From: an uncultured Chthonomonas sp.
GTDB taxonomy: Bacteria > Armatimonadota > Chthonomonadetes > Chthonomonadales > Chthonomonadaceae
Reading direction: 5' to 3'
DNA: 40,236 nucleotides
Assembly (NCBI GenBank): GCA_903919615.1
Contig: CAIXIX010000121.1
Coordinates: 1 to 40,236 of the forward strand
Positions 1-40,236 of the stretch are shown here, piece by piece (position 1 is the stretch's first letter; each line of letters opens with the position of its first letter). The position numbers and the translations under genes are program-made. The notes beneath the pieces were generated by a model. That model worked only from the letters and a program-made list of their open reading frames with translations. It was not told where the DNA came from and did not search any database.

Positions 1-121
1 GGCGCGCATGGCTGGAGACCAGGATAAGCGGCAGCGATAACGGCTCGACGAAATGTACTGGTAATGAATACGCTGTCGCAATGGTCCGTGTTGGGGCCCT
101 TTTTCAAATCGTGCGAGGATT

Positions 122-150
122 CTAAGGAGGGCGGCGCGAGCCCTCCTTAG
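122..150. terminator. GC-rich hairpin, possible terminator
   Basis: CTAAGGAGGG (122-131) pairs perfectly with CCCTCCTTAG (141-150) around a 9-nt loop. It is about 115 bases beyond the stop codon of the minus-strand gene ending at 266. Neither strand has a clear T-run after the stem, so a classic intrinsic terminator is uncertain. It could also be a dispersed intergenic repeat. Confidence 0.4.
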
Positions 151-190
151 CGGGGTGCGGGGCAGAGCGAGAAGCACTATCACGGGGCAA

Positions 191-208
191 TACCTCACGC
201 GTGAGGTA
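191..208. repeat. 18-bp perfect palindrome
   Basis: TACCTCACGCGTGAGGTA is identical to its own reverse complement. A perfect palindrome of this length without a spacer is more typical of a protein-binding site than of an RNA hairpin. It lies about 60 bases beyond the end of the minus-strand gene at 266, so a terminator role cannot be ruled out. Confidence 0.45.
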
Positions 209-265
209 AACACAAACGACAAAACACCTCAAAATTCAAAAAGGCTCAGCAAAAGCAAAAGCCCA

Positions 266-1357
266 TTAATGCAGTAGATCGGATCCCGGATTTTTCACCC
301 CGTTCCCCTGGTCAACTGGGTTGTTCAGTTGTATGGGATCGGGGTCGCCGGAGCCGTTATATTCGGATCCCGGCAAGCTCATATCATGTTCCGTCGCTGC
401 TCGGGCTGGCAGAACAGATATGCCACCTTCTCGCTGAACATGGATATCGATCGTGCCCTGCAAGTCGGTTCGAAAGAACCGGACCATGCACGCCTGAAAC
501 GCATCCAAAGTTTCTCGATGCGGATAGTGTTGTCGGTTTCTTGGCTGGCACATAATAAAAGCCATGGACGGAGTTATGCGGTGAATAAAGTCTAAGTCGC
601 CAACCGCGCTATCGCCATGGTGCAAACCAGATACGAGCGCCGCATGTAAATTCACGGCATTGTCGTACATCCACTGCCGTTCGTCTCGCCCCGCATCTCC
701 AGTGAACAACAGGTCGACCTTTCCGAAGTGCAGTTTGAACACGAGTGAGTGATTATCGTACCAGTTTGCATCCGGGGCTGGAGGTCGCGTGAACTGCTCC
801 GCCGGAGCAATGACGCTTATGCTCACCTGATCATCGAACGCAAAGAGTGAGCCAGAGCGAAGTGTGCTGAGCTTTGCACCGGATGAAGCTGCGGCCTCCC
901 TGATTTTTGCCTGTACCGGAGAATCTACACCAGACGTGAGCACCTGTCCGGTGGACATCCCGTTGATAAGAGATGGTAAGCAGCCGGCATGCTCCTCAGT
1001 GGGGCTGGTAACGATCACATAATCTAGTTTCGTTATATGCAGGTCTTCGAGGTGAGTTTGAATATCTTGCGCGCTTCCCGCTGGCCCTGCATCAATCAAT
1101 ATATGCTTGCCAGCGGGAGTCGTCATAATGATGCAATTGCCCGGTGCGACGTTAAGAAAGCTGATGTTCAGCTGATCGCTCTGCTGTTCATTTGTTTCTT
1201 CGGGAACCGGAGCAGGCTTTTGCGGGTGGGTTTCTCCCGTAATCTGCCGGGGTACCTGTATATCATGGGTTCGGTCGCAGCCGATGGCGAGCAAGCCGGC
1301 TGCTGCGAGCAGCAACGTTCGGTATAGCTGTTTGAACCTGATCCTTAGCACTGGCAT
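266..1357 (-). CDS. ComEC/Rec2-like metallo-beta-lactamase-fold lipoprotein with degraded metal motif
   Basis: The 363-residue product starts with a lipoprotein signal: basic n-region, hydrophobic stretch and lipobox ending at Cys27 (LAIGC). It is therefore probably anchored in the envelope. Residues from about 63 match the soluble metallo-beta-lactamase domain of ComEC-like proteins: a strand like FLNVAPGNC, then a HILIDAGP-like segment, LDYVIVTSP, LLFTGDAG and GLHHGD. In the family the metal motif is HxHxDH within THPHADH. Here residues 117-123 read TSPTEEH, so two His and the Asp are replaced (S118, T120, E122) and only His123 remains. The later GDAG aspartate and the HHG segment are kept. 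Hydrolysis of a phosphodiester by the usual two-metal centre is therefore doubtful. It follows hisI on the same strand, with a 141-nt gap. Fold assignment is fairly sure; function is unknown. Confidence 0.8.
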   Translation of the reverse strand: MPVLRIRFKQLYRTLLLAAAGLLAIGCDRTHDIQVPRQITGETHPQKPAPVPEETNEQQSDQLNISFLNVAPGNCIIMTTPAGKHILIDAGPAGSAQDIQTHLEDLHITKLDYVIVTSPTEEHAGCLPSLINGMSTGQVLTSGVDSPVQAKIREAAASSGAKLSTLRSGSLFAFDDQVSISVIAPAEQFTRPPAPDANWYDNHSLVFKLHFGKVDLLFTGDAGRDERQWMYDNAVNLHAALVSGLHHGDSAVGDLDFIHRITPSMAFIMCQPRNRQHYPHRETLDAFQACMVRFFRTDLQGTIDIHVQREGGISVLPARAATEHDMSLPGSEYNGSGDPDPIQLNNPVDQGNGVKNPGSDLLH

Positions 1358-1498
1358 GGTCTCATTTATCTACAGGATGCCTGCATCAAGCCCGAGCGAA
1401 TTTCTCATGCATGGTAGTGGCGCCGCGTGCTGCGCCCATTCGTCTTTTTGCGGTTTTGCTGCCTTGTGAGTAATTTAGCCTGGAATGACCGCCGAGAC

Positions 1499-1870
1499 TC
1501 AGTAGGACTCTGTAAGCTTTTCGCCGATAATCTCCAGAGTATCCCCGCTGTCCGTCACCTGTCTGAAGAAACAAGATCGGTAGCCTTCGTGGCATGCTGC
1601 TCCGGTCTGCTCTACCTTTACCAGCAAGCAGTCCTGATCGCAGTCGACAAACAGCTCTTTAACGACCTGAATGTTCCCGGATGTCTCGCCCTTGATCCAG
1701 AATTTCTGGCGGGATCGGCTCCAGAACGTGGCGCGGCCTGTTGATATCGTGTGCTCTACGGCCGCCAGATTCATATAGGCAACCATCAGCACTTCATTAT
1801 TCGAGGCATCCTGAACGACAGCAGGAATCAATCCATTCGAATCGAATTTCAAACCCTGAGGTATTTGCAA
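1499..1870 (-). CDS. hisI: Phosphoribosyl-AMP cyclohydrolase
   Basis: This 123-residue protein catalyses the third step of histidine biosynthesis, opening the adenine ring of phosphoribosyl-AMP in the cytoplasm. It shows the family landmarks: [15 protein letters not shown] near the start, the segment [15 protein letters not shown], the metal-binding DCDQD cluster and the zinc-site motif CHEGYRSC. It lacks the C-terminal HisE pyrophosphohydrolase domain, so HisE must be encoded elsewhere. The start is a TTG (1868-1870) preceded by AAGGAG with six bases of spacing, a better choice than any internal ATG. It lies 24 bases downstream of hisF on the same strand, and the two are probably cotranscribed. 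No other his gene is visible in the window. Confidence 0.95.
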
Positions 1871-1894
1871 CCCCGTCTCCTTCCACGTTAACCA

Positions 1895-2677
1895 CTACAT
1901 ACCAACTTCGCGCACGCAGACGCCGTGATCTTGGAGGTAGTGCTTTATCTCACCGATCGTATAATCTCCATCGTGAACTATCGAGGCGAGCAGTGCGGCG
2001 TCTGCTTTGCCCTCTGTAACGGCTTCAAGACAGTGGTGCGGAACACCCGCGCCACCTGAAGCAATTACCGGAATCGATACTCGCTCGGCGACAGCACGCG
2101 TAAGAGCGAGATCATAGCCTGCCTGGGTTCCGTCTCGATCCATGCTTGTAAGAAGGATCTCTCCTGCGCCAAGGGCCTCAACACGCTCCGCCCACTCAAG
2201 CGCATCAATCCCTGTGGGTGTTCGTCCACCGTGGATGAAGACTTCCCACCTCGGCTCGCCTGAAGGCGAATCTGCAACACGTTTCGGATCGATTGCGACA
2301 ACGACGCATTGGGCGCCGAACTGCTCTGCAGCTGCAGTAATAATGGATGGGTTGGAGACCGCCGCAGTGTTGACCGCAACTTTGTCTGCACCGGCCCGCA
2401 GAATGCCCTTAAAATCTTCAACGCTTCTGATGCCGCCGCCAACGGTAAATGGAATGAAGACCTGCTCTGCTACACGTGACGCGACGTCGATGATGACATT
2501 GCGGCGCTCATGGCTCGCAGTAATGTCCAGGAACACGAGTTCATCGGCTCCCATCGTGTCGTAACGCGCAGCGAGTTCCACCGGGTCACCGGCGTCTCGC
2601 AGGTTGAGGAAGTTTACGCCTTTAACAACGCGTCCTTCTTTAACATCGAGGCATGGAATGATTCGTTTAGCTAACAT
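1895..2677 (-). CDS. hisF: Imidazole glycerol phosphate synthase, cyclase subunit
   Basis: The 260-residue (beta-alpha)8 barrel is the cyclase half of the HisFH complex. It makes imidazole glycerol phosphate and AICAR from PRFAR, using ammonia supplied by HisH. The start [20 protein letters not shown] contains the catalytic Asp at position 11, and VAIDPKR carries the second catalytic Asp near residue 130. Phosphate-binding glycine segments ([17 protein letters not shown]) are also present. Length is normal for the family. It precedes hisI on the minus strand; hisH and the other pathway genes are not here. No sign of damage. Confidence 0.97.
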
Positions 2678-2749
2678 AAGGTAACCATTATGACATAGTG
2701 TTTCAGGTTCAATCCCGGCCAGACGACAAAACCTAAGTGCTGGTAACAG

Positions 2750-4381
2750 CTACCGGTTGGACTTCGTGACGCTGACATCGTCGACAAAAACCTTGCCATC
2801 GTTAGGGATAAGCTCGATATCCATGTAGGCCGCGTCAGCGTCGGTAACAGTAACTTCACTGCTTATCTGCGTCCAACTGCCGGCGTTTCCGCCGGATCCA
2901 ACCTCGATATATCGCTTCAGCCAACCGCCGGAAGCATCGAACATCGCGCAGGTAAGCGACGCTTTTCCAAGCACCCATGCGATGATTTTAAAGCTGGATC
3001 CCTTCTTGGCCGGGATTCGGTTTGTACAGCGATCTTGCCAGGGGATGCCCGGCGAGAGCATCTGAGTCTTCACTCCTCCACAGCGCTTATTGATCTCTAT
3101 CGACCTGCTACCCGAATGGTGAACCGTCGTTGAAAAGAGGATCGGGCTGTTATCGAAGGCAGTCCAGCCCCAATCCGTTTCAAACCCGGGGTTGATAATC
3201 AGGTTGCCATTTTGTGCGGCCAACTGCTGCTCCAGATGCGCTGGAATATCCGTGAAATCCATTGCAGCCTTGTCCCTCTGGCTCGGCTGCAGCATTGGTT
3301 CTGTATGCGCAGAACCAAAAAATGCGCGCTGGAGGGCGTCGAGGTAGGAACAGCCGCGTTCGCGTGTGGGCTCGATGTAGGTGCCCTCTCCGAACTCGTT
3401 CCAGGTTCCTACGATCGCCATGCCAAGTTTTGGGTCGATGTAAGGCTTAACGGTGCTGCAAAGCCTTTCGAAACTCTTCGGCGACGGATCGGTTCGCCAG
3501 ATCGCATGGTCGCCATACCAGGCACGGGAATCCCAGTTCGGCGAAACTGCGGGAATGATATCGATGTCTCGAGACTTTGATCCACGCTCCCACATCTGCT
3601 TTGCGATCGGGATAATCGAATCGAAGGGCGCATGCGATGAACCGGCTGGCAGCCCCTGTGCCGCATAGCAGTAGGCCGTCGCGACATCGAAACCGGCGCG
3701 CTTCAGCTCGCCAAGATCCTTCGCGCCGGGGTCTGTGATGGCAGCGAACAGGATGCCTCCAGGAGTCTGTGCGCCCATCCGTTTCAAGAGCGCTTTCAAT
3801 CCATCGACGCCAAAGCTGGCGATAAGCCTATCCGGTCGTGAAATAACCAGGATTGCTCTGCCATCCGGCGCTTTGAGATAGTTACCTTTGCTCAGGTATC
3901 GTGCCCGCATTGTCTCGAACATTCGCTGCATTCCATCAGCCGTGTAGGCGGGTGCGCCTGCCTCCTCGTTGCACCACATAAGCACGAAGCTCATCTCATC
4001 GCGAAGGCTCGCGTTCATGAACCCAGAGTCCAGAGCGGCGTTATCTGGCAGTACGGTTCCGGAGGCAAAGTCGTAGTACCAGTCGAAAACCCAGAAGCTA
4101 ATATGGTGCTGAAGCGCCTGGCGAATGTGCCAGTCCTGCACTATGGGAAGTTCGTCGCGATAGTATCCCAGCAGAGGAGTGCGTCCACCGTACTCAACGA
4201 TTGGAACCCAGCGGTCTGCCGTGTTCCACACAGGGAAGTAGTAGCAGCCGATGCGGATTTTGGATGGTGGCTCGAGGGAAAAGCCTGTAGTTTGGCTGCC
4301 AATTAAGCCCATTAGGCAGAGTGCAAGAGGAAACCAGTAGAGCCTTACTTTAATTGGACTGATATATAACGAGGTTTGCAT
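2750..4381 (-). CDS. Secreted GH99-like (WbsX-type) glycan-active protein with C-terminal carbohydrate-binding domain
   Basis: The 543-residue protein begins with a signal peptide (hydrophobic residues about 14-33) and is probably exported. Residues about 40-370 resemble the glycoside hydrolase 99-like domain, often labelled WbsX: IGCYYFPVW at the start, SFWVFDWYYD, and the WNEFGEGTYIEP motif beginning at Trp327. This C-terminal motif is the strongest identifier of the family. The last 150 residues, from about 394, begin NLIINPGFET and form a beta-sandwich-like module resembling CBM4/9-type carbohydrate-binding domains, presumably binding the substrate. The ATG is preceded by GGGGAAGA. It lies between hisF and a GH20-like gene on the same strand, which suggests polysaccharide breakdown. 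The exact bond cleaved cannot be deduced. Confidence 0.8.
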   Translation of the reverse strand: MQTSLYISPIKVRLYWFPLALCLMGLIGSQTTGFSLEPPSKIRIGCYYFPVWNTADRWVPIVEYGGRTPLLGYYRDELPIVQDWHIRQALQHHISFWVFDWYYDFASGTVLPDNAALDSGFMNASLRDEMSFVLMWCNEEAGAPAYTADGMQRMFETMRARYLSKGNYLKAPDGRAILVISRPDRLIASFGVDGLKALLKRMGAQTPGGILFAAITDPGAKDLGELKRAGFDVATAYCYAAQGLPAGSSHAPFDSIIPIAKQMWERGSKSRDIDIIPAVSPNWDSRAWYGDHAIWRTDPSPKSFERLCSTVKPYIDPKLGMAIVGTWNEFGEGTYIEPTRERGCSYLDALQRAFFGSAHTEPMLQPSQRDKAAMDFTDIPAHLEQQLAAQNGNLIINPGFETDWGWTAFDNSPILFSTTVHHSGSRSIEINKRCGGVKTQMLSPGIPWQDRCTNRIPAKKGSSFKIIAWVLGKASLTCAMFDASGGWLKRYIEVGSGGNAGSWTQISSEVTVTDADAAYMDIELIPNDGKVFVDDVSVTKSNR

Positions 4382-4596
4382 TGGTAATCTTCCCCAGCCC
4401 AGCCTTATTAGTGTTTACAGCTCTCAGGTAAGTTGCGCCTACGACCGGCGCGCGATGGAAGGCCCTCTCCACTAGCCGCGAACGTTGCCGATCTGGCGGC
4501 CATTTTCCAGTCGAGACGGGCCGATTCTCGCCCACGGATGTCGACGCATCGTTACTGCGAGAAATGAAACATGGCTAACCAGTAAAGTGGTTGTCG
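4382..4596. other. Intergenic region between two minus-strand hydrolase genes
   Basis: A 215-base gap separates the GH20-like gene from the GH99-like gene on the minus strand. It holds no credible gene. It is long enough to contain a promoter for the GH99-like gene, but I do not see a convincing pair of promoter hexamers. Confidence 0.3.
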
Positions 4597-7500
4597 TTAC
4601 GGCCTACCTGCAGGAGCAGAGATTGAAATCGCCGGCGGCGCGGTGAAATCCAGAGTAGCTCGGAGACGGTCCATCTCCGCTCTCGGATCGGAGGGTGCAA
4701 TGCCTCCATAGATCACAAATCTGGATACATCCGGGTTGCCCTCTGAGAATACTGCGCCCATCCCGCCGCCGGGGCCGACCCCGTGCAGGCAGGCTGCCTC
4801 TGGCGTGAGCAGGCCGATCATCGGTCCGCCGCGTGTGTACTTCGCGCACCAGCGCTGCCCCTGTCTTCGCTCCTGGCACTCTGTACTGCTGCTGACGAGG
4901 TGCAGCGGACCTGTGTCTCCATTTTCAAACAAATAACTTCCTGGAGTCCGGGTATCGGCTCCCATAAGGCTGCCGTCATCGTAACAGGCGAACCAGTTCG
5001 TAGGCGCATCGAGGCTGCACTCGATATAGGGCGCCTGTCGCCAGAGATCAAACGTCTTGACCACCCCGGTCACGGCCGTGCATCGAACACGCCAGCGCAC
5101 TGGGCCGCTCTCCAGTAGCTCAATCTTGTTCGCTGCTGTCCGGTTCACTCCGATGATATCGGCAAAGCCCTGCCACTCTCGTCCGCCAGGCTGCGTTAGG
5201 CTGATTCCTGGCATCAACCTGTCTTCCCACCGGAAGATATGTGCGCCTTCCGCGCCAATAAATAGCTTGAGCCTGCCATTATCGAGCGCACAGCCGCCGT
5301 TCTGGAGTTCGGCTGAACCGAACTTGGTGTTTTCAGACGAAGCCCCACCATAATAGAGCAGATAGGTCCTGTCTGCGCCCGCATTTAAAGCGCCTTCCGC
5401 AATAAACAGCAGATGCTGAGAGCCGTCATGCAATGATATCTGAGCCGGTGTTAGTGTCTGCTTTCCATCAGTCCCAAGAGCATAGAGCTGCAGTTCGCCT
5501 GTAACCTCGGCAGAGAGCTTTATCTCAACGGGTTGGTTGCTTCTTGCGCTGGGGCCGGAGGAAACGCGCAGGGAGATCCGACGAGCCATCTCAGGAGCCG
5601 CCCATGCCAAACCCCTCGGTGAGTCGCCGGAGTGCACCGGCCGGATCACTCGTATGCCGAGTTCCGTCACGTTGAGGCCAACTTTGATTGCATCGGGGAT
5701 TGCGTGTCCAATGGCTGCCTGCTTCTGCGCCTCGTGAATCCCGTTCAGAATGGTGGAATAGCGCGCGATCATCGCATCGTATCGCGCAAGCACATTTGAG
5801 AGAGAGTAGGGGCGCTTCTCAATATTCCACAGCCGCACGTATTCGGCGCGCAGAGCCTTTGCCTCAAAATGCAGCGCATCGATTCTCCGTTCTGCGCTAG
5901 CGATCAGCGGCACTGCATCAGCTGGCTTGGAATCCTCCGCTCGAGCATACTCCGTCGCGGCATCCAGATAGAAGATCTGACGGCTGACAAGGAACTGAAT
6001 CCGCTTTGCGCCGAAGATTATCGAATCGAGAATTTCTCGATTGTGGGTAGCCTTCTGCTTCACTTGCATTAGCAGGTCTAGTGCGGGATTGACAAGGGTT
6101 AGCAGTGCCTTTGCCTGTTTCATTGCGGCTGCGCGGGTGGCGGGGAGCTTGCCCTCATCCATTTGCCAAAACCGAGCGTCCATCATCGATTGGTAACCCG
6201 GCAGCGAATGCGTTTTTCCGAGCAGAGCGATTGCCTTGCCAAAACTGTCTCCGTGTTCCCCGAAAAGCACGGCTCCTATACGCTTGTTGAACTGCTCTGT
6301 CGTCGTTGTCGAACCGTTCCAGGCACATTCGGCGCCGTAGGCAATAGCATAAACATCGGGGCCAAAGAGCGTTTCGCCATCATCGTTCCAGGTGGTGTTA
6401 ATCATTCCAGATGCGCCGAGCGCTGCGCCATCCCGAATATAGTTGTGGATATTTGTAACGGAAGTGGAGAAATCCGGCAGAATGCGGTTCCAGTTGCTTA
6501 CGCCGGGGCAAACAAAGAACTCGAAACCAGCATTTTTGAAGGGAGTGATGGTCTTCTCGAACGACGCTTCCGGGCCATATCCCCAGGCGAGCATGATGCT
6601 GTCTTTCGGGATCTCTTTGAGATGTTCCGGATGCTGGAGGATAATGTCTCCCCACATCATCATTCGCCTGTGATACTTCTGCGCCAGCAGGTCGTGCAGC
6701 CTCGAAACGTGTTTCGCGTAGACGCCTCCCACCCCAAGCTGCGGCACTAACCGGGCAGAAGGACCATTCCCTAGGCCATCCGTTTCGTCGCAGCAGACCA
6801 GGAAACGGCTGCCGGGCAGTAGTGGGATCTGTTCGGAGTAGAGATCATCTAGCAGTTGATAGGTCTTCTCGTTGGTCGGATCGAGAATATCCGGCGTCTC
6901 CTGCAGCGCCTTAAACTCCGGCAAGCGCAAAATCGCACCCATGTGTCCGAACGATTGCTGGCAGCCAATAACCTCGATGTTTCGCGCAGAGGCATACTTT
7001 CCTAGCACAGAGAGATCTTCCGGCGTGAGGCTTCCGTCGACAGGGCCGATAGAAGGATGCTTACGAAATTTAAACTGATGCTCAAGATAGTAGGTGAACA
7101 GGTTCATCCGCAGGTAGCCGGAAAGATCAACCTCTTGTTTGAGCTGGGATAACCTCGGGCTGGGTCCGCGGGTGATGTCGTCCAGAAAGCCACGGCTGCG
7201 CAGGGTGGGGTAATCCCGGATAGTGACGCACTTCAAGGATCGCCCGATACGGTTTGCGCGGATTAACTGCCGCAATGTGGCGATGCCATGTTGCAAACCC
7301 GATGGATGGCCGCTCGATATACACACGCCGTCCTTCGAGACGGTCAGCTCGTAAGCCTCAGGTTCATTCTGTGGTGAGGATTGTTCAAGGAGATGCACAC
7401 GTCCTAGCAGCAGCATCTCGCGATTAGGAATGTGCGGAATTTGAGATACTCGGATACTGGCAGGCTTGTATCCTGCTGCGAACAGTTCGGCAGTTATATC

Positions 7501-7740
7501 TTCCAGAGCGTGAGACGGCAAAGTACTGCGGATATCCAGTACATCAGGCAGGGTTAGCATGCCTCCCGAAAGCCGGACCTCTTTCGGAAATGGAACCAAC
7601 CGTAACTCTCGCGCTGCGGGGTTGGCGGCTGGCTTTATGTCTTCCGCTCTTAAGGTGCTAGGGATCGCGAATGTCACCGCCATGGCTGTCAGTCCGCATA
7701 GAACCCTTGTGCCGCATCTAGTTTTAATCCGACGAGCCAT
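4597..7740 (-). CDS. Large secreted GH20-like beta-N-acetylhexosaminidase with long C-terminal extension
   Basis: The 1047-residue protein carries an N-terminal signal peptide (hydrophobic residues about 10-32, ending near LRA). Residues about 45-165 look like the GH20 N-terminal alpha/beta domain (LVPFPKEVRL, then YELTVSKDGVCISS and GLQHGIATLRQL). The catalytic barrel follows, from IRDYPTLRSRGFLDD. Asp318-Glu319 in LVCCDETDG match the Asp-Glu pair that GH20 enzymes use for substrate-assisted cleavage of N-acetylhexosaminides, although the usual preceding glycines are replaced by two Cys. Residues about 470-690 are mostly helical and about 700-1040 look like a beta-sandwich that I cannot name. 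The extension makes the protein nearly twice the usual GH20 length. The neighbours are a GH99-like protein and an esterase-like hydrolase. GH20 assignment is likely but divergent; a related family remains possible. Confidence 0.75.
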   Translation of the reverse strand: MARRIKTRCGTRVLCGLTAMAVTFAIPSTLRAEDIKPAANPAARELRLVPFPKEVRLSGGMLTLPDVLDIRSTLPSHALEDITAELFAAGYKPASIRVSQIPHIPNREMLLLGRVHLLEQSSPQNEPEAYELTVSKDGVCISSGHPSGLQHGIATLRQLIRANRIGRSLKCVTIRDYPTLRSRGFLDDITRGPSPRLSQLKQEVDLSGYLRMNLFTYYLEHQFKFRKHPSIGPVDGSLTPEDLSVLGKYASARNIEVIGCQQSFGHMGAILRLPEFKALQETPDILDPTNEKTYQLLDDLYSEQIPLLPGSRFLVCCDETDGLGNGPSARLVPQLGVGGVYAKHVSRLHDLLAQKYHRRMMMWGDIILQHPEHLKEIPKDSIMLAWGYGPEASFEKTITPFKNAGFEFFVCPGVSNWNRILPDFSTSVTNIHNYIRDGAALGASGMINTTWNDDGETLFGPDVYAIAYGAECAWNGSTTTTEQFNKRIGAVLFGEHGDSFGKAIALLGKTHSLPGYQSMMDARFWQMDEGKLPATRAAAMKQAKALLTLVNPALDLLMQVKQKATHNREILDSIIFGAKRIQFLVSRQIFYLDAATEYARAEDSKPADAVPLIASAERRIDALHFEAKALRAEYVRLWNIEKRPYSLSNVLARYDAMIARYSTILNGIHEAQKQAAIGHAIPDAIKVGLNVTELGIRVIRPVHSGDSPRGLAWAAPEMARRISLRVSSGPSARSNQPVEIKLSAEVTGELQLYALGTDGKQTLTPAQISLHDGSQHLLFIAEGALNAGADRTYLLYYGGASSENTKFGSAELQNGGCALDNGRLKLFIGAEGAHIFRWEDRLMPGISLTQPGGREWQGFADIIGVNRTAANKIELLESGPVRWRVRCTAVTGVVKTFDLWRQAPYIECSLDAPTNWFACYDDGSLMGADTRTPGSYLFENGDTGPLHLVSSSTECQERRQGQRWCAKYTRGGPMIGLLTPEAACLHGVGPGGGMGAVFSEGNPDVSRFVIYGGIAPSDPRAEMDRLRATLDFTAPPAISISAPAGRP

Positions 7741-7811
7741 CTTTTAATTAGTGACCTTCAAATAGCAGTGTGGTGATACGTCTACGATAATAGTATGGGA
7801 CGCTCAAATTG

Positions 7812-8870
7812 CTACTTTGTGTCTCTTAGCCACTTTTCAAACCACGCGTACATTGCCTTTTCATGTTCAGCTGTTACCGTGTGGCCCGAATGCTCCGCAA
7901 TGATCATTTTTAGGTGGTCTGCCGCGCCCGCCTTGTCGTACGCTTTCTCGATAACTGCGTAGGCTTCTTGTAATCCAGGTAGCGGCGCAACAGGATCTGA
8001 GTCGCCGCCCAGGATGAGGAGAGGAAGCGGCGCGCGCGCAGCAAGGATGTCCTGACAGTCATCGACGGCCGGGATGCCGGGCATCCACTTATCCCACGCT
8101 GCGGCTACGACCTTCGGATTGACCTCTTTTTCGCCCATCGCGTCGCGCACAGAGTCGAATGCCCCCTGCAGGTTGCTGACTCGCTGTGTGTAACCCTTGT
8201 TTGCTAGCTGCCATCGCCACGAGCAGACGGAGATGCAGGGTACTGCTACCTTAACGCGGGGATCTGCGCTTACCATCCACGTAGTGTGCCCACCCAGGGA
8301 GATGCCCATCACACCGATACGCTTGCCATCCACATCAGGGCGCATCTGCAGATAATCGAGAACCCTCCAAGTATCCCAGACGGTATCCCAGAGATAAGGG
8401 TGCTCCTTGCCCGTTCGGAAAGCTTCGGCCATCGCCTTTGAGAGATCGCCCGAGCGTTCACCGTGATATCTTGCATCCAGCGCAACGCCAATAAACCCCC
8501 GCCTTGCGAACTCAGAGAGGGATCCGTTGAATCCTTCTTTGTTGCCTCCAAGCCCGTGAAGGCAGACAACGACTGGCTTTCGTAACGTGTCACCTGCTTT
8601 GCTTACAACCAGTAAAGGCACTCGAACCCCAGCTTCGCTCGCGATGGTAATCCGCTCGCGCAGCAGACCGTCCTGTGTCGCAGAGGATGAAACGATCGGT
8701 TCGAGCGGTACACGCGGGCGTTCGAAGCGCTTCCGAAACGCAGAGAGGCGTTTGCCGTCCGCTTCGGAACGGTCAATGGGTGCAGCATGCGAACGCGACA
8801 CATTGGTTGCCAAACCCAGAGTAAGCAGAACCAACGCCGAAACACAGCGCTTCAGATGTAGACAATGCAC
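7812..8870 (-). CDS. Secreted alpha/beta hydrolase (dienelactone hydrolase/acetyl xylan esterase-like)
   Basis: The 352-residue protein has a signal peptide (hydrophobic residues about 9-29, ending near SHA) and is probably periplasmic or secreted. The fold is an alpha/beta hydrolase: VVCLHGLGGNKEG supplies the oxyanion region, the nucleophile elbow is GISLGG with Ser191, GGDSDPVAP carries the acid and EHSGHTV the catalytic His. Such proteins are commonly esterases acting on acylated glycans or small esters; which substrate is not shown here. The start is a GTG (8868-8870) with GGAG six bases upstream. It lies between the small unknown gene (28 bases upstream) and the GH20-like gene (71 bases downstream), so joint transcription as a glycan-degrading unit is plausible. 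Confidence 0.85.
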   Translation of the reverse strand: MHCLHLKRCVSALVLLTLGLATNVSRSHAAPIDRSEADGKRLSAFRKRFERPRVPLEPIVSSSATQDGLLRERITIASEAGVRVPLLVVSKAGDTLRKPVVVCLHGLGGNKEGFNGSLSEFARRGFIGVALDARYHGERSGDLSKAMAEAFRTGKEHPYLWDTVWDTWRVLDYLQMRPDVDGKRIGVMGISLGGHTTWMVSADPRVKVAVPCISVCSWRWQLANKGYTQRVSNLQGAFDSVRDAMGEKEVNPKVVAAAWDKWMPGIPAVDDCQDILAARAPLPLLILGGDSDPVAPLPGLQEAYAVIEKAYDKAGAADHLKMIIAEHSGHTVTAEHEKAMYAWFEKWLRDTK

Positions 8871-8898
8871 GGTGTACTCCAGTTTAGGGAAGTCGTTA

Positions 8899-9306
8899 CT
8901 ATTTGGCCCGCATACGATTATTTCTTGGGTTGTGCTCTAGCTCGCAAAGACCAAGCTCTTCCATGAGCGGGGGAATGTAGACGCCGAACCGACCGCGCAG
9001 CCCTTTTTTCAAACCATACCAGCCACCAACAGGATTAGTCTCCGATCGTCCCCAGGCTTCAACCGTGCCTTCGGCTGCAGGTTTCTGCTCATCGGCGCCG
9101 CCAAGTTCAACCCAATCGCCCGCAGTTTTCAGCATAGTGTGCAGGTGTTCAACACAGCGGGCATCGTACAGCAACACCGTCTTACCTACTGTGCAGACAA
9201 TTACTTCTAGGCCGTCCTTTGTATCCATATGCATCGTGTACTCAGAGGAGCCCGGCGGAGTCTTGAGTAACCAGGGATTGTCTTTCGTTCGATTGAGCAG
9301 ATTCAT
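8899..9306 (-). CDS. Small conserved-looking protein of unknown function
   Basis: I do not recognise this 135-residue protein with confidence. It has no signal peptide or membrane segment and is probably cytoplasmic. It contains a short beta-rich first half (GLEVIVCTVGKTVLLYDAR), a segment rich in Gly and Trp (VEAWGRSETNPVGGWYGLKKG) and a charged tail. The length and a good ribosome site (GAGGG six bases before the ATG) argue for a real gene. It is the first gene of the minus-strand run and lies just downstream of a candidate promoter in the divergent region. Its place upstream of an esterase and two glycan hydrolases gives no firm clue to function. Confidence 0.65.
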   Translation of the reverse strand: MNLLNRTKDNPWLLKTPPGSSEYTMHMDTKDGLEVIVCTVGKTVLLYDARCVEHLHTMLKTAGDWVELGGADEQKPAAEGTVEAWGRSETNPVGGWYGLKKGLRGRFGVYIPPLMEELGLCELEHNPRNNRMRAK

Positions 9307-9397
9307 GTTAGCCCTCGCAGTAAGCCTCAGGGTATCGCCCCTTTAGTAATTTCAAAGTGCTATGGAACGGGGACGAGCAGATTGTGTGGAGAATAGC

Positions 9398-9426
9398 ACG
9401 ATAGATCGTTACATATTGAGAGTAAA
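9398..9426 (-). promoter_or_regulatory. Candidate sigma-70-type promoter for the minus-strand run
   Basis: Read on the minus strand, TTTACT (9426-9421) and TATCGT (9403-9398) lie 17 bases apart. Each hexamer matches the sigma-70 consensus at four of six positions. It would drive the small unknown gene and possibly the hydrolases behind it. The inverted repeat ACGATAGATCGT covers the -10 and could be an operator. Weak evidence. Confidence 0.3.
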
Positions 9427-9438
9427 AATTCGCTTCTG

Positions 9439-9467
9439 TTGCAGAACTTGCTCAATATCAGGATAAT
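9439..9467 (+). promoter_or_regulatory. Candidate promoter for the NRPS operon
   Basis: TTGCAG (9439-9444) and GATAAT (9462-9467) are separated by 17 bases. The -10 matches the consensus at five of six positions and the -35 at three. Transcription from here would leave a leader of roughly 150-210 bases before the NRPS start. No riboswitch or attenuator structure is obvious in that leader. Confidence 0.35.
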
Positions 9468-9620
9468 TTCATATGCGCCATGAGTCGCGATTGAGGTTGG
9501 AATTACAACTCTGGCTAGTTGATGCTATTTCACGGATAGAGTTATTTATCCGGTGCCATTAATTCAATGCTTGTGATGTCGCTCATTTTATGGGGAAACC
9601 CGTTGCATGTGTGATTCACG

Positions 9621-12600
9621 ATGACCGCAAGCGTGCCTCTTGTTCTTTCACAGTCGTTGCGTCGTCGAAGGAGACACTGCGTCCTAATGACCGTTTATGA
9701 GCAGACCAATGTCAATTTGGGCGGATTGTCATGTAACCTGTTGTCCCTGATTGACCGCCAGGTTGAGGCCACTCCTGATGCGACGGCGCTGATTTTTGAG
9801 GGCAGAACACTTACCTATCAAGAACTCAATCGCCGCGCAAACCAGCTTGCAAACTTTCTGGTAAAGCAAGGCGTGCGTCCGGAGACTCTCGTTGGGCTGT
9901 GTGTTGAACGCTCGTTCGAGATGGTAATCGGCATCCTGGGGATCTTGAAGGCAGGCGGAGCCTATGTGCCGGTGGACCCTGACTATCCGGCCGATCGCAT
10001 TAGATTTATACTGGAAGATAGTGCCGCGCAGATAATTCTCACCCAGAACCATTTGAAGGCTAGAACATCGCACTTTGGAGCAGCAATCTTGTGTATGGAT
10101 TCTGAACGAGAGCTGCTCGAACGCGAACCGATCACCGCACCCGATAATTCGTCGCACACACCCCAAGACCTTATCTACGTACTGTACACCTCCGGTTCCA
10201 CAGGCAAGCCAAAAGGTGTCATGCTTACGCACGATGCCATTGCAAACCATATGCACTGGATGCAACAGCACTATTGCATTAACTCAGAAGCTCGAATTTT
10301 GCAGAAGACGCCGTTTAGTTTCGATGCCGCAGGATGGGAGTTTCTTGTTCCATTGATGATTGGAGCCCGGCTTGTGATCGCTAGGCCCGGCGGCCACCTG
10401 GATCCCGACTATCTTGTGGATATTATTATTCGGTGTGGAATTACGGACATTACTTTTGTACCGTCGATGTTGAATGCTTTTCTGGAAGCGGAAAGCAGTC
10501 ACTTATGCGGATCACTTAAGCGCGTCTTCTGTGGAGGGGAGCAACTTTCTGCCGCGACCCGAGACCGATTTTTTGCGGCCTTGCCAAACTGCGATCTGCA
10601 CAACCATTATGGTCCAACTGAGGCAGCAATCGATGTCACTTACTGGCAATGCCACCGTGATGACACCGCTTCGGTGGTACCTATTGGCTGGCCAATTCCG
10701 AACGTTACGACGCGCATCTTAGATTCGCAAGGGAAGCGAGTGGGCATAAATGCGCCAGGTGAGCTATGTCTTGGAGGCATCTGCCTGGCACGAGGTTACT
10801 TAAATCGACCCGAGCTCACGGCCGAGAAGTTCATTCCAGACGTTTACAGCTCTGAATCCGGAGCCCGCCTATACAGAACCGGCGACCTGGCAAGGTGGCG
10901 CACTGATGGCAGTATCGAATATCTTGGCCGATTGGATTTTCAGGTGAAGCTCCGGGGGCAGCGAATTGAGCTCGGCGAGATAGAAGCAACGATTTTATCT
11001 CAATTGGTTGTGAAAGAGTGTGTGGTCGTGGCGCGAGAGGATCAGCCCGGTGATCAGCGTCTCGTTGCCTACGTCGTTTGTTGCTCCAGGACAAGTAATG
11101 ATTCGGATCTGGAAGAGCAGCTAAAAGAGACCTTACGTGGGCGTTTGCCAGAGTACATGGTGCCCGCGCATATTCTATTCCTGGATCGAATGCCCCTATC
11201 CGCTAACGGCAAGTTAGATCGCAAGGCGCTGCCCGCGCCAGATCTCAGTCAACTGGCGATGCCTTCCAACAATGGTCCCCTGACTTGGACCGAGGAGGTC
11301 TTGACAAAGATCTGGAGCGAAGTCCTGCGAGTTCCGGCGCCAGGATTGCATCAGAATTTCTTCGCGCTTGGCGGGCATTCACTTCTTGCAGTTCAGATTA
11401 CCTCCAGGATGCGTGCCGCGTTTGATGTATCGATCCCCATTCGGGCATTATTTACTGCGCCTACCATTTCGCAGCTAGCCAGTGAGGTGGATGCCATCAG
11501 GAGACAGGCGCCTGAATATGACTCCCGACAGGACCTCCATAATGAACTCGACACAGTTTCACTCTCGCCTGCACAGGTTTGGCTGGGATATGCGTGTATG
11601 CTCCATCCGGAAAGCCCGCAGTATAACTGCCCCATGCTTGTTCATCTAGAAGGCGAACTCAATCCCGCTGCCTTACATATCAGTATCCAGCGAATGGTGG
11701 AGCGACATGAGTCGCTCAGGTATGCATTCTCTATTGATGGGGGCACACTAGCGGTTCATCTTCGCGATGAGATGGTTGTCGAGATGCAGGTATTTGATCG
11801 GAACAGCATCTCTGTTTCGGTGGATTCCTTGGTTGAGGCCGAGATAAATCGTCCCTTCGATCTGGCAAATGACCCCTTAATCCGGTCCGCGCTATTCAGA
11901 ATTGATTTAACTCATCATCTGCTGTTATTGAACCTTCACCATTTGGTCTCTGATGGCTGGTCGGAACATGTTCTAATTCGTGAACTCGGTGCAAGTTACT
12001 CCTCTGCCAGTTCGGGATCAGCAGACGCGCTGCCTGCGGTAGCGGTACGCTATCGGGATTTCGCGTCCAGAATGCGCTGCATCCAGAGTTCAGCGGAATA
12101 CGCAGCCAACATGTCGTACTGGAACCATCAATTGAGTGATGTGCCGGTGCGCCTCACGATTCCCACGGATTACCCTCGCCCGATTATCTTGAGTGGTAAA
12201 GGCGCACAGATTTCCATTCATCTCCCGGCCGATCTTGTGACTGCCGTGCGTGAGTTGTCGCGGCGAAGCGGTGTCACACCCTTTATGACACTTATGGCGG
12301 CCTGGCAGGCGCTCCTGTTCAGGCACACCAGTCAGAACAAATTTGCCGTCTATTCACCCTTCGTAGGAAGAGACTCTGAGCAGACCGAGGGGTTGGTCGG
12401 TTATTGCGCAAATGTTTTGCCGGTTCGAGCGCAAGTTTTGGGCGACGATACCGTATCCACACTTCTTAGCCGTGTCCGCGGTACGGTGTTCGATGCCCTT
12501 GAGTTCCAGAATATCGGGCTGGCACAGCTAGACAACGCACCTGGCGTACAAACCCTGTTTGTTCTTCAGCCTGAAATGTCTGACCAGGTCGAATTTGGCG

Positions 12601-15600
12601 GCCTTCAGGTGCAATACCAACCTCTTCGCACGAAGACATCAAAATTCGAGTTGAGCCTGGATCTAACAGAAAATCGCAATGAGATTACCGGATACCTTGA
12701 GTTTAGTACCGATCTGTTCTCGCACAGGACTGTAGAACGTTTGGCAGACCAGTTTTGCACGCTGTTACGATCGTTTGTTCAGCATGCCGATCTCCCGATC
12801 TCCCGCATAAACATCGTGCCTGAGGCTGTACGCGATCAACTTGCGTGTTGGAACTCCACCGAGGTAGCACTGCCGGATGCGAAAGGAATCCATGAGCTCT
12901 TTGAGGCCAGAGCGGAAGAGACGCCATATGCTATCGCCGTTCAATGCGATGAAAAATCGCTGACATATTACGAACTAAACAGCGCGGCGAATAGGATTGC
13001 GCACCTGCTGATTTTGAAGGGCATAACGCCCGGAGGGCAGATCGCAATATGCGCAGAGCGCTCCATCGAGATGGTCACCGGTATCCTCGGGATAATAAAG
13101 GCCGGTTGCGCGTACATTCCACTCGATCCAGATCATCCCGTCCAGCGCCTCAAATATATCGCCGACAACGCCGGTGTCGCTGCGCTGATCTCAGTATCTG
13201 CCCTTTCAGAAAGAGTGCCCGATTGTTTAGAGCCCGTGATTCTCCTGGATCGAGATCGGGGTGAAATTGACGCACTCCCGAATAACAATCCGGGCTTGCA
13301 GGTGCCATTAGACGCGGCCGCCTATGTGATGTATACATCGGGGTCTACCGGGCAGCCAAAAGGCGTTGTCTACCCGCATCGCGGGCTGATAAATACCCTT
13401 ATCTGGATGCAATCCGTTCTCAATCTAAACACGGATGACCGCGTTCTGTTCAAGACGCCCTTTGGTTTTGACGTTTCCGGATGGGAGCTTTTCTGGCCGC
13501 TAATTAGTGGCGCCTCAATTGTCGTCGCAAAGCCTGGCGGACACCTGGATGTTAGGTACCTGATCGATACAATCGAGCAGTACTCGATTTCTACAGTTAA
13601 CTTTGTGCCCTCCATGTTGAACCTCTTTCTCGAGGCCTCCGATTGCGGGCAATGCAGCACGTTACGCAGAGTCATTTCAGCGGGCGAAGCGCTCACTTCA
13701 TCGACACGTGATCAGTTCTTTGAGAAGTTCAAACATGCCGAACTTCACAACATCTATGGCCCAACCGAGACAAATGGCATTACCTGGTTCCAGTGTCAGC
13801 CCGATGATACAGACTGCAGGATACCAATCGGTCGCCCAATTGCCAACAGCCAGGTCTGGATACTGGATGACGCGATGCAGCCCGTCACAATCGGTTCAAT
13901 CGGCGAAATCTATCTTGGCGGAGTGAATGTTGCATCTGGGTATCTCAATAGGGATGACTTGACCGCTGAGAGGTTCTTGCCAGACCCTTTCAGCCATGTG
14001 CAGAATGCGCGGCTCTACCGTACGGGAGACCTTGCGCGATGGCGTGAAGATGGCTGCGTTGAGTATCTTGGCCGATGCGACTATCAGGTGAAAATCCGCG
14101 GTCAGAGGATCGAGCTTGGGGAGATCGAGGTTGTTCTGAACGGACACGAGGCTGTTACTGAAACAGCAGTGCTTGCTCGTGAGGATTTTCCGGGCGACGT
14201 GAGGCTTGTGGCGTACGTTACGACAGAGGACAACGCCGTTGCAAACGATGAGCTTGAACTTGAGCTACAGGACGCAGTGCGACTGCGCTTGCCCGATTAT
14301 ATGGTTCCCAGCCAATTTGTATTTCTCGAGCGCTTCCCAATATCTGCGAATGGAAAGCTAGATCGTAAGGCGCTCCCAACGCCGGACCGTATCGCTGACG
14401 AGGGAGCAAACCTCACCGCACCCGTTACAGAAACTGAAAAACTCATTGCAGGTATCTGGTGTGATGTGCTTCGCCTTCCTTGTGTGGGCATCGACCAGGA
14501 CTTCTTTGCATTAGGTGGCCATTCGCTAACTGCATTACAGGTTTCGCTACGGCTGAGCAAAGCGCTGAGGGCCACCGTGCCGATGGACGCGCTGTTCAGC
14601 GCACTAACGATCAGGCGCCTATCGGCTGATGTGGACAATTTGGTCACTAGCGGTTCTGGAAACGTAGTTGATGAGGAGCCGATCGGGCATTCTGCGGTTG
14701 CCGTTATGTCGCCAATGCAGCGCTGGCTCGGATATGCCTGCGCTCAAAACCCTCATAGCGCGCTTTACAACATCCCCATTGTGCTTCATCTGAATGGAAC
14801 GCTAGATAAGGCAGCGCTTCAGGCCGCTCTCCAGCAGATTGTGAACAGACATGAACCGCTTCGCTCAAACTTCGTGGTTGAAGATGACAATCTAAGCCTG
14901 CTCATCAACGAATCGGTCAAGGTTCACCTTGAGTCAACAGACCTTTCAGATATGGACCAGCGCGAAGAATTGGCTGATGCAGCAATCCGGCAGGAGGCGT
15001 GTCGCGCCTTTGATCTTGCGAATGAGCCATTAATCCGTGCGAAGTTGTGGGATATGGCGCCGGATTGCCACATCCTTCTCGTGAACGTACACCATCTCGT
15101 ATTCGATGGTTGGTCCGAAGGCGTGCTGCTGCGCGAAGTCAGCGCGGTTTACAACGCATTTGTAACCGGAACTCCTAGTTCGTTGCCAGGCTTGCCCATT
15201 CGCTATCGCAACTATGCGGCATGGAAGCGAGAGAAGCAGAAGAGTGACGCATACGCTGCGCAATTATGCCACTGGAACGAGCAGCTTCGAGGTGTGCCCG
15301 CACAGCTTGAACTGCCAACCGATCGTCCGCGACCGCAGTCCGTTTCGCCGCGGGGTGGGCAGGTTCCGATAGCAATTTCACCGGAAATGGCTCATGCCCT
15401 CAATGATGTCTCCCGAAGACGCGGTGTAACGCTGTTTATGACCCTGATGGCAGCCTGGCAGTCGCTCCTGTTTAGATACTCTGGGCAGGAGGATTTTGTC
15501 GTATACTCTCCGTTTGCCGGCAGAACCGATCCGCAGGTAGATAATTTGATCGGGTACTTCGTGAACGTACTGCCAATTCGAGCATCGTTCAATGCTGGCA

Positions 15601-18593
15601 CCACGATCTCCGCACTGCTGCACCGTGTTCGCGAAATTTGCCTGGATGCCTTTGTTAACCAGGACGTCTCGTCCGAACAGATTGAGAGCGCTCCGCGCGC
15701 CCAAACACTGCTTGTTCTACAGAACACGCCTGTCCAATCGCTAAATATGCAAGGGGTCGATGTAACAAGGCAAAGCGTTCAAACCGAAACCTCCAAGTTT
15801 GAACTTAGTGTTGTGCTTTCAGAAAACGAGGATGGCATCGCGGGGTTCATAGAATTCAGTTCTGACCTGTTTGAAGAAGCGACCGCTGCCAGGGTCGGGT
15901 CTCATTTTCTGAATCTGATTGCAGCTTTTGCTTCCGGGGAAGATGTTCCGATTGCGCAACTCGATATGCTAAGCGTTGCTGAGCGTGATGAATTGGTGAG
16001 TTGGAACGAAACACAAACCGCATATCCTCGCGATATGTCGATTACAGAGCTTTTTGCCACTCAAGTTTCGGCGTCACCGAACGCAATAGCTCTAGTTTGT
16101 GGTAATCGAGAGTCGACCTATCATGAGCTTGATGGCATATCGAACACGCTCGCTGCAGTCATCACGGAACAGGGTATAGGGTTTGGCGACTGCGTTGGCG
16201 TTTACATGGACCGTTCTATTGAGCTGGTAGCAACAATCCTGGCCATTCTAAAAGTTGGAGCGGCTTACGTGCCGCTAGACACAGGGTATCCAAAGGACCG
16301 TGTGCGTAAAATGGTCGACACATGCGGTGTGAAGCTGATCGCGACGCGAAACTTCAGCTCCGTTGGCAAAATCTTTCCGGGCATCTGCTCCATCACCATT
16401 GAGTCCAGTGATGCGTATATATTGAATCCGCGCGTTTCGCCGCAAAGCACCTCGATTAATCCCGAATTGGCATGTTACGTGATGTTTACATCAGGATCGA
16501 CAGGCGAGCCAAGAGGGGTGATCATTCCGCATCGGGGTGTCGTACGGCTTGTAAAGGGCTCGAACTGCGTTACAGCGAGCCCGGGCGACCGATTTCTGCT
16601 CGTGTCTCCCACCTCCTTCGATGCCTCAACACTAGAGCTCTGGGCGCCGCTTCTCAACGGCGCCACACTTTATATCTTTGAGCCACAAGTTCCCACATTA
16701 CGAGAACTTATCGACTTCGTTGCCGAAAACCAGATCAGCACCCTTTGGGTAACCTCAAGTCTCTTCCAGCTAATAATGTTGGAGAATCCAGATGGTCTTT
16801 CCTCAGTGAAAACGATGTATACGGGTGGTGATATTGTTTCTCCTGCGGCTGCACGGGCCTTTCTTTCGGCCAATCCGAGCAGCGTACTGCTAAACGGATA
16901 CGGCCCAACCGAGAATACGACCTTTACAACCTGTCATGTGCTGAGCAGCGCAGAGATGGTTGAAGAGCCTGTCCCGATTGGGGTGCCGATATCAAATACC
17001 TCCGTTTGGATTCTGGATAGCGCACAGAACCTTGCGCCAATCGGTGTTCCCGGAGAACTCTGTGCTGCTGGTGATGGTCTTTCGCTAGGATACATCAATC
17101 GCCCGGATTTGAATGATAATCTGTTTGTCACATTCCATTCTCCGCATGGGCCGATCAGGGTGTATCGAACTGGCGACCTGGCACGCTGGCGGAGCGATGG
17201 TGTTATTGAGTTTCTTGGGCGTATCGATAATCAGGTTAAGATTAGCGGATTTAGAATAGAGCCTGGTGAGATAGAGGCTGTTTTGGAAGGGCATCCGGAT
17301 GTCGTTCAGTGTGCAGTGCAGGCCGAAACAGACGCAACTGGTTTGAAATGCCTCGTTGCGTGGATTGCATCGAGAGCCGATATGACAGAACTCGAAAAGG
17401 AGCTTCGCAGCTTCGTTAAACAGCGGCTGCCAGAATATTGTGCGCCAGCCAGGTATCGAATTATTGAGCATCTTCCGCAATCGCCAAACGGAAAACTGGA
17501 CCGCAAAGCCCTGCCAGCTCTTAAAGCTCGTGATATTGAGATTGATGGATTTACCGCTGCTCGAACCGAGGATGAGAAGAAGCTGTCCCAGATATGGGCA
17601 AACTTATTGCATGTATCAACAATTGGGATTGATCAGGACTTCTTTGGGCTTGGCGGCCATTCGTTGATGGCGATCCGTATGTTCGCCCGAATTGATGCCG
17701 AGATGGGGCTGAAAGGGAATGTATCTCTCCTGCATCAGGCGCCAACTGTGCGAGAGCTAGCACGTATGCTGAGAAGCAACCTGCACTCCTCAAATAAGTT
17801 CATAAATCCAGTCCAGCCACTAGGAGCGCTTCCTCCGCTGTTCTGCATGTACCGCCTCGACGGCCTCGACATGTGCTACCGCGAACTCGCTATTGCGCTA
17901 GGCCAGAACCAGCCTGTCTATGGATTGCGGCCGCACACTGCTAGCGCGTCGGATGTGCCACCAACAACGATTGCGGAGATCGCTGCCGAATGCGTCCGAG
18001 ATATTAGAGACCTATATCCTGATGGTCCTTACCTGTTGGCTGGCTCATCCTTTGGTGGAACGATCGCTTATGAGGCTGCGCAGCAGCTTCGCGCGGAGGG
18101 AGCTGAGGTTGCGCTGGTGGCTATGTTTGATACCTGTGGAACGGGTGCATGGACTGCACGACTTCCTAGACCGCTGCCAGCAAAGCTTCTCGCGCATGTG
18201 AAAACTCTGTTGGCGTTACCACCCAAGGAAAGGTTGGCTTACATACGCAATAGAATTGGGCACCTTGACAATCCATTCGGAGAGGACGAAGACGCTGCCG
18301 AACTGCGCGCTGAAATCAAGAGGCTGCAGGACGCGCATATGAAGGCTCTCTGGCATTATAGACCCGTTGCATATGCCGGCAGGATGATTACGTTTAAGGC
18401 CGCTGTGCGCAATCCGTTCCGATACGATGACGACCCCACCTTGTGGTGGGGAGATTTGATTGCACCCGAACAGATCGAGACGACCGCTGGTAATCACTAC
18501 ACCATGCTGCAAGCCCCGCATGTTATGGAACTTGCCGATCGGCTGAACAGGCACATTGCCAGTGCACTCGAAAGTGTCGGCTATCGCACCTGA
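9621..18593 (+). CDS. Three-module non-ribosomal peptide synthetase (A-T-C-A-T-C-A-T-TE)
   Basis: The product of up to 2990 residues should assemble and release a tripeptide in the cytoplasm. Order: A1 (about 40-535), T1 (Ser587 in LGGHSL), C1 (HHLVSDG, His773-Gly779), A2 (about 1090-1585), T2 (Ser1635), C2 (HHLVFDG, His1824-Gly1830), A3 (about 2138-2630), T3 (Ser2681), TE (GSSFG with Ser2810, Asp2837, His2959). All key residues are present. There is no leading C domain, so module 1 starts the chain, and no epimerisation domain. Hand-aligned specificity codes are DAWTFGHIDK (A1), DVWNIA then an atypical shortened loop (A2) and DALWYGGTFK (A3, close to valine codes). The ATG at 9687 (AAGGAG 13 bases upstream) is a better start than 9621, whose first 22 residues are Arg-rich and unlike the family. 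No MbtH or phosphopantetheinyl transferase gene is nearby. A GH81 gene follows at once. Confidence 0.95.
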   Translation: MTASVPLVLSQSLRRRRRHCVLMTVYEQTNVNLGGLSCNLLSLIDRQVEATPDATALIFEGRTLTYQELNRRANQLANFLVKQGVRPETLVGLCVERSFEMVIGILGILKAGGAYVPVDPDYPADRIRFILEDSAAQIILTQNHLKARTSHFGAAILCMDSERELLEREPITAPDNSSHTPQDLIYVLYTSGSTGKPKGVMLTHDAIANHMHWMQQHYCINSEARILQKTPFSFDAAGWEFLVPLMIGARLVIARPGGHLDPDYLVDIIIRCGITDITFVPSMLNAFLEAESSHLCGSLKRVFCGGEQLSAATRDRFFAALPNCDLHNHYGPTEAAIDVTYWQCHRDDTASVVPIGWPIPNVTTRILDSQGKRVGINAPGELCLGGICLARGYLNRPELTAEKFIPDVYSSESGARLYRTGDLARWRTDGSIEYLGRLDFQVKLRGQRIELGEIEATILSQLVVKECVVVAREDQPGDQRLVAYVVCCSRTSNDSDLEEQLKETLRGRLPEYMVPAHILFLDRMPLSANGKLDRKALPAPDLSQLAMPSNNGPLTWTEEVLTKIWSEVLRVPAPGLHQNFFALGGHSLLAVQITSRMRAAFDVSIPIRALFTAPTISQLASEVDAIRRQAPEYDSRQDLHNELDTVSLSPAQVWLGYACMLHPESPQYNCPMLVHLEGELNPAALHISIQRMVERHESLRYAFSIDGGTLAVHLRDEMVVEMQVFDRNSISVSVDSLVEAEINRPFDLANDPLIRSALFRIDLTHHLLLLNLHHLVSDGWSEHVLIRELGASYSSASSGSADALPAVAVRYRDFASRMRCIQSSAEYAANMSYWNHQLSDVPVRLTIPTDYPRPIILSGKGAQISIHLPADLVTAVRELSRRSGVTPFMTLMAAWQALLFRHTSQNKFAVYSPFVGRDSEQTEGLVGYCANVLPVRAQVLGDDTVSTLLSRVRGTVFDALEFQNIGLAQLDNAPGVQTLFVLQPEMSDQVEFGGLQVQYQPLRTKTSKFELSLDLTENRNEITGYLEFSTDLFSHRTVERLADQFCTLLRSFVQHADLPISRINIVPEAVRDQLACWNSTEVALPDAKGIHELFEARAEETPYAIAVQCDEKSLTYYELNSAANRIAHLLILKGITPGGQIAICAERSIEMVTGILGIIKAGCAYIPLDPDHPVQRLKYIADNAGVAALISVSALSERVPDCLEPVILLDRDRGEIDALPNNNPGLQVPLDAAAYVMYTSGSTGQPKGVVYPHRGLINTLIWMQSVLNLNTDDRVLFKTPFGFDVSGWELFWPLISGASIVVAKPGGHLDVRYLIDTIEQYSISTVNFVPSMLNLFLEASDCGQCSTLRRVISAGEALTSSTRDQFFEKFKHAELHNIYGPTETNGITWFQCQPDDTDCRIPIGRPIANSQVWILDDAMQPVTIGSIGEIYLGGVNVASGYLNRDDLTAERFLPDPFSHVQNARLYRTGDLARWREDGCVEYLGRCDYQVKIRGQRIELGEIEVVLNGHEAVTETAVLAREDFPGDVRLVAYVTTEDNAVANDELELELQDAVRLRLPDYMVPSQFVFLERFPISANGKLDRKALPTPDRIADEGANLTAPVTETEKLIAGIWCDVLRLPCVGIDQDFFALGGHSLTALQVSLRLSKALRATVPMDALFSALTIRRLSADVDNLVTSGSGNVVDEEPIGHSAVAVMSPMQRWLGYACAQNPHSALYNIPIVLHLNGTLDKAALQAALQQIVNRHEPLRSNFVVEDDNLSLLINESVKVHLESTDLSDMDQREELADAAIRQEACRAFDLANEPLIRAKLWDMAPDCHILLVNVHHLVFDGWSEGVLLREVSAVYNAFVTGTPSSLPGLPIRYRNYAAWKREKQKSDAYAAQLCHWNEQLRGVPAQLELPTDRPRPQSVSPRGGQVPIAISPEMAHALNDVSRRRGVTLFMTLMAAWQSLLFRYSGQEDFVVYSPFAGRTDPQVDNLIGYFVNVLPIRASFNAGTTISALLHRVREICLDAFVNQDVSSEQIESAPRAQTLLVLQNTPVQSLNMQGVDVTRQSVQTETSKFELSVVLSENEDGIAGFIEFSSDLFEEATAARVGSHFLNLIAAFASGEDVPIAQLDMLSVAERDELVSWNETQTAYPRDMSITELFATQVSASPNAIALVCGNRESTYHELDGISNTLAAVITEQGIGFGDCVGVYMDRSIELVATILAILKVGAAYVPLDTGYPKDRVRKMVDTCGVKLIATRNFSSVGKIFPGICSITIESSDAYILNPRVSPQSTSINPELACYVMFTSGSTGEPRGVIIPHRGVVRLVKGSNCVTASPGDRFLLVSPTSFDASTLELWAPLLNGATLYIFEPQVPTLRELIDFVAENQISTLWVTSSLFQLIMLENPDGLSSVKTMYTGGDIVSPAAARAFLSANPSSVLLNGYGPTENTTFTTCHVLSSAEMVEEPVPIGVPISNTSVWILDSAQNLAPIGVPGELCAAGDGLSLGYINRPDLNDNLFVTFHSPHGPIRVYRTGDLARWRSDGVIEFLGRIDNQVKISGFRIEPGEIEAVLEGHPDVVQCAVQAETDATGLKCLVAWIASRADMTELEKELRSFVKQRLPEYCAPARYRIIEHLPQSPNGKLDRKALPALKARDIEIDGFTAARTEDEKKLSQIWANLLHVSTIGIDQDFFGLGGHSLMAIRMFARIDAEMGLKGNVSLLHQAPTVRELARMLRSNLHSSNKFINPVQPLGALPPLFCMYRLDGLDMCYRELAIALGQNQPVYGLRPHTASASDVPPTTIAEIAAECVRDIRDLYPDGPYLLAGSSFGGTIAYEAAQQLRAEGAEVALVAMFDTCGTGAWTARLPRPLPAKLLAHVKTLLALPPKERLAYIRNRIGHLDNPFGEDEDAAELRAEIKRLQDAHMKALWHYRPVAYAGRMITFKAAVRNPFRYDDDPTLWWGDLIAPEQIETTAGNHYTMLQAPHVMELADRLNRHIASALESVGYRT

Positions 18594-18598
18594 TCACT

Positions 18599-20965
18599 AT
18601 GATGCCCTTGGAGATGCATGTGTATACTGCGGTAATCGACGACACGTTTGCATGCACCAGCCTTACGAAATCTGGTAGGCGGCGATGGGTTGCACTCGGC
18701 TTCGCGCTCATCGATTTATTGTTGTTATCCGCTTGTGGCGGCCAGATGCCGGCGGCCGCTCAAATAGTTCGGTTGGGCGCTGGAAGCTATACGACCGCGC
18801 TACCGGCTGGAGCAAAAGAGCCGCAAGTTCAGCCATATGTTGCGCCGGGCGATCACAGACCAGTGCCGACAAACAGGTGGTGGAGTTCGCTTGTTTTCAG
18901 CCAGTTTTCCAACCAGATGTTCCCACATCCTCTTGGTGTGCAGGCATCGGAAAAGGGGCTGCGAATCTACTACCCCGGCGCAGGATACACTGCCAACCGT
19001 GAAGGCATCTTTACGGCTGTAATGCGCGAGCCGGATGACCTGGTTATCGGGCATTCTGAGTGCAGCCAATTCCCGGACGCGCGAGCTGAAGCCTGGAGCG
19101 ACTGGTTTGTCTCAACAGTCTTTGCATCGGCACAGAACCGACTCCACCTCACGTTCGGGCACGGATCGCCGTTCGTATACGGAACCATTCAGGGCGGCAG
19201 CCCGACTGTTAGTTTTCGAAATCCACCCACGATCTTTGCGGGCAATACGCGTAGTTCAACCATAGGGGTTTCTATTTCGGGGCGCAACTATGGATTGTTC
19301 GGGCCATCGGGCTGTCACTGGGAAGGGTTAGGCACGTCTCGCCTTACATGTGTTTTGGATGGCAAATCCTACTTTTCTGTCGCCCTTCTCCCAGATTCAT
19401 CCTCGGACACACTGGCCTTCTTTGCACGTTACGCTCATAACCATGTAACCAACACCAGGGTAACCTGGAGCTTCGACGAGCGCTCCAGCAAAGTCAGCAC
19501 ACACTACACGTTCACTACAAAGAGTTGGGAAGGTTCCGCCACAGGGACTGTTGTTGGCCTCTATCCGCACCAGTATCAGCGGAGTTCGCTCGCTCTTACA
19601 AAGTACAGCTATCAGACAATTCGCGGCGTTCTCAAGGTAGGCGTCGGCGATGGCTTCACGACGGTCACGCCGTATCAAGGCGTCCTGCCCTATCTGCCAA
19701 GTATTGGCAGTGATCGCAGCACACTAAAGCGGTATGTTGATTCCGACGCTATCTCGTTCAAGCCAGCCCCTGCCGACACTTACTGGACAGGTAAGGCTCT
19801 AGGGAAGCTCGCGACGCTATCTTCCATTGCCGATGTATCCAATAATGCAGCAGCTCGCGATCAGTTCAAATCGCGACTGAAGGCCATCCTGGAGACCTAC
19901 TTTACAGCGGAAAGCAAGTCATCGAGCCTCTTCTACTATAACCGCTCATGGGGAACGCTCATCGGTTATCCGGCTTCGTACGGAAGCGATGAGTCGATAA
20001 ACGACCATCACTTTCACTATGGTTACTTTATTAGAGCGGCTGCTGAGCTGGCAAGGTTGGAGCCCGAATGGGCAATCGCCGATCGATGGGGCGGCATGGT
20101 TAACCTGCTAATTCGAGATTGTGCCTCTCCAGACCGAGATGACCCAATGTTTCCCCTGCTGCGCAATTTCGATATCTACGAAGGGCACTCCTGGGCAGAC
20201 GGCAAAGGCGACTTTGCTGACGGCAACGACAACGAATCTTCGTCAGAGGCAATGAATGCATGGACCGGCATCATACTCTGGGGAGAAGCAACCGGAAATG
20301 TCAAACTTAGAGACCTTGGAATCTACCTTTATGTAACGGAAAAGGATGCCATCGACAACTATTGGTTCGATGCGCATCGCCTCTATCCAGCGGCGTTCAC
20401 AATGCCGATGGTGTCGATGTTGTGGGGAGCAAAAGCTGTCTATGCCACCTGGTTCTCGGGCGATCCTATCTCGATGCACGGCATAAACATCCTGCCGGTT
20501 CAGAGTGGATCTCTCTATCTCGGAACCGATCCCGCTCTCGTGCGTCGTAACGTGGAAGGGCTAACCACAGAGCGCAAAGCACGGGATGCGAAGGATCCAA
20601 AACGCGGTCCAGTCGCAAGGGTTGGCGCAAATTGGGGGGACTGGGGAGACATTATCCAGATGTATCATGCCCTGTCGGATGCGCCAGGGGCTATTGCCGA
20701 GACTAATTTCGAGACGCAGAGTATCGAGGGTGGCAATTCTCGCGCCAATCTGTATTTATGGCTGTCGGTCTTCAATGCTGTCGGCGCCGTAGATGCCAGC
20801 ATCTCAGCAGATACAACGAGTTATGCGGTCTTCAAGAAAGGTGGCCGTCGAACCTACATCGCATACAATCCCGGGAAGGCTGCGAAAACTGTAACCTTTT
20901 CAGACGGTAAGACCATCCGCGTGGATGGCCATGATATGGCTGTCGAAAATGGTGAAGCAAGGTAG
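18599..20965 (+). CDS. GH81 endo-beta-1,3-glucanase, predicted lipoprotein
   Basis: The protein of up to 788 residues hydrolyses internal beta-1,3-glucosidic bonds of laminarin-, callose- or fungal-wall-type glucans. GH81 marks are PVPTNRWWSSLVFSQF near residue 90, NDHHFHYGYF with Asp469, EGHSWADG, and NDNESSSEAMNAWTG with Glu546 and Glu550, the region of the catalytic base in the family. Residues about 25-47 form a lipoprotein signal (GRRRW, a hydrophobic run, then LSAC as lipobox), so it should be tethered to a membrane. The first 20 residues are unusual before a signal; a GTG at 18620, six bases after GGAG, may be the true start. The gene begins five bases after the NRPS stop codon, which implies cotranscription. 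Confidence 0.9.
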   Translation: MMPLEMHVYTAVIDDTFACTSLTKSGRRRWVALGFALIDLLLLSACGGQMPAAAQIVRLGAGSYTTALPAGAKEPQVQPYVAPGDHRPVPTNRWWSSLVFSQFSNQMFPHPLGVQASEKGLRIYYPGAGYTANREGIFTAVMREPDDLVIGHSECSQFPDARAEAWSDWFVSTVFASAQNRLHLTFGHGSPFVYGTIQGGSPTVSFRNPPTIFAGNTRSSTIGVSISGRNYGLFGPSGCHWEGLGTSRLTCVLDGKSYFSVALLPDSSSDTLAFFARYAHNHVTNTRVTWSFDERSSKVSTHYTFTTKSWEGSATGTVVGLYPHQYQRSSLALTKYSYQTIRGVLKVGVGDGFTTVTPYQGVLPYLPSIGSDRSTLKRYVDSDAISFKPAPADTYWTGKALGKLATLSSIADVSNNAAARDQFKSRLKAILETYFTAESKSSSLFYYNRSWGTLIGYPASYGSDESINDHHFHYGYFIRAAAELARLEPEWAIADRWGGMVNLLIRDCASPDRDDPMFPLLRNFDIYEGHSWADGKGDFADGNDNESSSEAMNAWTGIILWGEATGNVKLRDLGIYLYVTEKDAIDNYWFDAHRLYPAAFTMPMVSMLWGAKAVYATWFSGDPISMHGINILPVQSGSLYLGTDPALVRRNVEGLTTERKARDAKDPKRGPVARVGANWGDWGDIIQMYHALSDAPGAIAETNFETQSIEGGNSRANLYLWLSVFNAVGAVDASISADTTSYAVFKKGGRRTYIAYNPGKAAKTVTFSDGKTIRVDGHDMAVENGEAR

Positions 20966-20989
20966 TCTCACCGTTACGCATAGGTGAGA
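20966..20989 (+). terminator. Small hairpin after the GH81 gene
   Basis: TCTCACC (20966-20972) pairs with GGTGAGA (20983-20989) around a 10-nt loop directly after the stop codon. No T-run follows, so it may only attenuate or stabilise the mRNA rather than end it. It is in the largest gap (116 bases) between the NRPS/GH81 pair and the ABC genes. Confidence 0.3.
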
Positions 20990-21028
20990 ACTCAAATACG
21001 AGATAGGAATAGAGGGGCAACTTCGCGA

Positions 21029-21042
21029 ACAGGTTTACCTGT
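21029..21042. promoter_or_regulatory. 14-bp palindrome, possible operator upstream of ABC genes
   Basis: ACAGGTTTACCTGT consists of two perfect 6-bp half sites around TT. It lies 40 bases before the ATG of the ABC ATPase gene, where a repressor could act on a local promoter. No cognate regulator gene is present in the window. Confidence 0.35.
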
Positions 21043-21081
21043 CGGTAACGCCGCATTGATGCGAACCGGTTGAGGCAGCAG

Positions 21082-22092
21082 ATGGCCCTATTACAAACCA
21101 CGAATCTCACCAAGATATACGGCAATCGAATGATAGCCGTAAACGGAATTAACCTCAGCATTGAGAAAGGGTGGGTCTACGGGTTGCTTGGGCCAAACGG
21201 CGCAGGCAAGACCACCCTCGTCAAGCTCCTGCTTGGCCTGCAGGCGCCAACCGCAGGACATGCCGAGCTTTTTGGCAAACGCGTTACGCCTAACTCCTCA
21301 GATATCCGTCAGCGAATCGGGTACCTTCCAACGAACCCTAAGTTTCCGCCGACGATGACGCCCATAACCTACCTCGATCTGCTCGGACAGCTTTTCGGTA
21401 TGACGAAAGAGGAGCGGATGCCGAGACTTGCGGGGCTCATTCGGGCCGTAGATCTGCTTCCGGCAGCCAGCAGACCCATCAAGAGTTTTTCCACAGGCAT
21501 GACAACAAGGTTAGGCATCGCCGCTTCTCTGCTGAACGATCCAGACCTGTTGATATGGGATGAGCCGACAGCGGGGCTCGATCCAGCCGGACGTAAATAT
21601 ACGCTGGATCTGCTTCGTGAGCTTGGCAAGACCAAAACCATTATCGTCTCCTCCCACATACTTACAGATATCGACCGCGTATGTGACCATGTCGGAATCC
21701 TTCACGAAGGCAAGATGATATTTGGCGGTTCGGTGCGTGAGATGAAAGAGACGATCGGCCGCAACAACGTAGACATTGAGATTGATGCTGAACCTGAACA
21801 GGCAGATCAGCTTTGCCGCCGACTGGAGGGTATTCCCGAGGTTCTTGGCTTTGAGCGCAAAGGGAATTTTATCGAGATTCGCTTTGCTCCTTCCGAACGG
21901 CTCGCTGCGCCGCTGGGCAAGCTGCTGCTGCTGGCCGACGAGGTCGGCGTAGACATACTCGCAATCGGTTCGACACGCAGTCAAACAGAAGATGCCTTTC
22001 TGCACCTTCTGGAGGTGGATCAATCTGATGGCTTCTCACGCGGCTTCGGCGCCATTTCGCCGAACAGCAATGGCTTGGACAGCGCTCTTTAA
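21082..22092 (+). CDS. ABC transporter ATP-binding protein
   Basis: This 336-residue cytoplasmic ATPase would power the membrane protein encoded directly downstream. It shows Walker A (GPNGAGKTT, Lys43), a Q-loop region, Walker B (LLIWDEP), D-loop (AGLDP) and the switch His in SSHIL. The signature motif reads FSTGM instead of LSGGQ, a variation seen in some ABC-2-type exporters. A C-terminal region of about 110 residues (VDIEIDAEPEQADQL onward) resembles the accessory domain of this class. I choose the ATG at 21082, with GAGG six bases upstream, over the TTG at 21070. The coding end overlaps the permease start by 65 bases. Its cargo is unknown; export of the NRPS product is possible by position only. 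Confidence 0.92.
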   Translation: MALLQTTNLTKIYGNRMIAVNGINLSIEKGWVYGLLGPNGAGKTTLVKLLLGLQAPTAGHAELFGKRVTPNSSDIRQRIGYLPTNPKFPPTMTPITYLDLLGQLFGMTKEERMPRLAGLIRAVDLLPAASRPIKSFSTGMTTRLGIAASLLNDPDLLIWDEPTAGLDPAGRKYTLDLLRELGKTKTIIVSSHILTDIDRVCDHVGILHEGKMIFGGSVREMKETIGRNNVDIEIDAEPEQADQLCRRLEGIPEVLGFERKGNFIEIRFAPSERLAAPLGKLLLLADEVGVDILAIGSTRSQTEDAFLHLLEVDQSDGFSRGFGAISPNSNGLDSAL

Positions 22093-22753
22093 GACAGAGT
22101 TACAAGCGCTCACACGGTCGTGGGTGGTGCGGGGCTGGCTGATTGCTCTGGTCTTGACAGAGCTTTTTACGCTCGCGATTACTGTGCCAAAGAATGGCGG
22201 ATCGACGGTGCCGGCATCATCATTGATCACCGCCAACCTGATGCTCTTTCTGTTTGCATGGAGCGTAGTGATCATAGTGCTTGGCGCTGGTTCGGTTTCG
22301 CTTGAGTCGGATGTGATCTCGGACAGTATTCTCAGCAGGCCCTGTACCCGCACACAATTTATCTCTGCAAAGTTTGCGTCTCGCGTTCTTGTAGTGCTCG
22401 GCGTCTACTTCATTGCAACTGCCATTGCGGGGTTCTCGGCGTGGCGCTATGGCGCAAACGACATGACAATAACGACTCTCGCCACAGGCGTAGGTGTGGT
22501 CGCTCTGGCCGTGTTGTTTCTGCTGTCGCTAGGCATCATGTTCAGCGTCCTCTTCAACAACACCGTTACTGCAGTGGCATCGCTGCTGCTAATTTGGTAT
22601 GTGTGCCACACAGATATTTGGCGCGGTAGGCGCAGACTATCTTTCACCGCAGAGCCTCGCTCGCAACCTCCCCAGAATGCTGAAAGATGCCAACGCAGCG
22701 CAGCTTGCAGATGGTGTGGCCACACATACTGGCATCACACTCACGTTTTCTAA
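22028..22753 (+). CDS. ABC-2-type permease, N-terminal part (frameshifted gene)
   Basis: The open frame codes for the first five membrane helices of an ABC-2-type permease: about residues 20-40, 55-80, 107-130 and two between 143 and 190. The ATG at 22028 has GGAGGTG ten bases upstream and lies inside the end of the ATPase gene. After LLLIWYVC (about 22615) the frame continues into 48 residues rich in Arg, Cys, His and Trp that look like out-of-frame translation. The proper continuation is in the +1 frame from about 22600, encoded by the next entry. One missing GT in the short run TATGTGTGCC would explain the break. The two pieces are best read as one gene, 22028-23489, either broken or carrying a sequencing error. 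Confidence 0.75.
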   Translation: MASHAASAPFRRTAMAWTALFKTELQALTRSWVVRGWLIALVLTELFTLAITVPKNGGSTVPASSLITANLMLFLFAWSVVIIVLGAGSVSLESDVISDSILSRPCTRTQFISAKFASRVLVVLGVYFIATAIAGFSAWRYGANDMTITTLATGVGVVALAVLFLLSLGIMFSVLFNNTVTAVASLLLIWYVCHTDIWRGRRRLSFTAEPRSQPPQNAERCQRSAACRWCGHTYWHHTHVF

Positions 22754-23489
22754 GTCATTAGATGTGCAAACAGCCGAGCAGCCCGCCAACTATGCTATCG
22801 AGTCTCCCGAAGGAACAGTTTATACGGCGGAATCCGCAGTATACGAAAAGCCATCACACAGCGTGGTTCTATCCGGCCTGACCTTGCCGGCCGGCGCAAA
22901 GCTCAAGGTAACGTCGAGAAACATCACGGATGCAGGTGGTGTGGCTGTGAGCCCGGCAGCTAACTCTGTTGAACTTGAAGTGCCGCCGGATGCTTCAGCG
23001 CCTGCTGTAGCTGCTGTCAGCCCCGCTCCTGCATCTGTAGGAGCTATACCTGCCGTGGCTAAAGAACCCGTGCATGCCGTAACATCTAAGAAGCCCGTGG
23101 ACATGCGTGCGCCAGCGGTCCTGCAGTGTGAAGCGACAGCGAGCAGCGTTAAGATCTCATATTCAAGCACGATGGACGCTAAAGAGGTCGAGACTCTGGA
23201 TAACTATGTCGTGGAGAGCCCAGTTGGTAACACGCAGCATCCTCATGCTGCGATGTACTCGCCGACAGCACACTCCGTTTTGCTCAGCGGTTGCAGCTTT
23301 CAACCGGATGATCCAGTACGGGTGACGGTGAAGCATGTGCACAGCGCAAACGGCGTGCCCATCTCAAACAGCAGAAATTCGGCAACCTATGCGGCATTAA
23401 CTACCTGGAAATACGTCCTGGGCTTCGGGCTGCCTACGATTATTGCGTTCATTGTTTCGGTCGTATGGTTCGCACGCAGGGATCTGTAG
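22599..23489 (+). CDS. ABC-2-type permease, C-terminal part with two Ig-like repeats
   Basis: This frame holds the rest of the permease rather than a separate gene: its first Met has no ribosome site, it overlaps the upstream frame, and it begins with a membrane/loop segment (QIFGAVGADYLSPQSLARNLP) typical of ABC-2 permeases. Two repeats of about 90 residues follow (about 22716-22975 and 23110-23397). They share NYxxESPxG and HSVxLSG and resemble bacterial Ig-like domains of the SbsA/Big_5 type. An Ala/Pro/Val-rich linker separates them. The end is one membrane helix and the ABC-2-like tail WFARRDL. The Ig modules therefore sit in the last extracytoplasmic loop, between helices 5 and 6. GH29 starts 24 bases later. 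Confidence 0.7.
   Translation: MCATQIFGAVGADYLSPQSLARNLPRMLKDANAAQLADGVATHTGITLTFSKSLDVQTAEQPANYAIESPEGTVYTAESAVYEKPSHSVVLSGLTLPAGAKLKVTSRNITDAGGVAVSPAANSVELEVPPDASAPAVAAVSPAPASVGAIPAVAKEPVHAVTSKKPVDMRAPAVLQCEATASSVKISYSSTMDAKEVETLDNYVVESPVGNTQHPHAAMYSPTAHSVLLSGCSFQPDDPVRVTVKHVHSANGVPISNSRNSATYAALTTWKYVLGFGLPTIIAFIVSVVWFARRDL
22716..23397 (+). repeat. Two tandem Ig-like (Big_5-type) protein repeats
   Basis: Translated copies align by eye over about 90 residues. Copy 1 has TFSKSLDVQTAEQPANYAIE and HSVVLSGLTLPAG. Copy 2 has SYSSTMDAKEVETLDNYVVE and HSVLLSGCSFQPD. The copies are divergent enough that the duplication is not recent. A low-complexity Ala/Val/Pro linker of about 40 residues lies between them. 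Confidence 0.7.
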
Positions 23490-23513
23490 CCGCACGTTTG
23501 AAAGGATTCGTAA

Positions 23514-24929
23514 TTGAAATCGGGCCTCATACTGATTGCAGCAGCGCTTATTCTGGGAACCACAGGGAGAACCGTCATGGCAGACCAGACCCAGTACAAA
23601 CCAACGTGGGAATCTCTAGATACCCGGCCGATACCGGCATGGTTCGATGAGTCAAAATTCGGGATCTTTATTCATTGGGGAGTCTATTCCGTTCCCTCCT
23701 GGGGGCCGAAAGGCACCTATGCCGAGTGGTATTGGGATGCGATGCAGAACAAGACCGGCGATACGTGGAAGCACCATGTAAAAAACTATGGGGAGAGTTT
23801 CAAGTACCAGGATTTTGCGCCGCAGTTTAAAGCTGAGCTGTTCGATCCGGACCAGTGGGCCGATATTTTCAAGCGCTCTGGCGCACGATATGTGGTCCTT
23901 ACATCAAAGCACCACGAAGGGTTCTGTCTCTGGCCGAATGCCGATAGCTGGAACTGGAACAGCGTAGACGTAGGGCCGCACCGAGATCTTTGTGGCGACC
24001 TTGCGACGGCGGTACGGGCCCGTGGATTAAAAATGGGATATTACTACTCCTTATATGAGTGGTTTAATCCTATCTACCGGATGGACTTCCCGCGCTACGT
24101 GAAAGAACACTTCCAGCCGCAGTTCAAGGACCTGGTTAATCGATACAAACCCTCGATTATCTTCGCCGATGGCGAGTGGGAGCATTCAAGTGCGGAATGG
24201 AAGACGGAAGAGCTGCTCGCTTGGCTATTTAACGAGTCACCCTGTAAAGATGAGGTCGTAATTAACGACCGTTGGGGCAAAGAGACACGCAGCCATCATG
24301 GTGGATACTACACCACAGAGTATGGCGAAGTGGGCGGTGGTGAAAAGCTGGCAGTGGCCCGTAAATGCGAGGAGAACCGCGGTATCGGTGCGAGTTTTGG
24401 CTACAATCGGCATGAGACATTGGATGAGTATCAGACTTCCTATGGCCTGGTATGCCTGCTCGCTAACCTGGTTTCGAAAGGAAGCAACCTGCTGCTGGAC
24501 ATCGGCCCGGCATCCGACGGAACGATACCTGTGATCATGCAGCAGCGGTTAGTAGACATGGGTGATTGGCTTCGCGTAAATGGCGATGCCATCTACGGTT
24601 CGAAGCAATGGGTTGTGCAGGGCGAAGGCCCGACGCCGCCCGCAAAGGATCCTAATGCGGAGCGAAAACAGCGGTTTACATCCAGCGATATTCGGTTTAC
24701 ATCCAAAGGCGAAGTGGTATATGCCATCTGCCTTGCGATTCCAACCGATCCCGTGCAGGTGAAGTCTCTGGGCAAGAACGCAGCTAAACCGGCTCGCCCC
24801 GTGAAGCATGTCGCTCTGCTGGGAAGCGATGAGCAGGTGAAATGGGCCCAAAAGGGCGATGCCCTCGTGATACAGCCGCCGAAGCGAGTCCCCTGCGAAC
24901 ACGCGATAACCTACGCGATTACGTTCTGA
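23514..24929 (+). CDS. GH29 alpha-L-fucosidase, secreted
   Basis: The 471-residue enzyme should remove alpha-linked L-fucose from glycans, probably in the periplasm or outside the cell, as it has a signal peptide (about residues 1-22, ending VMA). Family landmarks are KFGIFIHWGVYSVPSW, YVVLTSKHHEGFCLWP and IIFADGEWE, in which Asp219 fits the GH29 nucleophile. The usual Asp of KHHDGF is Glu here. The start is a TTG with AAAGGA seven bases upstream. It sits 24 bases after the permease and 12 bases before the ankyrin gene, so it belongs to the long operon. GH29 assignment is firm; the exact linkage cleaved is not known. Confidence 0.95.
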   Translation: MKSGLILIAAALILGTTGRTVMADQTQYKPTWESLDTRPIPAWFDESKFGIFIHWGVYSVPSWGPKGTYAEWYWDAMQNKTGDTWKHHVKNYGESFKYQDFAPQFKAELFDPDQWADIFKRSGARYVVLTSKHHEGFCLWPNADSWNWNSVDVGPHRDLCGDLATAVRARGLKMGYYYSLYEWFNPIYRMDFPRYVKEHFQPQFKDLVNRYKPSIIFADGEWEHSSAEWKTEELLAWLFNESPCKDEVVINDRWGKETRSHHGGYYTTEYGEVGGGEKLAVARKCEENRGIGASFGYNRHETLDEYQTSYGLVCLLANLVSKGSNLLLDIGPASDGTIPVIMQQRLVDMGDWLRVNGDAIYGSKQWVVQGEGPTPPAKDPNAERKQRFTSSDIRFTSKGEVVYAICLAIPTDPVQVKSLGKNAAKPARPVKHVALLGSDEQVKWAQKGDALVIQPPKRVPCEHAITYAITF

Positions 24930-24941
24930 TTGGGATATTCT

Positions 24942-25790
24942 ATGCCTGAATCCACACCGTCTGCAGCGTCAACGTCTCAATCGATCTTCGCTCTCATTCG
25001 GGCTGATGAGCTTGCAGGCATCGAGACCCTTCTGGTGAGCGATCCGATGCTGGTGCACTCTCGCCTTTATGAACCTGAAGCGGAGTACGAGCGGCGGTAT
25101 ACTCCCCTGCAGGTTGCTGCTGAAAGTGGCAATCTCAAAGTTTGCAAACTGCTGGTGAAATGGGGCGCGGAAGTGTACACAAACCCATCCTGCACCTATC
25201 CGCCTGTGATCCTTGCACACTGGAAGAAGCACCAGCACATTGTTGATTATTTCCTGAATGAGATTCCCAAACTGGCTGCAGGGACGAACCGGCTTGGGGT
25301 GACCATTAACCTTGCCGGACGCAGCGGATGGATCGATATCGTGCGCAGACATATCGAATTCGATCCATTGAGCGTGCATTATCGGGGCTGGATCGGCGAT
25401 ACTCCTCTTCACTGGCCTGCACATAACGGATATATCGAGATTGTAAAGCTTCTGCTTGAGCATGGGGCCGACCCACGACAGCAAGAGAACAACTGGATTG
25501 GCGGTACTCCGCTGCACTGGGCAAGCGAACGACATCCTGAAATCTGCAAACTTCTGATCGACGCCGGAGCTTATGTGAACGCTCAAGTCGATCGACCCGG
25601 CTCCCACCATCTCGGTGGCACGCCGTTGCACTGGTGCGCCCGGCAGCGAGACGATTGCGCTGAAGTTATTTATATGCTGCTTGCTTACGGCGCCGACCGT
25701 ACCCTCCTAGACGCGGCCGGAAAAACAGCTCTCGATTGGGCGCTGGAATTGAAACATGATCAGGTTGCTGGCGCGCTAGCTGGGAGATAA
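24942..25790 (+). CDS. Ankyrin-repeat protein
   Basis: The 282-residue protein consists of ankyrin repeats, recognisable from TPLQVAAESGNLKVCKLLVKWGA, TPLHWPAHNGYIEIVKLLLEHGADP, TPLHWASERHPEICKLLIDAGA, TPLHWCARQRDDCAEVIYMLLAYGA and a final half repeat. There is no signal peptide or membrane segment, so it should be cytoplasmic and bind a protein partner. The repeats carry a recurring Trp (TPLHW) not typical of the consensus. I prefer the ATG at 24942 to the TTG at 24930. It sits between a fucosidase and an acyltransferase gene in the long operon; the partner cannot be guessed. Confidence 0.88.
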   Translation: MPESTPSAASTSQSIFALIRADELAGIETLLVSDPMLVHSRLYEPEAEYERRYTPLQVAAESGNLKVCKLLVKWGAEVYTNPSCTYPPVILAHWKKHQHIVDYFLNEIPKLAAGTNRLGVTINLAGRSGWIDIVRRHIEFDPLSVHYRGWIGDTPLHWPAHNGYIEIVKLLLEHGADPRQQENNWIGGTPLHWASERHPEICKLLIDAGAYVNAQVDRPGSHHLGGTPLHWCARQRDDCAEVIYMLLAYGADRTLLDAAGKTALDWALELKHDQVAGALAGR

Positions 25791-25852
25791 TTAACTTGGA
25801 TTTGTCGTTAATACAGGTGATATTGTTTGGGGAGGAAGCTTAACCGTACCGT

Positions 25853-27034
25853 ATGCAAAACGTATTGAGTAACCCCAAACCTGGCGCCACGTCAAACCTG
25901 GCGCACCTACCCTACATCGACTGCCTTAGAGCGCTAGCCTGTATTGCCGTGATAGCGGTGCATACGATGTCTATGACGTTGCCTCCTATTCATTCGGGCG
26001 TCGTCTACAATGCGTTATTGTCGATTGCAGGTCGTGGGTGGCTCGGCGTTCACCTATTTCTTGTTCTATCGGGGTTTTGCCTTTACCATGGGGTGCTAAA
26101 GCGTGCGACGGTTGCAGGCGCTTCTATTGATCTAAAGAGATTCGGTGCGAGGAGATGCCGGAGAATATTGCCGCCTTATTACCTGGCGCTCCTGATATCC
26201 GCATTGGCAGGGATAGCCGCATCAATACGCAACCATCTCGGCGTACTGGCGAGCTTTAACGGTGTTGCAGACATTCCATCGCATCTGCTCATGATTCACA
26301 ATTTTAGCTCTCGCACGATGTACTCGATCAACTCGCCGTTTTGGAGCCTCGCGCTCGAAAGCCAGCTCTATCTTGTCTTCCCACTCTTTGTCTGGATCGC
26401 GTCTAAACGAGGGCTTGCGGCACTCGGCGTGCTAGCTTTTACAATATCTGCACTTTATCAGTTCGGTGTATCTCATATCGTCGGACGCCAACCAGAGTGG
26501 CACCTCTTTGGCGCCGCCTATTATGCACTGCCCGGCCGATGTTTTGAGTTCGCGGTTGGGATGATTGCAGCCGCGCTGGTTCTGCGCCCTGTAAAATATC
26601 AGGGCAAGATAGCAGCAGTTGTGGTCGCTCTGTTGGCATGGCCAGCCTGGGCTGCTGCTGCAGATCAAATTCGATATACACCGTTTAGGGACCAGATATG
26701 GGGGCTAATATTTGCCAGCGCAGCCATCCTCTGTGCTAAGATTCCGAAGGAGATTTTCGCGTCGCGAGCAGGGAGAGTCTTGCCTTGGATTGGAGCCGTA
26801 TCGTATTCGACCTATCTTTACCACGACCCACTGATCAATATCTTTAACCCGGGCAGGTTTGGGCTGGCGATTATCAACGATGCGAGCTTTGTCCTTTTTG
26901 GGATGATTCGCGCCGCACTTTTGATTGCATTTGGAGGAGTTATGTACCACTTGTGGGAGGAACGGTTTATCGATAGTAAACGGGCCGCCTCGCGACGGAT
27001 GCCTGACAACTTACAGGAGAATCTACTGAGTTGA
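25853..27034 (+). CDS. Acyltransferase 3 family membrane protein (OafA/YrhL-like)
   Basis: The 393-residue integral membrane protein belongs to the acyltransferase 3 family, which transfers acetyl or other acyl groups to sugars of envelope glycans, antibiotics or lipids. The N-terminal signature is present: YIDCLRALACIAVIAVH with the conserved His in the first helix, GVHLFLVLSGF in the second, and RRCRRILPPYYLAL after it. About ten hydrophobic segments follow. It has no SGNH domain. The gene follows the ankyrin gene by 62 bases, with a GGGGAGGA some 15 bases before the ATG. Its stop codon overlaps the TTG start of the DUF1592 gene. It could modify a surface glycan or the NRPS peptide; neither is shown. 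Confidence 0.9.
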   Translation: MQNVLSNPKPGATSNLAHLPYIDCLRALACIAVIAVHTMSMTLPPIHSGVVYNALLSIAGRGWLGVHLFLVLSGFCLYHGVLKRATVAGASIDLKRFGARRCRRILPPYYLALLISALAGIAASIRNHLGVLASFNGVADIPSHLLMIHNFSSRTMYSINSPFWSLALESQLYLVFPLFVWIASKRGLAALGVLAFTISALYQFGVSHIVGRQPEWHLFGAAYYALPGRCFEFAVGMIAAALVLRPVKYQGKIAAVVVALLAWPAWAAAADQIRYTPFRDQIWGLIFASAAILCAKIPKEIFASRAGRVLPWIGAVSYSTYLYHDPLINIFNPGRFGLAIINDASFVLFGMIRAALLIAFGGVMYHLWEERFIDSKRAASRRMPDNLQENLLS

Positions 27035-29598
27035 TCTCTCATTACAAGGCTGTGGGATTAGGCGCGGTTCTGCCGATGGCGTCACTTTTACTCGTAAGTG
27101 TTGCGGCGCAGCCTCCTGAGCTTGCGCTGAATGAATATGATCGGGTTATCCAACCCTTTATTCAGACGCACTGCGTTAAGTGCCATGGCCCGGTCAAACA
27201 GCTCGGCAAGATCAGGCTTGATACTCTTCCTGCGACTTTCGGTGAACCTGCGATAAAACTAAAATGGGCCGAGGTCATCAATGTGATGAACGGCCATCAG
27301 ATGCCTCCGCCAACTGAAAAGCAGCCTACGGTTGAAGCGTCAGGCAAGTTTACGGATTCAATTTCCAGGCAGCTAGCTCATGCCGAAGTCGCTGGTCGCT
27401 CAACCCATGTCGTCCTCCGCCGCCTCAATCGTGCCGAATACAACAACACGATTCGAGATCTCATCGGGGTCGATTTCAACCCTGCCGATCCGTTCCCTGA
27501 AGACCCTTCCGCAGGTGGATTTGACAATATCGGTCAGGCGCTTACCGTATCGCCGCTCCATGCGGAGATGTACTATCAGGCTGCGCGGCAGATTTTGGAT
27601 AGAGCGCTTGTAGACGGAACTCAGCCTCCGGCCATCAAGTGGCGCTTCGAGCCACGAGAGAACCAGGAGGGAATGGACAGGGTGCGCGTTAAGCGCGACG
27701 GCCAATCGATCTTACTAAACAACGGGGCCAATCCGGTTGAGAATGGGCTTACCGTTATTCACCATGACAGCTGGGACAAGGGGATTGGCTTCCGAGGATT
27801 TACCGTGCCGGCAGAGGGCGATTATATCCTTCGCTTTAGAGCAGCAGGGCGCGTGCCGGGGCGCGACGAAGTCGTTGCATCTGCCGAGAAGATCCTGAAG
27901 CAGCGTTACGACGAATCGATGGCATCCAATCCCGCCGGCAAGGTGTATCACGAGTCGGCAATGAAGTCGGATCTTGAGCACTATCGCACACACCGAATGT
28001 ACAACTACGGTCCGCCAAGAATCAAGATCACCCTATCGCTCGGCGGCGCCCCTTACGTTATCTCCGAGATGGACGTGGACGCACCAGAATCTGCGCCAAA
28101 AACTTACGAGGTTAAGGCGCATTTTACACGGCAGGATGCTGGAGTTGAACTGCACTACGCCTACGATATTCCGCACTACCTTGAGAACTTCTGGATGCAG
28201 GGCAAGGACAGTTTTGCGCGCCCAGTCCTCTTGTTCGACTGGGTCGAGATCGAGGGCCCGATCTATTCTGGCTGGCCGCCGCCATCGCATCGGAAAATCA
28301 TGGGTGATGTGAGCGTGGGAACGGGCGTGGTCGCTGAAAGCAATGCTGCGCGGACGGTTCTGAAACGGTTTATGACGCGAGCCTATCGCCGGCCCGTAAC
28401 ATCACGCGAGGTCGAATCCCGGTTGGGGCTGTTCACACGTTTACGGGCAGACAAACCGAGCTTTGTCGAGGCGCTTAAGCCTGCGCTTGCATCGGTACTA
28501 ACCTCGCCAGATTTCCTGTTTCTCGTTGAGCCAGTTCATGCTGTGGGCAGTTCCGAGAAGCTGAACGGGTATGAACTGGCGTCCCGCTTATCCTACTTCC
28601 TCTGGTCGAGCATGCCGGATGACGAACTCTTCAAGCTTGCCGCTTCCGGGGATGTCAAAAGACCGGATGTGTTGGCTCACCAGGTCGATAGGATGCTGGC
28701 AGATGCGAAGAGCGAGGCTTTCGTTAAGAACTTCGCCGGGCAGTGGCTGGGCCTGAGAAGGGTAGGTGGAAACCCACCTGTTCAGAACCTGTATCCAGAT
28801 TACGATCGCCATTTGGAAATCTCCATTGTGCGGGAGTCTGAAGGTTTCTTCTCCGAGATCTTGCATCACAATCTAGATGCAAGAAATCTCGTAAAGAGCG
28901 ACTTCGTCACAGTGAACGAGCGGCTGGCGCGATTTTACGGGATCCCTGGAGTTAAGGGAGATGCCATTCGAAAAGTTGCTGTATCGCCAGAGGTGCATCG
29001 GGGCGGGATCGTAACGCAGGCTGCAATCCACACGATTACTTCAAATGGCACGCGTACGTCGCCCGTATCGCGCGGCGTCTGGGTTTTGCGAACTTTGCTG
29101 GGCGCAGACCCCGGATTGCCAGTCGCAAATGTAGGCGAAATCGCATCTAAAGTGCCTGGAATAGATCGCGCAACGGTGAGGCAGCGGCTTCAGATCCATC
29201 GCCAGAATCCCTCTTGCGCAAGGTGTCATGATAAGATCGACCCGCTTGGATTCGCGCTTGAGAACTACAATGCGTGCGGAGAGTGGCGCAACCAGGAGGG
29301 GCACGGCTATAACGGCCGGATCGAGAAAGACGATCCGGTGATTGATACCAGTTCGACCATGCCGGATGGCACCTCTATACAGGGGGTCACAGGGCTGCAG
29401 GCGCAGATTCTCAAGCATGAAGATCAGTTTCTTGGTAATCTGGCATCCCAGATAATGACCTACGCGCTTGGCAGAGAGCTTGGCTTTTCCGATAGATCGG
29501 CAGCATCGGCAGCGGTAATGCGCATGAAGAAGAGCGGATATACCTTGCGATCGTTGATCACTTCGGTCGTTACGTCACCTCAGTTCACGTCGAGATAG
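27031..29598 (+). CDS. DUF1587/DUF1592/DUF1588/DUF1585 protein with two haem-binding motifs
   Basis: The 855-residue exported protein (signal peptide about 1-27) has a cytochrome-c-like N-terminal domain of the planctomycete type with CVKCH (Cys48-His52). It continues with the DUF1587 start (VVLRRLNRAEYNNTIRDLIG), a beta-rich middle that may bind a ligand, then the DUF1595/1592/1588 region (YELASRLSYFLWSSMPDDEL, FAGQWLGLR, GGIVTQA) and the DUF1585 end. A second CARCH lies at Cys729-His733. Such proteins probably bind haem and act in envelope redox chemistry, but no reaction is established. The TTG start overlaps the preceding stop codon by four bases, and AGGAG lies 11 bases upstream. A DUF1552 gene follows by ten bases, the usual partner. 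Confidence 0.92.
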   Translation: MISHYKAVGLGAVLPMASLLLVSVAAQPPELALNEYDRVIQPFIQTHCVKCHGPVKQLGKIRLDTLPATFGEPAIKLKWAEVINVMNGHQMPPPTEKQPTVEASGKFTDSISRQLAHAEVAGRSTHVVLRRLNRAEYNNTIRDLIGVDFNPADPFPEDPSAGGFDNIGQALTVSPLHAEMYYQAARQILDRALVDGTQPPAIKWRFEPRENQEGMDRVRVKRDGQSILLNNGANPVENGLTVIHHDSWDKGIGFRGFTVPAEGDYILRFRAAGRVPGRDEVVASAEKILKQRYDESMASNPAGKVYHESAMKSDLEHYRTHRMYNYGPPRIKITLSLGGAPYVISEMDVDAPESAPKTYEVKAHFTRQDAGVELHYAYDIPHYLENFWMQGKDSFARPVLLFDWVEIEGPIYSGWPPPSHRKIMGDVSVGTGVVAESNAARTVLKRFMTRAYRRPVTSREVESRLGLFTRLRADKPSFVEALKPALASVLTSPDFLFLVEPVHAVGSSEKLNGYELASRLSYFLWSSMPDDELFKLAASGDVKRPDVLAHQVDRMLADAKSEAFVKNFAGQWLGLRRVGGNPPVQNLYPDYDRHLEISIVRESEGFFSEILHHNLDARNLVKSDFVTVNERLARFYGIPGVKGDAIRKVAVSPEVHRGGIVTQAAIHTITSNGTRTSPVSRGVWVLRTLLGADPGLPVANVGEIASKVPGIDRATVRQRLQIHRQNPSCARCHDKIDPLGFALENYNACGEWRNQEGHGYNGRIEKDDPVIDTSSTMPDGTSIQGVTGLQAQILKHEDQFLGNLASQIMTYALGRELGFSDRSAASAAVMRMKKSGYTLRSLITSVVTSPQFTSR

Positions 29599-29608
29599 GG
29601 GCATCGCA

Positions 29609-30964
29609 ATGAGTTTTCATTTCAACAATAGCAAGCCGATCTCACGTCGCACCGCGCTGCGCGGCGCAGGCGCGTGTATTGCCCTGCCGCTGCTGGAGGC
29701 GATGATGGGTTCGTCGGCATCTGCTTCGGAATCCACCTACAAGCCACTACCACATTCTCGTGTGAAACCGTGCCCTCGTGTCATCTTCTGCTACGTGCCA
29801 AACGGCGTCAACATTATGGAATGGGTACCAAAAACAGCTACAGGTGGGCCGAATGTATCGCCAACGCTGGCAGCGCTCGAACAGCATCGTGAGCATTTTT
29901 CTGTGCTGAGCGGCATGGGTCACCCTAAAGCCACAGGCGGCCATTCTGGCGCAGACACCTGGCTTACAGGCGCAGACCTTACCCGCGTTCCTGGAAAAGA
30001 CTATACGAACTCCATTTCTGTGGATCAGGTCATTGCCGAGAAGATTGGTCAGAAGACCCGATTGCCATCGCTGGAGATTGGCGATCTATCTGGCACGGGG
30101 AGCGCACTGCATAGCCACACACTTGCCTTCGATCGTAACGGCACACCGCTTCCTGCTGAGAACAGCCCACTGCGTCTCTTCGAGAGACTGTTCGTCTCTG
30201 AGGATGCGGCCTCCAGGAGCGCAACCCTCAAGCGGTATGCAGAGAAGCGAAGCATTCTGGATGAAATCATGTCGGATGCGAAGTCGCTGCACGATCGCAT
30301 TGGATCCGCCGATCGCGCAAAGGTCGAGGAATATCTAGCGTCCGTACGCGAGACCGAATTGAGGGTGCAGAGGCAGGTCGCCTGGATCGACGTGCCAAAG
30401 CCAGAGATTTCTTCGAACGGGTTGCAGCTCAATAGCCAGCCATCTAATGGGCACGATCGCCCCATGTGGCTGGACGTAATGCTTGAACTCAGCTATCTTT
30501 CGTTCATCACCGATACCACGCGAGTAATCACCTTTGAATGGTCGCGCGAGGCTGGCGGGTACGGCGGCGGCGGTGAAAACCACCACGAGCTGTCTCATCA
30601 TGGCGGAGATCCTGGTATGCTTGCGAAGCTCGCTGCAATTGATCGCTTCCATCTATCAAAGCTGGATCGTTTCCTCACCTTCCTTGCATCAACCGAAGAG
30701 GGCGGCAGGACCATGCTGGATCATACGATGATCATGTTCGGATCGGGAATGAACAGCGGAGAAAAGGGAGATCACTCTCCAAAGAATCTGCCTCTGCTGG
30801 TCGCTGGTGGCGCAGCCTGGGGGTTGAAACATGGCAAGCATCTCGCCCACAATCCGGATAATCACCCTCCAATGGCGAATGTTCTGGTAACACTGATGCA
30901 GAAGATGGGTGTCGAAACCGACAAGTTTCAGGATGCCACAGGGACGTTGACCGGGCTGGCATAA
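29609..30964 (+). CDS. DUF1552 family protein, Tat-like signal
   Basis: The 451-residue protein begins with a twin-arginine-like signal (SRRTALRGAG at residues 12-21, then a hydrophobic stretch), which suggests folded export to the periplasm. The body matches the DUF1552 family: RVIFCYVPNGVN, SVLSGMGHP, GGHSGADTWLTG, FEWSREAGGYGGGGENHHELSHH and MFGSGMNSGEKGDHSPKNLP. The arrangement resembles sulfatase-like or DUF1501-like proteins with many His and Asp residues that may bind metal, but no activity is known. It is found next to DUF1592-type proteins in many Planctomycetes, Verrucomicrobia and Acidobacteria. Here the genes are 10 bases apart and are probably functional partners. Confidence 0.92.
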   Translation: MSFHFNNSKPISRRTALRGAGACIALPLLEAMMGSSASASESTYKPLPHSRVKPCPRVIFCYVPNGVNIMEWVPKTATGGPNVSPTLAALEQHREHFSVLSGMGHPKATGGHSGADTWLTGADLTRVPGKDYTNSISVDQVIAEKIGQKTRLPSLEIGDLSGTGSALHSHTLAFDRNGTPLPAENSPLRLFERLFVSEDAASRSATLKRYAEKRSILDEIMSDAKSLHDRIGSADRAKVEEYLASVRETELRVQRQVAWIDVPKPEISSNGLQLNSQPSNGHDRPMWLDVMLELSYLSFITDTTRVITFEWSREAGGYGGGGENHHELSHHGGDPGMLAKLAAIDRFHLSKLDRFLTFLASTEEGGRTMLDHTMIMFGSGMNSGEKGDHSPKNLPLLVAGGAAWGLKHGKHLAHNPDNHPPMANVLVTLMQKMGVETDKFQDATGTLTGLA

Positions 30965-30995
30965 CGGCATAGTGGCCCATGAAGGAAAATACGAT

Positions 30996-31757
30996 ATGAA
31001 ATACACCTACGAGGACCTTGCAGGAATGATCGACCATTCGCTGCTCCATCCTACAATGACCGACCGCGAACTCGAGGAGGGATGTCAGGTTGCAGCAAAA
31101 TACAAAGTGGCCTCTGTCTGCATCAAACCTTACTATGTAAAGAGGGCGGCAGAGATCCTTGCTGGCAGCGGAGTCGCGGTATGTACGGTTATCGGCTTTC
31201 CGCATGGTAGCAGCATCACCGAAGTGAAGCGATATGAGACAGAGCTTGCGTGCAAGGAAGGCGCGACAGAGATCGATGTGGTTATAAACATCGGCAAAGC
31301 GCTCTCCGGGGACTGGGACTACGTCAAAAACGACATTCAAGCGGTAGTTAAAGAATCGCACAAGCATGGAGCGATCGTGAAAGTCATCTTCGAGAACGAT
31401 TTTATGCCCGATGATGCGATAAAGACGCGCCTTTGCGAAATCTGTGAGGCGGTATCTGCAGAGTATGTGAAGACCTCGACAGGCTATGGCTTTGTGAAAG
31501 GCACGGACGGCAAATACGCATACCAGGGCGCAACCGAGCACGACCTCAAGCTTATGCGCGCCGCATGCTCGCCAGCGGTGAAGATTAAGGCTGCCGGCGG
31601 AGTGCGGGACCTGGACGCCCTCATTAAGTGCCGAGACATCGGGTGTTCACGTGTTGGCGCAACTGCGACAGCGGCAATGATGGATGAGTATCGTCGCCGC
31701 GAAGCCGCCGGCGAACCGGCTGAAAGCGAAGCAAAACTCGGTACGGGCGCCTACTGA
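30996..31757 (+). CDS. deoC: Deoxyribose-phosphate aldolase (DeoC family)
   Basis: The 253-residue cytoplasmic class I aldolase normally splits 2-deoxyribose 5-phosphate into acetaldehyde and glyceraldehyde 3-phosphate. Visible family features are IDHSLLHPTMT near the start, TVIGFPHG, EIDVVINIG with its Asp, the Schiff-base Lys159 in VKTSTGYG and Lys198 in IKAAGGVR, which tunes the active site. I choose the ATG at 30996 (GAAGGA nine bases upstream) over a GTG at 30972. It is the first of five tightly packed sugar-metabolism genes, and its stop overlaps the next ATG by one base. In this setting the substrate may be another deoxy or keto sugar phosphate rather than nucleoside-derived deoxyribose. 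Confidence 0.93.
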   Translation: MKYTYEDLAGMIDHSLLHPTMTDRELEEGCQVAAKYKVASVCIKPYYVKRAAEILAGSGVAVCTVIGFPHGSSITEVKRYETELACKEGATEIDVVINIGKALSGDWDYVKNDIQAVVKESHKHGAIVKVIFENDFMPDDAIKTRLCEICEAVSAEYVKTSTGYGFVKGTDGKYAYQGATEHDLKLMRAACSPAVKIKAAGGVRDLDALIKCRDIGCSRVGATATAAMMDEYRRREAAGEPAESEAKLGTGAY

Positions 31758-32914
31758 TGGAGATCCGAACTGGCTCTATCGGCGTTGCCATGATCGGCAC
31801 CGGCTTCATGGCGGCAGTTCATATCGAGGCGCTGCGTCGTGTTGGCGTCAATATTGTTGGCATCCTTGGCTCGGATCCTGAAAAATCTCGTACTGCTGCG
31901 CACCGGTTTGAACTGCAAAGAGCCTATGAGAGCTGGGAGCAGGTGCTCGAAGACTCCTCCGTACACTCGGTGCATCTGGGTGTGCCAAACCTCCTCCATC
32001 TCCCAATGGCGCGCTCTGCGCTGCATGCAGGTAAGCACGTGCTTTGTGAAAAGCCGCTCGCAATGGACTTAGCTGAGGCTCGCGAGATGGTGACTCTGGC
32101 GCTCCAGTATCCGCACCTTGCCACGGGGGTCAACTACAATAACCGCTACTATCCGCTTTGCATCGAGGCAAAACAGGCGCTAAATACAAAAGACATCGGC
32201 CGTATCTTTCACGTAACTGGCAGCGTGACGCAGGACTGGCTGTTGTACGATACCGACTACAACTGGCGCGTGCTGCGGGAAGAGCAAGGCGACCTGAGAG
32301 CTCTAGCGGATATTGGGGCGCATTGGATGGACCTTATGCACTTCATCACGGGCCTGGAGGTCGAGTCTCTTTGTGCCGATTTCACCACAGTTCACCCCAT
32401 TCGACAGCGACCCAAGGGCGAAATTGCTACGTTTGCGGGCAAAGACGCAGCACCAGTTCAAACCGATCCCATTTCAATTCACACTGATGACTACGGCGCT
32501 GTCCTACTGCGATTTCGCGGGGGCGCCCGTGGCTGTTTCTACGTTTCACAAGTGTCTGCCGGGCGAAAGTATCGTGTGGCGTTTGAGCTTGCAGCTCAGC
32601 ACCGCACCCTGGCATGGAACAGTGAGCAGTGCGAACAGATGTGGATTGGGCGTCGGGCTGAGGCTAACCAGGCGCTTATACGCGACCCTTCCCTGCTTAC
32701 GCCTGCAGCGCGACGATTCAGCGACTATCCAGGTGGCCACAACGAGGGCTACCCCGATACCTTCAAAATGTGCTTTCGAGATTTCTACTCCACTATTGCT
32801 TCCGGCGACCTATCTTCACCAAACTACCCCACCTTTATCGACGGGCATCGCGATATACTGCTCTGTGAGGCGATACGGAGGAGCTACGAAGCAGGAGGAT
32901 GGGTGGACGTGTAG
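31757..32914 (+). CDS. Gfo/Idh/MocA family oxidoreductase
   Basis: The 385-residue enzyme should oxidise or reduce a hydroxyl of a sugar or cyclitol with NAD(P). The Rossmann part shows [15 protein letters not shown], the [14 protein letters not shown] segment and the hallmark CEKPLAMD, whose Lys is catalytic in the family. The C-terminal beta-sheet domain follows, including [27 protein letters not shown]. No signal peptide is seen, so it is cytoplasmic. Start and stop codons overlap with deoC (TGATG). Members of this family often act with TIM-barrel isomerases such as the one encoded next. The substrate is unknown. Confidence 0.92.
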
Positions 32915-32925
32915 GAGGTGAGGAT

Positions 32926-33843
32926 ATGAAACTGGGCTTTGTAAGCGCAATACTTCCTGAGCTTTCGCTGCAAGAGGTGCTGACATTTGCGGCGGACTCC
33001 GGCTTTGAGTGCGTCGAGCTTATGTGCTGGCCGGTAGGCAAAGCAGAACGCCGTTACGCTGGCGTTACCCACTTAAACGCAACTGACTTCGACGAAGAAC
33101 AGGCACGTATCGTCAGGGAGCTCACTGCAAGTGCGGGCGTGGAGATCAGCGGTCTGGGCTACTATCCTAATCTGCTGTCCGCTGATGAGAACGAAGCGGA
33201 AATCGCATTGACACATCTGCAGAAGCTGATCACCGTTGCGCCTCAGATCGGTGTTGGCGTGGTGGTCAACACGTTTGTTGGGCGTAACCCTGCGCTCTCT
33301 GTTGATGCCAACTGGCTGCGATTTACGCAGGTTTGGCCAGGATTAATCCGGCTGGCCGAACTGCATAACGTTCGTATTGGAATTGAAAACTGCCCGATGT
33401 ACTTCAGCTCCGACGAGTGGCCGTCTGGAAAGAACCTGGCAACCTCGCCTGCGATCTGGCGTCGCATGTTCTCGGAAATTCCCAGCTCGAATTGGGGACT
33501 AAACTACGATCCGTCGCACCTGGTCTGGCAGCAAATGGACTACCTCAAACCGCTAAGAGAGTTTGCCAGCCGTCTCGTGCATGTGCACGCCAAGGATGTG
33601 CGAATAGACCGTGATCGACTGGATGACGTGGGCGTATTGGCTACTCCCCTTGAATATCACGTGCCGAAACTGCCCGGGCTGGGCGATATCGATTGGGGTC
33701 GCTTCTTCTCAGTTCTAGGCGACACCGGTTATGATGGCGCGGTGTGCATCGAGGTCGAAGATCGGGCCTATGAACAGAACCTTGAGACCCGCAAGGCAGC
33801 GCTGCGACAGAGCGCACGGTACCTTCGACAGTTCGTTTCGTGA
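32926..33843 (+). CDS. Sugar phosphate isomerase/epimerase, xylose isomerase-like TIM barrel
   Basis: The 305-residue protein has the AP-endonuclease-2/xylose isomerase-like barrel. Features are [29 protein letters not shown] at the start (given as a region of about 29 residues, key words FVSA and ECVEL), [10 protein letters not shown] with the metal-type Glu, [19 protein letters not shown] and AVCIEVEDR. The Glu, Asp, His and final Glu expected to bind a divalent metal are all in place. I place the start at the ATG at 32926, because AGGAGGTG precedes it by five bases. It lies 11 bases after the dehydrogenase gene and 10 bases before the next gene. Role: isomerisation or epimerisation of a sugar intermediate; substrate unknown. 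Confidence 0.9.
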
Positions 33844-33853
33844 TGATAAACCT

Positions 33854-34849
33854 ATGAACATCCTTGTAAACCTCCCTGCAGGTTTTTTCAGTCAGCCGGA
33901 GCTTTCCGCGATCTTTGATAGGCTGCGTCAAATGGGCGACGTCCGTTTCACCTCTCACAACAAAGCCGACGAAATTCGACACGATCTTTCATGGGCAAAT
34001 GCGGTGATCATGTGGTCATGGCCCATGCTTACCGATGATCTGCTTGAGAGTTTGCCCAATTTGACATTTCTTGGGCACATTGATATCCGGCAGGCCGCCG
34101 CACGCGTTGCGCTTGATCGTGGCCTGGCGGTCTCCGTTTCGCGCCACGGGTTCTCCCCGGCAGTTGCCGAAATGGCGCTTACGCTTATCCTGACGAGCCT
34201 GCGCCGCACATCGACTTTTCATTCGCAGATGGCGATCGGAACGGAACCCTGGGTGAAGACGTTCCCAACCGATATCGATACACGGGAACGGGAGCTAACC
34301 GGCAGGAGCGTGGGAGTTATTGGCTTCGGGCGGGTCGGCAGGCGACTTGTTGAACTGCTCAATCCATTTCAATGCTCTGTCCGTATCTTCGATCCCTTCG
34401 TGAATTCTGAAATTGTTTCCGCATCAGGCGCAGCATCAGTTGCGTTGGATGAGATGATCCGCGAATCGGATGTGGTGGTGCTGTGTGCCGCATCCAACCC
34501 CGGAACAGACCATCTGCTAGGTAAGAATGAGATCGCGCTATTTCGGAAGGATGCCGTATTTGTTAACGTAGCACGCGCTGCACTCGTCGATACAGAGGCG
34601 CTTCTCGCGCGGCTTCACTGCGGAGACTTCTTTGCTGCTCTCGATGTCTTTGACAAAGAGCCCCTGGAGGGTGACTCACCGTTGCGATCTCTGCCCAATG
34701 TCTATCTCACACCGCATCGCGGGGGTGGGATCATTGCATCGGTTCAGCGCACTCTGAACTACCTTGTTGACGACCTGGAGGCGCATGTCGATGGCGGGGG
34801 ACGGCAGCACGTATTAACAGAAGCGATTCTTCCCGGGTTGGATGCATAA
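33854..34849 (+). CDS. D-isomer specific 2-hydroxyacid dehydrogenase
   Basis: The 331-residue protein is a NAD(P)-dependent reductase/oxidase of 2-hydroxy acids, the family of phosphoglycerate and glyoxylate reductases. It has the Rossmann motif SVGVIGFGRVG, the catalytic Arg in FVNVARAALVD, the Glu in LDVFDKEPL and the His in LTPHRGGG. A longer frame opens at 33731, but the extra 41 residues only read over the end of the previous gene in another frame. MNILVNLPAGFF at 33854 is the natural start, ten bases after the upstream stop. The ribosome site is weak, so translational coupling is likely. The downstream kinase gene overlaps by eight bases. It may process a sugar-acid intermediate of the same pathway. 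Confidence 0.92.
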   Translation: MNILVNLPAGFFSQPELSAIFDRLRQMGDVRFTSHNKADEIRHDLSWANAVIMWSWPMLTDDLLESLPNLTFLGHIDIRQAAARVALDRGLAVSVSRHGFSPAVAEMALTLILTSLRRTSTFHSQMAIGTEPWVKTFPTDIDTRERELTGRSVGVIGFGRVGRRLVELLNPFQCSVRIFDPFVNSEIVSASGAASVALDEMIRESDVVVLCAASNPGTDHLLGKNEIALFRKDAVFVNVARAALVDTEALLARLHCGDFFAALDVFDKEPLEGDSPLRSLPNVYLTPHRGGGIIASVQRTLNYLVDDLEAHVDGGGRQHVLTEAILPGLDA

Positions 34850-35504
34850 GTTGAGATCGATACCTGCTCTCGAACTGCCCGTTGAACGAATACTCTCTCT
34901 GCTTGCTGCCACGGGTAAGCGTAGATTGATTGCGTTAGCCGGGTTACCGGGCTCTGGAAAGAGCACTCTGGCTGCGCGTCTGGAGGAAGAGGTTAGCGGA
35001 ACCGTTGGCCCGGGCGTCTTCGTTGCCCTGGGTATGGATGGTTTTCACTACAGCAAAGGCGAGCTAGCCCGGATGTCTGATCCTGAGGCCGCGTTCGCAC
35101 GACGCGGTGCGCCATGGACCTTTGACGCTGAGGCGCTGCATCGGCGGCTTCTTATGCTGCTTGAGGCCAATGTCGAAGTGCCATGGCCGGGCTTCCAGCA
35201 CGAGATGGGCGATCCAGTAGAAGCTTCACTTCTTGTTCCGCCGACCGCTCAGATTATTCTCGTTGAGGGCCTCTATCTGATGCACCCGGCCGACGGATGG
35301 GAAACGATCGGTGCGCTGTTTGAAGAACGCTGGTACCTCGATACGCCGGTCGATGTCGCGATGGAGCGATTGACATTGCGTCATATGAAGGCATGGGGAC
35401 TGATGCGCGATCAGGCCGTGAGCCGTATCGCCGCAAACGACGGGCTGAATGCCAAGATTGTTGCGGCGACACGGCAAGATGCGGATTGGGTTATTCAAAG
35501 TTGA
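34842..35504 (+). CDS. P-loop sugar/nucleoside kinase (uridine kinase/phosphoribulokinase-like, FrcK type)
   Basis: The 220-residue cytoplasmic kinase has a Walker A motif GLPGSGKST (Lys40), the family segment MDGFHYSKGEL, the substrate/Mg region WPGFQHEMGDPVE, LVEGLYLM and an Arg-containing lid (MERLTLRHMKAWG). This layout matches the uridine kinase/phosphoribulokinase-like proteins, including members that phosphorylate fructose or other sugars. Its start overlaps the dehydrogenase gene by eight bases, so it is translated as part of the same set. Phosphorylation of the sugar that feeds the DeoC aldolase is a reasonable inference. A nucleoside kinase is the main alternative. Confidence 0.87.
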   Translation: MHKLRSIPALELPVERILSLLAATGKRRLIALAGLPGSGKSTLAARLEEEVSGTVGPGVFVALGMDGFHYSKGELARMSDPEAAFARRGAPWTFDAEALHRRLLMLLEANVEVPWPGFQHEMGDPVEASLLVPPTAQIILVEGLYLMHPADGWETIGALFEERWYLDTPVDVAMERLTLRHMKAWGLMRDQAVSRIAANDGLNAKIVAATRQDADWVIQS

Positions 35505-35603
35505 TACAGTGAAACCGCCTTCCACTTAAACCGGTATTTATCTCATCACCACGGTGCTGTGTTGCGTCAATTTGTGCATTGTAAATCCGGGAAGGTAACA
35601 CCA

Positions 35604-36419
35604 GTGAATTCCAATAGTTATCGCCGCAAGACCACCACACACCGTGCTTTAGGCACAGTTCTCAGAACCACTCTAGCAGTTCTGCTTGTGGGTTCTGCGG
35701 TAACGTTGATGTCTAAACCTGTCTACCGTGCTACCGCCAAGCTTCTCCTCGATTCAGGCGCAACGCAGGCGAACGATCCTGCTGGCTCACCAATGAACGC
35801 CGTCATATCAGGTGGTCATTCGATCCCCACACAGGTGCAGGTCATCACAAGTGAGCATGTGTTTGGTGATGCCTGCAGAGATGCGGATGTGCCTCCGGAC
35901 GCTGTTACGCTCGCGGCGCATCAAATCGATAACACGGATGTCGTGGAGATCGTTACCGAGAGTAGCGCAACTCCGACCTACGCGGAGCGCCTTGCAAAGG
36001 CGCTGCCAAATACCTACCTGAACAGCATAACGGCAAAGCGTAAGACAGGGTTAATGAATGCGATCCAGTTTTCTCAGTACAGGCTGCAAGAGGCGAAGGA
36101 TCAGCTAAAACTGACACGTAAAAAACGGAATGACATGCTCAAGTCCGGCGTGGATCCGGAAGAGGTCGAAGCGATTAAAGATCAAATCGAAGAAGAACAT
36201 GCTGCAGTAGACCGGCTGTCGAACAGCGCGGGAGAGCTGCAGCTCCAGGCAAAGCTGACGCTCGATCCTGTAAGCGTAATCTCACCCGCACGCGCTGCAG
36301 TGCGTGTATCGCCCAATTGGGGCAGCAATCTGCTGCGGAGCGGCCTTGTCGGTATCGTCCTGGGGCTGTTTGTGGTGGGAGCGCAGGGTGCACTTCGCCG
36401 CGGGAACTCAACCCGGTAG
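35604..36419 (+). CDS. Short Wzz-like (chain-length determinant) membrane protein
   Basis: The 271-residue protein has one membrane helix near the start (about 18-36), a periplasmic domain and a second helix near the end (about 243-262), the two-helix plan of Wzz/BcsP-type co-polymerases. The segment after helix 1 (KPVYRATAKLLLDSG) matches the start of Wzz domains. Residues about 150-215 form a charged coiled coil. There is no tyrosine kinase domain. The start is a GTG with GGGAAGG eight bases upstream; a frame from 35559 is less likely. It follows the kinase by 99 bases. No Wzx/Wzy or glycosyltransferase gene is in view, so a role in surface polysaccharide is only inferred. Confidence 0.75.
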   Translation: MNSNSYRRKTTTHRALGTVLRTTLAVLLVGSAVTLMSKPVYRATAKLLLDSGATQANDPAGSPMNAVISGGHSIPTQVQVITSEHVFGDACRDADVPPDAVTLAAHQIDNTDVVEIVTESSATPTYAERLAKALPNTYLNSITAKRKTGLMNAIQFSQYRLQEAKDQLKLTRKKRNDMLKSGVDPEEVEAIKDQIEEEHAAVDRLSNSAGELQLQAKLTLDPVSVISPARAAVRVSPNWGSNLLRSGLVGIVLGLFVVGAQGALRRGNSTR

Positions 36420-36443
36420 GGGCTGGGCAAACCCTGTCCCTAC
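36416..36443. terminator. Bidirectional hairpin covering both stop codons of convergent genes
   Basis: GTAGGG (36416-36421) pairs with CCCTAC (36438-36443), with an inner GGG/CCC pairing around CAAA. The TAG stop of the plus-strand Wzz-like gene (36417-36419) is in the left arm. The TAG stop of the minus-strand gene (36440-36442) is in the right arm. A hairpin between converging genes would act in both directions, though no T-run follows. Confidence 0.5.
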
Positions 36444-37009
36444 AACGGGATGGGTATACCCTGCTCCCGAACCACTACGGCTCGGCCGATAACAGAAAAG
36501 ACGAGAAGCGAAATTGCCGTGAACCAGGCTGCGACACTGAAGCCGATGTGGCCAGCCTGCGCAACAACTACCCCTGCAGTAACTAACAGCCCGGCAAGTA
36601 TCGCAAAAATTTTCATTCCGTAGAGAAACACAAATGGGCAGTAGTGCGCTCCCAGCAGAATTGTCATCGCCGGGAAGAACAGATCCAGGCGATGAAGAGT
36701 TACCGGGAGCAGAAGAGGCATCGAAAGCGGCAGCACAAATGCGACCTGCATTCCCAGACCGTTGAGTGAGTTCTGTGCATTAATTGGCCGATTTCCGCCG
36801 AAGAGCCGTACAAGCAGTTCCGTTGCTGGAAATATGAAAAAGCCACCGACTACCAGAAATGCAATCGCCGACTGAGGTTTCGACCAGGTTGCCAGGCTCG
36901 CCGATACCAGCCAGAGCACTCCCGAAACAAGCTGCCCAAAGAATCCACCACAGTAGCGAAAGCGCACTTCGCGCTGTGCATCCTCAATTTGCAAATCGGG
37001 AGTCTCCAA
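36440..37009 (-). CDS. Multi-pass membrane protein of unknown function
   Basis: The 189-residue protein has five to six predicted membrane helices, at about 25-42, 47-65, 88-107, 109-127, 132-150 and 155-175. Its N-terminal segment RYCGGFFGQLVSGVLWLVSA is rich in Gly and aromatic residues. I recognise no enzyme motif and cannot name a family with confidence. It lies downstream of another small minus-strand gene (30-base gap) and probably shares its mRNA. It converges on the Wzz-like gene with only 20 bases between the stop codons. Confidence 0.7.
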   Translation of the reverse strand: METPDLQIEDAQREVRFRYCGGFFGQLVSGVLWLVSASLATWSKPQSAIAFLVVGGFFIFPATELLVRLFGGNRPINAQNSLNGLGMQVAFVLPLSMPLLLPVTLHRLDLFFPAMTILLGAHYCPFVFLYGMKIFAILAGLLVTAGVVVAQAGHIGFSVAAWFTAISLLVFSVIGRAVVVREQGIPIPL

Positions 37010-37039
37010 TTACTGGTAGCTTTGAAGCTCAGGTAAAGC

Positions 37040-37492
37040 CTACGCAATATGCGGATGCTCGAGAACTGAACCGGACCCTACGGTTACACCGTAGGAGGTG
37101 AGGTAGGTCTCTAAACCGCTCCAGATATCATCGGGCAGTGTAGAACTACTGATCATCTCGGAGAGCGGCCAGAGCAGTGCGAACAGCACCCAGGGCGTTA
37201 TCAGGATAGCGAGCAGGCCCCAGAACGCCGCATGCTTGGTCTCTTCCGGGGTGATCCATTGCCGCTGACCCATGGTCACAACGAGGGACTCCGCTTCCGG
37301 ATCGGCTGCGATTGCGATCGTGATCGCATGCCGCATCTCTCCAGGCTGCTCTCCGTAACCAATCTGAACAAGAAGGTTGCCATTCTCCCCAAGCTTTTGA
37401 GCTTGAACTCCCTTTTGTGATGAGTATCTGTCCACAAGAAAATCGGCCAGTTGATCTGCCGAGACATTTCCATGATAAGTTCGTTGCTGCAT
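37040..37492 (-). CDS. Small membrane-anchored protein of unknown function
   Basis: The 150-residue protein has a soluble N-terminal domain of about 85 residues (beta-rich, with VQIGYGEQPGEMRHAITIAIA and SLVVTMGQRQW), one membrane helix at about 88-110 and a short tail. There is no signal peptide; the helix would anchor it. I do not recognise the family. It is the first of a two-gene minus-strand unit with the multi-pass protein, 30 bases apart. The IS66 element is inserted 92 bases upstream of its start, so its promoter region may have been disturbed. Confidence 0.65.
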   Translation of the reverse strand: MQQRTYHGNVSADQLADFLVDRYSSQKGVQAQKLGENGNLLVQIGYGEQPGEMRHAITIAIAADPEAESLVVTMGQRQWITPEETKHAAFWGLLAILITPWVLFALLWPLSEMISSSTLPDDIWSGLETYLTSYGVTVGSGSVLEHPHIA

Positions 37493-37584
37493 TATGTTCG
37501 GTCCTCCATAACCACACTACTTGAGTCCGCGCCTGGCGGTTGCAACAAATCGCCTTCACAGCGTGTGATGTGTGTAACAGCACT

Positions 37585-37609
37585 GTAAGCGTCAAATAAT
37601 GCCCACCTT
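37585..37609 (+). repeat. IS66 left terminal inverted repeat
   Basis: The first 12 bases, GTAAGCGTCAAA, match the reverse complement of the right end exactly. About 19 or 20 of the first 25 positions match overall. Confidence 0.9.
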
Positions 37610-37665
37610 CCGTTCTGTTTTGGGTTTCATTATAATTCTGGCATCTCAGTTAGGAGGTGCCTTTA

Positions 37666-38037
37666 ATGATAAACGAAGAAAAAGCAGTGCTGTGGCGTTC
37701 GCGGCTCGATTCCTTCGAGCAAAGTGGTATGAGCATCAAGGAGTTCTGTCGGCAGAACTCTCTGGAGCCCAGGTCCTATCGCTATTGGAGGAGCCGTCTC
37801 GGCGAGGTCAAGTTGCCGTTTGTCTCCAGGGACGTCAGTGGCTCTGTTGTTAGCTCTAAATCTCCTTCGTGGCTTTGCATCGACACAGCCTCGGAATCCA
37901 CTCCCTGTTCTCCCGAACCCAATCCCTTTCTGACGGTCCGGATATCTGGCGCCGAGATTGACGTGCACTCCGGCTTCAATGAAGCGCTCCTTCGCTCCAT
38001 CGTTCAGGCACTCGGAGGTGGAGAATGTTGGCGTTGA
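37666..38037 (+). CDS. tnpA: IS66 accessory protein TnpA
   Basis: The 123-residue protein is the first gene of the IS66 element. It resembles the family's small TnpA: an N-terminal helix-turn-helix-like region (LWRSRLDSFEQSGMSIKEFC) followed by the conserved LEPRSYRYWRSRL and a variable tail. These proteins are needed for transposition together with TnpB and TnpC; their exact role is not settled. I use the ATG at 37666, six bases after AGGAGGTG. A GTG at 37657 lies inside that ribosome site and is unlikely. The end overlaps tnpB by 13 bases. Confidence 0.9.
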   Translation: MINEEKAVLWRSRLDSFEQSGMSIKEFCRQNSLEPRSYRYWRSRLGEVKLPFVSRDVSGSVVSSKSPSWLCIDTASESTPCSPEPNPFLTVRISGAEIDVHSGFNEALLRSIVQALGGGECWR

Positions 38038-38387
38038 ACAGCGGTACAAACACCGTATATCTCGCGTGCGGCGCCACTGATCTGCGTAAATCCATCGACG
38101 GCCTTGCGGCGATAGTCAAGTACAGCTTCGATCTGGATCTGTTCAGCAATACCCTCTTCGTCTTCTGCAACCACGATCGCAACAAGATCAAGATACTGTA
38201 CTGGGACCACAATGGCTTCTGGCTCTACTACCGCCGCCTGGACAGCGGACGGTTCAAGTGGCCAAAGCAAAATGCAGATAAGTCGGCAATGGCAGTATCG
38301 CGCCGTCAACTGCAATGGTTATTGGATGGTCTTGCACTTGAACAGCACAAAGCCCACCCGGAAGTGCTCGCACGAATCGCCGTGTGA
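38025..38387 (+). CDS. tnpB: IS66 accessory protein TnpB (Orf2)
   Basis: The 120-residue protein is a clear IS66 Orf2/TnpB: VYLACGATDLRKSIDGLAAIV at the start and KILYWDHNGFWLYYRRLDSGRF in the centre, both hallmarks of the family. The ATG is preceded by GGAGGTG with four bases of spacing and overlaps the end of tnpA, so the two are translationally coupled. Length is normal. The protein helps transposition and has no known catalytic activity. Confidence 0.96.
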   Translation: MLALNSGTNTVYLACGATDLRKSIDGLAAIVKYSFDLDLFSNTLFVFCNHDRNKIKILYWDHNGFWLYYRRLDSGRFKWPKQNADKSAMAVSRRQLQWLLDGLALEQHKAHPEVLARIAV

Positions 38388-38425
38388 AACACCTCAAAAA
38401 AGGATGCAAAATCTCTGTATTGCTA

Positions 38426-38456
38426 TTGACACAATTAGGGCAATATTAGGTATAAT
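38426..38456 (+). promoter_or_regulatory. Near-consensus promoter before tnpC
   Basis: TTGACA (38426-38431) and TATAAT (38451-38456) are both perfect hexamers, but the spacer is 19 bases. The tnpC ATG is only nine bases after the -10, so a transcript from here would be leaderless or nearly so. Confidence 0.5.
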
Positions 38457-38465
38457 GCATGTATC

Positions 38466-40157
38466 ATGGTTTTACTTGAAGACGAAGACTATCATGCTCT
38501 TAAAAGCGGAGCTGACGAGGGCGAGCAACTCAAACGAGAGTTGCTCGCCCTCCAGATCCATGCCCGCCAGAAAGCCGACGAGGCTGAAGCCGAGGCTAAG
38601 CAAGCAAAGGCGGAGATAGAGCGTCTGAAACTCGTGGCGCAGCGGCTTGAACATGACAACGGCATACTCATGGAGCACTACGCGCTCTCCCGGCATCGCC
38701 AGTTCGGAGCTTCCTCCGAGAAGACACCCATCGGCCAGGTACAGATGCTCTTCGACGAAGCCGAGGCTTGCGCCTCGCCTGACGCCTCGGAACCAGAGAT
38801 CACTGTCAGCGCCCATGTGCGCACAAAGAAGACGAGGGGCAAACGCGAGATCGACCTGTCCAAGCTGCCCGTCGAAGAGATCTCATACGACAGTCCGGAG
38901 GATGAGCACCTGTGCCCCGCATGTTCCGCTCAGATGCACCGCATAGGCGAAGAGGTCAGAAGCGAACTCAAGTTTGTTCCTGGTCACTTCGTACATGTCA
39001 AGCACATCCGGGGCGTATTCGGCTGCCGTCCATGTGAACGTAACGAGATTAGCACCCCGATCATCACCACTCCCATGCCGAAGCCAGCCTTTCCGAAGAG
39101 CCTGGCATCCGCATCCCTTGTGTCGTACATCATGGTTCGAAAGTATGTTGAAGGCCTTCCGCTCTACCGACAGGAGCAGGTGTTCACACGCGGCGGCATC
39201 ACGCTGCGCAGACAGAACCTCGCGAACTGGGTAATAGCTGGTGCCGTCTGGCTGGAGCATATCTTCAAGGCGCTGCATGCAGAACTACTGCAGCAAGACA
39301 TCGCTCATGCGGATGAAACCGAGTTGCAGGTGCTCAGAGAAGCGGGCCGAGCCGCCCAGACAAAATCACGAATGTGGGTGTACACAAGTGGACGATACAG
39401 CTATCCGATCCGGCTGTACGAATATCAGTGCACGCGTGCGGCGGAGCATCCGTGTAATTTTCTGACTGGCTTTGCCGGATATCTGCATGTGGATGGTTAC
39501 GGAGCGTACAAACTGCTGCCGGACACCATTACGCTCGCTGGATGCTGGGCGCACGCCAGGCGGCACTTTACTGACGTTATCAGTGTGCTTCCCAAAGAAG
39601 CTCAGAAGAGCTGCAACACGCCTGCGCATATCGGCCGTAATTTCTGCAACGACCTGTTTGATATTGAGCGCGCGCTAAAGGACAAGACGCCGGAGGAGCG
39701 CTACGTTGCCCGCCACGAGCACAGTCGCAAGGTGTTGGACAAATACTGGGAGTGGCTGAATGTGATGGTGTTGAACGTGACAGCAAGCAGCAAGCTTGGC
39801 GAGGCTATACGATATTCAATAAACCAGTGGGAATCTCTGACTAGCTTCATGCAGGATGGCCGCCTTGAGATCGACAACAATCGCGCGGAGCGTACGGTGA
39901 AACCTTTCGTAATAGGTCGCAAGAACTGGCTGTTCGCATGTTCAGAAGGAGGAGCGAAATCTAGCGCGATAGTCTACAGTATCGTGGAAACAGCTAAGGA
40001 CAACGGCCTCGATCCGTTTGCGTACCTGATACACCTCTTCGAGCAGTTGCCGAACATGGACCTAAAAGACGATGCGGCCATAAAGCGACTTCTGCCGTGG
40101 GACGAAACAATCCAAAGCAAGTGCCGAGCCGGCGGCGCCGCGACCAAGTCCGCATAA
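38466..40157 (+). CDS. tnpC: IS66 family DDE transposase TnpC
   Basis: The 563-residue transposase catalyses cut and strand transfer of the element. The N-terminal part is a coiled coil rich in Glu/Lys (about 15-65) followed by RHRQFGASSEKTP, the IS66 helical domain. A zinc-finger-like module follows, with CPAC and a later CRPC. The DDE triad is Asp283 (HADETEL), Asp343 (HVDGYGAY) and Glu468 (LEIDNNRAERTVKP). All are present and the frame is intact, so the protein is probably active. There is no ribosome site before the ATG; see the promoter entry. Confidence 0.96.
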   Translation: MVLLEDEDYHALKSGADEGEQLKRELLALQIHARQKADEAEAEAKQAKAEIERLKLVAQRLEHDNGILMEHYALSRHRQFGASSEKTPIGQVQMLFDEAEACASPDASEPEITVSAHVRTKKTRGKREIDLSKLPVEEISYDSPEDEHLCPACSAQMHRIGEEVRSELKFVPGHFVHVKHIRGVFGCRPCERNEISTPIITTPMPKPAFPKSLASASLVSYIMVRKYVEGLPLYRQEQVFTRGGITLRRQNLANWVIAGAVWLEHIFKALHAELLQQDIAHADETELQVLREAGRAAQTKSRMWVYTSGRYSYPIRLYEYQCTRAAEHPCNFLTGFAGYLHVDGYGAYKLLPDTITLAGCWAHARRHFTDVISVLPKEAQKSCNTPAHIGRNFCNDLFDIERALKDKTPEERYVARHEHSRKVLDKYWEWLNVMVLNVTASSKLGEAIRYSINQWESLTSFMQDGRLEIDNNRAERTVKPFVIGRKNWLFACSEGGAKSSAIVYSIVETAKDNGLDPFAYLIHLFEQLPNMDLKDDAAIKRLLPWDETIQSKCRAGGAATKSA

Positions 40158-40211
40158 GCAATACACAATCCAACGAAATTGAAAACAGCGCACACAATGC
40201 ATAATCACTGC

Positions 40212-40236
40212 AATGTGTGCGCTGTTTGACGCTTAC
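40212..40236 (-). repeat. IS66 right terminal inverted repeat
   Basis: The window ends with TTTGACGCTTAC, the exact reverse complement of the left end of the element. The match continues imperfectly inward to about 25 bases. Confidence 0.9.

Follow-up and report, generated by a model that had tools for sequence, protein, structure and literature searches.

Permeases of the ABC-2 kind (type V) work as dimers with two ATPases, and their substrates are mostly moved outwards (PMC8386196). The type V transporters, represented by ABCG, ABCA and Wzm, have six helices per permease, cytoplasmic N- and C-termini, a drug-export-type ATPase and an extracytoplasmic helix element after TM5, and they carry re-entrant helices between TM5 and TM6 (PMC8386196). 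Extra extracellular domains on an ABC-2-type membrane part are known from the type V/VI hybrids of B. subtilis, YhcHI, YhaQP, LnrLMN and NatAB, where they consist either of a sheet of five strands flanked by helices or of a coiled coil; Ig-like domains do not appear in the text on these exporters (PMC11466899). LptFG and MacB (types VI and VII) also hold a periplasmic domain within the permease, but this is a beta-jellyroll or a MacB domain, set in another membrane architecture that lacks re-entrant TM5-TM6 helices (PMC8386196).

The locus described here lies on the 40,236-nucleotide stretch of DNA that we analysed (the window) and comprises two overlapping genes, for an ABC ATPase and its permease. 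It has the six helices, the terminal orientation, the ATPase type and the helix element after TM5 in common with type V transporters; the loop that holds re-entrant helices in type V members has here an amphipathic helix followed by about 200–240 residues of Ig-like modules. With the B. subtilis hybrids it shares the principle of an ABC-2-type membrane part bearing an additional extracellular domain, a comparison made by description only. The initial annotation knew of no described class with such a layout. Literature searches on ABC-2 loops bearing Ig-like domains, with a scope that took in few of the subscription journals, returned nothing relevant, so that the Ig type in loop 5-6 appears new within the literature searched, but the addition of an extracellular domain to an ABC-2 exporter is not (PMC11466899).

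We interpret the locus as a type V-like two-gene ABC exporter whose SbsC/Big_5-type Ig modules in loop 5-6 act as a periplasmic docking arm, with a probability of roughly 0.6. The anatomy of the Ig-bearing permease is well supported: the domain layout, its conservation, the selection acting on it, the coupling of the two genes and the fold of module 1 are established directly.

The ATPase and permease gene pair

The ATPase gene (21082..22092, + strand) encodes a DrrA-like protein of 336 residues, the partner of the permease, and its start at 21082 is likely the correct one when judged against the relatives. The Walker A, signature (FSTGM) and Walker B motifs are all present, together with the stretch DEPTAGLDP, and the gene adjoins that of the permease; among the relatives, the G018 copy of the ATPase gave no match to a simple signature pattern. 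The best NCBIfam match is the DrrA family TIGR01188, over the full length, and because its 207.8 bits fall below the curated cut-off of 312.45, the ATPase is not a member of this family by the curated rule. The two genes overlap by 65 bases (22028..22092, +), with a GGAGG ahead of the permease start; in most loci the overlap measures 65–71 bases and GGAGG likewise precedes the permease start, and the two proteins are therefore probably translated together.

In the window the permease is spread over two open frames. The first (22028..22606, +, the end being approximate) covers the cytoplasmic N-terminus and helices 1–5, and the second (22599..23489, +) covers the remainder of helix 5, an amphipathic helix, Ig-like module 1 of the Big_5/SbsC type (22692..22988, +), a low-complexity Ala/Pro linker modelled with low confidence (22989..23108, +), Ig-like module 2 of the Big_5 type (23109..23399, +), and helix 6 with the cytoplasmic RDL end (23400..23489, +).

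The permease matches Pfam ABC2_membrane_2 (E 4e-5) and ABC2_membrane_4 (E 9e-5), in both cases under the curated cut-offs. NosY-type permeases belong to these Pfam families, and the weak matches would suit an ABC machine of NosFY type that does mechanical work in place of transport, its periplasmic arms using ATP-driven motion to act upon the envelope or a protein undergoing maturation. No nos or cuproenzyme genes adjoin any copy among the neighbours of the loci fetched, and no sequence in the PDB was matched when the helix part of the permease served as the query. Such a machine is thus distinctly unlikely, and an exporter remains the preferred reading.

The predicted topology is that of a six-helix permease with both termini inside, as judged from the hydropathy and the placement of charges across ten sequences and from the predicted models. 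The positive charges lie in the N-terminus and in loop 2-3, which contains a conserved CTRxQ stretch. These features support a cytoplasmic location of the N-terminus, loop 2-3 and the RDL end, and place loop 5-6 outside, so that the Ig-like repeats are predicted on the outer side of the membrane, where the initial annotation had put them. Only the window copy has a hydrophobic peak at its Ala/Pro linker; neither the relatives nor the model have a helix there.

Distribution of the Ig-bearing permease

When the second frame alone was compared with 101 genomes near the window, it found full-query matches in six (E 6e-63 to 4e-53) and two-piece matches in three more, all of them within longer open frames. 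Two further matches were set aside, one in G086 that sits in an unrelated ORF and a weak one in G014. Joined across the frame change, the window protein aligns over its whole length of 486 residues with the relatives at 43–48% identity (36% for G066), and the shift-free full-length homologues come from nine Armatimonadota genomes belonging to four families other than that of the window. Homologues with Ig-like inserts between the last two helices, looked for at the suggestion of the initial annotation, are thus found in nine other genomes of the phylum. Their layout is the same: five helices, the Ig-like modules (two, or three in one genome) and a sixth helix ending in RDL, of which ARRDL is the version seen in the window. 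The three modules in one loop occur in the G066 relative (L040:336-2060, - strand), and the gene of another relative, G026, is divided between two contig ends.

The Ig-bearing permease is present in about 10 of the 291 genomes of the phylum set, that of the window included, and in the window's own family it was met in one of the 17 genomes searched, the window's. Its function is therefore dispensable, a point that speaks against our interpretation. A contig scan with the window's own Ig part as the query gave no match, while the same scan with an alignment of the relatives gave eight loci, all from Armatimonadota, reached through two narrow peptide patterns; tblastn against plasmids gave no match. 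We conclude that the Ig-bearing layout is real, conserved but rare, and known from Armatimonadota only within the searches run; the scan beyond the phylum rested on narrow patterns, and other phyla may hold copies.

The frame change in the window copy

The frame change (22598..22610, +) sits within helix 5, after the sequence LLLIWYV in the alignment with the relatives, all nine of which have a single frame across this site. The end-to-end alignment of the joined frames with shift-free relatives bears out the succession of five helices, two Ig-like repeats and a final helix that was initially proposed. We read through the frame change solely for the comparison with relatives and for structure prediction. 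Over 296 codons the second frame stays open and retains the conserved residues; the frame change is therefore either recent or a sequence error, and the window copy is either a recent pseudogene or a product of such an error. With its gene frameshifted, the permease in the window's own genome is thus either non-functional or misrecorded.

Two other readings of the split gene were weighed. The second frame has an ATG at 22599 and could be a genuine separate gene for an Ig-like protein, next to a truncated permease; its start, however, shows no evident full membrane helix or signal peptide, the join lies inside helix 5 and the relatives are all fused, which makes this reading very improbable. 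The permease and the Ig part were found as separate genes in no genome of the 291-genome phylum set, in agreement with the view that they form one protein. Hardest to credit is a programmed frame change yielding both a short five-helix form and the full form: neither frame is interrupted and both are well conserved in protein sequence, but the shift is absent from every relative and the site shows no slippery heptamer. Our reading of the window copy remains that of a recent pseudogene or of an error in the sequence.

Fold and conservation of the Ig-like modules

The assignment of the two repeats to the Big_5 type holds through the relatives: Pfam Big_5 is matched above its curated cut-off in four of them (L034, L032, L036 and L040), while the window's own copy, with 17.9 bits, stays under the curated 23.6. 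For the G021 protein, AlphaFold gives a monomer model of medium confidence (mean pLDDT 77.9), built on an alignment of only 8 sequences, in which helices 5 and 6 are set apart by two distinct beta domains and one helix, residues 207–218, follows TM5. When superimposed onto the S-layer protein SbsC, module 1 of this model matches one domain with a Z-score of 14.7 and an r.m.s. deviation of 1.7 Å over 97 residues, at 26% identity, and it matches SbsB with a Z-score of 12.9. SbsC (PDB entries 2ra1, 4uic and 4uj6) is also reached by a sequence profile search (E 0.006), so that module 1 shares both fold and sequence with it; SbsC is a surface-layer protein and not a transporter. Module 2 has the same strand order as module 1 in the G021 model. 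The VIA-align matches listed, mainly those of module 1, include no transporter, which is not evidence of absence. Structure prediction of the frame-corrected window protein, which the initial annotation had proposed together with the ATPase and which was run here on the permease as a monomer, gives the same arrangement of the two beta domains at lower confidence than for G021 (mean pLDDT 69.5), a few residues at the join differing from those in the alignment.

In three closely related genomes, the modules have dN values of 0.03–0.11 against dS values of 0.68–1.32, and nonsynonymous change amounts to about 3–9% of synonymous change among these three closest relatives. Both modules are thus under purifying selection. 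In a module tree, the first and the last modules fall into two groups across genera, with support values of 94/92 that lie under the tool's threshold for a firm branch; the exception is G066, where both the middle and the last module join the first group, on long branches. The separate grouping of Ig1 and Ig2 across genera suggests that the pair is older than the split of these genera. The linker is variable: an Ala/Pro stretch is present in the window, as first noted, but its length and sequence vary between relatives. The RDL ending is conserved. Elsewhere in the phylum, 13 of 14 other Big_5-like stretches have no membrane helices adjoining them in their open frames, so that the fusion to a permease looks specific to this family. 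In G031, a separate 667-residue protein free of membrane helices (L041:3703-5703, + strand) contains a Big_5 module related to these.

Proposed function and relatives with other inserts

The periplasmic partners of ABC exporters are often separate proteins that the pump recruits. In the present case the permease itself contains the periplasmic part, whose position between helix 5 and helix 6 would make the modules stand in the periplasm over the exit side of the pump. We infer a dimeric assembly, an export direction and a docking role: two ATPases and two permeases would form a 2+2 exporter, and with two SbsC/Big_5-type modules on each permease, four Ig modules would stand over the exit of each dimer. 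Most probably they act as a built-in docking arm that keeps a partner, an envelope polymer or the cargo near the exit, and would in this way take over the job done by separate periplasmic subunits in related systems.

A permease of the same family devoid of modules is found in G254 (L051:1522-2235, + strand; 237 residues), where it adjoins the same kind of ATPase. Its amphipathic stretch leads directly to helix 6, and the two ends of the loop are the same as in the Ig-bearing form. Comparison of the two forms would fit an insertion of the modules at the point that is empty in G254, although a tree with long branches gave no direction.

The main rival to docking sees in the Ig modules passive spacers, or a cap that stabilises the pump, without a binding partner; the pump would then work like any other ABC-2 exporter. 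The G254 protein manages with the same helices and no modules, the number of modules ranges from two to three and the linker is poorly conserved, as might be expected of such parts. Against this, the order of the modules is retained across several families, and both are under purifying selection, although a folding constraint alone could cause the latter. On balance we regard a spacer or cap as rather unlikely and prefer the docking arm.

A more distant permease, found in G074 (L052:199-1899, - strand) and G229 (L055:1139-2792, + strand, split over two frames), adjoins its ATPase in both genomes and carries an HlyD-type adaptor region (HlyD_3, E 2e-12; Biotin_lipoyl_2) in the outward loop between helix 3 and helix 4. 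A trace of this form is also present in G051. No description of an HlyD/ABC-2 permease fusion was found in a literature search with the same journal coverage as above. A sister permease with an HlyD-type adaptor in another outward loop suggests an export-pump scaffold that accepts periplasmic parts. We tentatively propose, as an idea with somewhat less than an even chance, that a single ABC-2 pump scaffold bears different periplasmic parts, Ig modules in loop 5-6, an HlyD-type region in loop 3-4 or none, the insert setting the partner or the envelope route. If true, this modular lineage would form a class of ABC exporters that has not been described. The occurrence of module-free and HlyD-bearing relatives in the same phylum makes the role of the inserted part approachable by comparison and deletion.

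Gene neighbourhoods

At the loci fetched, we found no conserved neighbourhood beyond the ATPase/permease pair, and no neighbour that names a cargo or a partner. The surroundings differ by genus: one genus has purine biosynthesis genes, another a GlmL-like and a sialate esterase-like gene (both named by eye), and a third an alginate-export-type porin, which in G031 (L036:6054-7380, - strand, two open frames) is encoded upstream of the ABC pair and on its strand.

In the window, the neighbours of the ABC pair are an NRPS and two glycosidases, one of family GH81 and the other an alpha-L-fucosidase. The NRPS (9621-18593, + strand) is 2990 residues long and comprises three adenylation, two condensation and three carrier domains as well as a thioesterase; the GH81 gene begins six bases past it and is followed by the ABC pair. 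Further along (27031-30964, + strand), adjacent genes encode a PSCyt1/DUF1592-1588-1587-1585 set and a DUF1552 protein, a combination best known from Planctomycetes, and an IS66-type transposase gene (38466-40157, + strand) lies close to the contig end.
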